In this document: in pieces, positions 1 through 64,000 of the stretch | Numbering within the stretch: the first letter of the stretch is position 1 | Layout: every line of letters starts with the position of its first letter | Assembly (NCBI GenBank): GCA_027493055.1 | Contig: JAPUDO010000102.1 | Span: 62,001-126,000 of the forward strand | Length of the DNA stretch: 64,000 bases | Reading direction: 5' to 3' | DNA from: Niabella sp. | Lineage (GTDB): Bacteria > Bacteroidota > Bacteroidia > Chitinophagales > Chitinophagaceae | Notes under the pieces: model-generated | What the model saw: only the letters and a program-made list of their open reading frames with translations | What the model was told of the DNA's origin: nothing | Database searches by the model: none | Translations under genes and position numbers: made by a program

Positions 1-1411
1 TTTCATTTTTTTGCCGGATATTCTCCATTCTTTCTTCCTTTGCTAATCCAAGCTTATAACTAAGCGGTGTTAGCCTGGCATCTGCATTATCCTGTCTTAG
101 CAAGGTTCTGTATTCTGCCCTGGAAGTAAACATGCGGTAAGGCTCTTCTGTTCCTTTATTGATCAGGTCATCTATCAGCACACCAATATAAGCTTCGCTG
201 CGTTTCAGTACCAGGGAATCCTGTTCTCTCACTTTCTGATGTGCGTTTATTCCGGCCATTAATCCCTGGCACGCGGCTTCTTCGTAACCTGTGGTTCCAT
301 TGATCTGGCCGGCAAAGAATAAATTGGAAATCAGCTTGGTTTCAAGCGTATTGCTTAACTGTGTAGGGGGAAAATAATCATATTCAATGGCATAACCCGG
401 CCTGAACAGCCTGGCATTTTCAAAACCCGGCACAGAGCGCAAGGCTTTATACTGTACGTCCTCCGGCAAAGAGGTAGAAAATCCGTTAACATAAATCTCT
501 ACTGTATTCCAGCCTTCAGGTTCTACAAACAGCTGGTGCCTGTCCCTGTCTGCAAAACGGTTGATCTTATCTTCTATACTGGGACAATAACGGGGCCCTA
601 CCCCATCAATCCGCCCCGCAAACATAGGACTTCTGTCAAAACCGGTTTTTAGTATCTCGTGAACTTCCGGGCTGGTATAAGTGATCCAGCAGCAGCGCTG
701 ATCTTTAGCATTGATCTTTTTAGTATCAGTGAAAGAAAAACCTGTAATTTCCTCATCACCATCCTGGATCTCCATTTTTGAATAATCAAGGCTGCGGCCA
801 TCCACACGTGGCGGCGTCCCTGTTTTTAACCGGTCGCTTTCAAAGCCTAATGCTACTAACTGTTCTGTAATTCCGCTGGCTGCTTTTTCTGCTACCCTTC
901 CGCCACCAAATTGTTTTTCGCCTATATGAATGATCCCGTTAAGAAAAGTTCCATTAGTTAAAACTACAGCTTTGGCTTTTATTTCATGTCCCAGGCCGGT
1001 AACCACGCCGCAAACCCGTTTATCTTTTACCAATAAACCTTTTACCATATCCTGGTAAAAATCCAGAAGCGGGGTTTGCTCCAGCATTTCGCGCCATTTG
1101 GCGGCAAACAGCATCCGGTCGCTTTGGGCACGGGGGCTCCACATAGCTGGCCCCTTGGAACGGTTCAACATCCTGAACTGTATCATTGAAAGATCGGTTA
1201 TGATTCCAGAATACCCTCCCATGGCATCAATTTCGCGCACAATCTGTCCTTTAGCAATACCACCCATAGCCGGATTACAGCTCATTTGGGCAATGGTTTG
1301 CATATTCATGGTAACCAATAAGGTTTTTGAGCCCATATTTGCGGCTGCCGCTGCCGCTTCACAGCCGGCATGGCCTGCACCCACTACTATTACATCATAA
1401 TCTGGAAACAT
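1..1411 (-). CDS. mnmG: tRNA uridine-5-carboxymethylaminomethyl modification enzyme MnmG (partial, 3' end outside window)
   Basis: The first ~470 codons of MnmG (GidA), the FAD-dependent subunit that works with MnmE to modify U34 of certain tRNAs in the cytoplasm. Translating the minus strand from the ATG at 1411 gives an N-terminal dinucleotide fold (VVGAGHAGCEAA), the MGGIAKGQIVREID block, and both family signatures: GPRYCPSIEDKI and AGQINGTTGYEEAACQG. The family is about 620 residues, so the C-terminal quarter lies left of base 1. The frame is open with no interruption. A perfect -7 box sits 7 bases upstream of the ATG, which fixes the start and implies an almost leaderless transcript. Its upstream neighbour is a parS-like cluster and then ybeY on the same strand. 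Identification is secure. Confidence 0.97.
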   Translation of the reverse strand, partial: MFPDYDVIVVGAGHAGCEAAAAAANMGSKTLLVTMNMQTIAQMSCNPAMGGIAKGQIVREIDAMGGYSGIITDLSMIQFRMLNRSKGPAMWSPRAQSDRMLFAAKWREMLEQTPLLDFYQDMVKGLLVKDKRVCGVVTGLGHEIKAKAVVLTNGTFLNGIIHIGEKQFGGGRVAEKAASGITEQLVALGFESDRLKTGTPPRVDGRSLDYSKMEIQDGDEEITGFSFTDTKKINAKDQRCCWITYTSPEVHEILKTGFDRSPMFAGRIDGVGPRYCPSIEDKINRFADRDRHQLFVEPEGWNTVEIYVNGFSTSLPEDVQYKALRSVPGFENARLFRPGYAIEYDYFPPTQLSNTLETKLISNLFFAGQINGTTGYEEAACQGLMAGINAHQKVREQDSLVLKRSEAYIGVLIDDLINKGTEEPYRMFTSRAEYRTLLRQDNADARLTPLSYKLGLAKEERMENIRQKNE

Positions 1412-1418
1412 AAGTGTG

Positions 1419-1426
1419 CAAAGATA
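1419..1426 (-). promoter_or_regulatory. -7 promoter box for mnmG
   Basis: The minus strand reads TATCTTTG, a perfect match to the Bacteroidota -7 consensus TAnnTTTG. It ends 7 bases before the mnmG ATG, so transcription should start at or just before the start codon. No clear -33 TTTG was seen at the usual distance. Confidence 0.55.
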
Positions 1427-1650
1427 AAGCCCCCATTGTATGTTTGAAAGTGTAAAATAAAAATTCCCCAAAGGGGATATTATAGTTTTGTTGGCGTAAG
1501 TATTAAAATGATTTGCGATTAAACAATCAAAGCCTCTGCTTTCGTTTTGCCGGGGGCTTTAGCAATGCTGCTTTTTTTGTATTTCCTCTATGGTCTTGCT
1601 CAGTCAAGTACTCATCTTAAAATACCAATGACATTACACAAGATTCATTT

Positions 1651-1704
1651 TTTCACGTGGAATATTGTTTCAGGGTGAAACAGTTCCACGATTTCACGTG
1701 GAAC
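1651..1704. promoter_or_regulatory. cluster of parS-like inverted repeats
   Basis: Three related motifs lie within 54 bases of the mnmG-ybeY gap. First, 1651-1663 reads TTTCACGTGGAAT. Second, 1666-1682 reads TGTTTCAGGGTGAAACA, with perfect 7-bp arms. Third, 1683-1704 has arms GTTCCACG and CGTGGAAC separated by 6 bases and contains TTTCACGTGGAAC. The bacterial parS consensus is TGTTTCACGTGAAACA, so all three share its half-sites, but none is an exact copy. parS sites bind ParB and usually lie near the replication origin. No parA or parB gene is in the window. The rest of the 1412-1706 gap holds only a weak terminator-like repeat (AAAGCC / GGCTTT, about 1529-1560). Confidence 0.45.
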
Positions 1705-1706
1705 GT

Positions 1707-2150
1707 TCAGCTATTTAAAAAATGCCGTAGCCACTCCTCTTCCATTGCCCTCATCTGTTTCTGCTCCTTATCCGTTTTATCCTTATACCCTATCAAATGC
1801 AGAATACCATGAAACATAACCCTTAATAATTCCGAAGAAAAAGCGTTCCCCGCTAAAGCTGCATTTTCCTTTACCCTGTCTGTACTAATATAAATATCTG
1901 AGATCAGGTGTTCTGATCCAATGGTCTCTGATAGGTCAAAAGTGATAATATCAGTATAATAATCATGATCCAGGTGCTGGCGGTTAATAGCTAAAAGATC
2001 CTCATCAGAGCAAAAGATATAATTGATCTCGCAACCGGATCTCCGATGTTCCAAAAGCCTGGAAGAGATAAATCTTTTTATAGCCAGTCGGTTCCGGAGC
2101 GTAACTTTCTTCCTGAAATGGAAGTTTATTATAAATTCTTTAGGATGCAT
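1707..2150 (-). CDS. ybeY: endoribonuclease YbeY (16S rRNA maturation)
   Basis: A 147-residue YbeY family metal-dependent endoribonuclease, which takes part in 16S rRNA 3'-end processing and ribosome quality control. The diagnostic block MFHGILHLIGYKDK (about residues 112-125) corresponds to the family HGxLHLxGYDH motif; the first two zinc-ligand histidines are present, but an Asp occupies the third ligand position. As far as I recall, a GYKD variant is common in Bacteroidota, so this probably does not mean loss of function. Length is normal. Upstream on the minus strand there is a TTTCTTTG box (2164-2171), one mismatch from the -7 consensus. Confidence 0.93.
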   Translation of the reverse strand: MHPKEFIINFHFRKKVTLRNRLAIKRFISSRLLEHRRSGCEINYIFCSDEDLLAINRQHLDHDYYTDIITFDLSETIGSEHLISDIYISTDRVKENAALAGNAFSSELLRVMFHGILHLIGYKDKTDKEQKQMRAMEEEWLRHFLNS

Positions 2151-2188
2151 ATATCAAAAATCGCAAAGAAAACACAAACAACAATGCT

Positions 2189-2196
2189 TAGCTTTG
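2189..2196 (+). promoter_or_regulatory. -7 promoter box for feoA-nadD
   Basis: TAGCTTTG matches TAnnTTTG perfectly and ends 4 bases before the feoA ATG. If it is used, the mRNA would be leaderless. Alternatively the box is fortuitous. It lies in the 50-base gap between the divergent ybeY and feoA genes. Confidence 0.4.
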
Positions 2197-2200
2197 TAAG

Positions 2201-2431
2201 ATGGTAAATGAAGTATTGTTATCTGACCTGCAGCCCGGACAAACGGCCATCATCGTTAAATTCACAACGGAAGAAATTTTCCTGAAATTAATGGAAATGG
2301 GCTGCCTGCCAGGCGAACAAATAGAAGTGGTAAAGAAAGCCTTATTTAATGACCCTATGTCTATTTCTGTTGCCGGCTATTTATTAAGTCTCAGGACCGA
2401 TGAAGCCAGTCAAATTGTAGTAAACATCTAG
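2201..2431 (+). CDS. feoA: FeoA domain protein
   Basis: A 76-residue single FeoA domain (SH3-like fold). FeoA is a small cytoplasmic partner of the ferrous iron transporter FeoB. The visible pattern is typical: LSDLQPGQTAIIVKF at the N-terminus, LMEMGCLPGEQIEVV in the middle (the M-G-x-x-P-G core), and a terminal strand ending IVVNI. It lies 4 bases before nadD on the same strand, so the two are probably co-transcribed, which is not a functional pairing I know of. The only feoB in the window lies about 57 kb away on the opposite strand, so feoA and feoB are not in one operon here. Confidence 0.88.
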   Translation: MVNEVLLSDLQPGQTAIIVKFTTEEIFLKLMEMGCLPGEQIEVVKKALFNDPMSISVAGYLLSLRTDEASQIVVNI

Positions 2432-2435
2432 AAAA

Positions 2436-3008
2436 ATGAAAATTGGCCTGTACTTCGGTTCATTTAACCCTATTCATCATGCACACCTGATCATTGCTAA
2501 CCACATTCTTAATGAAGAGCTGGTTCATAAAATATGGTTTGTAGTTTCTCCACATAACCCACTTAAAGAAACGGCTTCCCTTTTAGATGAAAATCACCGG
2601 TTACACCTTGTAAATACGGCTATTGAAAATGACAGCAGGATGAAGGCAACAGATATTGAATTTTCCCTGCCAAAACCATCGTACACTGCAGTAACCCTGG
2701 CCCATCTCACAGAAAAATATCCTCAATACCAGTTTGTTGTAATTATGGGCGGAGATAGTTTCCAGAATATTAAACGATGGAAAAACTATACTTACATCCT
2801 TGAGAATTTTGAGATCCTGATCTATAACAGGCAGGGATTTATAGTTGAAGTAGAAAACCATTCAAAAATCACTGTTTTAAACGCTCCCCTCCTCGAACTA
2901 TCAGCAACAGGTATAAGAAAGCTGATCAAAGAGAAAAAATCATTAAAATATCTTTTACCAGATAATGTAATTTCTGAAATAGAAAAAGGCGGCTATTACA
3001 GGAAATAA
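2436..3008 (+). CDS. nadD: nicotinate-nucleotide adenylyltransferase
   Basis: A 190-residue NadD, transferring AMP from ATP to nicotinate mononucleotide in NAD synthesis in the cytoplasm. The nucleotidyltransferase motif GSFNPIHHAH (residues ~8-17) supplies the HxGH-like signature, and the C-terminal SATGIRKLIKE block (~residue 155) is the ISxTxIR-type ATP-binding motif. Length is normal. nadA, the quinolinate synthase of the same pathway, lies 7 kb away at 9708-10718. The last 13 bases overlap the 3' end of the convergent chromate transporter gene, leaving no room for a terminator between them. Confidence 0.95.
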   Translation: MKIGLYFGSFNPIHHAHLIIANHILNEELVHKIWFVVSPHNPLKETASLLDENHRLHLVNTAIENDSRMKATDIEFSLPKPSYTAVTLAHLTEKYPQYQFVVIMGGDSFQNIKRWKNYTYILENFEILIYNRQGFIVEVENHSKITVLNAPLLELSATGIRKLIKEKKSLKYLLPDNVISEIEKGGYYRK

Positions 3009-4237
3009 CCTAATAATATGCAAGCTATAACAATGACCGGAGCAGGGATCTTTGTAAAAATAAGAACCAGTGATGTACCCGCAACAATCCCAATATTTAT
3101 AAAACCCAGCCGGGTACCATCAAAAAGGGTAATATCTTTAAGAATGTAGAAGGTCGATCCCACCATTATACCCAATACAGCAGCATTTATGCCTTCCAGC
3201 GAACGATAAATTACAGCGTATTTTTTTAGCCTGTTCCAGATGGGAAAGAAAAAAAGAACCAGTAATGCGCTAGGCAAAAAAATTCCGATCATACCAATAG
3301 CCCCTCCCAACATTTGCATAGCCGGACCCATATCTTTTAAGGCCAATCCGCCACTATAGGATGCGATGGAAAAAACAGGGCCCGGTACAGCTCTTACCAC
3401 ACCAATACCGGTAAGCATATCCTTCTTATCAATATGAATAGCATTAGGATTTTTTTGCTTAACAGCTTCAGGCCTTACACTAAATTGCTCATACATAATA
3501 GGCATCAATACATTACCGCCACCAAAAACTAGGCTGCCCATACGGTAAGAGTTCTCAAAAAGGTTGATAGGTTTCCTGTTAGGCCAGTCATTTTTACGGG
3601 CCACCTCACTCAATATACCGGCAACAATAAAAATAATAGCAAACAGCCAGATATTCCACCACCTTATTTTACCGGGCTTGACAGCTTCCTGCGGAATTCT
3701 TTTACTGCTCAGGTTAGTGATACATCCCCCTAAAATAATCAGGATGGGAACAAAAAAAGGCTTTCCAAAAAATGCATAGGTTGCTATAGAAGCTCCTATT
3801 GCAATAAGCGCAGTGGCTAAATTTTTAACTGAATAAGGCAGTGCGCTCAAACAGGCAAATATTAAAAACCCCGTAGCCATAGGCACTATGAACTGAAATA
3901 TATCAAAATTACGTGGAGTGCCCTCCATATACTGAACAAAAAAGGATAAGGCGCACATTATAGTACAAGCCGGGAGTATCCATACCAGTAAGGCCAAAAC
4001 ACCCAAAAGGGGTCCTCCCCGCTTAAAACCTATCAATGTAATAGTTTGGGTAGAGGAAGCTCCTGGCAATAGCTGGCAAAAAGCATTATACTCTATCAGT
4101 TCCTGCTCTGTGATATATGGGGTTTTTTTTACAAAGGTTTTCATCATCATAGCCAGATGTGCCTGTGGCCCACCAAAGGCAGTGATACTATGTAAAAAAA
4201 CCAGCTTTAAAAAATGTATATGACGGAGCAGCATCAA
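2996..4237 (-). CDS. chrA: chromate transporter, two-domain ChrA type
   Basis: A 413-residue inner-membrane protein of the CHR family, which in characterised members exports chromate; many homologues have unknown substrates. It shows the expected duplicated architecture. The N-terminal half starts with the FGGPQAHLAMM motif (residues ~22-32) and contains PGASSTQT. The second half carries the matching VFGGGNVLMPIM segment (~residue 237) and VRAVPGPVFSIASY. About ten hydrophobic helices are visible. The gene overlaps nadD tail to tail by 13 bases. Its flanks show no other metal-resistance gene, so chromate as the physiological substrate is an inference from the family. Confidence 0.88.
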   Translation of the reverse strand: MMLLRHIHFLKLVFLHSITAFGGPQAHLAMMMKTFVKKTPYITEQELIEYNAFCQLLPGASSTQTITLIGFKRGGPLLGVLALLVWILPACTIMCALSFFVQYMEGTPRNFDIFQFIVPMATGFLIFACLSALPYSVKNLATALIAIGASIATYAFFGKPFFVPILIILGGCITNLSSKRIPQEAVKPGKIRWWNIWLFAIIFIVAGILSEVARKNDWPNRKPINLFENSYRMGSLVFGGGNVLMPIMYEQFSVRPEAVKQKNPNAIHIDKKDMLTGIGVVRAVPGPVFSIASYSGGLALKDMGPAMQMLGGAIGMIGIFLPSALLVLFFFPIWNRLKKYAVIYRSLEGINAAVLGIMVGSTFYILKDITLFDGTRLGFINIGIVAGTSLVLIFTKIPAPVIVIACILLGYFL

Positions 4238-4428
4238 GCTCAGGAATGTTTAGTAAAAAATCCTTTTAAAGGTAAAAGATATTCTTAAACCGACATGAAA
4301 TTTTTCGGGTTTAAATTACACAAAGGAAGCCTGAAAAATTTCATCAAAGGTTCCTCTTGGCCAAAAACAATAACAAGAATACAAGAGAAAGAAAAGAGTG
4401 CCTGAAAATAATATTTTACTAAACACCG

Positions 4429-4995
4429 CTATCTTACAGTAACATGGAAACATTTTTCCCTGTACTCTTTAATAAAGTATAGCTTACCCTGTTTCTGCAT
4501 TTCTGTAAGTATATCCTGCAATATCTTTTCCAGCCGGGCATTTGGAGCTTTATGCCGGTTAAAACGGATATAGGAAATATCAAAAGAGCAACCATAATTA
4601 TGAGAGCTCAACTTGGTAGTAACGGCATTGCTGTTAACCCGCGCTAATCTTTTCTGGTCATAAAGTGTTCTGGTAACAGACGTTACGGTAAAAGTTTTCT
4701 TTTTGCTTTTTGTGTAAAAGCTAGTCCCTATTTCTTTTAATACTTTATAAGACCTTGCATTAAGGTAAGGCCTGCTATGGGTAAGCCGGGCAATAGTATA
4801 TCCCCGTTGAGGAAAAATTAATACCAGCTTCTTTTTTTTAACCAGCGAATTTACCTGTGCCTGGTCCTTTATAGGAGGAATGCCAAACTTCCTTGCTGCT
4901 TCAAGATGATAATCATACTGTGTTTGCGCAAAAGAAAAAAGAAAAGAAAAAATACAATACGTAAGCAACGCTAAGCGCTTATATACTTCCTTCAA
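4429..4995 (-). CDS. exported DUF5715-like / M15-type peptidase-fold protein
   Basis: A 188-residue protein with a signal peptide (hydrophobic stretch ending at FSFAQ, ~residue 23). The C-terminal domain has the zinc-ligand layout of D,D-peptidase/hedgehog-fold enzymes: SSHNYGCSFDISY (~residues 130-142, His and Asp ligands) and a terminal CFHVTV (His ligand). TSVTRTLYDQKRL before it matches the family SxxRT segment. This resembles DUF5715 proteins, which I believe are related to M15 peptidoglycan peptidases. The likely site is the periplasm and the likely substrate a cell-wall peptide, but the activity is inferred. It stands alone, with 190 bases without a gene on its 3' side. Confidence 0.7.
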   Translation of the reverse strand: MKEVYKRLALLTYCIFSFLFSFAQTQYDYHLEAARKFGIPPIKDQAQVNSLVKKKKLVLIFPQRGYTIARLTHSRPYLNARSYKVLKEIGTSFYTKSKKKTFTVTSVTRTLYDQKRLARVNSNAVTTKLSSHNYGCSFDISYIRFNRHKAPNARLEKILQDILTEMQKQGKLYFIKEYREKCFHVTVR

Positions 4996-5035
4996 AACTG
5001 TATTTGATTTTGTAAAGCTATAAAGGCTTTAAGAA

Positions 5036-5791
5036 TTAAATATTTAAACCACCACAGGCACTAATGGTTTGACCGGTAATATAACTGCTCATATCTGATG
5101 CAAGGAACAATGTAACATTGGCTATATCTTCAGCCCTGGCAAAACGATTCAACGGAATATCAGTCAGATATTTTTCTGCACCGGCATTATCATTCAGGTA
5201 ACTGGTCATATCTGTTTCCACAAAACCCGGGGCAATAGCATTACACCTGATATTGCGGCTGCCCAGCTCCTTAGCCACACTTTTTGTAAAACCTATAATC
5301 CCGGCCTTGCTGGCTGCATAGCTTGCCTGGCCTGCATTTCCCATTACTCCAATAACAGAGCTCATATTAATAATATTCCCGTTCCTGGCTTTCATCATGG
5401 GTTTAATCACCTGCTTCGTCATATAAAAAACACTGTTCAGGTTAATCTTTAATACATCTTCCCATTGCTCAGGTGTCATCCGCAATAATAAATTGTCCTT
5501 TGATATACCGGCATTATTTACACATATATCAATAGTACCAAACTCTTTTAAAACATCACTTACAAAAGCTTCACATTGCGCAAAATCACCGGCATTACTT
5601 TTAAAAGCCTTTGCTTTTACACCCAAACCGGTAAGCTTTTCTTCAAGAGCTGCTGCACGTGCTGAACTGCTATCGCTAACATAAGTAAAAGCTATATGAG
5701 CGCCATGCTCAGCAAATTTTATGGCAATAGCTTCACCAATTCCCCTGGCTGCTCCGGTAACAATGGCTACTTTGTTTTCAAGAAGTTTCAT
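5036..5791 (-). CDS. fabG: 3-oxoacyl-[acyl-carrier-protein] reductase
   Basis: A 251-residue short-chain dehydrogenase of the FabG type, which reduces 3-oxoacyl-ACP with NADPH in fatty acid elongation. Seen: the nucleotide motif TGAARGIG, the NNAGI segment, the catalytic Ser in NMSSVIGVMGN, the YAASKAG Tyr/Lys pair and a PGFVETDM loop. The frame is open upstream to 5854, but I chose the ATG at 5791 because the downstream protein begins with the canonical MKLLENKVAIVTG and because a near-consensus -7 box lies between the two possible starts. No other fatty-acid gene is adjacent. Confidence 0.93.
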   Translation of the reverse strand: MKLLENKVAIVTGAARGIGEAIAIKFAEHGAHIAFTYVSDSSSARAAALEEKLTGLGVKAKAFKSNAGDFAQCEAFVSDVLKEFGTIDICVNNAGISKDNLLLRMTPEQWEDVLKINLNSVFYMTKQVIKPMMKARNGNIINMSSVIGVMGNAGQASYAASKAGIIGFTKSVAKELGSRNIRCNAIAPGFVETDMTSYLNDNAGAEKYLTDIPLNRFARAEDIANVTLFLASDMSSYITGQTISACGGLNI

Positions 5792-5821
5792 TCGCAAATG
5801 TTTATTGGGTTTGTATGAATG

Positions 5822-5829
5822 CAAAGTAA
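5822..5829 (-). promoter_or_regulatory. probable -7 promoter box for fabG
   Basis: The minus strand reads TTACTTTG, one mismatch from TAnnTTTG, about 30 bases upstream of the ATG at 5791. It supports the shorter fabG start. Confidence 0.35.
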
Positions 5830-5916
5830 AGTAATTATGTTCTGAATTACACAACTAATGCATATTTATTTGTTTCCTAAACGGGAAACCATTAACTTTA
5901 TAGTAAATATGATTTT

Positions 5917-6240
5917 ATGTCTCCAAGAAAGCGGCAGCAGGGAAATCCTGAGAAAGAGGCTACAAGGGTAATAGCTTACGAAAACAGTGAGTTAAGGCTG
6001 GACCTGATTGGTCAAACCATCAAAAAAGTAAGGCTTGAAAAAAATATGACGCAGCAGGAACTGGGAGAACTTGTAGGCGTTAAAAAGGCCCAGATATCCA
6101 AGATAGAGAATAATGCTAAAGATGCACGCTTTGAAACCATACTTAAAGTATTCAAAGCACTAGATGCCAAAATCAATTTTAATGTTGAAGTAAGAAAAAC
6201 GTTAATGCTGGCTTTCCTATTAGAACAGATAAGACCTTAA
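5917..6240 (+). CDS. XRE-family helix-turn-helix regulator
   Basis: A 107-residue DNA-binding protein. The HTH lies at about residues 34-75: IGQTIKKVRLEKNMTQQELG, then VGVKKAQISKIENN, then a third-helix region ending ILKVFKALDAKINF. The N-terminus is basic (SPRKRQQ). The architecture resembles HigA/antitoxin-type regulators, but no toxin-like gene is adjacent. It is followed after 11 bases by a 56-residue membrane protein and then a band-7 protein on the same strand, suggesting a small operon. Target and signal are unknown. Confidence 0.85.
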   Translation: MSPRKRQQGNPEKEATRVIAYENSELRLDLIGQTIKKVRLEKNMTQQELGELVGVKKAQISKIENNAKDARFETILKVFKALDAKINFNVEVRKTLMLAFLLEQIRP

Positions 6241-6251
6241 AATCTATTACT

Positions 6252-6422
6252 ATGCTTAAAACTATTTTAAAAATACTGTTATTTATTTTTTCCACCACAC
6301 TGCTGTCAGAGTACCTTATTAACAGAGCTTCTTCCACAGCTTATCTTTTAATATTCCTTATTACAGAAATCACGTTGTTCCTGGTATTATTCTATAAACC
6401 CATCAAAACATTATTTAAATGA
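6252..6422 (+). CDS. 56-residue two-helix membrane protein
   Basis: A short open frame of 56 residues beginning MLKTILKILLFIFSTTLL and ending YKPIKTLFK. Two hydrophobic stretches (about residues 3-18 and 32-47) are separated by a polar turn (SEYLINRASSTA), and both ends are basic, so it should be a two-pass inner-membrane micro-protein with both termini in the cytoplasm. Its stop overlaps the start of the following band-7 gene in an ATGA arrangement, the classic mark of translational coupling, and it starts 11 bases after the XRE gene. I do not recognise a family. A structural accessory to the band-7 protein is a guess from context. Confidence 0.6.
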   Translation: MLKTILKILLFIFSTTLLSEYLINRASSTAYLLIFLITEITLFLVLFYKPIKTLFK

Positions 6423-7333
6423 TTGTATCTGTCATTACATTTTTTGCAGCCATAATTATTGCTTTTTTTTACTATAAAAAAAGTAACCAAAACAGGAAGC
6501 CTTCAACCTGGGCCATAACCACAGGTATCATTATAGCAGGGCTGATACTGGCAGCAGTACAACCTCTGAAACTGGAAAGGGTGGATGCCGGCCATGTAGG
6601 TATTAAGGTAAACCTTACGGGTGACAACCGTGGTGTAAGTAAATTTGAATATAAGACCGGCTGGGTTTTATACAATTCCTGGATCAGCCGCTTATATGAA
6701 TTTCCGGTATTCCAGCAACATATTGAATATCCCGAGCAGCAGGTAATTACCAAAGGAGGTTTCAGCGCTACTATTAAACCTTCTTTCAACTATGCTTTAA
6801 AGCCCGGTGATGTTGGAGATATGTTCCAGAACCTTCGCCTTGATGTAAAAAGTGTAGAACAGCAATGGCTGCAAACTGCCATTGTTGGCACCGTAAACGA
6901 CGTAGCCAATAAATGGTCAGTAGATGATATTTTTAATAAACGTGAACAGTTTGAAAATGACATCATCAGCGAAGCTAATAAACGTGTGTCCAAATGGTTT
7001 ATCATATCTCAGCTGCGTACCAATATCATTCCCCCTCCTGCCCTGCAGCAATCTATTGAAGCTAAAACAAAAGCCATACAGGAAGTGCAGGTAGCAGAAA
7101 ATCAGAAGCTGGTAGCCATTGCTGAAGGAGAAAGAAAAATAGCCCAGGCAAAAGCCGACAGCGCAGCAGTAGTAATACAGGCAGCAGGTGAAGCAGAAGC
7201 CATCAGCAGAAAACAGGTATCGCTTACTCCCACTTATGTTGAATATCTGAAAGTAAACAAATGGAACGGCGAGCTGCCACAGGTGCAAACCGGCTCTGGT
7301 AGCGGATTTATGCTGAATATGAACAGCAAATAA
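6419..7333 (+). CDS. SPFH/band 7 (prohibitin-like) membrane protein
   Basis: A 304-residue SPFH-domain protein, a family of membrane scaffolds that form large oligomeric cages. Two N-terminal hydrophobic segments (residues ~2-18 and ~31-48) anchor it; the band-7 domain runs from LERVDAGHVGIKVN (~residue 51) to about 215; and an Ala/Glu-rich coiled segment (QEVQVAENQKLVAIAEGERK, then AQAKADSAAV) follows, as in prohibitins. The tail ends in a Gly/Ser-rich stretch. It is translationally coupled to the micro-protein before it and probably belongs to the operon begun by the XRE regulator. The exact cellular role cannot be read from the sequence. Confidence 0.88.
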   Translation: MIVSVITFFAAIIIAFFYYKKSNQNRKPSTWAITTGIIIAGLILAAVQPLKLERVDAGHVGIKVNLTGDNRGVSKFEYKTGWVLYNSWISRLYEFPVFQQHIEYPEQQVITKGGFSATIKPSFNYALKPGDVGDMFQNLRLDVKSVEQQWLQTAIVGTVNDVANKWSVDDIFNKREQFENDIISEANKRVSKWFIISQLRTNIIPPPALQQSIEAKTKAIQEVQVAENQKLVAIAEGERKIAQAKADSAAVVIQAAGEAEAISRKQVSLTPTYVEYLKVNKWNGELPQVQTGSGSGFMLNMNSK

Positions 7334-7367
7334 TTATTTACTTTCAAAATAAACCTATATTGCGTTC

Positions 7368-8489
7368 ATGTCTTTAATTGATTTTTTATCTGAAGTAAAT
7401 ATTGTAGAAATAACAGGTGATGAAACTTATAAACCTGGTCAGCTTGGAAATACCATTGATATTTATAATGGCTCCTTCCCTGATATTGATAATGCCGATA
7501 TTATTTTAGTAGGTTGCGGAGAACAGCGCGGACGTGGTTACTTAGGCCCTGCAAGTGAAGCTCCCCAGCTGGTAAGAAAGCATTTCTATTCTTTATTTTA
7601 CTGGCATGAAAAAATAAAAATTGCGGATATAGGAAATATAAGGCAGGGCGCTACCTATAATGATACCTTGGCAGCTTTACAAACAGTAATTGAAGAAATT
7701 ACAGCCCTGGGTAAAACAATTATCATTATTGGTGGTTCGCACGATCTTACACTGGCCCAATACAATGCCTGCAAAAATGCAAAACAAATAATAGAGGCCA
7801 CGGGTGTGGATGCCATCATTGACATGGATATGGAATCTCCGTTCAGAAACGATAATTTTTTGATGGAGATGTTTACCAGCGAACCTAATTACGTCAAACA
7901 CTATAACCACCTGGGTTTTCAAAGTTACCTGGTACATCCCGGTATGCTGCAAACATTAGATAAGCTGAAATTTGATTTTTTCAGAGTAGGACATGTAAAG
8001 GCTGATATAGAAGAAACAGAAGCAGCTATACGCAACAGCCACATTTTTTCTTTCGACATCAATGCTATTGCAAATGCCTATGCACCTGTCAATCAGCTTA
8101 CACCTAATGGTTTTAATGGCGAAGAATCTTGTATCCTTATGCAGTATGCAGGCATGAGCAGCAATATGCAATCCATTGGCATTTATGGTTATCATCCGGA
8201 GCAGGACAGGGATGAACTTACAGCCAAACAAATCAGCCATATGCTTTGGTACACTATAGACGGAAGGCACCGCAGGATGAAAGAAGCTTCCTTAGACCAG
8301 TCTGAACATTTTACCGAATACCAGATGGCTTTTGCTGAAATAGAAACCAGTTTTCTTCAGAGTAAAAAAACAGGACGTTGGTGGATGCAGTTGCCTGATA
8401 AAAATTACATTCCCTGCAGTTATAAAGATTACCTGGCAGCAGGCAATAATGAAATTCCCGAGCGATGGTTCAGGGCGCAGCAAAGGTAA
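7368..8489 (+). CDS. formimidoylglutamase/arginase-family protein with altered metal site
   Basis: A 373-residue ureohydrolase-fold protein similar to the proteins annotated as formimidoylglutamase in Bacteroidota. The first metal motif is present as GGSHDLT (canonical GGxH). The second, normally DAHxD, reads DMDMES (~residues 147-152). The third, normally SxDxDxxDP, reads SFDINAIANAY (~225-235). So several Mn ligands of classical arginases are replaced. SPNGFxGEE-like and WYxIDG segments are conserved with the Bacteroidota subgroup as I remember it. No other histidine-degradation gene is nearby. It may be a catalyst with a different metal arrangement or a non-catalytic relative. It starts 34 bases after the band-7 gene. 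Confidence 0.75.
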   Translation: MSLIDFLSEVNIVEITGDETYKPGQLGNTIDIYNGSFPDIDNADIILVGCGEQRGRGYLGPASEAPQLVRKHFYSLFYWHEKIKIADIGNIRQGATYNDTLAALQTVIEEITALGKTIIIIGGSHDLTLAQYNACKNAKQIIEATGVDAIIDMDMESPFRNDNFLMEMFTSEPNYVKHYNHLGFQSYLVHPGMLQTLDKLKFDFFRVGHVKADIEETEAAIRNSHIFSFDINAIANAYAPVNQLTPNGFNGEESCILMQYAGMSSNMQSIGIYGYHPEQDRDELTAKQISHMLWYTIDGRHRRMKEASLDQSEHFTEYQMAFAEIETSFLQSKKTGRWWMQLPDKNYIPCSYKDYLAAGNNEIPERWFRAQQR

Positions 8490-8606
8490 AGGAGTTGACA
8501 GCGTATGAGGCTACTAATCATATCTTGTTTTTCCAACTATTATTAATAAATTTAAATTACCTTAATTTCTTAGTTTTTCATTAACATCATTCTAATCACA
8601 TCAATC

Positions 8607-9656
8607 ATGATTGACACAATTAACGCCGGTATTGCTTCTTATGGAATGAGCGGTAAATTATTTCATGCTCCATTCCTGGAAGCACATCCCCATTACAATC
8701 TTGCTGCTATTGTAGAAAGACATAAAGAAGAATCAAGAGTTAAATATCCCAACTCAAAGTTGTACCGCTCTTTTGAAGAACTGATAGCAGATAAATCCAT
8801 TCAGTTAGTAGTGATAAATACACCAGTACAAACCCACTTTGAATATGCAAAAGCCGCGCTTAATGCAGGAAAAAATATTGTAGTAGAAAAGCCTTTCACC
8901 GTAACTGCCAGCGAAGCACAGGAACTGGACGATATATCTAAAGGAAAAAAACTCTTTTTAAGTGTTTATCAAAACCGCAGGTATGATGGGGATTTCAGAG
9001 CTATTAAAGATGTGATACAGGAAAATATTTTAGGCACCTTAAAAGAAGCAGAACTAAGGTACGACCGTTACCGGACCGGACATAGCGGCAAAGACCATAA
9101 AGAGGGAGATAAACCCGGAGCAGGAAACCTGCATGACCTGGGTGCTCATTTAATAGACCAGGCTATACAATTATTTGGTTTCCCGGAAGCCGTTTTTGCC
9201 GATGTATTTGCTATGCGTGATAACATGGTGGCCAATGATTATTTTGAAGTACTGCTATACTATCCGCACCCTTTTCGCGTGAGAATAAAAGGAACCGTTT
9301 TTGCAAGGGAATCAGGCTATGCTTATACTATCCAAGGTGAAAACGGAACTTTCCTGCAGCAACGTTCCGACCTGCAGGAAGCAAGGTTACAGGCCGATGA
9401 GATACCCTCTCTCGAAACATGGATACCCACCCCCCAGGGATTTGACGGTATTTTACATACTATTATCAATGGTGAACCCGTTCGCAAAGAAACCCGCTCT
9501 GAAATGGGGAATTACATGGATTATTATGAAGAAGTGTACCAGGCATTAGTTAACGGGGCACCCAACCCGGTGCCTGCATCCGATGCTGTGTTAACCATGC
9601 GTATCATTGATGCTGCATTGCAGAGCAGTAAAGAAAGAAGAGTTATTTCGTTGTAA
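8607..9656 (+). CDS. Gfo/Idh/MocA family oxidoreductase
   Basis: A 349-residue NAD(P)-dependent oxidoreductase. The N-terminal Rossmann fold begins INAGIASYGMSGKLFHAPF, and the family EKP motif appears as VVEKPFTVTASEAQ (~residues 93-106), whose Lys is the usual catalytic residue. The C-terminal GFO_IDH_MocA domain follows with HDLGAHLIDQAIQLFG, where the His is a family catalytic candidate. The N-terminal SGKLFHAPFL pattern resembles the YdgJ/YhhX subgroup. The substrate (probably a sugar or polyol) is not deducible. It is monocistronic, with about 120 bases upstream and an AT-rich palindrome right after its stop. Confidence 0.88.
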   Translation: MIDTINAGIASYGMSGKLFHAPFLEAHPHYNLAAIVERHKEESRVKYPNSKLYRSFEELIADKSIQLVVINTPVQTHFEYAKAALNAGKNIVVEKPFTVTASEAQELDDISKGKKLFLSVYQNRRYDGDFRAIKDVIQENILGTLKEAELRYDRYRTGHSGKDHKEGDKPGAGNLHDLGAHLIDQAIQLFGFPEAVFADVFAMRDNMVANDYFEVLLYYPHPFRVRIKGTVFARESGYAYTIQGENGTFLQQRSDLQEARLQADEIPSLETWIPTPQGFDGILHTIINGEPVRKETRSEMGNYMDYYEEVYQALVNGAPNPVPASDAVLTMRIIDAALQSSKERRVISL

Positions 9657-9667
9657 ACAGAAATAAG

Positions 9668-9691
9668 ATAAAAAAGAAATTTCTTTTTTAT
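9668..9691. terminator. 24-bp perfect AT-rich palindrome between convergent genes
   Basis: Bases 9668-9691 are perfectly self-complementary: arms ATAAAAAAGAAA and TTTCTTTTTTAT with no spacer. It lies between the stop of the oxidoreductase (+) and the stop of nadA (-), so a bidirectional terminator is the simplest reading, although the stem lacks GC pairs. Confidence 0.45.
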
Positions 9692-9707
9692 TGGCCTGGG
9701 TGAGGCT

Positions 9708-10718
9708 TTATAACCCGGCCTGCCTGCTAATTTCAAGCATCCTGTCAATTGGTTTTTTAGCTGCCAGGCGTAACTCCTCATCCATAATAATATCAGGCAG
9801 CTCATACTTCATACACAGGTAAATTTTTTCCAGTGTATTACGCTTCATGTGCGGACAGTCATTACACGCACATCCATTATCCGGAGGAGCAGGAATAAAT
9901 TTCTTATGCGGGCTGGATTTCTCCATCTGATGAAGAATACCGGTTTCAGTGGCTACAATAAATTCAGTAGCTTCATTTTCTATAGTGTATTTTAAAAGTC
10001 CTGTAGTGGATCCAACAAAATCTGCCAGTTTTAAAAGAGGCTCTTCACATTCAGGATGTGCAATAAACTTGGCATTAGGATTTTGCTGTTTTAATTTGGT
10101 GATCTTTTCCAGGCTAAAAATTTCATGCACCATACAGGCGCCGTTCCATAACAGCATATCACGTCCTGTAACTTTATTGATATAAGCCCCGAGGTTTTTA
10201 TCCGGTGCAAAAATGATCTTCTGGTCTTCAGGGAAACTATCCACAATGATACGCGCATTACTGCTGGTAACAATTACATCACTTAGCGCCTTAATGCCTG
10301 CACTGCAGTTAATATAGCTCACTACCACATGATCGGGATGTTGCTCTTTAAATTTCTGAAACAATGGTGGCGGACAACTGTCGCTTAAAGAACAACCCGC
10401 CTTAAAGTCTGGAATAACTACCTTTTTGGTTGGATTTAAAATCTTTGCAGTTTCTGCCATAAAATGCACACCGGCAAACACAATCATATCAGCATCTGTT
10501 TTCTCTGCTTCCTGTGCCAGCCCAAGGCTGTCGCCAATGTAATCAGCAATATCCTGTATATCCGCTTCCTGGTAATAGTGCGCCAGGATCACTGCATTCT
10601 TTTCTTTTTTCAGCTTATTAATTTCTTCAAAAAGATCCAGTGTAGGATTCACATCAATATCCAAAAATCCTTTCGCCTCTACTTCCTGCTTTGCATTTTC
10701 CAAAACTGCTGTGTCCAT
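9708..10718 (-). CDS. nadA: quinolinate synthase A
   Basis: A 336-residue NadA, the [4Fe-4S] enzyme that condenses iminoaspartate with dihydroxyacetone phosphate to quinolinate, the first committed intermediate of de novo NAD synthesis. Seen: [17 protein letters not shown] near residue 43, CSLSDSCPP (~residue 110), the [10 protein letters not shown] segment, and [14 protein letters not shown] near the C-terminus, which together supply the cluster cysteines. Length is normal. nadB and nadC are not adjacent; nadD lies 7 kb upstream in the window. The gene is divergent from the DPP gene across the unusual 0.6 kb region at 10.8-11.2 kb. Confidence 0.96.
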
Positions 10719-10800
10719 AATTGTAATTTTTTAAAATCCACTGCAATGATACAATGCCGCAACAAATTTTCTGAAACAATTTTTTGTGCTGCTATTTTTC

Positions 10801-11179
10801 TTCTTAATAATAATTATATAATATATTTTTAAAAAAAACCTATTATTATTAGTAGTGTGAATTAGTGGATAACTTATTATTCACAGTTATTACAAAATTA
10901 GCTTTTAATTGTTTTCCACATAAATAAAGCGTTAATTAACATAGCATATTCAATACAGTGCTTTATTAGGCGTGTTAATTCACAAAAATGTGAATTGTCT
11001 CTTCTTAATAAAAAATGCTTTATTTAAAATTTACATTCTGTTAATAGAGCCGGCATAAATTTATAGAAATGCACTTTTTTAAGAAGCGTTCCTGTTTCTT
11101 CCTATTTTATATCCTAATAACGCTATTTCATATAAACGTTTCACGCGGGGATATCCACATTTTTAAAGACCTATTCACA
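10801..11179. other. candidate oriC / DnaA-box cluster in the nadA-DPP gap
   Basis: This gap (10719-11322) is gene-free. An extremely AT-rich tract (10801-10850) is followed by TATTATTATTAGTAGTG (10841-10857). On the minus strand that reads as consecutive triplets ACT-ACT-AAT-AAT-AAT, like a DnaA-trio element. DnaA-box-like 9-mers follow: TTATCCACT (10864-10872, minus), TTATTCACA (10877-10885, perfect TTATNCACA), TTTTCCACA (10912-10920), TAATTCACA (10976-10984, within a perfect 8-bp inverted repeat 10977-10996), ATATCCACA (11151-11159) and CTATTCACA (11171-11179). The order box, trio, AT-rich tract on one strand is that of the Bacillus unwinding element. dnaA is not in the window. This is a candidate only; strand skew was not computed. 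Confidence 0.45.
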
Positions 11180-11322
11180 TATCTTTGGGGAGAAATAGTT
11201 GATTAAGCCGGAGGTATAACGTAAAATTAATTTGGCACTATCTTAATATGCTGCCGCTGAAGCATTTTTCAAATATCAGCTATAATTATTTAATCCTGTA
11301 ATCCCTGTAATCAAAAAAGATC

Positions 11323-13479
11323 ATGATCAATATGAAAAAATTAGTGCTTGCTTTTTCCTGTTTATTATTTACACTTCTTTCCCGGGCCGATGAAGGCATG
11401 TGGCTCCCGCAATTACTGGAAGTGCTGAATGAAAAGCGTATGAAAGAACTGGGTATGAAAATGAGTGCCAGCGATATATATGATGTTAATAAAAGCAGTC
11501 TTAAAGATGCTATTGTTAGTTTTGGCGGATTTTGTACCGGGGAGGTTATTTCAGACAAAGGCCTGGTGCTGACTAATCATCATTGTGGTTTTGATGCTAT
11601 ACAAAACCATTCCACGCTTGATAAAAATTTTATCCGGGATGGTTTCTGGGCAAAGTCCAATGCTGAAGAATTACCTAATGCAGGTTTATTTGTAACTTTT
11701 ATTATAAGAATTGATGATGTAACCAGCCAGGTTTTAAAAGGCGTTAATAATTCTCTTCCCGAAAACCTGCGTCAGTCGCTGATAGACAAAAATGCAAGAG
11801 AGCAGTTGGGCATTGTTAATAAGGAAGATTACCAGGAAGCTTTTATTCGGCCCTTTTTTGAAGGTAATAAGTATTATCTTTTTGTAACAGAAAAATATGA
11901 TGATGTACGGCTTGTTGGTGCCCCGCCATCAGCTATTGGTAATTTCGGAAAAGATACTGACAACTGGATGTGGCCCAGGCATACCGGGGATTTCAGTATA
12001 TTCAGAATATATGCCGGGAAAGATAATAAGCCCGCACCCTATTCACCAAACAATGTACCTTACAAACCTAAAAAAGCTTTATCTATTTCAATGAGTGGAA
12101 TGGAAGAAGGCGACTTTACAATGATATTTGGCTTTCCCGGAAGAACTACAGAATATTTACCCAGCGAAGCCGTAAACCAGATAATGACAGTAAATGATCC
12201 TGCTAAAATTTTAGTAAGAGATAAAGCGCTGGCTGTAATAGATAAATATATGCGTGCAGATGAAGCCATTAAAATTCAGTATGCTTCAAAGTATGCGGGA
12301 ATTGCTAATGCCTGGAAAAAATGGCAGGGCGAAGTATCAGGGCTTACCAATACCAATGCAGTGGCCAAAAAACAGCGCTATGAAGCTGCGTACAGGGAAA
12401 TATTAAATAATAACCCCGCTTTAAAAGCCAGTTATGGCCAGGTGTTAGACCAGCTGAATGCAGCTTATAAAGAGATACAACCTTTTGCACTGGCGCGCGA
12501 TTATTACCTGGAAACCAGCAGTAAAATAGAACTTTTCACTATTATTAATCGTATAAGAGCTTTAAATACAAAGAAAGATAAATTTGATTATTCCAGTTCC
12601 CTGGCTGCTGAAATAGACTGGATGGGAAATTTTTTGAGGGAGATGAATATAAAAGTGGACAAAGAAGTATTTGCCGCTATGATGGAGTTGTATATTGAAA
12701 AGCAGGACCCCATCTATGTTTCGGGCTTTGCAAAGAAAGAACTTGAAAAATTTAAAGACTATAAAACCTGGGCTGAACATATATACAGCAAAAGTATTTT
12801 TGCTGATAAAGAAAAAGTAAGGGACTTATTAAATAATGATCCTTCTCAATTATTCAATGCACTGGCTGATGATGAAGGAAGCAACCTGCTTATTGCTATT
12901 GCAGACTTGTATGATAAAGATATAGTTATAAAGCTGAATAAGATACAATCACAGATAAACCAGCTGCAAAGAATATATATGCAGGCACAAATGGAAGTAT
13001 TTGCTGATAAAACTTTTTATCCCGATGCCAACAGTAGCCTGCGCGTAGCTTTTGGAAATGTAAGTGGCTACAACTCTCCTGCCGGGAAAAAATATGAATA
13101 CTATACTTACTTAGACGGTGTGATGGAAAAATATAAACCCGGCGATTATGAATTTGATGTACCCGAAAAATTGCGCCAGCTATATAAAAAGAAGGATTAC
13201 GGGAAATATGGAAGCAAAGGAAAAATGCCTGTATGCTTTATAGCTTCCAATCATACTACCGGTGGTAACAGCGGCAGCCCGGCTTTGGATGCTTACGGAA
13301 ACCTGGTAGGTTTAAATTTTGACCGGGTATGGGAAGGAACTATGAGTGATGTGAATTATGATCCTTCTATTTGCAGAAACATAATGGTAGATATAAGATA
13401 TGTTTTGTTTATAGTAGACAAGTATGCCGGAGCAGGGCACCTGGTAAAAGAAATGAAGCTGGTATATCCTAAAAAATAA
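11323..13479 (+). CDS. S46-family dipeptidyl-peptidase, DPP11-like (Asp/Glu-specific)
   Basis: A 718-residue exported serine exopeptidase that removes dipeptides from oligopeptides in the periplasm. A signal peptide ends near LLSRA and the mature N-terminus ADEGMWLPQ is typical of S46 enzymes. The catalytic residues are visible: His87 in TNHHCGFDAIQ, Asp223 in RHTGDFS and Ser650 in GGNSGSPALD. Arg668 in NFDRVWEG lies 18 residues after the catalytic Ser, the same spacing as Ser655/Arg673 of P. gingivalis DPP11, where this Arg sets Asp/Glu specificity; DPP7 has Gly there. The ATG at 11332 is an equally good start. Length is normal and the gene appears monocistronic. Confidence 0.9.
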   Translation: MINMKKLVLAFSCLLFTLLSRADEGMWLPQLLEVLNEKRMKELGMKMSASDIYDVNKSSLKDAIVSFGGFCTGEVISDKGLVLTNHHCGFDAIQNHSTLDKNFIRDGFWAKSNAEELPNAGLFVTFIIRIDDVTSQVLKGVNNSLPENLRQSLIDKNAREQLGIVNKEDYQEAFIRPFFEGNKYYLFVTEKYDDVRLVGAPPSAIGNFGKDTDNWMWPRHTGDFSIFRIYAGKDNKPAPYSPNNVPYKPKKALSISMSGMEEGDFTMIFGFPGRTTEYLPSEAVNQIMTVNDPAKILVRDKALAVIDKYMRADEAIKIQYASKYAGIANAWKKWQGEVSGLTNTNAVAKKQRYEAAYREILNNNPALKASYGQVLDQLNAAYKEIQPFALARDYYLETSSKIELFTIINRIRALNTKKDKFDYSSSLAAEIDWMGNFLREMNIKVDKEVFAAMMELYIEKQDPIYVSGFAKKELEKFKDYKTWAEHIYSKSIFADKEKVRDLLNNDPSQLFNALADDEGSNLLIAIADLYDKDIVIKLNKIQSQINQLQRIYMQAQMEVFADKTFYPDANSSLRVAFGNVSGYNSPAGKKYEYYTYLDGVMEKYKPGDYEFDVPEKLRQLYKKKDYGKYGSKGKMPVCFIASNHTTGGNSGSPALDAYGNLVGLNFDRVWEGTMSDVNYDPSICRNIMVDIRYVLFIVDKYAGAGHLVKEMKLVYPKK

Positions 13480-13522
13480 TAGAAACAAATTTTATTAACT
13501 TAGTAGTATAAAATAAATAACT

Positions 13523-13834
13523 ATGGTAAACAACAAGCACATAGCCACTTTTATCTTAGGAGCATTGGCCGGACTGGCTGCCGGCAAGTACGCAAGTATG
13601 AGCGATGAAGAAAAGGAAAAAATGATGGCCAGTCTTAAAGAAAAGGCCAACAATTTAAAAGAGGAAGCCGTAAAAACAGCAGGGCAGGCTAAAGATTATT
13701 TTTCTGAATTGACAGCAAAAGGTACCGATGCTATAAAAGAACATTTTCCCGGCGCCGAAAAATGGATGGATGACCTGTTTGGTAAAAAAGAGACAACAAC
13801 AACATCTGAAAATACAGAAGAACCTAAAAGTTAA
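13523..13834 (+). CDS. YtxH-like small membrane-anchored protein
   Basis: A 103-residue protein with one Gly/Ala-rich N-terminal membrane segment (FILGALAGLAAGKYA, residues ~10-24) followed by a charged helical region rich in Lys, Glu and Ala (SDEEKEKMMASLKEKANNLKE) and a Thr/Glu tail. This is the layout of YtxH/DUF883-like envelope proteins, often linked to stress responses in other bacteria. There is no catalytic motif. It follows the DPP gene by 43 bases and could be co-transcribed with it. Confidence 0.7.
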   Translation: MVNNKHIATFILGALAGLAAGKYASMSDEEKEKMMASLKEKANNLKEEAVKTAGQAKDYFSELTAKGTDAIKEHFPGAEKWMDDLFGKKETTTTSENTEEPKS

Positions 13835-13854
13835 AGATTAAGTAAATAACTCTT

Positions 13855-14568
13855 TTACAACAGGTGGTTAGGATTTGGTATAAGCTTTAAGATCTTATGC
13901 AGGTTATCCTGGTAATGTTTTTTGTCCAGCTTATAATAATAGGCCCCTTTTTTAGAATTGCTTTTGTCCTTTTCTTTTTGCTTGATCAGCAGTTTGGTAG
14001 AAAGCATTTTACGGCTGAAATTTCCTTTATCAAAGCTGGTATTAAAAACGTCTTCAAAAAGGCTCTGTAATAAAGGAAGTGTAAACTTTTCAGGTAACAG
14101 CTCAAATAAAATAGTATGGGAAGCGGCTTTATACTGCAGTTTTTTCTGTGCCTGCAATACCATTTCGTTATGATCAAAAATTAAGTTGGGAAAGTCTTTT
14201 ATAGGAAACCATTCTGCTTCAAAATCTGTATTGATAGATTCTTTATACTCATTAATATCAATCAGGGCAAAATAAGCAATAGAAATAGTACGCTGTACCG
14301 GGTCCCTGTCAGGCGATGAAAAAGTGTAGAACTGTTCCAGGTAAATACCTTCCAGCCCCGTAAGTTTTTTGAGAATCCTGTTAGCAGCAGTATCTGCACT
14401 TTCATCCTCGTTTACAAAGCCGCCCATCAAACTCCATTTACCTTTTTCAGGTTCCAGGCCCCTTTTTACCAGTAAAATTTTTAAACGGGTGCCGTCAAAA
14501 CCAAAAACGATGCAATCTACAGCTACGGTAAACTTTGTTATGCGTTGATATCTTTTTTCTTTGGTCAC
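13855..14568 (-). CDS. NrtR/AraR-type Nudix transcriptional regulator
   Basis: A 237-residue regulator with an N-terminal Nudix domain and a C-terminal winged-helix. The Nudix box region GGFVNEDESADTAANRIL (~residues 48-65) keeps the glycines, but the catalytic REUxEExGU core reads NRILKKLTGL, so the hydrolase glutamates are missing, as expected for a ligand sensor. The C-terminal NSKKGAYYYKLDKKHY segment fits the DNA-binding domain. In Bacteroides, a regulator of this family (AraR) controls arabinose genes. Here the divergent neighbour is a GH51 arabinofuranosidase, so a local arabinose regulon is a good inference. The 149-base gap carries candidate operators. Confidence 0.82.
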   Translation of the reverse strand: MTKEKRYQRITKFTVAVDCIVFGFDGTRLKILLVKRGLEPEKGKWSLMGGFVNEDESADTAANRILKKLTGLEGIYLEQFYTFSSPDRDPVQRTISIAYFALIDINEYKESINTDFEAEWFPIKDFPNLIFDHNEMVLQAQKKLQYKAASHTILFELLPEKFTLPLLQSLFEDVFNTSFDKGNFSRKMLSTKLLIKQKEKDKSNSKKGAYYYKLDKKHYQDNLHKILKLIPNPNHLL

Positions 14569-14604
14569 AATATAACGAGAGGTTGAAGAGATAAAGAATA
14601 TGCA

Positions 14605-14675
14605 AAATAAAGAATTTATTTGTCAAAAAAACAATTAAATTTAAACTCTGAAAAGCGATTGTCTATAAATTTAAA
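14605..14675. promoter_or_regulatory. candidate operators between araR-like and GH51 genes
   Basis: The divergent gap contains an inverted repeat AAATAAA-GAA-TTTATTT (14605-14621) and two identical copies of the self-complementary 10-mer TAAATTTAAA (14636-14645 and 14666-14675), spaced exactly 30 bases apart, about three helical turns. These are plausible sites for the adjacent Nudix regulator. The AT-rich composition makes chance similarity possible. Confidence 0.35.
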
Positions 14676-14717
14676 GTTAGCACATTTTTACTATCCTGTT
14701 TTTAAAGCAAGATCAGC

Positions 14718-16691
14718 ATGTTAAAAAAGAAATTTTTATTATTATTTACTGTTTTGGCTGGCAGTTCATTATTTGCACAAACAAAGAATTTTGTAGTATC
14801 CGTTAATAAGCCGGTGGCACCCATACCATCTACCATGTGGGGTGTATTTTTTGAAGATATCAACTTCGGTGCGGACGGAGGTATTTATGCAGAATTAGTA
14901 AAAAACCGGTCGTTTGAATTTTTCAGACCACTGATGGGTTGGAAAGTTGATCAAAAACCAGTAGAAGAAGGATGCATTTTAATTCAAAACAGGGCTGTAA
15001 AAAATACAAATAATCCACGTTTTGCCAGGGTAACAGTTAGTAATCGTGCAAAAGGAAGCCTGTCTTTAACCAATGAAGGTTTTAGGGGAATGGGTATTAA
15101 AGAGGGATTAAGATATGATTTTTCTATGCTTTATAAAATGATTTCTGGTAATGTGAAGATGTATGTTGAATTGCTGAATGCCCGGAAAGAGGTGATTGGA
15201 AGCGCTGAAATTTTACCGGAAGCAGCTAATAAAGAGTGGAAAAAACTGGCGGTAAGCTTTAATGCTTCTCAAACGGAAGAAAAAGGATCTATGCGCATTT
15301 TGTTTGAAGGTAATGGTGTTATAGACCTGGATATGCTCTCTCTTTTTCCCGGTGATACCTGGAAGAATCGTCCTGGTGGCATGAGAACCGATATGGTACA
15401 GATGCTTTCGGACATGAAGCCCGGCTTTATTCGTTTTCCCGGTGGTTGTATTGTTGAAGGGTTTGATCTTTCCCAGCGGTACCAGTGGAAAAAAACAGTA
15501 GGGCCGGTAGAAGAAAGGCAATTGCTTATCAATCGCTGGAATTTTGAATTTCAGCATCGTCCTGCGCCAGATTATTTCCAGACTTTTGGCCTGGGCTTTT
15601 TTGAATATTTCCAGCTGTGCTCAGATATTGGGGCAGAACCTTTACCTATTTTAAACTGCGGGATGGCCTGCCAGTTTAATTCAGGAGAAGTAGTTCCTTT
15701 GGACCAGCTGCAGCCTTATATTGACGATGCCCTTGATCTTATTGAATTTGCCAATGGGGATGTTACTACCCAATGGGGAAAATTGCGTGCAGAAATGGGC
15801 CACCCGCAACCATTTAATTTAAAAATGCTGGGTGTGGGCAATGAAAACTGGGGTCCCCAGTACCTGGAGCGTTTCAAAGCGTTTCAAAAACAGCTTCACG
15901 CAAAATACCCCAATATTAAGCTGGTGGCAAGCTTAGGCACTGATCCTGACGGTGACCGTTTTAGCCTGCTGAATACTGAATTAAGAAAGCTGAACGTGGA
16001 TTTTGTAGATGAGCATTATTATCGTCCTCCGCAATTCTTTTTTAGCGGCATAAACAGGTATGATAATTATCCCAGGAACGGTTCTAAAGTATTTGCCGGT
16101 GAATATGCCTCTCATACTGCCGGAACAACGGGACCTGTAAAAAACAGCTGGCTGGCGGCTCTTTCAGAAGCCGCATTTTTAACCGGGTTAGAAAGAAATG
16201 CTGAGGTAGTACAAATGGCTTCTTATGCCCCGCTGTTTGCTCATTATGATGGATGGCAGTGGGCTCCTGATCTCATTTGGGTAAATAATCTGAATGTGAT
16301 AGGCTCCCCCAGCTATTATGTACAGAAATTGTATTCAACCAATAAGGGAACCTCTGTAATACCCATTCAGCTGGATAATAAAATTATAGCAGGCCAGGAT
16401 AGCCTTTATGCTACTGCTGCTATTGATGCACCATCCAAAGAAATCATTATAAAAATTGTAAATGCATTGCCAAGGCAGCAAAGCGTTACATTAAACTTTG
16501 AGGGAATTAAAAAACTTGCAGGTACAGCAAAATACACTATTTTGCAGAGTGATGATTTGAACAGGGTAAATACTATTGCAAATCCCGGTGCAATTTCGCC
16601 AAAGGATACGGATATCAGAATTACCGGAAAAAAACCGGCAATACCCCTGCAGGCTTATTCTTTTAATGTTATACGGCTTAAATATTTTTAG
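14718..16691 (+). CDS. GH51 alpha-L-arabinofuranosidase, secreted
   Basis: A 657-residue glycoside hydrolase with a signal peptide ending SLFAQ. GH51 enzymes release terminal alpha-L-arabinofuranose from arabinan, arabinoxylan or arabinogalactan with retention. The N-terminal part (~25-215) holds MWGVFFEDINFGADGGIY and a carbohydrate-binding-like beta domain; the (beta/alpha)8 barrel has GVGNENWGPQY (acid/base Glu ~residue 375) and VFAGEYASHTAG (nucleophile Glu ~460); a C-terminal beta-sandwich follows. Length fits the longer Bacteroidota GH51 forms. It is divergent from the AraR-like regulator and ends at a strong terminator shared with rho. It is not next to the 22-39 kb utilization locus. 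Confidence 0.93.
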   Translation: MLKKKFLLLFTVLAGSSLFAQTKNFVVSVNKPVAPIPSTMWGVFFEDINFGADGGIYAELVKNRSFEFFRPLMGWKVDQKPVEEGCILIQNRAVKNTNNPRFARVTVSNRAKGSLSLTNEGFRGMGIKEGLRYDFSMLYKMISGNVKMYVELLNARKEVIGSAEILPEAANKEWKKLAVSFNASQTEEKGSMRILFEGNGVIDLDMLSLFPGDTWKNRPGGMRTDMVQMLSDMKPGFIRFPGGCIVEGFDLSQRYQWKKTVGPVEERQLLINRWNFEFQHRPAPDYFQTFGLGFFEYFQLCSDIGAEPLPILNCGMACQFNSGEVVPLDQLQPYIDDALDLIEFANGDVTTQWGKLRAEMGHPQPFNLKMLGVGNENWGPQYLERFKAFQKQLHAKYPNIKLVASLGTDPDGDRFSLLNTELRKLNVDFVDEHYYRPPQFFFSGINRYDNYPRNGSKVFAGEYASHTAGTTGPVKNSWLAALSEAAFLTGLERNAEVVQMASYAPLFAHYDGWQWAPDLIWVNNLNVIGSPSYYVQKLYSTNKGTSVIPIQLDNKIIAGQDSLYATAAIDAPSKEIIIKIVNALPRQQSVTLNFEGIKKLAGTAKYTILQSDDLNRVNTIANPGAISPKDTDIRITGKKPAIPLQAYSFNVIRLKYF

Positions 16692-16716
16692 GAAAATCAA
16701 GGCCATTTAAACCTGA

Positions 16717-16741
16717 AAAACCCGCGCCAAGCGCGGGTTTT
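16717..16741. terminator. bidirectional intrinsic terminator (GH51 / rho)
   Basis: A perfect 11-bp stem AAAACCCGCGC / GCGCGGGTTTT with the loop CAA. T or A tracts flank both sides, so it can stop transcription of both convergent genes. Confidence 0.85.
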
Positions 16742-16772
16742 ATCATATCTGTAAATCTGTAAAAGATGTTTA

Positions 16773-18440
16773 TCAGGAGTTCATACTTGCTAAAAACTCT
16801 TCGTTGCTTTTGGTTCCTTTCATCCGTTTCAGCAACTCGGTCATTGCCTCCTCCGTTTTCATATCTGCAAGGTACACACGCAGCAGGTTCATTCTTTGCA
16901 ATACCTCCCTGTCCAGTAAAAGATCATCACGGCGGGTAGAAGAGGCTGTAAGGTCAATAGCCGGGTAAATACGCTTATTAGAAAGCCTTCTGTCCAGCTG
17001 TAATTCCATATTACCGGTACCTTTAAATTCTTCAAAGATCACCTCGTCCATTTTACTGCCGGTATCAATTAATGCCGTAGCCAGGATGGTAAGCGATCCG
17101 CCGTTCTCAATTTTACGTGCAGCTCCAAAAAACTGCTTGGGTTTTTGCATGGCATTGGCTTCCACACCACCACTCAATACCTTGCCTGATGCAGGAGATA
17201 CGGTGTTATGAGCGCGCGCCAGACGGGTAATAGAATCTAAAAGGATCACTACATCATGTCCGCACTCAACCAGCCTTTTCGCTTTTTGCAGGGCCACAGT
17301 AGATACTTTTACGTGCTTTTCTGCAGGCTCGTCAAAAGTAGAAGCAATAACTTCTGCTTTTACACTGCGTTCCATATCAGTAACCTCTTCCGGCCTTTCA
17401 TCTACCAATACTACCATCAGGTAACATTCCGGATGATTTTCAGCGATGGCGTTTGCCACAGCTTTCAGCAACATGGTTTTACCGGTTTTAGGCTGAGCCA
17501 CAATCAGGCCACGCTGCCCTTTACCAATAGGTGTGAAAAGATCTATAATACGGGTAGAAAGATCAGATGGCCTGGTAAACAGGTTTAGCTTTTCGTAGGG
17601 GAATAATGGGGTAAGATAATCGAAAGGCACGCGGTCGCGCACTTCTTCCGGACTTTTTCCGTTTATGGTATCCACTTTCAGCAAGGCAAAATATTTTTCG
17701 CCTTCACGCGGAGGCCTAACCGCTCCATGCACGGTATCGCCGGTCTTTAAGCCAAATAATTTTATCTGGGAAGGTGAAACATACACATCATCGGGGCTGG
17801 ACAGGTAATTATAATCAGATGATCTTAAAAAGCCATAACCGTCAGGCATCATTTCCAGAACGCCTTCGCTTAAAATAATACCGTCAAACTCTACGTTAAA
17901 AGCAGTGTCTTTTTCTTTTTTAGGGATAAAGGTTTTAACAACGGGCTCTTCAATTACTGCTGGTATAGGATTGGCGTACTTTTCTGTAGCTTTTAAGGCC
18001 TGTTCTATAAAAGAAACAGTAGCCGGATCCATGCTAAAATCTTTATCCTCGCCCGGATCGCTTGTCTCCTCTTCGGTTTTTTTGTCTTCTACAACAGGTG
18101 TTGGCTCCTGCTCTTTTTTAGCCGGGGCTTTTTTCTTTTTAGCCGGGGCCTTCGCTTTTTTAGCCGGGGCTTTAATTTTCTTACTGTCTTCTTCTGAAAT
18201 CCCGTCATCTTCTACAAAAGCTTCTTCCGTTCCTATAGAAGTAGTGGCTTTTACAATACGCTTTCTTTTAGGTTTTGTTTCGGTTGCAGCACTTTTAGAT
18301 CCGGCAATGGCCTGGTTATCTAAAATTTGGTAAACAAGGGTCTGTTTGTCCAGCTTTTTAGCATTTGGAATGTTCAACTGCTCGGCAATATCCAACAGTT
18401 CCGGAACGAGCATTTCGTTCAATTGTAAAATATCATACAT
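16773..18440 (-). CDS. rho: transcription termination factor Rho
   Basis: A 555-residue Rho, the hexameric RNA helicase that terminates transcription. Order of parts: Rho N-terminal helical domain (~1-45, [18 protein letters not shown]), a low-complexity insert rich in Lys/Ala/Pro (three APAKK-type repeats, ~90-120) and acidic residues, a cold-shock-like RNA-binding domain ([17 protein letters not shown], ~190), and the ATPase with Walker A QPKTGKT, Walker [16 protein letters not shown] and the Q/R-loop regions. The insert explains the length above the ~420 residues of E. coli Rho and is usual in Bacteroidota. Its upstream gap is long (514 bases), so a regulated leader is possible. Confidence 0.97.
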
Positions 18441-18954
18441 AAGGGTAAACTTACATTAATCAAATACCGGCTTTAGCATGGTGATTAATAAAAAATAATA
18501 GAAAATTGTTTTTGGATGATTTTTTATTGAAATGAAAATCAATAATTAGCAGAGATGATCACAAGCCTTAGGGTCATTTCTTCTGCGAAAATAGCATGTT
18601 TTTATTCAAAATCAAAAAAATCATTATTTGTTTGCAAAATTTAAGAAAATTATCAGTTTTAGGCAGTCACTAATTTTTTTTACTGAATAATTTAAGCTGA
18701 GTAGGACACACAAGACCACTTCTTGCCCGGTCTCCTGGCACGGTCATACCCGTTACTTGATTATTTTGGAAGCTCTCTTTTCATGAGTAACTTTAATGCA
18801 AATTAAGTGACATTAACGTATAGGCCGGAAAGGCCTAGCGTGAGCGGGAGATTCACGAAGAAAATAAAAACTTATGTGTACGCCCAGAAAACGTACATCG
18901 TACTTCTTATATCGTACCTATTAATATTTATCTTTGCCGCCCAAATAAAGAGCC
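18441..18954. other. 514-base rho-asnS gap with hairpins; no gene recognised
   Basis: This is the divergent gap between rho and asnS. The rho-proximal 250 bases are AT-rich and unremarkable. The asnS-proximal part holds a hairpin TAGGCC-GGAAA-GGCCTA (18821-18837), extended by ACG/CGT (18816-18841) and enclosed by GTGA/TCAC (18807-18856). A second stem TGTACG/CGTACA lies at 18877-18897, and ATCGTAC occurs twice (about 18898 and 18913). It does not match tRNA, SRP RNA, RNase P or tmRNA signatures known to me. It could be a dispersed repeat or a small RNA. Confidence 0.35.
18929..18936 (+). promoter_or_regulatory. -7 promoter box for asnS
   Basis: TATCTTTG, a perfect TAnnTTTG match ending 18 bases before the asnS ATG. 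If used, the hairpins at 18807-18897 lie upstream of the asnS transcript rather than in its leader. Confidence 0.6.
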
Positions 18955-20406
18955 ATGTTTAATAAGAGGATCAAAATAAAAGAGCTTTTAGCGCAGGATC
19001 CCGATAGCTATCGGGAGGCACAGGAAGTAACCGTAATGGGATGGGTGCGTACTTTCAGGAACAACCAGTTTATTGCATTGAACGATGGAAGCACCAATAC
19101 CAACCTGCAGGTTGTGGCAGAACTGGGCCGGTTTGATGAAGCGCTTTTAAAAAGAATCACAACATCTGCTTCTTTAAAAGTTACAGGAACAGTAGTTCCT
19201 TCGCTTGGAAAAGGGCAGAAAATGGAATTAAAGGCCAATTTTATTGAAATTTTGGGCGATAGCGATGCGGAAAAATACCCATTGCAGCCTAAAAAACACT
19301 CGCTTGAATTTTTAAGAGAAAAGGCTCATTTGCGTTTTCGCACTAATACATTTGCAGCAGTGTTCCGTACCCGGCACGCTTTGGCGTTTGCTATACATAA
19401 ATTTTTCAATGACAAAGGGTTTGTATATCTGCATACACCTATTATCACAGCCAGCGATGCAGAAGGCGCGGGTGAAATGTTCCGTGTTACCACTTTACCT
19501 TTTGATGAAACGCCCCGCAATGAAGATGGTTCTGTTAACTTCAAAGAAGATTTTTTTGGAAAATCGACTAATTTAACGGTAAGTGGCCAGTTAGAAGGAG
19601 AGTTAGGAGCAACTGCATTTGGTGAGATCTATACATTTGGTCCTACTTTTAGGGCAGAGAATAGCAACACTGCCCGGCACCTGGCCGAGTTTTGGATGAT
19701 AGAGCCGGAAATGGCTTTTTATGACCTGGAAGATAACGCGAACCTTGCTGAGGAGTTCATCAAATACATCATCAGGTATGTATTGGAAAACAACAGGGAA
19801 GACCTGGACTTCCTGGCGAACCGCCTGGCAGAAGAAGAAAAACAGTTGCCCCAGGATAAGCGCAGCGAAATGGGCCTGATAGAAAAACTGGAATTTGTAA
19901 TTAACAACGATTTTCAAAGGCTGACCTATACTGAAGCGATTGATATTTTGGCTAACAGCAATCATAATAAGAAAAAGAAATTCCAATATCCGGTTACCGG
20001 CTGGGGAATGGACCTGCAAAGTGAGCATGAGCGTTACCTCGTGGAAAAACATTTTAAAAAGCCGGTGATATTAACGGACTATCCCGCAGGAATCAAATCT
20101 TTTTATATGCGGTTAAATGAAGATGGGAAAACCGTTGCTGCTATGGATATTCTTGCACCAGGCATTGGGGAAATTGTGGGCGGCTCCCAGCGGGAGGAAA
20201 GATTAGATGTATTGCTTGAAAAGATGAAGGCCATGAATATTCCCGAAGAAGAGATGTGGTGGTACTTAGATACCCGCCGTTTTGGAACGGTGCCACATGC
20301 GGGCTTTGGCTTAGGCTTTGAAAGGATGATACTGTTTGTAACAGGCATGAGCAATATCCGCGATGTAATTGCTTTTCCCCGTACACCCAAGAGTGCGGAG
20401 TTTTAG
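18955..20406 (+). CDS. asnS: asparaginyl-tRNA synthetase
   Basis: A 483-residue class IIb synthetase charging tRNA-Asn. The N-terminal OB-fold anticodon-binding domain ([20 protein letters not shown], ~28-47) is followed by the catalytic domain with motif 2 [20 protein letters not shown] (~residues 229-248) and motif 3 [15 protein letters not shown] near the C-terminus. Ser and Asn in the binding region fit AsnRS rather than AspRS. Length is about 15-20 residues above E. coli AsnRS. Codons 16-21 are made from an 18-bp perfect palindrome, described separately. The gene appears monocistronic. Confidence 0.96.
18999..19016. repeat. 18-bp palindrome TCCCGATAGCTATCGGGA inside asnS
   Basis: A perfect palindrome embedded in the 5' coding part of asnS (encoding PDSYRE). 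A related sequence, CCCGATA...TATCGGG, forms the terminator stem at 37682-37715. I recall this palindrome class as over-represented in several Bacteroidota genomes, but could not count it here. Confidence 0.5.
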
Positions 20407-20682
20407 TGGTAGCGGATGGTCCATAGCCTATAGACCATGGTTGAGCTTCCTGTATAAATCAGATAATAAAATAGCACCGTAGAGGAACCTCAATGTAACC
20501 CTGAAACTTGTTGTATAGTCCGTACATGCTTTATACTAAAGACAGCCTTACGTTGAGATTTCTTCGCTCCCGCTACGAAATGACGATAAAGAAACGCTGA
20601 AAAGGAGCTTAATGACGCTGTTATGTACAGGTTGTTTTTTGTTCTTTAGAACATCCATAGACATTCACTATGAACCATGGTC
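20407..20682. repeat. asnS-DUF2490 gap with repeat-like palindromes
   Basis: Three elements are visible. At 20416-20438 there is a near-perfect 23-bp palindrome, ATGGTCCATAG-C-CTATAGACCAT, with one mismatched pair. At 20651-20682 a related sequence again combines CCATAG, CTATG and ACCATGGTCC, and it overlaps the 3' end of the next gene. Around 20551-20585, GAGATTTCTTCGCTCCCGC followed by TACGAAATGACG resembles a type of dispersed intergenic repeat common in bacterial genomes. No open frame of interest was found. Confidence 0.4.
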
Positions 20683-21405
20683 CCTCTTGTACTTCCTTGT
20701 TTCAAAGTTACTGTTGATCCATAGCACAACCGTATGGTATTGTTTGTTCAGATTGCCGCTGACAGGTGGTACGTAGCGGTGCATATAACCCAATTGGTAA
20801 GTATGATTTCCTTTGGCAACGCCAAAAAATAAACTGGCCCGGTTTTGATCAAGGTTGTTGCCGGTAACGTTCTTTCCAAAATTGAGCAGGATCTCATCGT
20901 TTAACGAAATAAACTTCCGGGCATCCCCGAAAATATTCATGTTCACATTTTTCCTGATGTTAAATAAATAACGTACCCGGTGGTTAAAGGTGTAACCATC
21001 CGTAACATCGCCGTTTAAAAGCTTTTGCCTGAACCGGGCATCATAGCGGATGCGGTTTTGAACCGTCCACCCTTTATCCATAGGCATGGTCAGCATCAGC
21101 TGTGCCCATGGCCTGTGCTCTTTTCTGGTTAAGCTGGTGGAGTTGGGAGTGGTAAGGAACAGCCAGGCGTAACCACCGGTAAATGTTGCATTTTTTAAAG
21201 GAGTATAAGAAATGCCATGGCGGGCAATAAAGAAACTTTCAGTATCAAAATGCACATCATTCCAAATAGCAACTTTGGGCGTTACTTTAACCGAAGTCAT
21301 ATAACCAAGCCAGGCCTGGCCGTAATGCTTGTTTTGTTTTTGGGCGTTAGCAAAGATGGTGAAGAGAAATGTGCTTATAAAAAGAAGCGTTTTTAGAGCT
21401 TTCAT
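20668..21405 (-). CDS. DUF2490-like exported protein, probable outer-membrane beta-barrel
   Basis: A 245-residue protein with a clear signal peptide (LLFISTFLFTIFANAQ, cleavage ~residue 21). The rest is alternating aromatic/polar strands with many Arg and Tyr residues (for example WTVQNRIRYDARFRQ, NHRVRYLFNIRKNV, YQLGYMHRYVPP), as in DUF2490 proteins, predicted beta-barrels of unknown function. There is no catalytic motif. It stands alone between asnS (+) and the hydrolase gene; the extreme C-terminus (KRDHGS) is encoded within a repeat-like sequence, so the final residues may be poorly conserved. Confidence 0.65.
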   Translation of the reverse strand: MKALKTLLFISTFLFTIFANAQKQNKHYGQAWLGYMTSVKVTPKVAIWNDVHFDTESFFIARHGISYTPLKNATFTGGYAWLFLTTPNSTSLTRKEHRPWAQLMLTMPMDKGWTVQNRIRYDARFRQKLLNGDVTDGYTFNHRVRYLFNIRKNVNMNIFGDARKFISLNDEILLNFGKNVTGNNLDQNRASLFFGVAKGNHTYQLGYMHRYVPPVSGNLNKQYHTVVLWINSNFETRKYKRDHGS

Positions 21406-21555
21406 CAGAGCGGTATGAAAATGAGAAAATGCTAATTTACGGCTGATATATATAACGCTTACTGATGTTGGTCATGCCCGGCAATGATTTATACTATGCA
21501 ACAGGATAAACGGGTATAGCCAGATGTGTGTAAATAGTCATGCCGGTAAAGGTAT

Positions 21556-22443
21556 TTACTTCAATTTCTCTTTAAAAAAATCAACCGTTCTTTGCCAGGC
21601 CAGCTCTGCTGCGGGTTTATCGTAGCGGGGTGTAGTATCGTTATGAAAACCATGATTTACTTTTGGATACATGTACATCGTATATTCTTTATTATTTTCT
21701 ATCAGCGCTTTTTCATAAGCCGGCCAGCCTTCATTTACCCGGGTATCTAATTCCGCATATTGTATAAGCAGTGGGGCTTTGATTTTTGGAACCTCTTCAA
21801 CAGGAGGTTGTCCGCCATAAAATGGCACAGCAGCATTCAGTGCAGGAATCCGGACAGCCATCATGTTGGCAATCCATCCGCCAAAACAAAAACCTACAAC
21901 CCCCACCCTGCCGTTGCAGTTCTTATTTTCTTTCAGATAGCTGTATCCGGCAATAAAATCTTCAAGCATTTCATCGCGCTGGCGCTTTGCCTGTAAGGTA
22001 CGGCCTTCATCATCAGTACCAGGATAGCCACCTAAAGGTGTTAAAGCATCCGGAGCCAAAGCTATAAACCCGGCCAGGGCCGCACGCCTTGCCACATCTT
22101 CAATATGTGGGTTCAATCCCCGGTTTTCATGTACTACAGCCACTCCGCCCAACCTGCCTTTTGCATTAGCAGGCATACAAAGCAAACCCTTAATAGTTCC
22201 GCCACCTTTGGTTGAATTGTAAGTAATGTATTCCGATTTGATGCGCGGATCGTTGGCTTTAATCTGCACACCGCCTTTATAATCGGGCATTAAGAAGCTC
22301 ATGAGTGACGTAACAGTGAAGCCTCCTACCGCATATACAGAAAGCTTCTGCACAAAATCCCGCCGGTTGATACGGTTATGCGCATAATCGTCATACAAAT
22401 CAAAAACGGCCTGTTTAATATCTTCTTTTTTAATATCAGCCAT
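21556..22443 (-). CDS. dienelactone hydrolase family protein with Tat-like signal
   Basis: A 295-residue alpha/beta hydrolase. The triad is visible: Cys in [14 protein letters not shown] (~residue 170; the GxCxGG elbow of dienelactone hydrolases), Asp in [13 protein letters not shown] (~230) and His in KVNHGFHND (~264). The N-terminus carries [19 protein letters not shown] after an unusually long ~25-residue leader, which fits a Tat signal and export of a folded enzyme. The substrate is unknown; the family cleaves lactones or esters. It is divergent from the heparinase-like gene, with 93 bases between them. Confidence 0.85.
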
Positions 22444-22536
22444 ACAATGCGTTTTAAAAGTTGAGCAAACGTTTGTTCTTTTAACAGCCGGAAGAATGTC
22501 GTTTATATTTAATAACTTTCTCCAAAAGTTTTTATT

Positions 22537-24474
22537 GTGAATATAGCTTGCTTTTTTAAAAGAACCGGGATACTGTTTTTTACCTTAATTTTTTTCAGCG
22601 TTAATGCAATAGCGCTTGTGCCCAGGAACCTGTTGCAAAAACAGGGCGATGCGCTTTTTGTAGAAAGTGTATTATTGCCTAAAGAGCAGTGGATTCCTTA
22701 CCCGTCATACCAGGACAGGAATGGCTGGAACAAGTTTTTGGGGGATTACAAAACCGATATTATTAAAGCCGGCGAAAAGGTCCTGTCGTATCAATGGCAG
22801 GTAGTAACCGCAATGGATTACCTCGAATTTTCCAGGAGCGGCTCGCGTGTTATAATGGAAGAGCCTTATAACAGGAATCTCAATGCTGTGTCAGCCCTCT
22901 TTCTGGCAGAAATGGCCGAAGGCAAAGGCCGGTTTATGGACCAGCTTATTGATGGTATTTTTACTGCTTGTGAAATGACCACCTGGTCTTTGTCGGCACA
23001 TCTTTCCATACAATTGAAAAATAAAAATTTTCCCGATCATAATCAGCAGATCATTGACCTTGTTGCGGGGGATGTAGGCGCTACGTTTTCGTGGATCTAT
23101 TATTTCCTGAATAAAGAATTTGATAAGGCTGATCCGCTCATTGCCCAACGATTGAAGTATGAAATAGAAAGGCGCATATTGGAGCCTTATATGAGCGTGG
23201 ACCATTTTTGGTGGATGGGCTTTGAACTAAGTCCATCGCAGGTAGTAAACAACTGGAATGTATGGTGTAACAGCAATGTGCTGCAGGCCTTTGCCTTAAT
23301 GGAAGATGATAAAAATAAACTGGCCAAAGCGGTGTATAAAACCATGCGCTCTGTTGACCAGTTCATTAATTACAATAAAGATGACGGCGCCTGTGAAGAG
23401 GGCCCCTCTTACTGGGGACACGCTGCAGGTAAGCTGTACGATTACCTGCAGATATTATATGATATAACCGGGGGAAGGATCTCTCTATTTAAAGAGCCCA
23501 TTGTTAAAAATATGGGTGAGTATATTTCGCGCAGCTATGTAGGAAACGGATGGGTGGTAAACTTTGCCGATGCTTCTGCGAAAGGTGGTGGCGATGCGCC
23601 GCTGATATACCGCTTTGGAAAAGCCGTGAACAGTAAAGAAATGGAAGCTTTTGCTTCGTATTTAGTAAAACAAAGGAACGATGATTTGAAGATAAGAGGC
23701 GACCGGGATATGTTCAGAACGCTGCAGAGTATTGCCTATAATAAAGAGATAGCAAATGTACAGCCGGCATTGCCTTTGGTGCCCTATACCTGGTATGACC
23801 AAACAGAGTTTTGCTATATGAAAAACAAAAATTACTTTTTTGCTGCCAAAGGAGGATTTAATAATGAAAGCCACAACCATAACGATGTGGGCACTTTTTC
23901 TTTATATGTTGATACCATCCCGTTTTTTGTAGATGCCGGAGTGGGCACCTATACCCGGCAAACTTTCAGCAATGAGCGGTATGCTATATGGACCATGCAA
24001 AGCAATTACCATAATTTGCCCATGATCAATGGAGAAGCTCAGCAGTTTGGGGCCATGTATAAATCCCACCATGTAAGCTTTGATAAAGCTAAAAGTCAAT
24101 TCAGCCTTGATATAAGTGGTGCATATAATAAGGATGCTGCAGTAAAAAGCTGGCAGCGTTCCTACACTTTATCAGCTAAAGCGCTGAAAATAGACGATGT
24201 ATTTGAGCTATCTGAAATAAAAGCGCCATCCAGCGTTAATTTTTTAACAGCTGTAAAGCCGGAAACAGGTAAGGAAGGTATTGTTCTTTTGCAAAAAGAT
24301 GGGAAACAGGTTACGCTTACTTATTCAAAACAGTTGTTTGATGTAGCCGTAGATACTGTTTTGCTGGAAGATAAAAGGCTTTCGAATGTGTGGGGCAAAG
24401 AGTTATACAGGCTCAGGCTGATTTGTAAAAATCCCACGTTAAAAGGGAAATATACTTTTACTATTATGAAATGA
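22537..24474 (+). CDS. heparinase II/III-like polysaccharide lyase, secreted
   Basis: A 645-residue secreted protein with a signal peptide ([15 protein letters not shown]). The first ~400 residues look like an (alpha/alpha) toroid ([21 protein letters not shown], then [20 protein letters not shown]), and the rest is a heparinase II/III-type beta-sandwich beginning [21 protein letters not shown]. Asn/His in the NWN and SHNHND segments and Tyr in EGPSYW are catalytic candidates by analogy. Such enzymes cut uronic-acid glycosidic bonds by beta-elimination, leaving a 4,5-unsaturated end, which is the substrate of the GH88 enzyme in the same locus. The start is a GTG; no ATG precedes the signal peptide. 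The exact PL family was not assigned. Confidence 0.78.
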
Positions 24475-24565
24475 TTCGCATTTTAATGTGGTAAAGAAAT
24501 CTGATTTTCCTGTCGTAAATGTTATTAATGCACAAGGGTTTCTTGAATTATTGACAAATAATAAG

Positions 24566-24583
24566 TAGCGTTTATGAACGCTA
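24566..24583 (+). terminator. small hairpin after the lyase gene
   Basis: TAGCGTT-TATG-AACGCTA, a perfect 7-bp stem followed by an AT-rich stretch, about 90 bases after the lyase stop and before the convergent regulator. It is a weak terminator candidate. Confidence 0.35.
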
Positions 24584-24625
24584 TAATAATTAAGGGCGAA
24601 AAAACGCTGCAACTGTTCGTGATGA

Positions 24626-27600
24626 TTACCCTGACTCTATATTTGCCCCGTATTCGCTAGGGCTTACCCCGAAGTATTTTTTGAACTCCCTGCTGAAATA
24701 TTTCCTGTCATCATAGCCAACAGCAAAGGACACTTCATTAACGGTTAATCTTTTTTGGGCTAAGAGCTCTGCAGCTTTTTTAAATCGCTGCAGCTTGATA
24801 AATTCGTTAACAGACATATTGGTCAGTGCCCGTAGTTTTTTATAAAGAACAGGAGCGCTCATGGCCACTTTCCGTGAAAGCATATCAACTCCAAACCCGG
24901 GGTTGTCAATATGCTGATCAATAAGGAGAATAACTTTTTCCAGAAATGCTTTATCAAGATTATTTGAAGGAAGATCCTCTTCAGACGGAGACTTTTCCTC
25001 ACTGATAACAGAAAGGCTTGCCAGTTCTTTTAGCTGTTTTTGTTTAAGCCGTTCGCGCGCCGCTAAGAGGTTTTGTATGCTTAACTCTAAAACTTTTATG
25101 CTGAAGGGTTTGGTAAGATACAAATCAGCGCCCTGGCGCAACCCGGTTACCTGGTCTGTTTGAGCGCTTTTTGCTGTAAGCAGTATTACCGGAATATGGC
25201 AGGTTCTTTCATCCTGCCTTATTTTTTCGCAAAGAGCATAACCATCCATTTCTGGCATCATTATATCGCTGATCATAAGATCCGGGATTTCTGATGTGGC
25301 CGCGTCCCAGCCTGTTTGTCCGTTTTCGGCGGTGATGATATTATACAAAGGAGCAAGAGTTTCTTTGATCAGCTGTACCAGCTCGGCATTATCTTCTACA
25401 ATTAACAACGTGTATTTTTTTAAGCCGGCCAAAACATCTTTTCCCGGATCTTTTTCAGGGGTAACAAAAAACGAAACCAGCTCCGGCATTGGATGGCTGA
25501 CTGGTGCAGGTGTGAGTTTTGGTGCAGAAGTAAATTGCGCATTTTTTGGGAGGACTACTGTAAATATTGTTTTACCACGCTTACCATTTTGCGTGGGTGT
25601 GCTTTCAACAGAGATAGTGCCTTTATGTAGTTCAACAATATTTTTAGATAAAGCGAGGCCAATGCCATAGCCTGTGTTTTGTAATCCGTGATCCGCTACC
25701 TGGAAAAAATTAGTGAATAAATTTTTAATATATGCCGGGTTTATTCCAAGCCCGTTATCGGAAACCTTTATTATTACACTATTGCTGTTTTGGCATGATA
25801 TATATAAGTCTATCCGCCCTCCTTCCGGAGTGAATTTAAAAGCATTGGCCAGCAGATTAAAGAAAACCTTTTCTAGTTGCTGCTCATCAAAATTTACTTC
25901 TGCAATATCTTCATCATGCACCATAGACATGCTGATGTTTTTGGATAAAGACAGCTCCCTGAAGCTTTCATATATCTCCTGCAGAAAGGGAATGAGGTTT
26001 TGCCTGTGTGGATGTAATTGTAAATGGTTGGTTTCTGCCTTGCGAAAATCCATCAGCTCGCTCACCAGTCCCAGCAAGCGGTTGGTATTTGATTTTACCT
26101 GGGTAAGCTGCTGTTGCATAAAACTATTGTCGCGGGCATTGTTAAGAAGCCGCTCTACCGGAGTCATTATTAAAGTGAGATGCGTACGTATATCGTGTGA
26201 TACGTTGGTAAAGAAATTCAGTTTAGCCTGGTGCAGTTCCTCTTCTTTTTTTATCAGCACCCGCAAAAAGAAAAAGCGGGCAATAATAAATACAATAGCC
26301 GCTGCCATAAGCACATAAAGGCAATATGCCCACCACGTAAGCCAGAAAGGAGGGGCCACCTGTATCATAACAGAGATGGGTTTACTCCATAACCCGTCAT
26401 TATTGGCGCCTTTAACAAACATCCTGTAATCTCCAGGAGGAAGATTGGTATAGGTAACGGATCCTTCTGATGTTTCTTTCCAGCTTTTGTCAAAACCTTC
26501 CAGTTGGTATTCGTATTTGTTTTTTTCGCTTTTTATATAATTCAGCAAAGCAAACTCAATGGTAAAAGCATTCTGGTTATAGGCAAAGGTTAGTTTTGGG
26601 GCGGATGTAATATTTTCTTTTAAAATATTTGCTGTACCGTTAATTTTTACTTCCTTGTTATCCAGCTTTAAACCGGTAAAAACAAGGGGTGCGGTAAAGT
26701 TGTTTTTCTTTATTTCGGCAGGCAGGAAATAAGTAATGCCATTAAAGCCGCCAAAATAAAAAACCCCATCCCTCCCTTTATAAAAGGAATTATAATTAAA
26801 CTCATTCCCCGCAATGTCATCAGCTGTTGTATATAGCTGGTATCTTTTGCTGTTGGGAAAATAATGAACCAGTCCTTTGTTGCTGCTTAACCATAAAGAG
26901 CCATCGCTGTCGCTTATAATACCAAGAATGTTTAAAGACTGTAAAAAGGGATGCTTGTCGGGCAAGAGTTGCCTGCTCTTTTTATTGAATCGTAAAAGTC
27001 CGCTTCTATTAGTGCCCATCCATAATGTACCATGATCATCTTCTTGGAAACAGTTAATAGTGCAGGAGCTATCCAATTCTTCTAAATGATCTTCCTGCAG
27101 GAGGTATAAGCCCGGACTTGCAGCAATCCAGATATCATTATTGTTATCCCTGTATAAATATTTAGGAATTCCTCTTACAGAAAATTTTACGGATGGCAGA
27201 GCCGTTAAAGAAATGCCTGATTTTTTAAAAATGTGAAGTCCGGAGTTGGATGCTACCCATAAGCGCTGGTCCCGGTCTTCTGTTATTGAAGAAATTTCTG
27301 CTACATGAGAATTGCTTGTATTTATAGGATACCTTATAAACTTTGATGCACCGGAAACCAAAACATTCAGGCTTCCGCCATGGGTTCCCAGCCAGAGGTT
27401 ATCTTCTTTATCTAAATAAGCTTCTTTTATCAGGTTAGAGCCAAGAGAGGTGGAGTCCTTGGGATCGTGTTTATAAAAGCGGAATGCCCCGGTTATTTTA
27501 TTATAATAATTAAGGCCGCCCCCTTCTGTGGCGATCCAAACATTACCCTTTCTGTCTTCTTCAATGCTGCTCACCACATTATTGCTGATACTGTTGGTTT

Positions 27601-28630
27601 TATCATCATTTTGCAGGGTTGAAAAAGGGGTATTGTAAGCATAGCAAAGGTTGGCTCCCCCAAAATAAGTGCCCACCCATACAGAGCCGTTATTATCCTG
27701 GAAAATACTATGCACAGAGTTCTGGCTCAGGCTGTTTTTATTGGCAGAATTATGAGCTATATTTTGAATATTGCCGGTTAATGGGTTAATGATGCTGATT
27801 CCCTCCTGGGTTCCGATCCACAGGTTTTGGTTTTTATCTAAAAAAATACGGCGGATATTATTATTAATAAGGCCCTGGCTGTTGGCTTTATTGCTTTGGT
27901 TGTGTGTGAGGCTTCCGGAATGAGGGTCGAAACAATAAGCGCCGTTATTTTGAGTTCCGATCCAAATTTTATGATTTGCATCTGCTGCAATAGAGGTGAT
28001 GTTTCTAAGCTCTGCCGGCAAAGCGTGTACTAACAATGTGCTTAGCGTTGTTAAAACGGTTTTGTTATTCCTGTCTTCAAGGATGCTTACGCCTTTATCG
28101 GAACCGATCCATATTCTTCCCTGGCTGTCTTCAAAAACTGACCTAACCGTACTTTGTATCTTAAAATGTATGTTTTTTTGATGGTTCATGAGCGTCAATC
28201 CATCTGACCCTCCCATCCAAAGCCGCCCTTTGGAGTCTTCATAAATTGCCCAAACCTGTCTCCCTCCAGCATACTCAAAAGCATCTGTTTTTTCATTGTA
28301 GCGGTTCAGCCCATTTGAAGTGCCGGCCCAAACCCGGCCTTTAGTATCGGTAAAAAGAGACAGGATATTATTATGTGAGATCAGCGAAGTGTCTTCAGCG
28401 GTTCTTCTGTAGATTTTAAAACGCATTCCATCATACCGGCATAACCCGTCTGTGGTGCCCAGCCACATAAATCCCTTTTTATCCTGCGTGATGGAAATAA
28501 CGCTGTAACTGGGCAGCCCTTGTTCCACAGAAAACTGCCGGAAAGATAAAGGCTGGGACCAAAGCGTATTTATATACAGAAGCAAAAAGCCAATGCTTTG
28601 TATGAATTGTATCCATAAAGGTTTTGGCAT
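24626..28630 (-). CDS. hybrid two-component system regulator (HTCS) of the polysaccharide locus
   Basis: A 1334-residue one-protein signalling system. Parts in order: signal/TM (~6-25); a periplasmic double beta-propeller of repeated two-component-propeller units (many copies of the pattern GxxWxGTxxGL, ~30-690); a Y_Y_Y domain (~715-780, YQLEGFDKSW, YTNLPPGDYRM); a TM helix (~790-810); histidine kinase with His ~811 in NVSHDIRTHLTLI; ATPase (NLLANAFKFTPEGG, DNGLGI); receiver with phospho-Asp ~1121 in DLMISDIMMPEMDGY; and a C-terminal AraC-type HTH (VSFAVGYDDRKYFSREFK). HTCS proteins bind a released oligosaccharide in the periplasm and activate the adjacent susC/susD. It is divergent from susC. 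Confidence 0.95.
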   Translation of the reverse strand: MPKPLWIQFIQSIGFLLLYINTLWSQPLSFRQFSVEQGLPSYSVISITQDKKGFMWLGTTDGLCRYDGMRFKIYRRTAEDTSLISHNNILSLFTDTKGRVWAGTSNGLNRYNEKTDAFEYAGGRQVWAIYEDSKGRLWMGGSDGLTLMNHQKNIHFKIQSTVRSVFEDSQGRIWIGSDKGVSILEDRNNKTVLTTLSTLLVHALPAELRNITSIAADANHKIWIGTQNNGAYCFDPHSGSLTHNQSNKANSQGLINNNIRRIFLDKNQNLWIGTQEGISIINPLTGNIQNIAHNSANKNSLSQNSVHSIFQDNNGSVWVGTYFGGANLCYAYNTPFSTLQNDDKTNSISNNVVSSIEEDRKGNVWIATEGGGLNYYNKITGAFRFYKHDPKDSTSLGSNLIKEAYLDKEDNLWLGTHGGSLNVLVSGASKFIRYPINTSNSHVAEISSITEDRDQRLWVASNSGLHIFKKSGISLTALPSVKFSVRGIPKYLYRDNNNDIWIAASPGLYLLQEDHLEELDSSCTINCFQEDDHGTLWMGTNRSGLLRFNKKSRQLLPDKHPFLQSLNILGIISDSDGSLWLSSNKGLVHYFPNSKRYQLYTTADDIAGNEFNYNSFYKGRDGVFYFGGFNGITYFLPAEIKKNNFTAPLVFTGLKLDNKEVKINGTANILKENITSAPKLTFAYNQNAFTIEFALLNYIKSEKNKYEYQLEGFDKSWKETSEGSVTYTNLPPGDYRMFVKGANNDGLWSKPISVMIQVAPPFWLTWWAYCLYVLMAAAIVFIIARFFFLRVLIKKEEELHQAKLNFFTNVSHDIRTHLTLIMTPVERLLNNARDNSFMQQQLTQVKSNTNRLLGLVSELMDFRKAETNHLQLHPHRQNLIPFLQEIYESFRELSLSKNISMSMVHDEDIAEVNFDEQQLEKVFFNLLANAFKFTPEGGRIDLYISCQNSNSVIIKVSDNGLGINPAYIKNLFTNFFQVADHGLQNTGYGIGLALSKNIVELHKGTISVESTPTQNGKRGKTIFTVVLPKNAQFTSAPKLTPAPVSHPMPELVSFFVTPEKDPGKDVLAGLKKYTLLIVEDNAELVQLIKETLAPLYNIITAENGQTGWDAATSEIPDLMISDIMMPEMDGYALCEKIRQDERTCHIPVILLTAKSAQTDQVTGLRQGADLYLTKPFSIKVLELSIQNLLAARERLKQKQLKELASLSVISEEKSPSEEDLPSNNLDKAFLEKVILLIDQHIDNPGFGVDMLSRKVAMSAPVLYKKLRALTNMSVNEFIKLQRFKKAAELLAQKRLTVNEVSFAVGYDDRKYFSREFKKYFGVSPSEYGANIESG

Positions 28631-28719
28631 GGTACAAATTAAGCGGAAATGTTAAGAAAAGCTTACAAGGAAGCAGGAAATTTAAAATTTTTTTAAACAA
28701 GCTCATTTTCAAAGATATT

Positions 28720-28762
28720 AAAACTGTAAGTTGTTGATTGAAAATCAACAACTTACAGTTTT
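28720..28762. promoter_or_regulatory. perfect 20-bp-arm palindrome between HTCS and susC
   Basis: The left arm (28720-28739) begins AAAACTGTAAGTTG and the right arm (28743-28762) is its exact reverse complement, with only GAA between them. It lies in the 263-base divergent gap, 89 bases upstream of the HTCS start and 131 bases upstream of susC. Because transcription leaves the region in both directions, it is unlikely to be an ordinary terminator; an operator, an attenuating leader hairpin on the HTCS transcript or a mobile-element relic are the alternatives. Confidence 0.6.
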
Positions 28763-28893
28763 GTTTAAGAAATTCACCCCAAAAGTTTAGAAAATTCCCC
28801 GCCCTCGCTTCTTTTCAATGATACATTGCAAGTGTTAATTTTTTTAACGATTGTTTTTCAGTATGCTTTTTTTATTATACAAAAATCACAACT

Positions 28894-31800
28894 ATGCTAT
28901 TTAAAAAGACGATGCATGTTTTAGGCCCGGTTCGGCACCTGGTCCTGATTAAACTCCTGTTTTGTATTTCCTTATGGGCTGCCGCTCAAACGCGCACCAT
29001 TTCAGGTACCGTTATGGATGACCAGGGAAAAGCGGTTTCGGGGGCCTCTGTTTTGGTGAAAGGAACCAATATGGGTACTAATACCAATAAGGAGGGAATG
29101 TTTACGATCACTGCTGCACCCAACAGTGTGCTGGTCATTTCTTATGTGGGTTATGAAACATTGGAACAGAATGTGGGATCACAGCAGGAGATAGCTGTGG
29201 CATTAAAATCTGCACAGGCTGCAATGGATGAAGTGGTGGTTGTGGGTTATGGTACGCAGAAAAAAGTAAACCTTACCGGATCTGTATCTTCCATTGGCGC
29301 GGAAAAGATCGCCAACCGTCCGGTAATGAACCTCTCCTCCACTCTGGCGGGAGCTGCTCCTGGAGTGCGTGTAACACAGGGACGGGGAAATCCTGGCGAT
29401 GAAGGCGTATCTATCCAGGTGCGGGGAACTGGTTCTTTTAATAATAGCTCGCCTTTGGTACTGGTAGACGGAGTGGTTGCAGATATGGTTCCGGTGAATT
29501 CGGACGATGTTGAAAGTATTTCAATTTTAAAGGACGCTGCTTCGGCAGCAATTTATGGTTCGAGAGCTGCCAATGGTGTTATTTTGGTGACTACTAAAAA
29601 AGGAAAAAGGAACCAGTCTCCCAGGGTTACATTCAACGCGTTATATGCCAATGAAAAAGCGATGACAGATCTGAAATTTATGTCCAACACAGCCGACTGG
29701 ATGGAACTGCATAATATAGCAAAGACCAATGTTACCGGCGCTATTGCCACAGACTATTTACAGCAGACCATAGATGACTGGCGTGCCGCAAATGCCAACC
29801 CCAACGGTACATATACTAACCCGGTTACGGGACAAACCATTCCCAACTGGTTAGCGTATCCAAACACAGACTGGGCTCAGGTTATTTTTCAGCCTGAGAT
29901 TTATCAGCGATATGGAGTATCGGTTTCCGGTGGCAGCAAAAATTCTAATTATTTAATGTCGCTGGGCTACCAGAACAACCCAGGTACATTACCTAATACC
30001 GGAATGAAGCGCTTTAATGTAAGAGCGAACCTCGAAAGCAAAATCGCCGATATCATTACTTTTGGTACACAAACCTACGCTACTAAAGAATATAAAAAGC
30101 CTGGCAGCACCGATATGACTTATTTGCTCCAGGCTTTCCCGGGAATGACTCCGGAATACAACGGTTTGTACGGAGCCAGCGAAGATCCGAATACTACATC
30201 GCAAAACAATATCCTGCAGTCTGTGGTTTCCAGGGGAGGGTTGAACGAATTCACCCGCATCAATACCACATGGTACGCCAATGTCGAACTATGGAAAGGT
30301 CTTATTGCCGAAACAAGGTTTAACTATAGTGAATATATGCGACAAGACGAAAATTATTCTCAGAATATTCCGCAGTACAGTTTCCGCGAAAGTTTTGATA
30401 CACCCAAAGAGGGTGTTGGTAACTTAGACCAGGCTACAAGTTATCGCTATGCCTATACATCCAACAGCTATACGGCCAACCTTTTGTTGCGATATAACCG
30501 CAGCTTTGGCAAGCACGATGTAGGCGGCTTATTAGGCTACGAGCAGTACCATGCCCAAAATAGCGGATTTAATGCGACCAGGAAGGGCTTATTGGATTGG
30601 AGCGTTACCGATATTACATCCGGAGCAACCATGGAGGCTATCGGGGGCTCTGCAAAAGAAGAGTATGCCATGCTTTCATATTTTGGCCGTGTGAACTATG
30701 CTTTCGACCGTAAATACCTGTTTGAAGCCAATTTTCGCTCAGATGCGTCATCTAAATTTGCTCCAGGTCATCGCACAGGACTTTTTCCTTCGTTTTCAGC
30801 GGGATGGGTGGTGAGCAACGAACCCTTCTTTGCGGGAGCAAAAAATATGGTGAACTATTTGAAATTAAGAGGGTCTTATGGTACCCTGGGTAACACGGTA
30901 AGTGGTAACTACGACTGGCAAACCCTGTATCAGAAAGTAAATAATGTGTTTAATGAGCAGGTGGCTAATGGTGTAATACAGCAAACTATTCAGAACCTTA
31001 GCTTGTCGTGGGAAAAATTAACCACTTACAATCTGGGTGTTGAAGCTAAATTTTTAAAAAACCGCCTGAGTACGGAGATAGATCTTTATTATCGTCATAC
31101 ATCGGATATCCTTACAGCAGCGATTATATACCGTACAATGGGGAATATCAATGCGCCGATGGAGAATACGGCCTCGCTGGGCAATAAAGGCATTGAGATT
31201 ACGCTGGGCTGGAATGACCGTGTGGGTGATTTCAGGTATGGTATCAGCGGTAACGTGAGTTATAATATTAATAAGGTAACCGATTTTAAGGGCGCTTTAA
31301 ATTATGTCCAGGATGCATCTACGCTTGATATCTGGAAAAATCCTACCTGGCGCTATACCAACCTGGCCGATGTATCTACGGGCGGTGATACACGCAGGGT
31401 AGAAGGCCACATGATTGATGAGTGGTTCCTGCGCAGGCCTTATGCTGGAAACGGGACGTATACCAACTCAGACGGTTCTGTAAACCCCAATGGTGGTCCT
31501 AAGGATGGTATGATACGTACCAAGGCAGACCTCGAATGGGTAAAATCTATGATTGCGGCGGGGTACACTTTTGGTAACGGCGCTGGAAATAACGTAGGTA
31601 TCGGAGCGGCCAACATCTGGTATGGCCAAATGATTATGGCGGATCTAAATGGCGATGGAAAATATGGTAATGATGATGACCGGGATTTTCTTGGCAAATC
31701 TGCCACGCCCAAATTTATATTTGGTTTAAATATGACTGCCGCCTGGAAAGGTATTGATTTGAGCATGCTTTGGTCCGGACGTGCAGGTTCTTATCATTAT

Positions 31801-32244
31801 ATTAACGAACGTGGAGCAAACGGATCTATCCTGGCCAATACCCGGGATGCGGTTCCGGCAGACGCCTGGACTAAATATTATTTTTATAATGCCATAAAAG
31901 CAAATACCGATTATGCGAACTATGATCCTGCAACAGATGCCGACGCAAATGTAAACGGGAAATTCCCACGCCTGCTGTCTGCAAGCTCAATAATGCCGAC
32001 TAATACCTTTTACCTGTACAATTCATCTTATCTGAAGCTAAAATCTTTGCAAGTGGGCTATACCGTTCCTCAAAGATGGGTAAGCGGGGCCAGGATAAGC
32101 GATCTGCGGGTATTTTTCTCGGGGGAAAACCTGATCACTATCAAGAATAAAAATTTCGAGGGGGTAGATCCCGAATTGGGCAATTCTATAATTGTTTATC
32201 CAATAGCAAGATTATATTCTGCGGGAATTACACTTACATTTTAA
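28894..32244 (+). CDS. SusC-family TonB-dependent outer-membrane transporter
   Basis: A 1116-residue SusC-like transporter importing oligosaccharides across the outer membrane together with SusD. Signal peptide (LLFCISLWAAAQ), a carboxypeptidase-D-like domain (TISGTVMDDQGKAVSGASVLV, ~33-115), a TonB-box region (MDEVVVVGYGTQKKVNLTG), the plug domain (VRGTGSFNNSSPLVLVDGV), then a long 22-strand barrel ending in aromatic RLYSAGITLTF. No STN domain is seen, which agrees with control by the HTCS rather than by an ECF sigma/anti-sigma pair. Twenty bases separate its stop from the earliest in-frame start of the next gene; susD proper follows. Confidence 0.97.
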   Translation: MLFKKTMHVLGPVRHLVLIKLLFCISLWAAAQTRTISGTVMDDQGKAVSGASVLVKGTNMGTNTNKEGMFTITAAPNSVLVISYVGYETLEQNVGSQQEIAVALKSAQAAMDEVVVVGYGTQKKVNLTGSVSSIGAEKIANRPVMNLSSTLAGAAPGVRVTQGRGNPGDEGVSIQVRGTGSFNNSSPLVLVDGVVADMVPVNSDDVESISILKDAASAAIYGSRAANGVILVTTKKGKRNQSPRVTFNALYANEKAMTDLKFMSNTADWMELHNIAKTNVTGAIATDYLQQTIDDWRAANANPNGTYTNPVTGQTIPNWLAYPNTDWAQVIFQPEIYQRYGVSVSGGSKNSNYLMSLGYQNNPGTLPNTGMKRFNVRANLESKIADIITFGTQTYATKEYKKPGSTDMTYLLQAFPGMTPEYNGLYGASEDPNTTSQNNILQSVVSRGGLNEFTRINTTWYANVELWKGLIAETRFNYSEYMRQDENYSQNIPQYSFRESFDTPKEGVGNLDQATSYRYAYTSNSYTANLLLRYNRSFGKHDVGGLLGYEQYHAQNSGFNATRKGLLDWSVTDITSGATMEAIGGSAKEEYAMLSYFGRVNYAFDRKYLFEANFRSDASSKFAPGHRTGLFPSFSAGWVVSNEPFFAGAKNMVNYLKLRGSYGTLGNTVSGNYDWQTLYQKVNNVFNEQVANGVIQQTIQNLSLSWEKLTTYNLGVEAKFLKNRLSTEIDLYYRHTSDILTAAIIYRTMGNINAPMENTASLGNKGIEITLGWNDRVGDFRYGISGNVSYNINKVTDFKGALNYVQDASTLDIWKNPTWRYTNLADVSTGGDTRRVEGHMIDEWFLRRPYAGNGTYTNSDGSVNPNGGPKDGMIRTKADLEWVKSMIAAGYTFGNGAGNNVGIGAANIWYGQMIMADLNGDGKYGNDDDRDFLGKSATPKFIFGLNMTAAWKGIDLSMLWSGRAGSYHYINERGANGSILANTRDAVPADAWTKYYFYNAIKANTDYANYDPATDADANVNGKFPRLLSASSIMPTNTFYLYNSSYLKLKSLQVGYTVPQRWVSGARISDLRVFFSGENLITIKNKNFEGVDPELGNSIIVYPIARLYSAGITLTF

Positions 32245-32332
32245 AAACTCTTAGTAATGTGATTTGAAATATTGCTGGGTACAATTATTAGCAACATTTC
32301 GTTTTAACATTAAAACAATAAAAAGTAAACAC

Positions 32333-34225
32333 ATGAAAAAGATAATATATTTTTTAACCATAGCTTGTGTCGCAGGTACGTTTTTGGCATGTAATAAGCT
32401 ATTGGAAACGGCGCCTACCAACAAAATATCTTCGGGCACCATGTGGACAACAGAAAGCCTAGTAGATCAGGGAGTAATAGGCGTGTACTATTCATTGCAA
32501 AGGCCGGTACCCAGCGATGGTATTGTAGGCGAAGGCGGGGTAAATATGGGGTATTATGGATTTGAAGCTTTTGGCATGAGCGGCCAGGGGGAGTACGCCC
32601 TGAATAATCTTTTCTCCAGTAATATTAATCCCAATAACAACACTTTCAATTTCATGTGGAAGTGGTTTTATGATGGTATTCACCGCTCCAATGATGCCAT
32701 TGCTCATATTCCGGGTGCGCCAATGAATGATGCAAAGAAAAGCCGTTTAGTGGCCGAGTGTAAAGTGCTGCGCGGTTTTTTCTATATGCGGTTAAACGAA
32801 TTATTTGGCCGCGAAGGACTGGGTGTGCCGCTTTATACAGAGCCCATAGATCCTTCTCAGGCTACTAAAGGGCAAAGCCCCGAAGCCGATGTGTGGGCGC
32901 AGGTGATACAAGACCTTACGGATGCCATTAATGAGCCGAACTTACCCAATAACCAGATTCAGGGAGAAGGCCGGATGAGCAAAGGTGCCGCCTATGCTTT
33001 AAGAGGACGAGCCTACTTAATCACTAAAAAATATGATTTGGCCGTGGCTGACTTTGCCAAAGTAGGCGAAATGGGTTACAAGCTTTTTGCTAATTACAGG
33101 CAATTGTTTAAAGTGGCCAATGAACGCTGCGAAGAAATGATCATGAGTGTACAGTATATAGAGGAACCAGACGGATATGGCTCAAGGTTACAAAAATATT
33201 GTGCAGCTTGGAGCCAGGGAGCGAAAGATGGCGCCGGCTGCTGGACCGACTTACAAGCTACACCGGCTATAGTAAACCTGTATGAAGTAATAGTGGATAA
33301 TAATACCGTAAAGCCATTTAACTGGACCGATTTCTTCCCGCAATGGAATACGATCAGCGCAGCTACTACAGCCAACCGGAAAGTATTTTTTATCCGTGAT
33401 CAGAAAATAAACGGAACAGATATACACGCTACCGTAACCTCGCTTATTACAGGTGAATTGAATAAATTAGACGCTTCTACCAGGGCGCTGTATTTGCCCG
33501 AAGGCAATGAAGCCCGACTAAAAGCGGCTTATGCCAACAGGGATCCCCGCTTAGCGTATAATATAGTGACACCGTATTCCGATTATAAAGGTGTTAACAG
33601 TACCAGGACAGCAGACGCTACCTACACATTCCGGTTCCCTGCCAACAAATATTATGCAGACCAGGCGTCTGCAGAGCCTAATTTAAGAACCGGGTTGCCT
33701 GCTACTTATTATACATCCGGTACCTGTAATGCACAGGCAGAATTCAAATATATCCACCGCAAATTTGTAGGTGAAGGTTTGGAGTATGCACGCAGGCAAA
33801 GCAACCCCGTGGATGAGCCAATTATTCGTTACGCCGATGTGTTGTTATTATGGGCTGAAGCTTTGGTTGAAATGAATGACCTGAACGGAGCAATGGCAAA
33901 AGTAAAACAGGTAAGGGATCGCGTGGGCATACCCACAATGTCCTCTTCCTTTGCCAGCCAAACCGCGGCTCGTAATTATGTGCGTGATGAACGCCGCCGG
34001 GAGTTTGTAAATGAAGGCGTGAATTTCTTTGATGAAATGCGCTGGAAAACGTTGAAAGAAACAAAGTATAGTGAGAGAGTAGCACAGCATGCCTGGGGCG
34101 GTACCGAAAATACAGGCGGCACCACTTATGAATGGGTTGGTGACTATTTTTACACATGGCCGGTGCCTAAAGCAGAAGTTGAGCTAAACAGAAATCTTAC
34201 ACCTACGCCGGGCTGGGTATATTAA
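32333..34225 (+). CDS. SusD-family surface glycan-binding lipoprotein
   Basis: A 630-residue SusD/RagB protein, the lid over the SusC barrel that binds the glycan on the cell surface. I chose the ATG at 32333 because it starts the lipoprotein signal MKKIIYFLTIACVAGTFLAC (lipid-anchored Cys at ~20); an upstream in-frame ATG at 32264 would add 23 non-signal residues. The N-terminal TPR-like region (WKWFYDGIHRSNDAI, VAECKVLRGFFYMRL) and the C-terminal SusD block (RDERRREFVNEGVNFFDEMRW) are clear. It is somewhat longer than the ~520-580 residues of many SusD proteins. A strong hairpin follows 9 bases after the stop. Confidence 0.96.
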   Translation: MKKIIYFLTIACVAGTFLACNKLLETAPTNKISSGTMWTTESLVDQGVIGVYYSLQRPVPSDGIVGEGGVNMGYYGFEAFGMSGQGEYALNNLFSSNINPNNNTFNFMWKWFYDGIHRSNDAIAHIPGAPMNDAKKSRLVAECKVLRGFFYMRLNELFGREGLGVPLYTEPIDPSQATKGQSPEADVWAQVIQDLTDAINEPNLPNNQIQGEGRMSKGAAYALRGRAYLITKKYDLAVADFAKVGEMGYKLFANYRQLFKVANERCEEMIMSVQYIEEPDGYGSRLQKYCAAWSQGAKDGAGCWTDLQATPAIVNLYEVIVDNNTVKPFNWTDFFPQWNTISAATTANRKVFFIRDQKINGTDIHATVTSLITGELNKLDASTRALYLPEGNEARLKAAYANRDPRLAYNIVTPYSDYKGVNSTRTADATYTFRFPANKYYADQASAEPNLRTGLPATYYTSGTCNAQAEFKYIHRKFVGEGLEYARRQSNPVDEPIIRYADVLLLWAEALVEMNDLNGAMAKVKQVRDRVGIPTMSSSFASQTAARNYVRDERRREFVNEGVNFFDEMRWKTLKETKYSERVAQHAWGGTENTGGTTYEWVGDYFYTWPVPKAEVELNRNLTPTPGWVY

Positions 34226-34234
34226 GATTTTTAA

Positions 34235-34274
34235 TATTTTCCCGGGAATGGCTCCGGCTATTCCCGGGAAAATA
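34235..34274 (+). terminator. strong hairpin after susD (terminator or attenuator)
   Basis: A perfect 15-bp stem, TATTTTCCCGGGAAT / ATTCCCGGGAAAATA, with the 10-base loop GGCTCCGGCT. Each arm contains the palindrome TTCCCGGGAA. There is no long T-tract after it, so partial termination or mRNA stabilisation of susC-susD is likely; downstream enzyme genes have the same orientation. Confidence 0.65.
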
Positions 34275-34311
34275 ATTTATAAACGAGAACCTGTGTTAAA
34301 AGCTGATTTAT

Positions 34312-35898
34312 ATGAAATGGATTCCGTTATTAGTTTTTTGTGCATTTCTGTATGACTGTAAAAAACCGGCAGAAGCGGCCGGCAGGAAAATGACTCCGGT
34401 CAGTAATGGGCAACACAAACCGGCGGTATACTATATAAACCCGGAGGGGAATGATAGTAATACCGGCCTTAGCGCTTCAGCAGCATGGAAAACACTGTCT
34501 AAAGTAAATTCGGTAACTTTTTATCCCGGAGACAGCATATTGCTGAAAAGCGGAGGCGTATGGAAAGAAACCTTGCAGCCAAAAGGCTCGGGAAAAGAGG
34601 GCGCGCTTATTGTTATTGATAAATATGGCGGAGACAAAAAGCCGGTAATTAATGGCGGTGGAAAAACAAATGGCTCCAGCACATTACTTTTAAACAAAGT
34701 TTCTTACTGGGAAGTAAATAACCTGGAAATAACCAATAAAGTGCCGGACGGAACTATTTATGCCGCTACCGGGATAAGGGTGAATGGCGGAGACAGCCCC
34801 GGACCTTTCTGCACAAATATTGCCATTAAAAACTGCTATGTGCATGATGTGAATGCTGCAACAGCCAAACAAATCAACTATGTTAAAGGAACCGGAGGAA
34901 TTATTATTAGCGGCAAGCTAAGCGATGTATTAGTTCAAAGCTGCCACATTTCCAACTGCTCTGTAGAGGGACTGCGTACTACGGGTTTTTCGGAGATGGC
35001 TAACCGGTCAAAAAATATTGTATTTGATAATAACCTGATTGAAAATATTTATGGCGATGGTATTGTTATGGCACAGGTGAGCGGTGGCAGCCGGGTTACA
35101 AACAATACCGTTTATAACGCCTGTATGACCAACGATATTAATTTTGCGGGTATATGGACGGTTGCGAGCCTCAATACTATTATATCCCGCAATGAAGTAT
35201 ATGGAATGAAAGGCGGCGGCCCTAATGATGGCATGGCCTTCGATGCAGACGGATGGGATGACCTTTCTGCCACAGAAGGAGATGTTTTTGAATATAATTA
35301 CTCGCACGATAACAACGGAGGCTTTTTCCTGTTTATGTCTAAGGCCAACAATATTACCGTAAGATATAATGTAAGTGTAAATGACGTAGGAACTACCGGG
35401 CGTAAGAAACTATTCCTTATTCAAAACAGCTCCAATAAAGATCGCTTTGTGTACAATAATGTATTCTATATAAAGAATCCTGTAGAGATGTTGTTTTGGG
35501 AGGGTTCGGGTGCTGAGTTTTCCAATAATATATTTTATACAACAGCAGCTATAAATACACTTGCTGATAAAACGCCTGATAACAGAACCCGGTTTTACAA
35601 TAATTGTTTTTATCCTTCAGCAACATTTGCAGCCCTTGATTGGGGCACTTCCATGCGTAGCAATAATTTTTATAATGATCCTTTATTTGTAAACCCTGCA
35701 GGGGGTTCTGGATTGAAAGCAGCAGGCGGATATAGCATAAGTGCTGCTTCCCCTTGCCGGAATGCGGGAATGGTTATTGGGAATAATGGAGGAAAAGACT
35801 TTTCAGGGAATAGTCTTCCTGCAGGAAACCCTGATGTAGGTGCTTTTCAGTATGCCGTTATGTTACAGGCAGGCAGTTCATTGGCAAAAACAAAATAA
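34312..35898 (+). CDS. right-handed parallel beta-helix protein of the locus, exported
   Basis: A 528-residue exported protein with a short hydrophobic leader containing a Cys (FLYDCKK), so it may be a lipoprotein, although the lipobox is not canonical. The mature part starts with YYINPEGNDSNTGLSASAAW, the usual opening of beta-helix carbohydrate-active proteins, and continues with many PbH1-type rungs (VNNLEITNK, IKNCYVHDVN, FDNNLIENIYGDGI). Such proteins include polysaccharide lyases and mannuronan-epimerase-like enzymes; no family-specific catalytic triad could be assigned by eye. Its place between susD and the GH88 gene argues for a role on the same uronate glycan. Confidence 0.75.
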   Translation: MKWIPLLVFCAFLYDCKKPAEAAGRKMTPVSNGQHKPAVYYINPEGNDSNTGLSASAAWKTLSKVNSVTFYPGDSILLKSGGVWKETLQPKGSGKEGALIVIDKYGGDKKPVINGGGKTNGSSTLLLNKVSYWEVNNLEITNKVPDGTIYAATGIRVNGGDSPGPFCTNIAIKNCYVHDVNAATAKQINYVKGTGGIIISGKLSDVLVQSCHISNCSVEGLRTTGFSEMANRSKNIVFDNNLIENIYGDGIVMAQVSGGSRVTNNTVYNACMTNDINFAGIWTVASLNTIISRNEVYGMKGGGPNDGMAFDADGWDDLSATEGDVFEYNYSHDNNGGFFLFMSKANNITVRYNVSVNDVGTTGRKKLFLIQNSSNKDRFVYNNVFYIKNPVEMLFWEGSGAEFSNNIFYTTAAINTLADKTPDNRTRFYNNCFYPSATFAALDWGTSMRSNNFYNDPLFVNPAGGSGLKAAGGYSISAASPCRNAGMVIGNNGGKDFSGNSLPAGNPDVGAFQYAVMLQAGSSLAKTK

Positions 35899-35955
35899 CA
35901 GTATTGAAATTACAAATAATATAACTTTAAATAACTTCAATTTGTATATTTAAAA

Positions 35956-37242
35956 ATGCATAGAACCACCCTTTTTGCCACAACACTCATTGTAGCCTTG
36001 CTAACCTCTTGCGTTGCCCATAAAGCTACCCAACAAACGCCCTCAAACGATTTTGTGAAAGGAAACTTTTCCCATGCAGCTACTATGCTAAACATGCAGC
36101 TAAAAGTAGCGAATGAAAAATTTGCTGCGAAAAACGGCGCTTTTCCACGCACAGCAAATAAAAACGGACAGCTGGTCACCACCTCTATGTATGACTGGAC
36201 ACCAGGATTTTTTCCCGGCAACCTTTGGTATGCGTACGAGTATTCTAAAGACGAGGCATTAAAAGCAGAAGCGGTTAAATGGACAGAAAAGCTGCTGCCA
36301 CTGCAGCATTTTACCGAGCATCACGACCTGGGTTTTATGATGTACTGCAGCTACGGCAATGCTTACCGGCTTGCCAATAAGCCGGAGTATAAAAATATTC
36401 TCATCAATTCGGCCAAAGCATTAAGCACCCGGTTCAATGCCACAGCCGGTTGTATAAAATCCTGGAACCGGTTTGTTTCCTGGCATGGAAATGCCACGTA
36501 TTCGTTTCCCGTGATCATAGATAATATGATGAACCTTGAAATGCTGTTTTTTGCTTCAAAGGTTTCGGGCGATGATACTTTTAGAAAAATTGCCATTAAA
36601 CATGCCGAAACCACCATGCAAAATCATTTCAGGCCCGATTACAGCTCTTATCACGTAGTTTGTTATGATAGCACAACCGGCAAAGTAGTGGCTCGTGAAA
36701 CAGCGCAGGGATATGCAGATAACTCTACCTGGAGCCGTGGGCAGGCATGGGCTGTTTATGGTTATACCATGGTGTACCGAGAAACCAAAGATCCCCGTTT
36801 CCTGGAGTTTGCATGCGGACTTGCCGATTACTTTATCAATAATAAAAATATGCCCGCAGACGGGATCCCTTACTGGGACTTCAATGCAAATGAGGCGGGA
36901 TATACACCAGGCGTAAAGTCAAATGCAAATAATATTAAAATAAAGTACAGAGATGCTTCTGCTGCGGCTATCACCACCTCTGCCCTGCTGGAACTAAGCA
37001 CTTATACGAAAGGAAAAGATGCAGAAAAATATAAAAACGCTGCCGTTAAAATGCTGCACTCTCTAAGCTCCGATGCATACAGGGCACAGCCCGGTACCAA
37101 CGCAGATTTTATTTTGAAGCACTCTGTGGGCAGCATCCCACATGATAATGAAATAGATGTTCCGCTGGTGTATGCCGATTATTATTTCCTGGAAGCATTA
37201 TTAAGATATGACAGGCTGATGAAAAAAGAGCCCTTGTTTTAA
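35956..37242 (+). CDS. GH88 unsaturated glucuronyl hydrolase, lipoprotein
   Basis: A 428-residue enzyme that hydrolyses the 4,5-unsaturated uronic acid left at the non-reducing end by polysaccharide lyases. The N-terminal signal ends LLTSC, a good lipobox. The family fold is recognisable: YDWTPGFFPGNLWYAYEY, HHDLGFMMYCSYGNAY (catalytic Asp by analogy with Bacillus UGL), PVIIDNMMNLEML (second Asp), GYADNSTWSRGQAWAVYGYT, RDASAAAITTSALLELS, and a C-terminal HSVGSIPHDNEIDVPLVYADYYF. Length is normal. Its presence confirms that the locus handles a lyase product, most probably made by the heparinase-like enzyme at 22.5 kb. Confidence 0.93.
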   Translation: MHRTTLFATTLIVALLTSCVAHKATQQTPSNDFVKGNFSHAATMLNMQLKVANEKFAAKNGAFPRTANKNGQLVTTSMYDWTPGFFPGNLWYAYEYSKDEALKAEAVKWTEKLLPLQHFTEHHDLGFMMYCSYGNAYRLANKPEYKNILINSAKALSTRFNATAGCIKSWNRFVSWHGNATYSFPVIIDNMMNLEMLFFASKVSGDDTFRKIAIKHAETTMQNHFRPDYSSYHVVCYDSTTGKVVARETAQGYADNSTWSRGQAWAVYGYTMVYRETKDPRFLEFACGLADYFINNKNMPADGIPYWDFNANEAGYTPGVKSNANNIKIKYRDASAAAITTSALLELSTYTKGKDAEKYKNAAVKMLHSLSSDAYRAQPGTNADFILKHSVGSIPHDNEIDVPLVYADYYFLEALLRYDRLMKKEPLF

Positions 37243-37342
37243 TAAGGATTAGAATTTTTGAATAACTTTTTTCCACAAGACGGGGTGGAGACCCTGGCAG
37301 AGGATAAATAGCTCTTTGAAAAAAGATCATTTTTTCGTTTAA

Positions 37343-37639
37343 ATTTACTTATGTCTTCAGAAACTATTTAAAATTGCTGAAATAGCCAGCTTAAAAAGGA
37401 AGGAATATATGTTATACGAAAAGAATCTTTTGGATAAATGGACAGAGTATTCTGTACTAAAAACTGCAAAAGAGAGAGCATTAGAGGAAGGAATGAAAGA
37501 AGGGATGAAAGAAGGAATGAAGACCGCGAAAGAGGAAGTGGTTAATAACTTAATAATTAAGCTTGGTTTTACCGATGAGCAGGTTGCAGATATAGCAGGT
37601 GTATCTATTGATTTTGTAAAAAAATCCGGACTTCTTTAA
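37343..37639 (+). pseudogene. 3' remnant of an Rpn/PD-(D/E)XK nuclease-family gene
   Basis: The frame reads KLFKIAEIASLKRKEYMLYEK before the first ATG (37409) and continues WTEYSVLKTAKERALEEG, three GMKE repeats, and a C-terminal helix pair (LIIKLGFTDEQVADIAGVSI). This matches the tail of Rpn/PDDEXK_2 transposase-like nucleases, which are ~280-320 residues long. The reading frame is closed by a TAA at 37340, and the nuclease core is absent, so this is a truncated relic inside the polysaccharide locus. A short protein from the ATG at 37409 could still be made (76 residues). The TTTTTTC/GAAAAAA repeat at 37317-37336 lies just upstream. Confidence 0.7.
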
Positions 37640-37681
37640 AAAAGAAAAGATAACATATATACTCTTTACAGAGATATTATC

Positions 37682-37722
37682 CCCGATAGTCTTAATTAAT
37701 TCAGAGATTATCGGGTTTTATT
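37682..37722 (+). terminator. intrinsic terminator after the Rpn remnant
   Basis: Stem CCCGATA (37682-37688) / TATCGGG (37709-37715) followed by TTTTATTTTATT. It is positioned to end transcription from the GH88 side before the next gene, whose ATG is at 37745. Confidence 0.65.
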
Positions 37723-37744
37723 TTATTAAAAAAAAATCAAAAGC

Positions 37745-39031
37745 ATGATAAAGAAAAATAGCATTCTTATGCTGCTGGCATTACTCTTATGGAATATGCC
37801 GGTTTCCTTTGCTCAAAGGAATAAAAAAGCGATAGCCGTAAAAGCCGTGCAGCCTTCGGGGCAGCAGGACCGCGCGTATTGGGTAAAAGCATTGCATAAA
37901 ATAGCATGGCCGGTGGTGGAAAATCTTGCCAACGGAACTCTTAAAAAGAATATGCCGCTTGAAAAAGGCTCCCAGTATAACCTGGCGCTTGAAAAAGTTA
38001 CTTACCTCGAAGCTGTGGGACGTTGCTTTGCCGGTATAGCGCCCTGGCTGGAACTGCCGGATGATGATACATACGAAGGAAAGCTGCGCAAGCAATACAA
38101 AGCGCTTGTAATTAAAGGGCTTACCAACGCGGTGGACCCACATAGCGCAGACCGGTTAAATTTCAGGGAAGTAGGACAGCCCATTGTAGATGCCGCTTAC
38201 CTGGCGCATGCCTTTATGCGGGCGCCCAAAGCTTTGTGGGAGCCATTGGATGAAACAACCAAACAACGGTTTATTACAGAATTTAAATCGCTGCGGGATA
38301 GAACCGGGGCCTATAATAACTGGTTGCTGTTTGCTGCCATGTGCGAAGGCCTTATCCGTTTGCAGGGAGAAGAATTTGATCCTGTAAGAATAGATTATGC
38401 GCTGAATAAAATGCGCGAATGGTATGTGGGCGATAGCTGGTACAAAGATGGTGATCTGTTCAGCATGGATTATTACAACTCTTATGTAATACACCCTATG
38501 CTGGTAGATTTGCTGGCCTCGCTCAAAATAAAACCTAAAACCAAATACAGTCAGAAAGGATATAGTGTAAACGAGGCTTATGACCTGGCAGTGAAAAGGA
38601 TGGTGCGTTATGCAGAATATTTGGAGCGTATTATTGCTCCGGATGGAACCTACCCAGCCTATGGCCGTTCTGTTACCTATCGTACGGCTGCATTTCAGGC
38701 GTTAGCTCAAACCGCATTGATGCATCAACTGCCGCTGTGGGTAGCGCCAGCACAGGTTCGTTGCGCCTTAACCAAAGTATTTTACAATATGTATGAGGGC
38801 AATCAAAACTTTGATGCTAATGGCTGGCTGGTGCTGGGTTTTAACGGACACCAGCCTGCAATGGCGGATGTGTACACCTCTACCGGAAGCCTGTATATGG
38901 CTACGCTTGGCTTTTTACCATTGGGCCTGTCTGCTGATGATAAATTTTGGACAGACCCTCCGGCTGACTGGACCAGCAAAAAAGCATGGAGCGGGCAGCC
39001 TGTTAAGAAAGACTATAAGGTGGAGTATTAG
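37745..39031 (+). CDS. DUF2264 protein (possible GH154 beta-glucuronidase), exported
   Basis: A 428-residue exported protein: signal peptide MIKKNSILMLLALLLWNMPVS, then a single alpha-helical toroid-like domain. Typical DUF2264 segments are LEKVTYLEAVGRCFAGIAPW, GAYNNWLLFAAMCEGL, KDGDLFSMDYYNSYVIHPML and APDGTYPAYGRSVTYR. I believe the CAZy family GH154, described for glucuronic-acid release from arabinogalactan, contains DUF2264 proteins, but this link is from memory. In this locus a glucuronidase acting after lyase and GH88 would make sense. It lies after a terminator, so it may have its own promoter. Confidence 0.8.
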   Translation: MIKKNSILMLLALLLWNMPVSFAQRNKKAIAVKAVQPSGQQDRAYWVKALHKIAWPVVENLANGTLKKNMPLEKGSQYNLALEKVTYLEAVGRCFAGIAPWLELPDDDTYEGKLRKQYKALVIKGLTNAVDPHSADRLNFREVGQPIVDAAYLAHAFMRAPKALWEPLDETTKQRFITEFKSLRDRTGAYNNWLLFAAMCEGLIRLQGEEFDPVRIDYALNKMREWYVGDSWYKDGDLFSMDYYNSYVIHPMLVDLLASLKIKPKTKYSQKGYSVNEAYDLAVKRMVRYAEYLERIIAPDGTYPAYGRSVTYRTAAFQALAQTALMHQLPLWVAPAQVRCALTKVFYNMYEGNQNFDANGWLVLGFNGHQPAMADVYTSTGSLYMATLGFLPLGLSADDKFWTDPPADWTSKKAWSGQPVKKDYKVEY

Positions 39032-39188
39032 TCTAAAAAACCTCGCCTTTGGGGAAGAAAGAGCCAGTTTAATATAGAAATTTCTCCAATTTGGAGGGAT
39101 TGGGTTAAGGGGTAGCTTACATGTACATGTTGGTAAATGAGTAATCTCTATACATTTGCGTGTATGCCGCTCCCCTGCTTCATCCATT
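39032..39188. repeat. gap with repeat-like palindromes
   Basis: The gap between the convergent DUF2264 and RCC1 genes contains CTCCAATTTGGAG (39084-39096), within a CTCC...GGAGGGATT...TTAAGGGG context that resembles dispersed intergenic repeats of Bacteroidota, and the 12-bp palindrome ACATGTACATGT (39119-39130). No T-tract terminator was seen. Confidence 0.3.
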
Positions 39189-41363
39189 CTATTTTCGCTC
39201 GGCCGCTATTACTTTGCTATACATTTTTGTACCGTCCTTATCTACCTGCGCTATGCGGATGTACAACTGCTGATCGTTGTAGAAGCTGATGTCATCCTGC
39301 TGCTTGTGGCAGGCAAAGAAATGAACAGAGCAAACAACAACTCCCAATAACAGCAGCTTTTTGTGCTTTCTGCCTAAGGGCAGCAACATGCCCAAAAGCC
39401 CTAAGCCGGCCAGTGATAAAGCAGTTACCGCTCCGGTGTTTATTTCGAACCGGTAATGGATCGGTTCATCGCTGTCGCCGTTTTTTGCATGAGTTTGTAC
39501 CCTTCCTATTTCGGTAAAATGCTTACCATCGGCAGAAATCTCAATAAGAAAGTGATCGTTACTCTTTTCGTTCAGCGTTTGCCAGTTTACACTAAGTAAA
39601 TTGTTTTTTATGGATGCGCTGATAGCGCCAAAATTCACGGGCAGGCTTGCGCTGCCGGTTTTTACAAAAAAACCGCTGAACCCGTCAACATCAAAACTTA
39701 TCTCCCACATACTGGTGGCGCTGTTCCATATAATGTCATTGTCATCGGGATTGATGGTTACTACAGGACCGGGATAAGTATGTGGCAGGCCACTGCCATC
39801 GCTGCTGGTACCGCCACGTTTTTCAATCAATATATTGGCCCTGTTTTCATTATCAGTATCCCACCGGGGCATATACACCCGGTCACCGGCTTCAGCTATT
39901 ATATTAAAACTCCTGAAATCCTCCTGGGTAAAATACAGCGTTATACGGCCTGTAGCTTCCGATGCGTTATTGTCTGGTGTTATTTCATAATGACGCCTTA
40001 TATATCGTTGCGGTTGGGTGTTCTCTATCCATACTTTGATGGCAGTATTGCCAGATAACGGATGGGTGCCATTGCTTTCTATTGCTGCCAGGAGCGAGCA
40101 ATCATCTATAACAGTGATTGACTGCAATGGCGTTATTGCCCTGGTGCTGCTTACATTCGCTCCTGCTATTCCCAGCATATTATTGCTGCCTACCTGGCCA
40201 AACTGGTGCAGAAACATAGCCCAACTCTCGGTGATTCCGCCATTTCCCAATTGTCCCTCTCTGTTCCATCCGGTACCCCATAGCAACGAGCTGGTTTTAA
40301 CTGCCAGGCTGTACCAGTCACCTGCTTCCACCAAATCCCAGTCTGTTGAGGTGTTTACCACAACAGGTGTAAGCGCTTCTCCTGATGTTGCGTATCCTCT
40401 GCCTAATTGCCCCTGCCTGTGGTTGCCCCATGCCCAAAGGGTGCCATCGGCTTTTATGGCAAGCACATGATCATCGCCGGCGCTTACTGCTTTCCAGCTC
40501 TCTGTTCCTATCTGTGCGGGTGTTTCTCTATACTCTTCTTCGGTATCGGGAATGCCATCGCCCAGTTTTCCATATTCAGCGCTTCCCCAGGTATATAATT
40601 TGCTATCAGTTGTCAGCGCCACAGAGAATTCATCGCCACTGCTTACTGTTTGCCAGTTGGCAGCTGCGCCCACCTGCGTAGGAACCAGTTTGGGATCCGT
40701 GCCGCCAACGCCCAATTGCCCTGCATAATTCGGGCCCCATGCCCAAAGGGTACCATTGGTTTTTACACCCAGGCAATGCGTACCGGCGCTCACCATTTTC
40801 CAGGTATCAGTACCCACCCGTTGGGGAGTAGGTTTTGGATCAATAGTACCATCACCCAAACCGGCCAGCCCATTATATCCCCATGCCCACAAACTGCCGT
40901 CCGTTTTAATGGCTAAAGTATAATCGCTGCCTGCGCTAATTATGCTCCAGTCAGACGCATTGCCCACCTGTTTGGGAGTTAAAACCTCCCCTCCTGTGCC
41001 ATCTACCTGGCCCAGGTTATTAAAGCCCCATGCCCAAAGGGTGCCGTCCGATTTAATAGCCACCGTATGCCTAAAACCTGCGCTTACGGCTTTCCAGGTT
41101 GTTCCGGGAAGGACACGCACAGGAGAAAAGCGGTTTATTTTAGTGCCGTCTCCCAATTCCCCGTGGTTATTTTGTCCCCATGCCCACAAACTGCCATCCA
41201 GCCTGATACCAAATGAGCTGCCCTCGCCGGCGTTTACAGTACGAAATAAGCTGCATTGGCTGAGTGCATAAAAATGGGTCAATAATAAAAGCCCGGTGAT
41301 CACTACGGGTAAGAGGGTTGTCCGGATGTTGTCTTTACTGGTACATAGAATTTCTTTAGCCAT
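39189..41363 (-). CDS. RCC1-repeat propeller protein with FN3-like domain split by two membrane segments
   Basis: A 724-residue exported protein from the ATG at 41363; an in-frame ATG at 41408 adds 15 residues. A signal segment (LLPVVITGLLLLTHFYALSQ) is followed by seven RCC1 repeats with the pattern DGTLWAWGxNxxGQLG, enough for one seven-bladed propeller. After a linker comes an FN3-like domain as found at the end of many secreted Bacteroidota proteins (LLSVNWQTLNEKSNDHFLIE). Its expected last strands (IRIAQVDKDGTKMYSKV) occur only after an inserted ~55 residues containing two hydrophobic helices and HFFACHKQ, which looks like an internal lipobox. The function is unknown. Confidence 0.75.
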   Translation of the reverse strand: MAKEILCTSKDNIRTTLLPVVITGLLLLTHFYALSQCSLFRTVNAGEGSSFGIRLDGSLWAWGQNNHGELGDGTKINRFSPVRVLPGTTWKAVSAGFRHTVAIKSDGTLWAWGFNNLGQVDGTGGEVLTPKQVGNASDWSIISAGSDYTLAIKTDGSLWAWGYNGLAGLGDGTIDPKPTPQRVGTDTWKMVSAGTHCLGVKTNGTLWAWGPNYAGQLGVGGTDPKLVPTQVGAAANWQTVSSGDEFSVALTTDSKLYTWGSAEYGKLGDGIPDTEEEYRETPAQIGTESWKAVSAGDDHVLAIKADGTLWAWGNHRQGQLGRGYATSGEALTPVVVNTSTDWDLVEAGDWYSLAVKTSSLLWGTGWNREGQLGNGGITESWAMFLHQFGQVGSNNMLGIAGANVSSTRAITPLQSITVIDDCSLLAAIESNGTHPLSGNTAIKVWIENTQPQRYIRRHYEITPDNNASEATGRITLYFTQEDFRSFNIIAEAGDRVYMPRWDTDNENRANILIEKRGGTSSDGSGLPHTYPGPVVTINPDDNDIIWNSATSMWEISFDVDGFSGFFVKTGSASLPVNFGAISASIKNNLLSVNWQTLNEKSNDHFLIEISADGKHFTEIGRVQTHAKNGDSDEPIHYRFEINTGAVTALSLAGLGLLGMLLPLGRKHKKLLLLGVVVCSVHFFACHKQQDDISFYNDQQLYIRIAQVDKDGTKMYSKVIAAERK

Positions 41364-41603
41364 GGCTTTGCATTTACCATAGTATCGGGTTGCAGGCAGT
41401 GATGTCATCAGCAGGAAGGTATTTTTTAAGAAGATCTCTTAAAAAAAAGTCTTTCTTCTGAAAAATCTGTTAGATTTTTAACGTCGCTGGTAATATTTAC
41501 AGTTGTTAAGAGGTGTGTTGATATTCGGATACTGAGTGGCTGCAACTGATTGTTCAGGGCGATGAACGTGCATTTAGCAAATTTTTCTCCGTCTATAGAG
41601 ATC

Positions 41604-43250
41604 TTATAAAGTCTCTTCCACCTTTTCCCTTGCCGTATCTTTGCTCCAGCTGCCCACAGGATAGGTGCCCCACTGGTTTTCATCAGCAAAAGCATAATCT
41701 GCTTTATATTTTTCGGGCATTTCGCCGCTTAAAAAACAGCCATATTTTACGGAAGGGAAAATTTCTTCAAAAGCATACATGGAGGAAAGAGATACGCGCC
41801 TGTAAACATGCGAGCGTGTAATACCCTGCATGCCATCCAGGCCGGCAGCACCCATCAGCTCCACAAAAGTTTTTACGGTATTTTTATGAAAGTTGGCAAC
41901 CCGGTGTTTTTTATCGGCTACAACCAATCCTTTGGTGTATTTAGGATTTTGCGTAGCCACACCGGTAGGACATCGGTTGGTATTGCATATTAAAGCCTGT
42001 ATACAGCCCACTGCCAGCATCATGGCCCGGGCACAGTTGCAGGCATCAGCTCCAAGTGCTGCCGCACGGGCAATGTGAAATCCCGTGGTTATTTTTCCCG
42101 ATGCAATAATCTTAATATGATGGCGAATATTCAACCCCTTCAATACATCATCTAAAAAAGTCAGCCCGTCCAGCAATGGGGCACCTACATAATTGGAAAA
42201 CTCCTGCGGCGCAGCCCCGGTACCTCCTTCTCCGCCATCTACTGTAATAAAATCAGGATAGGTGTCCTGTGCTACCATTGCTTTACAAATAGCTATGAAT
42301 TCACTTTTATGACCAATACATAATTTAAAGCCAATAGGCTTCCCTCCAGATAAATCTCTTAATTGCTTAATGAACTGAACCAGCCCTTTGGGCGAGTTAA
42401 AAGCCGTGTGATAAGGGGGCGATTCTACTGTTATTCCCGGGGCAATATGCCTGATCTTTGCAATTTCGGGCGTGTTTTTGGCTGCAGGCAAAATACCACC
42501 ATGCCCGGGCTTTGCTCCCTGGGAGATTTTTATTTCAATCATTTTTACATTCGGAATCCGGGCTTTTTCGGCAAACAACGCCGGGGAAAAGTTTCCCTGC
42601 TCATCCCTGCAGCCAAAATATCCTGTGCCAATCTGCCAGATCAGATCACCGCCTTGTTTTAAATGGAAGTCGCAAAGGCCCCCTTCCCCGGTATTGTGCG
42701 CAAAATTTCCAATCTTGGCGCCCCCGTTCATTGCTTCCACTGCATTAGAACTGAGGGAGCCATAGCTCATAGCAGAAATGTTTAAAATACTGCCGTTATA
42801 AGGTTGTTTACAATCTTTATTACCAAAAATTACTCTTGGATCATGATTGAGGGCGTTAAAGTTTTTAGGTGCAATGGAGTGGCATATCCATTCATAGCCT
42901 GGCGCATATACATCTAACTGTGTACCAAAGGGCATGGTGTCGTTATCCTGTTTGGCACGCTGATACACGGTTGAGCGGTCTATCCTGTTCAAAGGCCTTC
43001 CGTCAATATCAGATTCGATGAAATACTGGTAAATCTTGGGACGGAGCTCTTCCATAACATAACGCAGCCTGCCAAACAAAGGATAAATGCGCCGTACCGT
43101 ATGTTTGGTTTGCAGCATGTCATAATATCCCATTAAAGAGCAAAAAAATACGCCTGCAAAAAGCACATACCAGTTTTTACTGATATAAACGCCCAGGAAA
43201 AAAGTAATTACAAGCAATAAAACGGAAACAACAAGAAAGGTGCGTCTCAT
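41604..43250 (-). CDS. FMN-binding glutamate synthase-like protein
   Basis: A 548-residue protein with the FMN/Fe-S barrel domain of glutamate synthase large subunits but without the N-terminal glutaminase domain. Two hydrophobic helices (~residues 5-45) anchor it to the membrane. Core motifs: SAMSYGSLSSNAVEAMNGGA, GEGGLCDFHLKQGGDLIWQIG, KISQGAKPGHGG, TVDGGEGGTGAAPQEF and ALGADACNCARAMM; the cysteines in CIQALICNTNRCPTG are placed for a 3Fe-4S cluster. I chose the ATG at 43250; a TTG at 43259 is also in frame. Similar stand-alone proteins are often annotated GltB2-like and their electron donor is unknown. A gltD-type partner is not nearby. Confidence 0.88.
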   Translation of the reverse strand: MRRTFLVVSVLLLVITFFLGVYISKNWYVLFAGVFFCSLMGYYDMLQTKHTVRRIYPLFGRLRYVMEELRPKIYQYFIESDIDGRPLNRIDRSTVYQRAKQDNDTMPFGTQLDVYAPGYEWICHSIAPKNFNALNHDPRVIFGNKDCKQPYNGSILNISAMSYGSLSSNAVEAMNGGAKIGNFAHNTGEGGLCDFHLKQGGDLIWQIGTGYFGCRDEQGNFSPALFAEKARIPNVKMIEIKISQGAKPGHGGILPAAKNTPEIAKIRHIAPGITVESPPYHTAFNSPKGLVQFIKQLRDLSGGKPIGFKLCIGHKSEFIAICKAMVAQDTYPDFITVDGGEGGTGAAPQEFSNYVGAPLLDGLTFLDDVLKGLNIRHHIKIIASGKITTGFHIARAAALGADACNCARAMMLAVGCIQALICNTNRCPTGVATQNPKYTKGLVVADKKHRVANFHKNTVKTFVELMGAAGLDGMQGITRSHVYRRVSLSSMYAFEEIFPSVKYGCFLSGEMPEKYKADYAFADENQWGTYPVGSWSKDTAREKVEETL

Positions 43251-43337
43251 GGCAAACAAGTTTATTTAGCGAATGTAGAGATTAAAAGCCGTTTAATTCA
43301 ACACGGTTTTTAAAAATTGCCTGCCATTTACTATTGC

Positions 43338-43811
43338 TTACTTCAAATACCGTCTCAGCTTCCAGGCATTCGTTTCATGCTTGCGCATCAATCCGGTGAG
43401 CATATCAGCCGTGCCGGAATCCTCGTACTTTTCTTCGCAATCATCAATTCCGTTACGCAAAGATTTGATACATGCTTCATGATCCTTAACCAGGTTACTG
43501 ATCATGGTTAATTGGTTGGGTACAGTGCTGTCTTCTTTAAGAGAAGCAGATTTAATAAATGCGGCCATGGTACCGGGTACCGGTTCTCCCAGCTTGCTTA
43601 TCCGTTCGGCTACTTCATCAATGCCCCTGGCCAGTTCTTCATACTGGGCCTCAAACAGCGTGTGCAGTTCCATAAAGCTGGGGCCAGACACGTTCCAGTG
43701 GTAGTTTCTTGTTTTGATGTAAAGCACATGCTGGTTTGCAAGCACATCAGATAAAAGCTTTGCAACAGCTTTCAGGTTTTTGGCATCAATGCCAATGTTA
43801 ACTTTTGCCAT
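43338..43811 (-). CDS. dps: Dps family DNA-binding / iron-storage protein
   Basis: A 157-residue Dps-type ferritin-like protein. These form dodecamers, oxidise Fe(II) with peroxide and store iron, protecting DNA. The ferroxidase segment is clear: YIKTRNYHWNVSGPSFMELH (His ~37) and LFEAQYEELARGIDEVAERI (Asp/Glu pair), and the four-helix pattern continues to the C-terminus. Length is normal. No obvious OxyR- or Fur-type operator was seen in the upstream 358-base gap. Confidence 0.92.
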   Translation of the reverse strand: MAKVNIGIDAKNLKAVAKLLSDVLANQHVLYIKTRNYHWNVSGPSFMELHTLFEAQYEELARGIDEVAERISKLGEPVPGTMAAFIKSASLKEDSTVPNQLTMISNLVKDHEACIKSLRNGIDDCEEKYEDSGTADMLTGLMRKHETNAWKLRRYLK

Positions 43812-44169
43812 AAGTACAATTTTTAATACTATCAGGCAAAATCTTTACCAAATTTTGTTAATGGGGAATGCTTAATTTCTGAGGGCTATTGCTTTCCCTC
43901 CGGTCTTACTTTTAGCATTGCGTGTTAGCCGTGGACCCGGAGGCTTTGGAGCGAAACTATTTCAAGAAACTGTTTTTTATCCTACACCTTATGCCGGGCC
44001 CCACTCACTCACCTATCCGTGCCGGGAGACTCGGCGAGGAAGGAGAATTCTTAAATAAAAAAACGCCTCGGAAAAGGCACTTTATTCTATAAACCAATTA
44101 ATCCATCTTCTCTGGCCGCATTTGCCAACTTATTTTTTATTGTATGTTAGTGTTGGCGAATGCTCCCCC
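43812..44169. other. 358-base dps-lysS gap with GC-rich inverted repeats; no gene recognised
   Basis: Both flanking genes point left; the gap is upstream of dps and downstream of lysS. It holds CCTCCGG (43897-43903) / CCGGAGG (43937-43943), a perfect 7-bp pair around a 33-base spacer, and GCCG/CGGC at 44021-44035, with GCCGGG occurring twice. At 44052-44080 an A-tract next to GCCT/AGGC could be a weak lysS terminator on the minus strand. It might encode a structured RNA; no known family was recognised. Confidence 0.3.
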
Positions 44170-45699
44170 CTATCCCTCCGGCCCACGCTCAGGTCGCATT
44201 TGCGGGAAGAACAGCACATCCTGTATGGAGGCCTGGTTAGTTAGTAACATGCAAAGCCGGTCAATGCCAAAGCCTATGCCGGATGTGGGCGGCATACCGT
44301 ATTCCAGGGAGCGTAAGAAGTCATAATCAATATACATGGCTTCTTCATCGCCACGTTCCATCAGCCTGGCCTGCTCTTCAAAACGCTCGCGCTGCTCTAT
44401 GGGGTCGTTCAGCTCGCTGTAAGCATTGGCAATTTCTTTACCATTTACCATCAGCTCAAAGCGCTCCACCAGCCCTGGTTTGCTGCGGTGCTTTTTGGTA
44501 AGCGGACTCATCTCCACCGGGTAATCAATAATGAACGTAGGTTGTATATAATGGTGCTCACATTTTTCACCAAAAATTTCATCAATCAGTTTACCCTTGC
44601 CCATGGTTTTATCTACATGTATGTTCAGCTTACCGCAAACCTCCTTCAATCCTTCTTCATCCATTTCACTTACATCAAAACCGGTATGCTCTTTAATGGC
44701 GTCGTAAATAGAAACCCGTGCAAAAGGTGCTTTGAAAGAAATGCTCTTATCTCCTATTGTGGCATTTGTAGTGCCGTTAACATCAAGTGCTGCTTTTTCT
44801 AACAGCTGCTCGGTAGTTTCCATCATCCAGAAATAATCCTTGTATGCCACATAAAATTCCAGCACAGTAAACTCGGGGTTGTGCGTGCGGTCCATTCCTT
44901 CATTTCTAAAGTTGCGGCTAAATTCATATACCCAGTCAAACCCGCCTACAATCAGGCGCTTCAGGTATAGCTCATTGGCAATACGCAGGTAAAATGGCAC
45001 ATCTAATGCGTTGTGATGCGTAATGAACGGCCTTGCTGCTGCTCCGCCCGGAATGGCCTGCAACACCGGCGTATCTACTTCCAGTGCGCCCTGCGCATTT
45101 AGAAATTCTCGGATAGAGTTGATCAGCCGGGTTCGTTTAATAAAAGTTTCTCTTACTGAAGGGTTGATCACCAGGTCCGCATAACGCTGGCGGTATTTGA
45201 ACTCGGGGTCTGTAACTTCATCAAACACATTTCCCTCTTCATCCCGCTTTACAACCGGTAAAGGTTTTAAAGATTTGGAAAGCAATTTCAGTGATTGTGT
45301 ATGTAGGGAGGTCTCTCCTGTTTTGGTAACAAAAACATAGCCGGTAGCGCCAATAAAATCGCCAAGGTCCAGGCCGTGTTTCACCAGTACATCCCATTCA
45401 CTTTTATCTTCGCCGGGGTACAGCTCATCGCGTTTTACATATAGCTGAAAAATACCCTGTTTGTCCTGGATCTTTATAAAGAAAACCTTGCCTTTATCAT
45501 TAATGCTCATGATACGGCCGGCTACGCTTACATTAGCAAACTGCTCTTTCGTTTCTTCTGAAAAACCTGCTTTTATATCCGTTGAATAGTTGGTTACAGG
45601 AAATAATGCTGCCGGGTAAGGGTCAATGCCTGCATCCCGCAGCTTTTGTAATTTTTCTCTTCTGATGATCTCCTGCTCTGATAAATGTTGTACGCTCAT
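44170..45699 (-). CDS. lysS: lysyl-tRNA synthetase, class II
   Basis: A 509-residue class IIb lysyl-tRNA synthetase. The OB-fold anticodon-binding domain comes first (VSVAGRIMSINDKGKVFFIK), then the catalytic core with motif 2 (FSRNFRNEGMDRTHNPEFTVLEFY) and motif 3 near the C-terminus (SGIGFGIDRLCMLLTN). The frame is open to 45750, but I placed the start at the ATG 45699 (MSVQHLSEQEI) because a perfect -7 promoter box occupies 45748-45755, upstream of it, and because homologues begin near this residue. Length is normal. It appears monocistronic. Confidence 0.96.
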   Translation of the reverse strand: MSVQHLSEQEIIRREKLQKLRDAGIDPYPAALFPVTNYSTDIKAGFSEETKEQFANVSVAGRIMSINDKGKVFFIKIQDKQGIFQLYVKRDELYPGEDKSEWDVLVKHGLDLGDFIGATGYVFVTKTGETSLHTQSLKLLSKSLKPLPVVKRDEEGNVFDEVTDPEFKYRQRYADLVINPSVRETFIKRTRLINSIREFLNAQGALEVDTPVLQAIPGGAAARPFITHHNALDVPFYLRIANELYLKRLIVGGFDWVYEFSRNFRNEGMDRTHNPEFTVLEFYVAYKDYFWMMETTEQLLEKAALDVNGTTNATIGDKSISFKAPFARVSIYDAIKEHTGFDVSEMDEEGLKEVCGKLNIHVDKTMGKGKLIDEIFGEKCEHHYIQPTFIIDYPVEMSPLTKKHRSKPGLVERFELMVNGKEIANAYSELNDPIEQRERFEEQARLMERGDEEAMYIDYDFLRSLEYGMPPTSGIGFGIDRLCMLLTNQASIQDVLFFPQMRPERGPEG

Positions 45700-45722
45700 A
45701 AAATCTAAAAATTCAAAAATTG

Positions 45723-45755
45723 TCCGAAGAACCCCTTCGGAGAGGTGCAAAGATA
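45723..45755 (-). promoter_or_regulatory. lysS promoter box and adjacent leader hairpin
   Basis: On the minus strand TATCTTTG (45755-45748) is a perfect -7 box. Directly at the expected transcript start lies a perfect 7-bp stem, TCCGAAG (45723-45729) / CTTCGGA (45735-45741) with a 5-base loop, so the lysS mRNA would begin with a hairpin about 24 bases before the ATG. Confidence 0.5.
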
Positions 45756-45992
45756 GTCTGAATTTAAGATTTGGGATGGTTGAAACAGTAAAGGGAAAGG
45801 CAGAAATGATATTTTCAGCTATGCAACAAAGCTATGAAAGAGCCGTTTAACCATATTAAATGATATCCCAGGCGCCTCCCTTTTCGAAGTTTAAGGATTA
45901 ATTTAGCTGGGCACATGAGTTGAAACGTAGCTATTGCTTTCTTTCATCAATTCGGGTATACTAGCTTTACTGTATGCTCAAAACAAAGAAAA

Positions 45993-46182
45993 ATGAAGAA
46001 AATATTTATAACAGGAATTTCTAAAGGACTTGGAAAAGAACTATTTGAAAAATGTGCTCAGCGGGGGATATTTTGTTTTTGGACTTTTAAGGGATAAAAC
46101 AGAATTTGAGGAGCTTTCTGGAAAATTAAAAAAGAATATGACCTTAATTCTTGCAGATATTTCGTCTAACGATAGCATCTGA
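45993..46182 (+). pseudogene. frameshifted, truncated short-chain dehydrogenase remnant
   Basis: From the ATG at 45993 the frame reads MKKIFITGISKGLGKELFEK, the N-terminal Rossmann strand and TGxxxGLG motif of an SDR. A run of five G (46063-46067) shifts the frame: frame 1 ends soon after, while the adjacent frame continues YFVFGLLRDKTEFEEL and NMTLILADISSNDSI, the expected next strands including the LxADIS motif, then stops at 46182. SDRs are ~230-250 residues, so the catalytic half is missing too. It is a decayed gene fragment; the rest of the 45751-46214 gap shows nothing I recognise. Confidence 0.75.
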
Positions 46183-46214
46183 GCGCCTTGACAGATTAAG
46201 CCTGTTTTACAATA

Positions 46215-48641
46215 TTAATTGGAAATATCATTATTATTAATACCCCGTTTATTTTTCTTAATATCTTCTTTCAGTCTTCCAAATTTGTAGTTAATGCTAA
46301 AGCCAAATCGCCTGAAATACTCCTGGCTGTTATTGATCTCTGTAAAATTATAGGAGGTGATCTCTGTGCGGATGTTCCTGTATTTTGTAAACGGATTGTT
46401 TATGTAAGCAGATAAGGTGAGTTTATTATTTAATAAATTTTTACTCAGACTGAAGTTTGTTGCAACATAGCCATTTACAGTTCCCTGCACCTGGGCCGGA
46501 GCCAGATTCTTTCCATATAGATAGACGGAAGCTCCAGCCAGCCAGTCATTGTCAAATGTGTAGGTATTAGAAGAAGAGACGGTAAAAAGAATTTGCTGTG
46601 TTTTTATTTTATCATTATCAGTAAAGGTCTGTATCCAGAAGTTTGCCACGTTGCCATTCATAACCGTTCTTAATGCTTTGGTAATAGCGATATTAAAATT
46701 AGCGTTCAGGATCAGCGCATCAATTTTACCTGAGTTTTCGTAGGTGGTATAAGTGATTTTTGAAACGGTATCGTACCGTGAAGTTTTCAGGTCAAGATTA
46801 TTGGAAAAGGCATATGTGAGCCCGATATTCACCGCTTGTTTCTTATTAATGCCATAGCCTAAATCCAAACTATGCATCAGCGATGCCTTTAGGTTAGGAT
46901 TACCGTATTCTATAAAATTAGGGTTGGTACGGTTTACAAAGGGATTTAAGCGATTGATACCGGGGCGTTTTAAGCGCTGGTTATATCCCAGGTTCAGGTA
47001 GCTCCCGTTTTTATTATTTTTATTAATGACAATGGAGGGTACCAGGTTAAAATAATGATTATTTATTGGGGTTGAAGTGCTGCTGAAAACAATGTAATTA
47101 AAGGTTTGCTCCATCCTGGCACCGGCCTTGAATCCCCAGCTTTTTAAAGCAAAAGAATAAGTATTGTAAGCTGAAAGTATAGACTGACGATTTTCAAAAG
47201 CGTCCTGCTGTGCAGTATTATTCAGAAGCTGATCAATAACATCATCATATGGTGCAGTGCTGAACGAGCTGCTGTTGTTCCTGAAAATAGTTTTCACACC
47301 GGCTTCCATTTTTACTTTTTTAATATTTTGCAGGTAATCCACCTGCCCCGTGTGCTCTATATAATCAGTATTGTTATATTGGTTAAAATCGATGGCTGGA
47401 TAATTGATCTCATCAAAGAAGCGGTTGTACATGGTACTATACGTTTTGTATTGCATATACCGGTACGAAACAGTTAATAGCTTCGATTTGTGTTTTTTAA
47501 ACCCCAGCTGGTAATTCAGGCCACCGTCAAACCCGTTATTGTTTCCCCTGCTATTAACATACTGCCTGAACTGTTCCTGTATCTCATTTTGTTGGTGCAA
47601 TAAGGAATACCTGTTATTGTCTCCCTTTCTGTAAAAGCCATTGAAATTTAATTGCGCGGTAAGCAATTGGAGCGAGTCTAACTCATAGCTGAATTGAGAG
47701 CCAATATAACGGCCATTACTGTTCCCTTTATTATCTCCCGAAACTTCGAGCCGGGTATTTGGTGTTGTGCGAGAGGTAGTATTAGTAACAGAGGGGTTAT
47801 AAGAAAGGTTGCCACCACCATATAATTCGATACCCAGCTTTTTGTGTGTAGCCGTAAAAGAAAATCCTGTGCCCAAACCACCAGCGGGCGTGCTACCGTT
47901 AATATTGATACTTCCTTTATAACCTTCCCCAACCCTTTTATTGGTAACAATATTAATAACGCCGCCCAACCCTTCTGCATCATATTTTGAGGGAGGCGTT
48001 GTATAAACTTCAATGCTCTGGATGGTGGATGCGGGCAATGATTTTAAAAAGCTTTTGGGGTCGTTATCTACAAGGCCCGATGGCTTTCCGTTGATAAGGA
48101 TGCGATAGCTGCTGTTGCCTTTGAGTGTAAGATTGTCCTGGCCATCTACAGACAGGTAGGGAACCTTACGCATTATTTCAAGTACATTTTGAAATTTACT
48201 TTCCGGATCGGCATCGGTATTATAAACCAGCTTATCTGTTTCGCGTTTTATCAAGGGCTTTGATGCAGTAACGGTTACACCCTGTAGCTCGGTTCCTTTG
48301 TTTGATAGCAGGATGGCCCCTAAATCAAGAACAGCGTTTTTTTCCTTAGCCCAATCAATACTTCTATTTGTGTTGTTGTAAGAGGTGCTTGTAACGGAAA
48401 CGACTGTTACCGATGCCTTCTCAATAGTAAATGCGAAGAGTCCTTGTTCATCTGCTGTTCGGGTACTTATCAGCGAATCGTTCTTAAAAAGGGTTACGGT
48501 AGCCCAGGCAATGGGCTGCAGCAACGAATCCGCTACCCGGCCTCTTATCAAAACCGAATCGCTATTTTGAGCTTTTAATGCAGATGGAACAAAAGCAAAA
48601 CAAAGGATCCACAAACAAAGTGCAGCGATTTTTTTCTTCAT
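46215..48641 (-). CDS. TonB-dependent receptor-like outer-membrane beta-barrel protein
   Basis: An 808-residue outer-membrane protein. I chose the ATG at 48641, which begins the signal peptide MKKKIAALCLWILCFAFVPS; the frame is open to 48779 without a better start. A carboxypeptidase-like beta-sandwich domain follows (VLIRGRVADSLLQPIAWATV, ~28-110), then a plug-like region (VTVTASKPLIKRETDKLVYN, LKGNSSYRILINGKPSG) and a long barrel of the OMP_b-brl_3 type ending RFGFSINYKFGRL and a basic Asn-rich tail. Members of this group lack a known substrate. It is not paired with a SusD gene. No sigma/anti-sigma pair is immediately linked on its strand. Confidence 0.85.
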   Translation of the reverse strand: MKKKIAALCLWILCFAFVPSALKAQNSDSVLIRGRVADSLLQPIAWATVTLFKNDSLISTRTADEQGLFAFTIEKASVTVVSVTSTSYNNTNRSIDWAKEKNAVLDLGAILLSNKGTELQGVTVTASKPLIKRETDKLVYNTDADPESKFQNVLEIMRKVPYLSVDGQDNLTLKGNSSYRILINGKPSGLVDNDPKSFLKSLPASTIQSIEVYTTPPSKYDAEGLGGVINIVTNKRVGEGYKGSININGSTPAGGLGTGFSFTATHKKLGIELYGGGNLSYNPSVTNTTSRTTPNTRLEVSGDNKGNSNGRYIGSQFSYELDSLQLLTAQLNFNGFYRKGDNNRYSLLHQQNEIQEQFRQYVNSRGNNNGFDGGLNYQLGFKKHKSKLLTVSYRYMQYKTYSTMYNRFFDEINYPAIDFNQYNNTDYIEHTGQVDYLQNIKKVKMEAGVKTIFRNNSSSFSTAPYDDVIDQLLNNTAQQDAFENRQSILSAYNTYSFALKSWGFKAGARMEQTFNYIVFSSTSTPINNHYFNLVPSIVINKNNKNGSYLNLGYNQRLKRPGINRLNPFVNRTNPNFIEYGNPNLKASLMHSLDLGYGINKKQAVNIGLTYAFSNNLDLKTSRYDTVSKITYTTYENSGKIDALILNANFNIAITKALRTVMNGNVANFWIQTFTDNDKIKTQQILFTVSSSNTYTFDNDWLAGASVYLYGKNLAPAQVQGTVNGYVATNFSLSKNLLNNKLTLSAYINNPFTKYRNIRTEITSYNFTEINNSQEYFRRFGFSINYKFGRLKEDIKKNKRGINNNDISN

Positions 48642-48898
48642 AATAGGATGGTAAACAACAAACCTATGCGCATGAGGATATAAAAGAAATAGCCGGTCGG
48701 TAAACAGCAGTTTTGGAAGTGTAAAGCCGCTTTTAAGCAGGTACGATGATCCGCTCCTTATAAAGAAGAAAAGATTCATTAAAGTATTTTTTGATTTTTA
48801 AAGGATAAAAACTCCCTGTATAGCAAATGCTATGGGTTTCAGCCAAAAATGAAACAATGATGTATATAGTAAACGAGGAAAAGTAAAATACAGTAAGG

Positions 48899-49234
48899 CT
48901 ATCCTTTTTTACTGCGCGAAGCGATCAAATAATATACTAAAAAACCTCCGGCAATAAAAACAGTTTCTATGCCCCAGGGAATGGCAGACTGCTGCCAATC
49001 AAATTGAAGATATCCTGTTAGGATAAGCCCGGCACCTCCGAAAAGCAGCAGGATGCCCCATTTTAAAGAAGATAGATTGCTGGCCGTTCTTTTTAACAAT
49101 TGTAAATAATCAGTATCAAACTGGCCCGATTTGATTAAACGTCTTTTTAGTAAAAAGTTCATAAACTCAATACCAGCATTTGCAATGATAGCCACAACAG
49201 CAACAATCATAAAGAAAGAAAGGATTTCCTCCAT
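48899..49234 (-). CDS. small three-helix membrane protein (DUF6249-like)
   Basis: A 111-residue inner-membrane protein with hydrophobic segments at about 4-30, 58-76 and 84-103 and a basic loop (LLKRRLIKSGQFDTDYLQLLKR) between the first two. This resembles the DUF6249 family, whose members I recall beside ECF sigma factor genes. Here the ECF sigma gene starts 155 bases away in divergent orientation, which supports a functional link (sensing or anti-sigma role), though that is inferred. Confidence 0.6.
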   Translation of the reverse strand: MEEILSFFMIVAVVAIIANAGIEFMNFLLKRRLIKSGQFDTDYLQLLKRTASNLSSLKWGILLLFGGAGLILTGYLQFDWQQSAIPWGIETVFIAGGFLVYYLIASRSKKG

Positions 49235-49389
49235 TGTTATATTTTTAATATCTGATCAATTATTGTTTTAGTAAGTAGTCACGAAATGAAGACAAAAGGT
49301 TTCAGAAATATAAAAAATTTTCATGAAACCTTTTCCCCGTTATTCGTGTCCAATAAGGTTACGATATTTTAAATACGTAAAGCTGTTCA

Positions 49390-49938
49390 ATGTTTAATGA
49401 AAAAGAGGTTGTATCAAATGTGTTGAATGGCGATTTACAGGCATTCGGGCAACTGGTTAAACAATATGAGCAATTTGTTTTTTACATCATAGACAAATTG
49501 ATTGATAATGAAAATGACAAAGAAGACATTGCCCAGGAAGTATTTATAAAGATATATAACAACCTTGAAAAGTTTTCTTTTCACTCAAAATTATCAACAT
49601 GGATAGCCAGCATTGCATACCGGACAGCGCTTAATTATGTAAGGTATTACAAAAAGTATGACAGGTATATTACTAATGAAGTAAATGAAGCGTTTAGTTT
49701 TACAACAGAAACTCCCGAACAATTATCTGAGTATAAGGACATAAAGCAATACATTAATCAATTATTGGATGAAATGCCTGTGCCTTATAAAGTTGTGATT
49801 GTTTTATATCACTTTAATGAATTGTCCTATAAATAAATTGAAGAGGTCACAGGCATGCCGGAAGGAACAATTAAGACCAATCTTTTCAGGGCGAGAAAAA
49901 TTTTAAAAGAAAAAATAAAGAACAATGGATTCTTTTGA
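49390..49938 (+). pseudogene. ECF RNA polymerase sigma factor gene interrupted by an in-frame stop
   Basis: The frame encodes an ECF sigma-70: region 2 with LIDNENDKEDIAQEVFIKIY (~residues 37-56) and the start of region 4 (LLDEMPVPYKVVIVLYHFNELSYK, to residue 148). A TAA at 49834-49836 then interrupts it, but the same frame continues IEEVTGMPEGTIKTNLFRAR and ARKILKEKIK, exactly the region 4.2 helix-turn-helix, to a TGA at 49936-49938. The stop sits where homologues have a codon such as GAA. The downstream gene overlaps the full-length frame by 14 bases, showing that the longer frame was the working one. Either a recent nonsense mutation or a truncated product of 148 residues. Confidence 0.8.
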
Positions 49939-50326
49939 AAAAGACATACAGGAACGGGTAGAACAGCAATTTGATTTATTGAATGAAGATTCAACCGATC
50001 ACAAGTTGTATAAAATGGTTTTTGATGTCTTAAATGAAAAAAGCAGCAAGGAGCCTTCATATAGTTTTTCATTTAATATTATCCGTAGTATAAAAACCAG
50101 GGAAAATTATAAGACCGATTTTAAATGGAACCTGCTTTTACTGTTGGCATTAGCGCTGCTCATTGCTGTTTTATATGTAGCAGCATTTATTTATCACAAT
50201 GATAAAGCAGAAAGTGTATTATTGTTTATTCAGAAATTCTGGGTGCAGCTTCTTTTTATATTATTTCTTTATTTTCTGGTTCAGTTTGTTGACAAGAAAA
50301 TAGTGATTGAAAAAATGATGAGATAG
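49925..50326 (+). CDS. two-helix membrane protein, probable anti-sigma-like partner
   Basis: A 133-residue protein: a soluble N-terminal ~70 residues (MDSFEKDIQERVEQQFDLL, mostly helical and acidic) and two hydrophobic helices (LLLLLALALLIAVLYVAAF, ~73-91, and VQLLFILFLYFLVQF, ~106-120). Its ATG overlaps the 3' end of the ECF sigma reading frame by 14 bases, so the pair is translationally coupled. Size, topology and position fit a membrane anti-sigma factor or related regulator, but there is no recognisable zinc anti-sigma motif. Confidence 0.65.
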   Translation: MDSFEKDIQERVEQQFDLLNEDSTDHKLYKMVFDVLNEKSSKEPSYSFSFNIIRSIKTRENYKTDFKWNLLLLLALALLIAVLYVAAFIYHNDKAESVLLFIQKFWVQLLFILFLYFLVQFVDKKIVIEKMMR

Positions 50327-50346
50327 TTATTGCCCTTTGGTGTGCA

Positions 50347-51672
50347 TTATACTTTTGGCAATTGATACCCGTTATGATATTCCGCCATCAGATATTGTTT
50401 GTTGAGCTTTTCATCAGTAAACTTTGCTGCATTCTTATTCCAGGTTACTTTTTGTCCGCTGCGGAAAGCAATATTACCCATCTGGCAAACAGTGGCAATA
50501 TGTGCCCCGGTTTCAATAGGGCAGTTCAAATCGCTTTGTTTACGTGATCTTACAGCCGCTATAAAATTTTCGGTATGTTTATCCAGTCCGTTATCCACCG
50601 GTTTTTTGCGCGGTACGGCAACTTTCCTTTCGCTTCTTTTTTCCTCAATCACTTCCCAGCCGCCGCGGTCTAATTCCAGCGTTCCGTTATTGCCAATAAA
50701 AGCAATGCTGTGATCCCGCCCAAAATTACCGTTGTCGATGCCCATGGCATGATCCCAGATGATGTTGAAATTGTCAAATTCGTAAAGTGCGGTAAGCGTA
50801 TCTGGGGTTTCCTGGTAAAGCTCGGGGTAAGCAAATTTGCCGCCCAATGCGGAAACCGTTTTGGGCACTGGTGCGTTCATTCCAAAAATGGCATAGTCCA
50901 TCAGGTGCACGCCCCAATCGGTCATCAGCCCGCCGGCATAATCCCAGAACCAGCGAAAGTTAAAATGAAAGCGGCTGCTGTTAAAAGGCCTTGTCTTAGC
51001 GGGCCCCAGCCACATTTTATAATCCACTCCTGCCGGAGGGGCGCTGTCTGCAACAACAGGCGCTGGTTTCATCCAGCCCTGGTAGCAGCAAACTTTTACA
51101 GTTCTTATATTGCCCAGCTGTCCGCTATGCACAAAATCAACGGCCTCCCTGAAATGTTGCTGGCTGCGTTGCCACTGGCCTGCCTGCACAATACGGTTGT
51201 ATTTTTTTTGAGCTGCCACCATAGCACGGCATTCTTCTATTGAATTACCAACAGGTTTTTCAACGTACACATCTTTTCCTGCTTTTACCGCATCAATCAT
51301 CATCAGCGCATGCCAGTGATCAGGAGTGCCAATGATTACGGCATCCACATCTTTATTCTCTAAAAGTTTACGATAATCGTTGTAGCGGTTGATCCTGCCG
51401 GTATCAATATTCTTCTTAGCTAATTCAGCAAAGCGGTCATCCAAAACAGTTTGATCCACATCGCAAAGCGCCATTAATTGTATTCCGGGTATTTTAAGCA
51501 TGGATAGGGTATTAGACCACCCCATTCCCTTAATACCAATAACACCAATATTGATAGTATCATTAGCACCAATATTAAATTTCGAAAAGTTTTTTGTGTT
51601 AAAAGACTGAAGGGCGAGACCTCCTAAAGCAAGTATTGATGATTGGGCAATAAACTTTTTACGGCTGTTCAT
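50347..51672 (-). CDS. Gfo/Idh/MocA family oxidoreductase, exported
   Basis: A 441-residue NAD(P)-binding oxidoreductase with a Tat-like N-terminus (SRKKFIAQSSILALGGLAL), so it is probably a periplasmic enzyme. The Rossmann fold starts INIGVIGIKGMGWSN; the family motif is VYVEKPVGNSIEECRAMV; and a C-terminal sheet domain contains GGLMTDWGVHLMDYA with the candidate catalytic His. Exported members of this size occur widely in Bacteroidota and some (GH109) are NAD-dependent glycosidases; whether this one is cannot be told. It is unrelated in sequence to the cytoplasmic member at 8607-9656. It faces the ECF sigma region tail to tail. Confidence 0.88.
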   Translation of the reverse strand: MNSRKKFIAQSSILALGGLALQSFNTKNFSKFNIGANDTINIGVIGIKGMGWSNTLSMLKIPGIQLMALCDVDQTVLDDRFAELAKKNIDTGRINRYNDYRKLLENKDVDAVIIGTPDHWHALMMIDAVKAGKDVYVEKPVGNSIEECRAMVAAQKKYNRIVQAGQWQRSQQHFREAVDFVHSGQLGNIRTVKVCCYQGWMKPAPVVADSAPPAGVDYKMWLGPAKTRPFNSSRFHFNFRWFWDYAGGLMTDWGVHLMDYAIFGMNAPVPKTVSALGGKFAYPELYQETPDTLTALYEFDNFNIIWDHAMGIDNGNFGRDHSIAFIGNNGTLELDRGGWEVIEEKRSERKVAVPRKKPVDNGLDKHTENFIAAVRSRKQSDLNCPIETGAHIATVCQMGNIAFRSGQKVTWNKNAAKFTDEKLNKQYLMAEYHNGYQLPKV

Positions 51673-51843
51673 TATAATCGTTTTTTTTCAAAGATAGTAG
51701 TTAAATCTGTGAGCAGAAAGCGAGGCTGAGTGATGTAGGTTTGTCATCTAAATGTCGATTGTTGTTTAAACAACGAAATATTCCGCATTTCGTAAATAGG
51801 ATGCAAAGCGACGAAACTAGATTTGCGCCACAAATCAAAAATC

Positions 51844-54270
51844 ATGAGAAGAATAATTCATACAGCTACATTAATGTTCACATTAGCGTTTGGCATAAAC
51901 TCATCAGCCCAAACCAGTTTCGGAAGGATTTCAGGAACTATAGTAACAGAAGATGATAAACCCGCAGCGGGAGTCTCTGTCAGTATTGTAGGTACAGACC
52001 AATCCACAACGGCAAACGAAACCGGGAGGTTCAACTTCAACAGATTAAGCCCCGGAGTGTACACGCTTATGGTTTCGCTGGTTGGACACAAAAATGTTGA
52101 AGAAATAGTAAATGTAACAGCCAATCAGGCATCAAATGTACTCATAAAACTGTCTGTAAATGCTTTAACCCTGGGAGAGGTTATTGTTACCGGTCACCAA
52201 AATGATATACAGCGTGCTTCGGGAAGTTTGCGCATTGCCACCCCTATATTAGAAACGCCGCAGAATATACAGGTTATTGATAAAAATACGCTTCTCGATC
52301 AGCAAATTATAAGCATGAGCGATGGAGTGCTTAGAAATGTAAGTGGCGCTATAAGAGCTGAGCATTGGGGAGATTTGTACACAAATATTACAGCCAGGGG
52401 TTCTCAAATTCAGGCATTCAGAAATGGCTTTAATGTAGTAGCTTCTTATTGGGGGCCGCTTACTGAAGATATGAGCTTTGTGGAGCGCATTGAGTTTGTA
52501 AAAGGACCTGCTGGTTTTATGTTGGCCAACGGCGACCCCAGCGGTTTGTATAATGTAGTTACAAAAAAGCCTACAGGAATAACCAAAGGAGAAGTAAACT
52601 TTACTTTGGGCAGCTTTGATCTGTACAGGGGCAGCCTTGATCTGGACGGAACGTTAAGCAAGGATAAAAAGTTATTATACCGCCTGAATGTAGCCGCACA
52701 AAACAAAGGCTCGCACCGGGATTATGAATATAATAATCGTTATGTATTAGCGCCGGTGGTATCTTATCAGTTAGATGATAAATCCAAGCTTACATTGGAA
52801 TACAACGGGCAGTTTGCAAGAATGACCGAAGTAGGGTCTTATTATGTTTTTTCAAGAGAAGGGTATGGTACTTTTCCAATAAATTTTACTTACACCAATC
52901 CGGGCCTTCCACCAACTAAAATAAATGACCATAGCGGTTATTTAACTTTTGAACATAATTTTGATGATAACTGGAAAATTACAGCGCAGGGGTCTTACTT
53001 CAGGTATAATCAGGAGGGAATGAGTTCGTGGCCCCCGTATTTGGCACCAAGCGGAGACAGCCTCATAAGAAATGTTGGCATCTGGGATGCGAAAAGTATC
53101 ATGTCATTGGGCCAGGTGTTCTTAAACGGGCAGTTCAATACCGGCGCAGTCCGCCACAGAGTTTTGGCGGGGATAGATGCAGCCAATAAAAACTATTATG
53201 CAGATTGGGGCCAAAACCATAATCTTGACGCCGTGGACGCGCTATTCGATCCGCGCAACCCTTCCTATGGCATTCCGCCAAATGGATACCCTGATTTTGA
53301 CAGAAGCGCTCCTATTGAAGAAAGGGCCATCAACGCCTGGGGTATTCAAAAGCAACGCTATTCAAGTATTTATATCCAGGATGAAATTGCTTTTCTGCAG
53401 GACAGGCTTCGTTTAACTCTTGCGGGAAGGTACACAGATGTAAGCCAGGTATATGGAGTAGGTGTTGATTTTTCCAAAGCGAAGCATTTCACACCAAGAG
53501 TGGGATTAAGCTACTCTATTAATAAATCCTTCTCTGCATATGCATTATACGATCAGGCATTTGTTCCTCAAACCGGTAGAGTTTGGGGAAATAATGGCGA
53601 TGTGAAGCCTATAACAGGAAATAATATGGAACTGGGATTAAAAAAGAACTGGTTTGACGACAGGTGGTCCACAACTTTGTCGGTTTACCGCATCCTAAAA
53701 CAAAATGAGCTGACTGCAGATCTTGTACACAGCACCTCCAGCCAAAGCTATAGCATGATTTTAGGAGAAAAAGTGGCAAGAGGGGTAGAGTTTGATACAA
53801 GAGGAAGTGTACTTCCGGGCTTTACGGTTATTGCAAATTATGCATTTACAGAAAGCGTTGTTACAAAACTTGCTGAAGGTGGCGGATCGGGATATGCGGT
53901 GGGCGATATAGTTCCCGGTTATGCAAAACACACTTCTAATGCGTGGCTTTTTTACCAGCTGCAGAAAGGTACTTTAAACGGTTTAGGTTTTTCGGCCGGA
54001 TTTACATCGCTTATAGACAGGCATACAGGCTGGTATACGAAAGGGGAACCACTTCCCGACTACTTTAAGCTTGATGGCGGCATCTCTTACTCCAAAAATA
54101 AATATAAGGTAGTGTTAAACGTTTTCAATGTGCTTGATAAATATTTATTCAGCGGTTCTTATTACGATCTGCCAACAATACCGGGCGACTGGAGCTCCGT
54201 AGCGCCGGCCTTTTACTATCAAACCGAACCTCCACGTAATGTCAGATTATCTATTACTTACCGGTTTTAA
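51844..54270 (+). CDS. TonB-dependent siderophore receptor
   Basis: An 808-residue outer-membrane receptor. The ATG at 51844 begins the signal peptide MRRIIHTATLMFTLAFGINSSA; an ATG 21 bases upstream is less likely. After a carboxypeptidase-like domain (GRISGTIVTEDDKPAAGVSV) comes the plug (ETPQNIQVIDKNTLLDQQII, ITARGSQIQAFRNGF, VKGPAGFMLANGDPSGLYN) and a 22-strand barrel ending PPRNVRLSITYRF. The plug pattern (ETPQ..., ARG, VKGP) is that of ferric-siderophore receptors such as FhuA/FoxA. The next gene is a PepSY membrane protein, a common partner in siderophore iron uptake and reduction. Confidence 0.93.
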   Translation: MRRIIHTATLMFTLAFGINSSAQTSFGRISGTIVTEDDKPAAGVSVSIVGTDQSTTANETGRFNFNRLSPGVYTLMVSLVGHKNVEEIVNVTANQASNVLIKLSVNALTLGEVIVTGHQNDIQRASGSLRIATPILETPQNIQVIDKNTLLDQQIISMSDGVLRNVSGAIRAEHWGDLYTNITARGSQIQAFRNGFNVVASYWGPLTEDMSFVERIEFVKGPAGFMLANGDPSGLYNVVTKKPTGITKGEVNFTLGSFDLYRGSLDLDGTLSKDKKLLYRLNVAAQNKGSHRDYEYNNRYVLAPVVSYQLDDKSKLTLEYNGQFARMTEVGSYYVFSREGYGTFPINFTYTNPGLPPTKINDHSGYLTFEHNFDDNWKITAQGSYFRYNQEGMSSWPPYLAPSGDSLIRNVGIWDAKSIMSLGQVFLNGQFNTGAVRHRVLAGIDAANKNYYADWGQNHNLDAVDALFDPRNPSYGIPPNGYPDFDRSAPIEERAINAWGIQKQRYSSIYIQDEIAFLQDRLRLTLAGRYTDVSQVYGVGVDFSKAKHFTPRVGLSYSINKSFSAYALYDQAFVPQTGRVWGNNGDVKPITGNNMELGLKKNWFDDRWSTTLSVYRILKQNELTADLVHSTSSQSYSMILGEKVARGVEFDTRGSVLPGFTVIANYAFTESVVTKLAEGGGSGYAVGDIVPGYAKHTSNAWLFYQLQKGTLNGLGFSAGFTSLIDRHTGWYTKGEPLPDYFKLDGGISYSKNKYKVVLNVFNVLDKYLFSGSYYDLPTIPGDWSSVAPAFYYQTEPPRNVRLSITYRF

Positions 54271-54292
54271 TTAATAAAAACTGTTTGCAACA

Positions 54293-54326
54293 GTGAATAT
54301 CTCTTTTAAATTAAAGAGATATTCAC
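54293..54326 (+). terminator. perfect 14-bp hairpin between receptor and PepSY genes
   Basis: Arms GTGAATATCTCTTT and AAAGAGATATTCAC with a 6-base loop, followed by TTTT. It begins 23 bases after the receptor stop and ends 17 bases before the ATG of the PepSY gene, so it can act as a partial terminator or attenuator separating the two. Confidence 0.65.
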
Positions 54327-54343
54327 TTTTAGAAAATTATAGA

Positions 54344-55495
54344 ATGCTAAAGAAGTTTATAGGAAAACTACATTTATGGCTGGGGCTTGCTTCCGGCCTT
54401 ATTGTATTTTGGCTGGGAATTACCGGATGCATCCTTGCTTTTGAAAGAGAAATTTCAGGAGCAGTAGAAAGCTATCGTTTTGTAGAAAACCCGGGCACCA
54501 AATACCTGCCGCCAACGGTTCTGAAAGATTCGGTAGATGAATACCTGAACGGGAAAGAAATGGTTTCTGTAGAATATCTTGGGACCAAAGATGCAGCGCT
54601 GGCCTACTACTACGACGATAGTGTGTACTACCAAATATTTGTAAACCCCTACACAGGAAATGTACAGAAGGTGAAAGACATGAGTAAAGATTTCTTTCGC
54701 ATTATTACAATGGGGCATTATGAGTTATGGCTGGGAGAAACGGGCCGGATCATTATTTCTATAGCCACGCTTATTTTCCTGGTAATGCTGATCTCCGGCA
54801 TCATACTTTGGTGGCCTAAAAACAAAGCCGCGGCCAAACAGCGCTTTCGCTTTAAGTGGAAACCTACTACTAAATGGAAGCGAAAAAACTATGATCTGCA
54901 TAATGTATTCGGTTTTTATATGACCTGGGTTGCGATCTTTTTAGCTCTTACCGGATTGATCATGGGATTTCAATGGTTCGCCAATGCGGTGTACTTTGCT
55001 ACTTCGGGAGGTAAAACAATGCCGGATCATGTTCATCCGCTGTCAGACAGTACTTTGGCCGGAACCACAGACAGACAAAAAATGGTGAACACCGTTTGGC
55101 TGGATCTGATGAGGCAGAAAAAGAGCGATAATAAAGTAGGTATTGTATTCCCGCACGATGATGCAGATGCTTTGGAGGGCTATGTAAATCATAATTTAGA
55201 TAGCTACTTCAACGCCGATTTTTATCACTTCGATCAATATACAGGAAAAGAGTTGCCTACAGATGGCGTATGGGCCGGTAAGTTTATGGACGTACCTTTG
55301 TCAGACAAAATTCAGCGAATGAATTATGATATTCATGTGGGTGCTGTTTTGGGGTTGCCAGGAAAGCTGCTCGCATTTTTTGCCAGCCTGATTGCTGCCA
55401 GCTTACCTGTTACCGGCTTTTTAATATGGTACGGCAGAAGGAAAAAGAACCAGCCAAAAACAACCAACACTCCTTTAAACCGGGCATTAAAATAA
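54344..55495 (+). CDS. PepSY-domain inner-membrane protein (PiuB-like)
   Basis: A 383-residue protein of the PepSY_TM family, seen beside siderophore receptors and thought to reduce iron in the periplasm. Four hydrophobic helices: LWLGLASGLIVFWLGITGCI (~10-29), IIISIATLIFLVMLISGIIL (~140), a segment around residue 195 (MTWVAIFLALTGLIMG) and one near the C-terminus. His residues in GKLHLWLG, MGHYELW, LHNVFGFY and YDIHVGAVLG are candidate haem ligands. The frame is also open from a GTG at 54293, but that stretch is a perfect hairpin, so I use the ATG at 54344. Confidence 0.9.
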   Translation: MLKKFIGKLHLWLGLASGLIVFWLGITGCILAFEREISGAVESYRFVENPGTKYLPPTVLKDSVDEYLNGKEMVSVEYLGTKDAALAYYYDDSVYYQIFVNPYTGNVQKVKDMSKDFFRIITMGHYELWLGETGRIIISIATLIFLVMLISGIILWWPKNKAAAKQRFRFKWKPTTKWKRKNYDLHNVFGFYMTWVAIFLALTGLIMGFQWFANAVYFATSGGKTMPDHVHPLSDSTLAGTTDRQKMVNTVWLDLMRQKKSDNKVGIVFPHDDADALEGYVNHNLDSYFNADFYHFDQYTGKELPTDGVWAGKFMDVPLSDKIQRMNYDIHVGAVLGLPGKLLAFFASLIAASLPVTGFLIWYGRRKKNQPKTTNTPLNRALK

Positions 55496-55535
55496 TACCT
55501 GACGATAACTATGTTACCGGCTGCTTTGTAAAATA

Positions 55536-56099
55536 TTATTGCTTTTTGCTATTATATTTTTCCTCCGCTTCTTTTGCCTTTTCAAAATCAAGCACTACGC
55601 CGTTTATGCAATAGCGTAAACCTGTTGGAGGCGGACCGTCATCAAATACATGGCCCAGGTGGGCCTCACAACGGCCGCATTGCACCTCGGTACGTACCAT
55701 GCCGTGACTTTTATCTTCTGAGTAAATAATGCTTTTTTTACTGATGGGCTCGTAAAAGCTGGGCCAGCCGCAGCCGCTGTCAAATTTGGTGTCGCTTTTA
55801 AATAGCGGGTTACCGCAGGCCGCGCAATAGTAGGTGCCTATTTCTTTAAACTTTTCAAACTTACTGGTCCAGGGCCTTTCTGTGCCTTTCTGGCGGGCAA
55901 TGTAATATATGTCTTCCGGCAATATCTTTTGCCACTCTTCATTGCTGAGCGTTACGCCAGCAGTGTCGGTACGGGAGTAAACAGGATTGTTCTTGTTATT
56001 CATTGTAGTTGTGTCTTTATGACGTGATGATCTTGTTTGAGAACGGCATTGCTGAAATAAGCAACAAATGCTGAATAGTATCAAAAGGGAATACTTCAT
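55536..56099 (-). CDS. msrB: peptide-methionine (R)-S-oxide reductase MsrB, exported
   Basis: A 187-residue MsrB reducing methionine-R-sulfoxide in proteins. The zinc sites CAACG and CGRCEAH, the core SGCGWPSFYEPI and the catalytic Cys in GLRYCINGVVLDF are all visible; the usual RYCINS is RYCING here. Starting from the ATG at 56099, the N-terminus is a lipoprotein-like signal (SLLILFSICCLFQQC), so the enzyme probably works in the periplasm; an open frame extends to 56204 without a sensible start. It faces the PepSY gene tail to tail, with a 40-base gap. Confidence 0.92.
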   Translation of the reverse strand: MKYSLLILFSICCLFQQCRSQTRSSRHKDTTTMNNKNNPVYSRTDTAGVTLSNEEWQKILPEDIYYIARQKGTERPWTSKFEKFKEIGTYYCAACGNPLFKSDTKFDSGCGWPSFYEPISKKSIIYSEDKSHGMVRTEVQCGRCEAHLGHVFDDGPPPTGLRYCINGVVLDFEKAKEAEEKYNSKKQ

Positions 56100-56204
56100 A
56101 CCTCTATTTAAAACAACCGAAAGATATAAAAAGTTGCCTACAATATGGAGGATGCACAGGACAAACGCCTCTAAATTCAAAACTAAAGAAATCCCGTCCG
56201 GCAA

Positions 56205-56390
56205 AAATATCTCCCCTGCGGGGGTTTAAGTAAGGAACTGTATATTCTTTATAATCATTGCATCCGCCATGGCGGATTTGAAAAATGACGGGTAAACAGA
56301 CCCCAATGGCTAACAGTATTATAAAAGTAAGAGAAAGGTTGCTAACTCCTCCAAAAATGATATAAAGCATAGAAGCCCTCAAAATCAAAT
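56205..56390. repeat. repeat-like noncoding stretch upstream of msrB
   Basis: The 400-base gap between msrB and adk holds CTCCCCTGCGGGGG (about 56210-56223) and the 16-bp perfect palindrome ATCCGCCATGGCGGAT (56262-56277). I recall sequences of this type as dispersed intergenic elements in Bacteroidota, sometimes tied to REP-type transposases. A 94-codon open frame on the minus strand here (56104-56388) has no recognisable features and I do not call it a gene. Confidence 0.35.
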
Positions 56391-56467
56391 GTGTTTGCCT
56401 TGGGGATATATGATTTTCAATTTTTTAGAAAAACCACATAAAAACCTGAAATGTAATGTAGCTATAT

Positions 56468-56475
56468 TATATTTG
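56468..56475 (+). promoter_or_regulatory. -7 promoter box for adk
   Basis: TATATTTG, a perfect TAnnTTTG match, ending 25 bases before the adk ATG. Confidence 0.55.
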
Positions 56476-56500
56476 TTAGCACATCAAACCAATTTTGTAA

Positions 56501-57082
56501 ATGTTCAATTTAGTTTTATTTGGCCCTCCCGGTAGCGGCAAGGGCACACAGGCATCCAGTCTTATAGAAAAATATAAACTGGTGCATCTTTCCACAGGAG
56601 ATCTGTTAAGAGGTGAGATTGCTAATAAAACCCCTCTTGGTTTAGAAGCAAAAAAAATAATGGATGCCGGCCAGTTGGTACCTGATGAGGTTGTTATAGG
56701 CATTATAGATAATTGTCTTGAAAAAAATGCCGACGCGAAAGGCTTTTTATTTGACGGATTCCCCCGTACGCTGAACCAGGCAAAAGCGTTAGATAAATTA
56801 TTAGAACTTAAAAAAACACAGATAAACCTTGTGCTGGCCTTACAGGTAAATGAAGAAGAACTGGTAAGGCGGTTATTGGAGCGCGGTAAAACATCGGGCC
56901 GTTCTGATGATACCAGCGAGGAAGTGATCCGGAAAAGGTTCCAGGTGTACATTAATGATACAGAACCGGTAGCCCAGCATTACCAGGAGCAGGACAAGTT
57001 TAAAGCCATTCCCGGTGAGGGCTCCATTGATGATATCTTTGGAAGCCTGAGTAAAGAAATAGACGAATATATGAGAGGATAA
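56501..57082 (+). CDS. adk: adenylate kinase
   Basis: A 193-residue adenylate kinase (ATP + AMP to 2 ADP), cytoplasmic. The P-loop FGPPGSGKGTQA (residues ~6-17), the AMP-binding KLVHLSTGDLLR segment, the FDGFPRTLNQA motif and the LID-hinge arginines are present. The LID is short (GKTSGRSDDTSEEVIRKRF), so this is the compact form without a zinc finger. Length fits. A strong terminator follows directly. Confidence 0.97.
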   Translation: MFNLVLFGPPGSGKGTQASSLIEKYKLVHLSTGDLLRGEIANKTPLGLEAKKIMDAGQLVPDEVVIGIIDNCLEKNADAKGFLFDGFPRTLNQAKALDKLLELKKTQINLVLALQVNEEELVRRLLERGKTSGRSDDTSEEVIRKRFQVYINDTEPVAQHYQEQDKFKAIPGEGSIDDIFGSLSKEIDEYMRG

Positions 57083-57089
57083 AAAGAAG

Positions 57090-57118
57090 TTAAAGCCCGC
57101 GCAAAAAGCGGGCTTTAA
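57090..57118. terminator. intrinsic terminator after adk
   Basis: A perfect 11-bp stem TTAAAGCCCGC / GCGGGCTTTAA with a 7-base A-rich loop. It can also serve the convergent SUMF1-like gene on the minus strand. Confidence 0.8.
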
Positions 57119-57171
57119 TATTTTGGCTACGGCCTGGAGATTCGGTGTCATTCTGTGATTTGTTCATTGGA

Positions 57172-57864
57172 TTATTGAATCCTGTTTCTGGCAATTCTAA
57201 ATCCAAGGTCGTCAATTTTGAATTTTAACGGATGACTTCTCCTCCGGGTGGTTGCCATTACACTTCGTTCTTCGTCACACCAACCGCCACCTCTGAAAAT
57301 ACGATATGAACCATACACTTCCGTATCGTATAAATCCGAACACCACTCCCAAACGTTACCTAACATATCGTAAAGTCCCCACGCATTTGGCTTTTTCTGT
57401 CCTACTTTATGAGATCTTTGTTCCGAATTGTTTTTATACCAGGCAATCTCATCTAATTTGCCGTATCTGATTTCTGATGTCCCTGCTTTACAGGCATATT
57501 CCCATTCTGCCTCCATTGGCAAACGAAACCCATTAGCTGTTTGGTTAAAAACAATTTCTTCTTTATCCCCATTTAAAGAGTAGCAAGTGTTCAGTCCCCA
57601 TTTTACGGATAACAAATTGCAAAAAATTACTGCTTCTTTCCAGCTAATAGTTTCAACAGGTAGTCTGTTGCCTGTAAAAGTACTTGGTGTTTCTTTTATG
57701 ATTTCAAAATAAATATCCTGTGTTACGGGAAACTTTGCGAGTAAAAAGGGTTTAATATTGACAGACCATTTTTCTTTTGTTCTGTCATCACGCAATTCAA
57801 TTTTTCCGCCTGGTATTTCTACCATTTGATCGTTTAGGGCAGAGTTTAAAATATCGGTGTTCAT
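57172..57864 (-). CDS. SUMF1/formylglycine-generating-enzyme-like protein
   Basis: A 230-residue FGE-sulfatase (SUMF1) domain protein. Visible: MVEIPGGKIEL near the start, PVTQDIYFEIIKETPS, PVETISWKEAVIFCN, FRLPMEAEWEYACKAG, GLYDMLGNVWEWCSD and RGGGWCDEERSV. Only one Cys remains in the last block, where copper-dependent FGEs need two, so it is unlikely to make formylglycine. Such proteins often have other or unknown roles, and no sulfatase gene is in the window. There is no signal peptide. It shares strand with the following small gene (54 bases apart). Confidence 0.8.
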   Translation of the reverse strand: MNTDILNSALNDQMVEIPGGKIELRDDRTKEKWSVNIKPFLLAKFPVTQDIYFEIIKETPSTFTGNRLPVETISWKEAVIFCNLLSVKWGLNTCYSLNGDKEEIVFNQTANGFRLPMEAEWEYACKAGTSEIRYGKLDEIAWYKNNSEQRSHKVGQKKPNAWGLYDMLGNVWEWCSDLYDTEVYGSYRIFRGGGWCDEERSVMATTRRRSHPLKFKIDDLGFRIARNRIQ

Positions 57865-57918
57865 CTGTTTGACAATACTTTTATTGCTTCTGATTGAGAA
57901 GCTGTAAAGTTAATTTGG

Positions 57919-58326
57919 TCATTTATAATGTCCAAGTTGAATAAGCCCGTTCAGGTTATCGTATTCAACCCAGGTTTCTTTTATTTGTCCGTTTACTACA
58001 CGGAAAAAGTAATTAAAGCAAGCGTCTAATTTTTTACCGGTTGGCGGGTAGTCGCCTAATTTTCCATATTGAGTACCTGAAAAATGTATCCTTGCTGCTA
58101 CCAGTTCTCCTTCTTCAATAATTAGCAGGATGCTTTCATGTATGTCGGAAAAGGTTTCTAATTCTTGCTTTTGAAAGTCAATCAACGCAGCATTAGAAAT
58201 AATTTCGTAAGGAAATGATGAGCTATGTCTGATAAAGTCCAAATGCGTTAGCGCCAAAACTTTGTCCCAGCTTCTTGAGTTGGTTGCTTCACTAAATTCG
58301 GTTACAATTTCTTTGTTTGTTTTCAT
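57919..58326 (-). CDS. SnoaL-like domain protein
   Basis: A 135-residue protein with an NTF2-like, SnoaL-type cone fold: an N-terminal helix (KTNKEIVTEFSEATNSRSWDKVLAL), then YPPTGKKLDACFNYFFRVVNGQIKETWVEYDN, the pattern of ester-cyclase-like proteins (F-x-V-x-x-G-x-I-x-E-x-W). No cofactor site is visible and the substrate is unknown. It precedes the SUMF1-like gene on the same strand and follows a 400-base gene-poor stretch. Confidence 0.75.
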   Translation of the reverse strand: MKTNKEIVTEFSEATNSRSWDKVLALTHLDFIRHSSSFPYEIISNAALIDFQKQELETFSDIHESILLIIEEGELVAARIHFSGTQYGKLGDYPPTGKKLDACFNYFFRVVNGQIKETWVEYDNLNGLIQLGHYK

Positions 58327-58453
58327 TTTTTATCGGTTTCTCTTACAATGACCGCTAACGACCCAAACTCATGCTACTGAACGTAATTTCTTGTCATTGA
58401 AATATTTACTGTTATTTATTCCTTTTCCAGGAGAGTCTCTGCATACAGTACAA

Positions 58454-58724
58454 TCTAATGATAAGATCCGGCGTGGAAAATGAAGTTCGCCTGAATAGTG
58501 GTCTAATGTGATATTATGGGCTGGTTTTCTATTTGTTTTTCCTGTCCATTAGTTTCGGATTGCCCTTCCCTTTTGTTAATATGTTTTTGTAGTATACTAT
58601 CGTACTCTTTGGTTTTATATTTATTATCTGTCATTGTGAAAATCCTGAATTAATGGCATGCAACATCCGCCGGGCCCATAACCCGCATGCGCATCTAATG
58701 GTGAGACCGGCGTGGAAGAAAATG
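58454..58724. repeat. imperfect ~30-bp direct repeats about 240 bp apart
   Basis: Copy 1 (58454-58485) starts TCTAATGATAAGATCCGGCG; copy 2 (58694-58724) starts TCTAATGGTGAGACCGGCG. Both continue TGGAA and AATG, differing by a few substitutions and short indels. TCTAATG occurs a third time at 58502-58508. They lie in the 402-base gap 58327-58728 and flank a micro-ORF. They may mark an insertion or recombination site. Confidence 0.45.
58503..58634 (-). CDS. possible 43-residue hydrophilic micro-protein
   Basis: A short open frame starting MTDNKYKTKEYDSILQKHIN and ending QIENQPIISH, strongly charged and without hydrophobic segments. It lies between the two direct repeats. No homologue or ribosome-binding signal was recognised, and an ORF this short may occur by chance. 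Confidence 0.25.
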   Translation of the reverse strand: MTDNKYKTKEYDSILQKHINKREGQSETNGQEKQIENQPIISH

Positions 58725-58728
58725 TTGC

Positions 58729-59172
58729 TTATTTGGCCAAAACAGAATCCGCTTTTTCAACGCTTGAAAGAACAACATCCTTTACTTTATTAACCTCTTC
58801 TAGCTGGATCTTAAGGTAATCGATCCTTGCCGGTTCATTGTCTTTCAATGAATCGTACCGGAACCCTTCCATCCACACGTTCATGGCCACATCAGCATAA
58901 TCCAGGTTTTTGACAGTGCTGTCCAGTAAAGCAATGCGGGTTGTATGGTTTCCGGGTAATTTTTTGAGAGAGTCCATTTCCGCTACGGCTTCTTTTTGCA
59001 GCCTTTGCAGTTTCATCATTTTAGGCATAGCTACATCATGCCCGTCTAATACCTGCTGTAGCAGGCTGTCTGATAAAGATTTTGCCGGTTTATTGTTTTC
59101 ACTTCCCGGATTATTACAGGCTATTGTAGTACTGCAAACAATGGCAGCGGCTATTAATACTAAACGCATCAT
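58729..59172 (-). CDS. small helical lipoprotein downstream of feoB
   Basis: A 147-residue predicted lipoprotein. The ATG at 59172 (or the next codon, 59169) begins MMRLVLIAAAIVCSTTIAC, a clear lipobox with the lipidated Cys at ~19, so the longer open frame to 59346 is not used. The mature part is helical and charged (LQRLQKEAVAEMDSLKK, ARIDYLKIQLEEVNKVKD), suggesting a coiled-coil. The start lies 47 bases after the feoB stop on the same strand, so it is probably in the feoB operon. No family was recognised with confidence. Confidence 0.72.
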   Translation of the reverse strand: MMRLVLIAAAIVCSTTIACNNPGSENNKPAKSLSDSLLQQVLDGHDVAMPKMMKLQRLQKEAVAEMDSLKKLPGNHTTRIALLDSTVKNLDYADVAMNVWMEGFRYDSLKDNEPARIDYLKIQLEEVNKVKDVVLSSVEKADSVLAK

Positions 59173-59219
59173 TAAAATTTTATACAAAAATAAGCACTGA
59201 TGCGCAGAGATTACCCCCG

Positions 59220-61337
59220 TTACTTTAAAAGCGTGTAAGCTATCCAGCTTACCACATAAGCCAGTGCGGTCATATAAGCTAACTGTATCAAGGGCCACTT
59301 CCAGCTGCCGGTTTCCCGTTTTACAATAGCCAGCGTACTCATACATTGCATGGCAAATACATAAAACAGCATCAGCGATACGCCTGTGGCCAGGGTAAAC
59401 ACTTTAGTGCCATCGCTGAAAGTGGCTCGCTGCATTTTTTCCTGCAGGGCAAGATTTTCTTCACCATCATCCTCAACACTATATAAGGTTGCCATCGTTC
59501 CTACAAAAACCTCCCTTGCCGCGAAAGAAGTAATTAACGCTATACCGATCTTCCAGTCGTAACCCAATGGCCGTATAGCCGGCTCAATAGCTTTGCCCAT
59601 AATACCGGCGTAGGAATTTTCAAGCTTTGCTGTGCTGTATTGCTCTTCAACTGCGGTAACGTCTGCCCCGGGCTGTGCCAGCTGCTGCTCATATTGGGCA
59701 TGGGCCAGGGCCATTCTTTCTTTAGGGCCAAAGCTGCTTAAAAACCAAAGCACAATGCTGATCATTAAAATGATCCTACCGGCCTGGAACACGAAAATTT
59801 TGGCTTTCTCAATCATAGTTTGCACCGCGTTTTTCCAGCGCGGAGCATGATAAGTAGGCAGCTCTAAAATAAAAAAGCTCTTTTCCTTTATATTAATAAA
59901 AAATTTTGCTACGTATGAGACGGCCATGGCAAATACAATGCCTGTAAGATAGAGCCCCATCATTACCAACCCCTGCAGGCTGATAAATCCGGCGAAATAG
60001 GTTTTGGGTATAACTATCGCTGTTAAGATAATATATACCGGCAGCCGGGCCGAACAGCTCATTAAAGGAGTGACCAAAATTGTCAGTAACCTTTCCTTCC
60101 TGTTTTCAATATTGCGGGCACTCATGATAGCAGGTACTGCGCATGCAAACCCGCTGATCATGGGCATTACGCTTTTCCCGTTCAGTCCTACAGTGCGCAT
60201 GATCCTGTCTGTAAGGAAACTGATACGCGCCATGTAGCCGGTGTCTTCCAGCAAAGTGATCAGTCCAAAAAGGATCATGATCTGGGGAATGAAAATAACA
60301 ATACCACCCAGCCCCGCAACAATTCCGTTTATTAAAAGGTCGGTGAAATTATTTTCGGGAAGCACTTCGCTCAGCCAGCCGCTGAATGTGGCAGTTCCCG
60401 CATCGATCCAATCCATCGGGTAGGCGGCTAAAAGGAATACCGCCTGGAATAAAAGGAGCAATACCAGTAACAGAATGGCGTATCCCCAATACCGGTGCAG
60501 GAAAATATTGTCCAGCTTTTCGGTAAGCCTCGATCTTTTTTGTGGGTCGGGGAAGGTTACGGCCTGGTTAAGAATATGGTTGATGCGTGAATAGCGCTGA
60601 ACAATTTCTTCGGCCTGCGTACGTGCCTGGTTGAATTTATTATCTGTTTCAGCCTGTTCTATCTTTTGCTGTACGTCATTTGCCAGAACAAAAGTTTCAT
60701 GGTTGATGAGATAATGAACGGCTTCATACGCTCCTATATGAGGCACAGCCTGCTGCGCCTGTTTAATGGCTTCAGGGGCCAAAGCGGTCACATCAATGAA
60801 ATTTCTTGCAGCAGGTTTATATAATTTGCCCGAAACCAGCTCAATGGCTTTTTTAAGCTCGGCAATTCCCTTGTTTTTACGCGGGTTTACAGCTACAACG
60901 GGCACGCCCAGCTCGCGCTCCATTTCATTAATATCAATCTGGATGCCTTTTTTACGCGCAATATCCGTCATGGTCAGCGCTATAACAACAGGGCGTTTCA
61001 GGTCTATAAGCTGTGTGCAGAAAAGCAGGTTCCGTTTCAGACTGCTGGCATCGGCCACGGCTACAATTACATCTGGTATTACGTTTGGGTCCTGGTTTAA
61101 AATAACCCTGTATGCCACTGCTTCATCCAACCTGCGCGGATATAAGCTGTAAGAGCCCGGCAGGTCTATAACGGCAGCGGTATTATTACCAATCTGGGTG
61201 CTGCCGGTTTTTTTATCTACCGTAACACCAGGGAAATTTCCTACTTTCTGGTTCAGCCCCGTGAGTGAATTAAACAAAGATGTTTTACCACTATTAGGGT
61301 TTCCTGCTAAGGCAATATGTAACATTGAATTTTTCAA
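59220..61337 (-). CDS. feoB: ferrous iron transport protein B
   Basis: A 705-residue FeoB, the inner-membrane Fe(II) transporter with an N-terminal G domain. G1 GNPNSGKTSLFN (~residues 11-22), G3 DLPGSYSLYP, G4-like ALTMTDIARKKG (canonical NxxD replaced by TMTD) and the helical GDI-like region precede the membrane part, where the two Gate motifs appear around GFACAVPAIMSARNIENRKERLL and PLMSCSARLPVYIILTA. About eight transmembrane helices are seen. FeoA is encoded elsewhere (2201-2431). Downstream on the same strand is a small lipoprotein gene. Length is normal for the Bacteroidota type without a fused FeoA domain. Confidence 0.96.
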   Translation of the reverse strand: MKNSMLHIALAGNPNSGKTSLFNSLTGLNQKVGNFPGVTVDKKTGSTQIGNNTAAVIDLPGSYSLYPRRLDEAVAYRVILNQDPNVIPDVIVAVADASSLKRNLLFCTQLIDLKRPVVIALTMTDIARKKGIQIDINEMERELGVPVVAVNPRKNKGIAELKKAIELVSGKLYKPAARNFIDVTALAPEAIKQAQQAVPHIGAYEAVHYLINHETFVLANDVQQKIEQAETDNKFNQARTQAEEIVQRYSRINHILNQAVTFPDPQKRSRLTEKLDNIFLHRYWGYAILLLVLLLLFQAVFLLAAYPMDWIDAGTATFSGWLSEVLPENNFTDLLINGIVAGLGGIVIFIPQIMILFGLITLLEDTGYMARISFLTDRIMRTVGLNGKSVMPMISGFACAVPAIMSARNIENRKERLLTILVTPLMSCSARLPVYIILTAIVIPKTYFAGFISLQGLVMMGLYLTGIVFAMAVSYVAKFFINIKEKSFFILELPTYHAPRWKNAVQTMIEKAKIFVFQAGRIILMISIVLWFLSSFGPKERMALAHAQYEQQLAQPGADVTAVEEQYSTAKLENSYAGIMGKAIEPAIRPLGYDWKIGIALITSFAAREVFVGTMATLYSVEDDGEENLALQEKMQRATFSDGTKVFTLATGVSLMLFYVFAMQCMSTLAIVKRETGSWKWPLIQLAYMTALAYVVSWIAYTLLK

Positions 61338-61350
61338 ATGCGTAAAATCG

Positions 61351-61358
61351 CAAATTTA
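61351..61358 (-). promoter_or_regulatory. -7 promoter box for feoB
   Basis: The minus strand reads TAAATTTG, a perfect TAnnTTTG match, about 13 bases upstream of the feoB ATG. No Fur-box palindrome could be recognised around it. Confidence 0.4.
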
Positions 61359-61482
61359 ACGGCCCTATTGATAAATCTGTTTACGAAATACGGAGTTTTA
61401 TGACAGGTTTAAAGAATAAGCCCCGTTCTTTTAGCTACCTTTACCTCAAATTATTACCTGTTGGCGAAAAATAAGGAAAATA

Positions 61483-61926
61483 ATGGCAGTTCTGAAATTA
61501 GAATTAGATACCCAGGAAATTATTGATAATTTTTTTGACGACACTAAACTGTTAGGAATTGTTACAACCGTTAAAGATTATCGCTTTTGCTGGAACCTCA
61601 ACAATATGTTAGGGATCAATTTCAGGATCAACCACGACATTGAAATTAACCTGAAGCGTAAAAAAAGGCAATATTTCTTCTCTGTTTATGAATACCATGA
61701 ACCTTACAGTGCACTCTGCCATTACCTGTACAATAATCTTTACGACGGCGAATACCTGCTTCCGGAGTTTAAAAACCTCGATTTTTTATGGCTGATGAAG
61801 AATGATACGGTTACAAAAGAATACCTGGACCAGATAAAAGTAATGCTGCTGAATATACCCGAAGTACAGCTGGTCACTGAGCTTACCAATGAAAAAATAA
61901 AAAACAAGGAGTATCTTATCTTTTAA
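61483..61926 (+). CDS. IPExxxVDY-family protein
   Basis: A 147-residue cytoplasmic protein of a family known mainly from Bacteroidota and named for its IPExxxVDY motif, present here as [12 protein letters not shown] (~residues 92-103). Other family features: an N-terminal [16 protein letters not shown] segment and [20 protein letters not shown]. The function is unknown. It is divergent from feoB and is followed after 10 bases by the pterin dehydratase gene, suggesting co-transcription. Confidence 0.8.
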
Positions 61927-61936
61927 ATGCTGCAAC

Positions 61937-62167
61937 ATGTGGAAAGAAGAAAACAATAAACTCTACAGGAAAATAGTTTTCAAAAACTTTAGCGAGGCTT
62001 TTGCTTTTATGGTTCAGGTTGCTATAGAAGCAGAAAAAATGGATCACCACCCCGAGTGGAAGAATGTGTATAATACCGTTGAGATCTGGTTAACTACGCA
62101 TACGGCAGGTGATATTGTTACAGAAAAAGACCGGAAGCTGGCACAGCAAATAGACAAATTAGTCTGA
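61937..62167 (+). CDS. phhB: 4a-hydroxytetrahydrobiopterin dehydratase (pterin carbinolamine dehydratase)
   Basis: A 76-residue PCD. It dehydrates the 4a-carbinolamine formed by aromatic amino acid hydroxylases and so regenerates the pterin cofactor. The family signature is intact: [18 protein letters not shown] (the two His and the PxW segment), a third His in [10 protein letters not shown] and the conserved Asp in [12 protein letters not shown]. It is ~20 residues shorter at the N-terminus than many members. A phenylalanine hydroxylase is not in the window. Confidence 0.9.
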
Positions 62168-62243
62168 GGGGCATAAGTTTTACCCCTGTTATTAGAGTAT
62201 ATGAAGCTTTTTTGTTTAAAGTGGCCCCAAGTGACAGAATAGT

Positions 62244-62269
62244 TTTGCGAAGCGAGAACGCTTCGCAAA
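62244..62269 (+). terminator. strong hairpin after the pterin dehydratase gene
   Basis: A perfect 11-bp stem TTTGCGAAGCG / CGCTTCGCAAA with the loop AGAA, 77 bases after the phhB stop. No T-tract follows, so termination would not be fully canonical. Confidence 0.5.
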
Positions 62270-62314
62270 GTGTATAGCAGCAAAAAGTTTTAGGTACCCA
62301 TTATTTTTCCACAA

Positions 62315-62345
62315 TTTGTTGATATTTTCAAATACCCTATTTTTG
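62315..62345 (+). promoter_or_regulatory. promoter of the PpiD-like gene
   Basis: TTTG at 62315-62318 and TATTTTTG at 62338-62345, separated by 19 bases: a complete match to the Bacteroidota -33/-7 promoter layout. It ends 29 bases before the ATG. Confidence 0.7.
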
Positions 62346-62374
62346 CCGTCCTTTTATTTAATGTAATATATATT

Positions 62375-64000
62375 ATGTCGGTTATTCAGAAAATCCAGGA
62401 CAAATACGGTAAAGTAATGGCCATTATCATTGCTTTGGCGTTAGTGGTATTTGTAATAATGCTTGCTTTTGAGAACGGTGGCAGCTTATTCAGGGGCGAT
62501 GTTACCACTGTAGGAAAAGTAAACGGTGAAGCCGTTGAGTATAATAAGTTTAGGGTAATGGTGGAGCAGCAAACGCAAATGATGCAGCAAAGAGGCATGG
62601 GCAGCAATAGCGAAATGCTTGCCCAGCAGGCAAACGAGGGCGCCTGGAACTCAGAAATTGCCAGGATACTGTTAACCCAGGAAGCCGGGAAAGTGGGTAT
62701 TGATATTGGTAAAAAAGAACTGAATGATTTATTATTCGGCCAAAATCCTCCGCAACAGCTGCGGCAGGCATTTTCCGATCCTCAAACAGGTATTTATAAC
62801 CCTACTTTGGCGCAGCAACAGATCAACCAGATAAAAACTAAAGGAACGGCTGAGCAAAAAGCAGAGATCAATGCATTTTTAGACCAGATGCTGTTTCAGC
62901 GCCTGGCAGAAAAATACGATGCGCTTTTAACAGAAAGCATCAGTTTTCCCAAATGGATGATTGAAAAGGAAAATGCCCAAAACAGCCTGCTCTCCAAAAT
63001 TTCTTTTGTAAGAGCCCCTTATACAAGCGTACCTGATTCATTGGTTAAAGTAACGGATGCTGATATTCAGAGCTATATAAACAAGCACAAAAAAGACTTC
63101 AAGCAGCAGGAAAGCCGCAGCATTTCTTATGTGGCGTTTAATGCAGCGCCTAATGCAGCAGATACTGCACAGGCCCGGGAAAATATTTTAGCGCTTAAGC
63201 CTGCTTTTGACAGCGCTAAAAATGTAAAGGATTATTTGATGACGCAGGGCATTAATAATTACTACGATGGATACATCAGCGGTAACCGCATACAGGTGCC
63301 TATGAAAGACTCTATTTTCAGAGTAGGTACCGGAAATATTTATGGTCCTTACTTAGATGGAGGTCACTATGCTCTTGCTAAAATTGTTTCATCCAAAACC
63401 ATTCCCGATACAGTTTCTATCAGGCATATTCTTATTGGTACTGTTCAGATGGATCCTCAAACCGGGCAGCAGATTCCGATAAGAGATACTGCAACAGCAA
63501 AAAAGCTGGCAGATAGTGTTGCTCTTGCCATCAGGAACGGGGCTAATTTCGATTCCTTATTAGTGAAATTCTCTACAGACCAGGGCAGTGTTAATAATGG
63601 AGGTAAATATGAAAATGTTCCTTCAGGTGAAATGGTACCCTCATTTAACGACTTTATTTTTGGTAATCCGGTAGGTTCCAAAGGAGTAGTTAAAACGGAG
63701 TTTGGTTATCATTATATTGAGATACTTTCCCAGAAAGGAAGTGCTACAGGTTACAAAATAGCTTATATCACAAAACCCATTGAAGCAAGTTCCGAAACCG
63801 ATATGGCGGCCAACAACCTTGCTACTAAGTTTGCGAGCGAAGCTACAAATCAAAAAACGTTTGAAGCTGCCGCCAGCGCTTACTCAAAAACACATGGCAT
63901 ATTCAAAACAGCAGCCCAGGATATCCCGTCAACAGGGTCTATGATACAGGGCCTTGGCGCATCACGCTCTTTTGTAAAGAATATTTATAATGCAGATCTG
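62375..64000 (+). CDS. ppiD: PpiD/SurA-type periplasmic peptidyl-prolyl isomerase (partial, 3' end outside window)
   Basis: The first 542 codons of a membrane-anchored foldase. The N-terminus MSVIQKIQDKYGKVMAIIIA leads into one transmembrane helix (~14-35), followed by a SurA-N-like chaperone region (VNGEAVEYNKFRVMVEQQTQ, Gln-rich) to ~250, then a parvulin-type rotamase domain beginning VSIRHILIG (~residue 347) with FSTDQGSVNNGGKY and TEFGYHYIEI. The arrangement is that of PpiD in Bacteroidota (~700 residues). It acts on outer-membrane and periplasmic proteins at the inner membrane. The remaining C-terminus lies beyond base 64000. Confidence 0.9.
   Translation, partial: MSVIQKIQDKYGKVMAIIIALALVVFVIMLAFENGGSLFRGDVTTVGKVNGEAVEYNKFRVMVEQQTQMMQQRGMGSNSEMLAQQANEGAWNSEIARILLTQEAGKVGIDIGKKELNDLLFGQNPPQQLRQAFSDPQTGIYNPTLAQQQINQIKTKGTAEQKAEINAFLDQMLFQRLAEKYDALLTESISFPKWMIEKENAQNSLLSKISFVRAPYTSVPDSLVKVTDADIQSYINKHKKDFKQQESRSISYVAFNAAPNAADTAQARENILALKPAFDSAKNVKDYLMTQGINNYYDGYISGNRIQVPMKDSIFRVGTGNIYGPYLDGGHYALAKIVSSKTIPDTVSIRHILIGTVQMDPQTGQQIPIRDTATAKKLADSVALAIRNGANFDSLLVKFSTDQGSVNNGGKYENVPSGEMVPSFNDFIFGNPVGSKGVVKTEFGYHYIEILSQKGSATGYKIAYITKPIEASSETDMAANNLATKFASEATNQKTFEAAASAYSKTHGIFKTAAQDIPSTGSMIQGLGASRSFVKNIYNADL

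Follow-up and report, generated by a model that had tools for sequence, protein, structure and literature searches.

The window analysed here is a stretch of 64,000 nucleotides from a Niabella genome, corresponding to positions 62001-126000 of the 179,458-base contig C102 in an assembly of 5.75 Mb and 131 contigs. A 604-base gap (10719-11322) lies in it between two divergent genes, nadA on the minus strand and a Peptidase S46 gene on the plus strand; a first-pass annotation of this DNA had described the gap as lying between divergent nadA and a DPP gene. The gap holds an AT-rich tract, a run of DnaA-trio motifs with two tandem DnaA boxes beside it, further boxes including an inverted repeat with 8-bp arms at 10977-10984 and 10989-10996, and a distal box array (Table 1). 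An NrtR-like Nudix regulator gene is found at 13855-14568, 3 kb from the gap.

Table 1. Features of the nadA gap and its surroundings, in window coordinates
Feature	Position	Strand	Basis or remark
parS-type site TTTCACGTGGAA	1651..1662	.	motif scan
parS-type site TTTCACGTGGAA	1692..1703	.	motif scan
nadA, quinolinate synthase, conserved neighbour	9708..10718	-	PF02445, NF006878
AT-rich tract, presumed DNA unwinding element	10801..10838	.	A/T only save one C
Five DnaA-trio motifs, 3'->5' GAT GAT TAT TAT TAT	10841..10855	+	as defined in PMC8287927
Second tandem DnaA box TAATTCACA	10856..10864	-	motif scan
DnaA box TTATCCACT	10864..10872	-	motif scan; genus alignment
DnaA box TTATTCACA	10877..10885	+	place not kept in most of 15 genus sequences
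DnaA box TTTTCCACA	10912..10920	+	box-like site recurs there across the genus
DnaA box TAATTCACA, left arm of inverted repeat	10976..10984	+	motif scan; genus alignment
CAATTCACA, right arm of inverted repeat	10989..10997	-	TGTGNATT common to most of 15 genus sequences
Distal array: ATTTCATAT, CGTTTCACG, ATATCCACA (11151-11159), CTATTCACA (11171-11179), then TTGGGGAGAAA	11125..11195	+	
Peptidase S46 gene, right neighbour	11323..13479	+	PF10459

All the boxes named in the first-pass annotation are present where it had placed them, namely TTATCCACT, TTATTCACA, TTTTCCACA, TAATTCACA at 10976 within the inverted repeat, ATATCCACA and CTATTCACA, and the tandem TAATTCACA at 10856-10864 (-) had been overlooked. 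Its triplets ACT-ACT-AAT-AAT-AAT on the box strand have to be replaced, being wrong in both strand and frame; the plus strand reads 3'-GAT-GAT-TAT-TAT-TAT-5' from 10855 down to 10841, and this run is the sole strict match across the 179-kb contig. In agreement with the layout of a basal unwinding system (BUS), the tandem boxes are co-oriented with the better box distal to the trios (TTATCCACT then TAATTCACA), and five motifs are present, the layout calling for three or more 3'-NAN-5' motifs no farther than 16 bp from a box. The better box lies 8 bp from the trios in the window, a distance shorter than the common 10-13. The loose published BUS rule was also tried and discarded as a single-sequence test, because its 259 matches in 179 kb make it useless on one sequence.

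The arrangement recurs across the family at the same place. A profile built from 15 genus sequences (the origin model) was run on 187 loci totalling 2.9 Mb, including the contig itself and 60 evenly spaced 20-kb stretches. Of the 80 named family loci, which are the best 80 of 551 relatives with fragments and near-copies included, 75 match it immediately upstream of nadA (E<=1e-3). The other five are L117 (0.0046), L069 (0.043), L081 (0.3) and, with no match, L091 and L126; outside the nadA upstream regions, no match at E<=0.01 was found in the 2.9 Mb. When a trio/box pattern was searched in 60 whole family genomes, 31 of them each gave a single match with no more than one mismatch, always on the strand opposite to nadA and 50-137 bp upstream of it, and the other 29 gave no match at this limit; matches with 2-3 mismatches include chance sites, as do those of the reversed control. 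In 30 loci drawn from many genera, DnaA boxes likewise stand at comparable distances from the start of nadA. In three genus genomes (G001, G002 and G012) the nadA matches are split or contain a stop, perhaps through assembly errors.

Conservation within the genus alignment is concentrated in two blocks that keep a nearly constant distance, one made up of the AT tract, trios and tandem boxes (10801-10872) and the other of the distal array (11125-11195). The trios and both tandem boxes (35 columns, 15 sequences) show a mean pair identity of 0.89 without gaps and 25 invariant columns, the AT tract at 10801-10838 an identity of 0.77 with few gaps, and the distal array an identity of 0.75 without gaps, its 71 bases being kept in 15/15 sequences. 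The segment between the blocks has an identity of 0.56 yet a length of 249-252, and the flank beyond falls to 0.42 with 23% gaps. A TTGGGGA(G/C)AAA motif follows the distal array at 11185-11195 in most of the 15 genus sequences, and we know of no binding partner for it.

With block models rebuilt once from their own matches and applied family-wide at a lenient limit (E<=0.5), the first block was detected in 99 of 102 upstream sequences and the distal block in 63 of 102, strong distal matches coming mostly from the close relatives of Niabella while most Chitinophaga have none. The three upstream sequences without a trio/box block are L091 (Taibaiella lutea), L126 and L035 (genome G017), in which the origin or nadA may have moved. 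The spacing between block starts in 52 pairs with distal E<=0.05, near-copies such as L013 and L048 included, is 325-334 in 41 pairs, 318-320 in eight, and 313, 342 and 407 in one each, and the step of about 11 bp fits one helical turn. On a NadA tree covering 50 of the 52 pairs, the short class (9 rows) needs five changes, of which well-supported branches force only one, and helical phasing between the two blocks therefore stays a lead.

The first-pass annotation had held that a GC-skew minimum elsewhere would speak against an origin. Over C102, which is only 179 kb of the 131-contig assembly, the cumulative skew is lowest at window position 11383, less than 0.6 kb from the tandem boxes. Skew was further sampled in five of the seven single-contig family genomes (G002 and G011 being left out), with 20 stretches of 20 kb each, or 19 in G034, where the nadA stretch was omitted. 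In four of the five, the sign changes in an interval containing nadA, namely in G003, G007 and G008 (0/2000 shuffles each) and in G034 from another genus (1/2000 shuffles), the break intervals being 150-270 kb wide. In G020, from a third genus and with a weak skew, the best break lies 0.66-0.90 Mb from nadA (40/2000 shuffles), which counts against an origin at nadA; nonetheless, a copy of the trio/box block with 2 mismatches and a single strict parS site are found beside its nadA. Within the 20-kb nadA stretch of G034 the skew minimum falls in the right part, and the fine origin position is unconfirmed in that genome because the minimum is 10 kb from nadA. No gene-strand bias was seen, the leading-strand share of ORF bases being 0.49 on one side of the gap and 0.44 on the other.

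A parS-like cluster 9 kb away had also been reported, and it corresponds to the two TTTCACGTGGAA sites of Table 1. At least one TTYCACGTGRAA site was found within 11 kb of nadA in 8/8 genomes from three genera, in a genome scan that used TTCCACGTGGAA with one mismatch allowed and did not extend to TTTCACGTGAAA sites elsewhere. Of the 49 named loci that extend about 10 kb to either side, 33 have at least one strict parS site on the 3' side of nadA, L125 having an additional one on the opposite side, and in 16 no site lies within reach. The sampled stretches, 2.0 Mb in total, contain only three strict sites, all in the nadA stretch of G034. Total counts of parS-like 12-mers with one mismatch were rejected as evidence, as they are not above the reversed-pattern control (for example, 10 vs 11 in G000), and only the position and the strict form of parS are therefore informative. 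ParB gave one match per genome in 7/7 genomes and is encoded away from the parS sites. An extra parS-type site is located in G034 (C1:2429214), 54 kb from the main pair.

The gap at 10719-11322 between nadA and the Peptidase S46 gene is thus very probably the chromosomal replication origin (oriC) of this Niabella strain, a member of the Chitinophagaceae, as the first-pass annotation had proposed; the skew, the box density, the family-wide conservation, the linkage to parS and the absence of a box cluster around dnaA support this reading. What the sequences themselves display is an above-chance box cluster at the location of the skew switch, an AT-rich element beside the boxes, a conserved order and spacing of the blocks and the linkage to parS. 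On this basis, DnaA would bind the tandem boxes at 10856-10872, and a DnaA oligomer would grow on the plus strand across the trios from 10855 down to 10841 and open the AT tract at 10801-10838, as in the BUS of B. subtilis. More DnaA is probably supplied, via a loop or a fixed nucleoprotein complex, by the distal box array (11125-11195), whose module starts about 330 bp from the start of the first one, and ParB bound at the parS sites 9 kb off would mark the origin for segregation.

In the BUS of B. subtilis oriC (incC) an AT tract likewise lies beyond the trios. The first-pass annotation had likened the trio arrangement to that of B. subtilis, a comparison that needs the above correction of strand and frame. 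In both systems, two co-oriented tandem boxes stand beside the trios (PMC10721633), a short spacer, rich in G/C in most genus members, precedes a trinucleotide run with a middle A, and the strand opposite the trios starts with CTACTA, the B. subtilis sequence being 5'-CTACTATTACTTCTACTA-3' (PMC10201434). The two differ in that most family trios begin with T or C instead of G or A, the window copy has no GC spacer, a distal array is added at a nearly constant distance, the Niabella origin is not beside dnaA, and the family DnaA carries Ile and Ala/Val at the Arg202 and Glu228 positions.

According to PMC8287927, a DnaA-trio is a 3'-NAN-5' motif, and in the assays of that study the trios were placed on a 5' tail that extends away from the boxes; the plus strand was taken as the trio strand because the published scaffold carries this 5' tail. 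Read on that strand, the family consensus comprises four motifs, 3'-(G/C/T)AT, TAT, (T/C)AT, (T/C)AT-5', with the middle A in 98-100% and the third base T in 92-100% of 107 aligned hit rows, which come from 99 sequences, some with two matches, and are unweighted for relatedness. The box-proximal motif is GAT in 45% of rows and the other three start with T or C in 97-100%, while in the window two of the five trios are GAT, the motif preferred in the BUS. A fifth motif arises in the window because TAGTAG, shared with G002, replaces the TA(G/C/T) plus spacer of the others.

It is considered likely that the trios work in the standard BUS polarity on the plus strand. A genuine origin whose trios act in the opposite polarity, the box strand being read as the canonical series 3'-GAT-RAT-RAT-AAT-5' in the reverse direction, appears rather unlikely: the complement of the family consensus, judged from the column counts, does give purine-first trios, but no conserved boxes on the left side are available to seed them, the order of tandem boxes, spacer and trios matches the published layout, and the box-proximal trio is most often GAT in the standard polarity, as in other phyla (PMC8287927).

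The departure of the standard-polarity trios from G-first motifs is accompanied by a change in DnaA. In B. subtilis DnaA, Arg202 and Glu228 hold the trio guanine, and Asn187 and Glu183 hold the adenine, in the account of PMC10721633, which itself describes the pocket residues as not universal. The Niabella DnaA aligns without gaps to B. subtilis DnaA (8btg) in the trio-contact part, and the 8btg letters at 183, 187, 190, 193, 196, 202 and 228 match the numbering of PMC10721633. In DnaA from 30 family loci (26 scored by script and four by eye), Ile202, Glu183 and Asn187 are present in 30/30, and position 228 is Ala in 27 and Val in three. By eye, two further chains, which we take to be those of Thermotoga and Aquifex, also have Arg and Glu at 202 and 228. 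In eight DnaA proteins from the same order outside the family (seven scored by script and one read individually), position 202 is Ile or Val and position 228 is Ile. In 30 listed as sharing only the phylum (the best-scoring 30 of 61 genomes), position 202 is Ser, Thr or Ala, Glu228 is present in 17, and 23 have Ile or Val at 187. From this survey, the loss of Arg202 is wider than the Chitinophagaceae, and the double loss with hydrophobic or small residues is common to the order.

A change in the origin-opening code of the Chitinophagaceae is tentatively proposed from these data. The loss of that side of the DnaA pocket which holds the first trio base (Arg202 to Ile, Glu228 to Ala/Val) might be matched by a drift of the trios from 3'-GAT-5' to 3'-(T/C)AT-5', leaving the middle adenine, read via Asn187 and Glu183, as the only signal, and the weaker trios might be offset by the second box array, whose distance is nearly constant and perhaps helically phased. 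This matched change is an inference; DnaA residues and trio bases that changed together would put the base-capture model of origin opening to a natural test.

A DnaA-titration or regulatory cluster rather than an origin, either datA-like or serving DnaA control of nadA, is quite improbable. Such a role would suit the position of the block, 123-154 bp from the nadA start codon and thus in a possible promoter place, and the short distance between block and nadA in the relatives that carry the block, but it predicts neither the skew sign change seen in four genomes nor the parS linkage, the AT tract with phased trios or the nearly constant spacing to the second array.

In most bacteria oriC is located beside dnaA (PMC6323995, PMC6669920), and this usual location, together with the skew of G020 that breaks away from nadA, could suggest that the true origin lies at dnaA or elsewhere, the gap beside nadA having once been an origin or serving as a partner site. 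This is very improbable, as the 25 dnaA loci from the family, mostly 4.4 kb long, hold just 0-4 boxes each (whole-locus counts, the 600-bp flank windows being misplaced in the clipped L042 and L047), the skew switches at nadA and not at dnaA in four genomes, and the origin model finds no second match at E<=0.01 in 2.9 Mb. The two genes are 1.3-1.9 Mb apart by the shorter way round in G003, G007, G008, G011, G020 and G034, and in the Niabella genome itself dnaA is on another contig, C107.

The density of boxes bears on the last alternative. The gap has seven TTATNCACA sites with at most one mismatch, where 1000 dinucleotide shuffles average 1.18 such sites and never exceed 6, and no 500 bases of the 179,458-base contig are denser than those found here, with eight sites, the best elsewhere having five; the box density, which the first-pass annotation had wished to see compared with other gaps, is therefore the highest of the contig at nadA. 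Across 77 loci (the 80 named loci, best of 551, minus three with less than 600 bp upstream), 6.82 boxes/kb occur in the 600 bp upstream of nadA vs 0.477 in the rest of the same loci, with at least four boxes in 49 loci and none in two. A chance cluster in AT-rich DNA, the alternative raised in the first-pass annotation, is vanishingly unlikely and already contradicted, for although the trio arrangement by itself proves nothing in view of the frequency of loose BUS matches, 0/1000 shuffles reach seven boxes and the region is conserved position by position across genera.

The Escherichia coli oriC likewise combines several boxes, whose distances are kept, with an adjacent AT-rich unwinding element; it differs from the Niabella candidate in location, trios and box order. 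The candidate also shares a box cluster at a skew extreme in an AT-rich intergenic gap with the oriCs predicted by Ori-Finder and collected in DoriC. Predicted records for Chitinophagaceae genomes may already be present in DoriC; the available text of the DoriC paper (PMC6323995) does not mention Bacteroidota. In a literature search of titles and abstract openings, oriC was mentioned for other Bacteroidota such as Prevotella intermedia, and neither an oriC of Chitinophagaceae or Niabella nor an origin beside nadA was found. The gap would provide a concrete origin for a bacterial family, anchored by nadA rather than dnaA, of use in anchoring genomes, in coverage-based growth-rate estimates and in mini-chromosome vectors. 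Some assemblies begin at dnaA, such as G007, and thus 1.3 Mb off nadA.

Beyond the Chitinophagaceae, at the level of the order and class, the link to nadA is a lead that can be checked in existing genomes. Among 18 order-level nadA loci outside the family, eight right-strand upstream matches to the model were obtained at E<0.05 (seven at E<=0.02), one of 940 shuffled control sequences reaching 0.038 with the search size set to 0.2 Mb, and 24 boxes fall in the first 600 bp vs 4 at 700-1300 and 4.2 in shuffles. The 28 class-level loci gave two right-strand matches, L313 (E 1.9e-8, 16 boxes) and L322 (0.022), and a wrong-strand match in L320 (E 0.004); their boxes number 53 vs 13 (7.0 in shuffles), 22 of the 53 coming from L313 and L315, and several other class-level loci have, by eye, a similar layout with TTATCAACA-type boxes. 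A class-wide regular expression matched 6/28 class-level loci vs 2/28 and 0/28 in two control stretches, and 5/18 order-level loci vs 0 and 0, a result that is only a lead because the pattern was written after seeing the sequences.

Individual loci of the class present further variants. L313 (genome G187, from another order of the same class) has its 16 DnaA boxes within 700 bp upstream of nadA. In L315, on the single contig C1 of G100 from the same class, six boxes lie upstream of nadA, and dnaA (32-1423) and nadA (10423-11403) are about 9 kb apart; this layout is perhaps an older arrangement, from which dnaA was separated in the Chitinophagaceae. Upstream of nadA in L320, L324 and L338, an AT tract, trinucleotide repeats, TGTT-type motifs and TTATCAACA-type boxes are observed, and the DnaA box may have switched in these other parts of the class.
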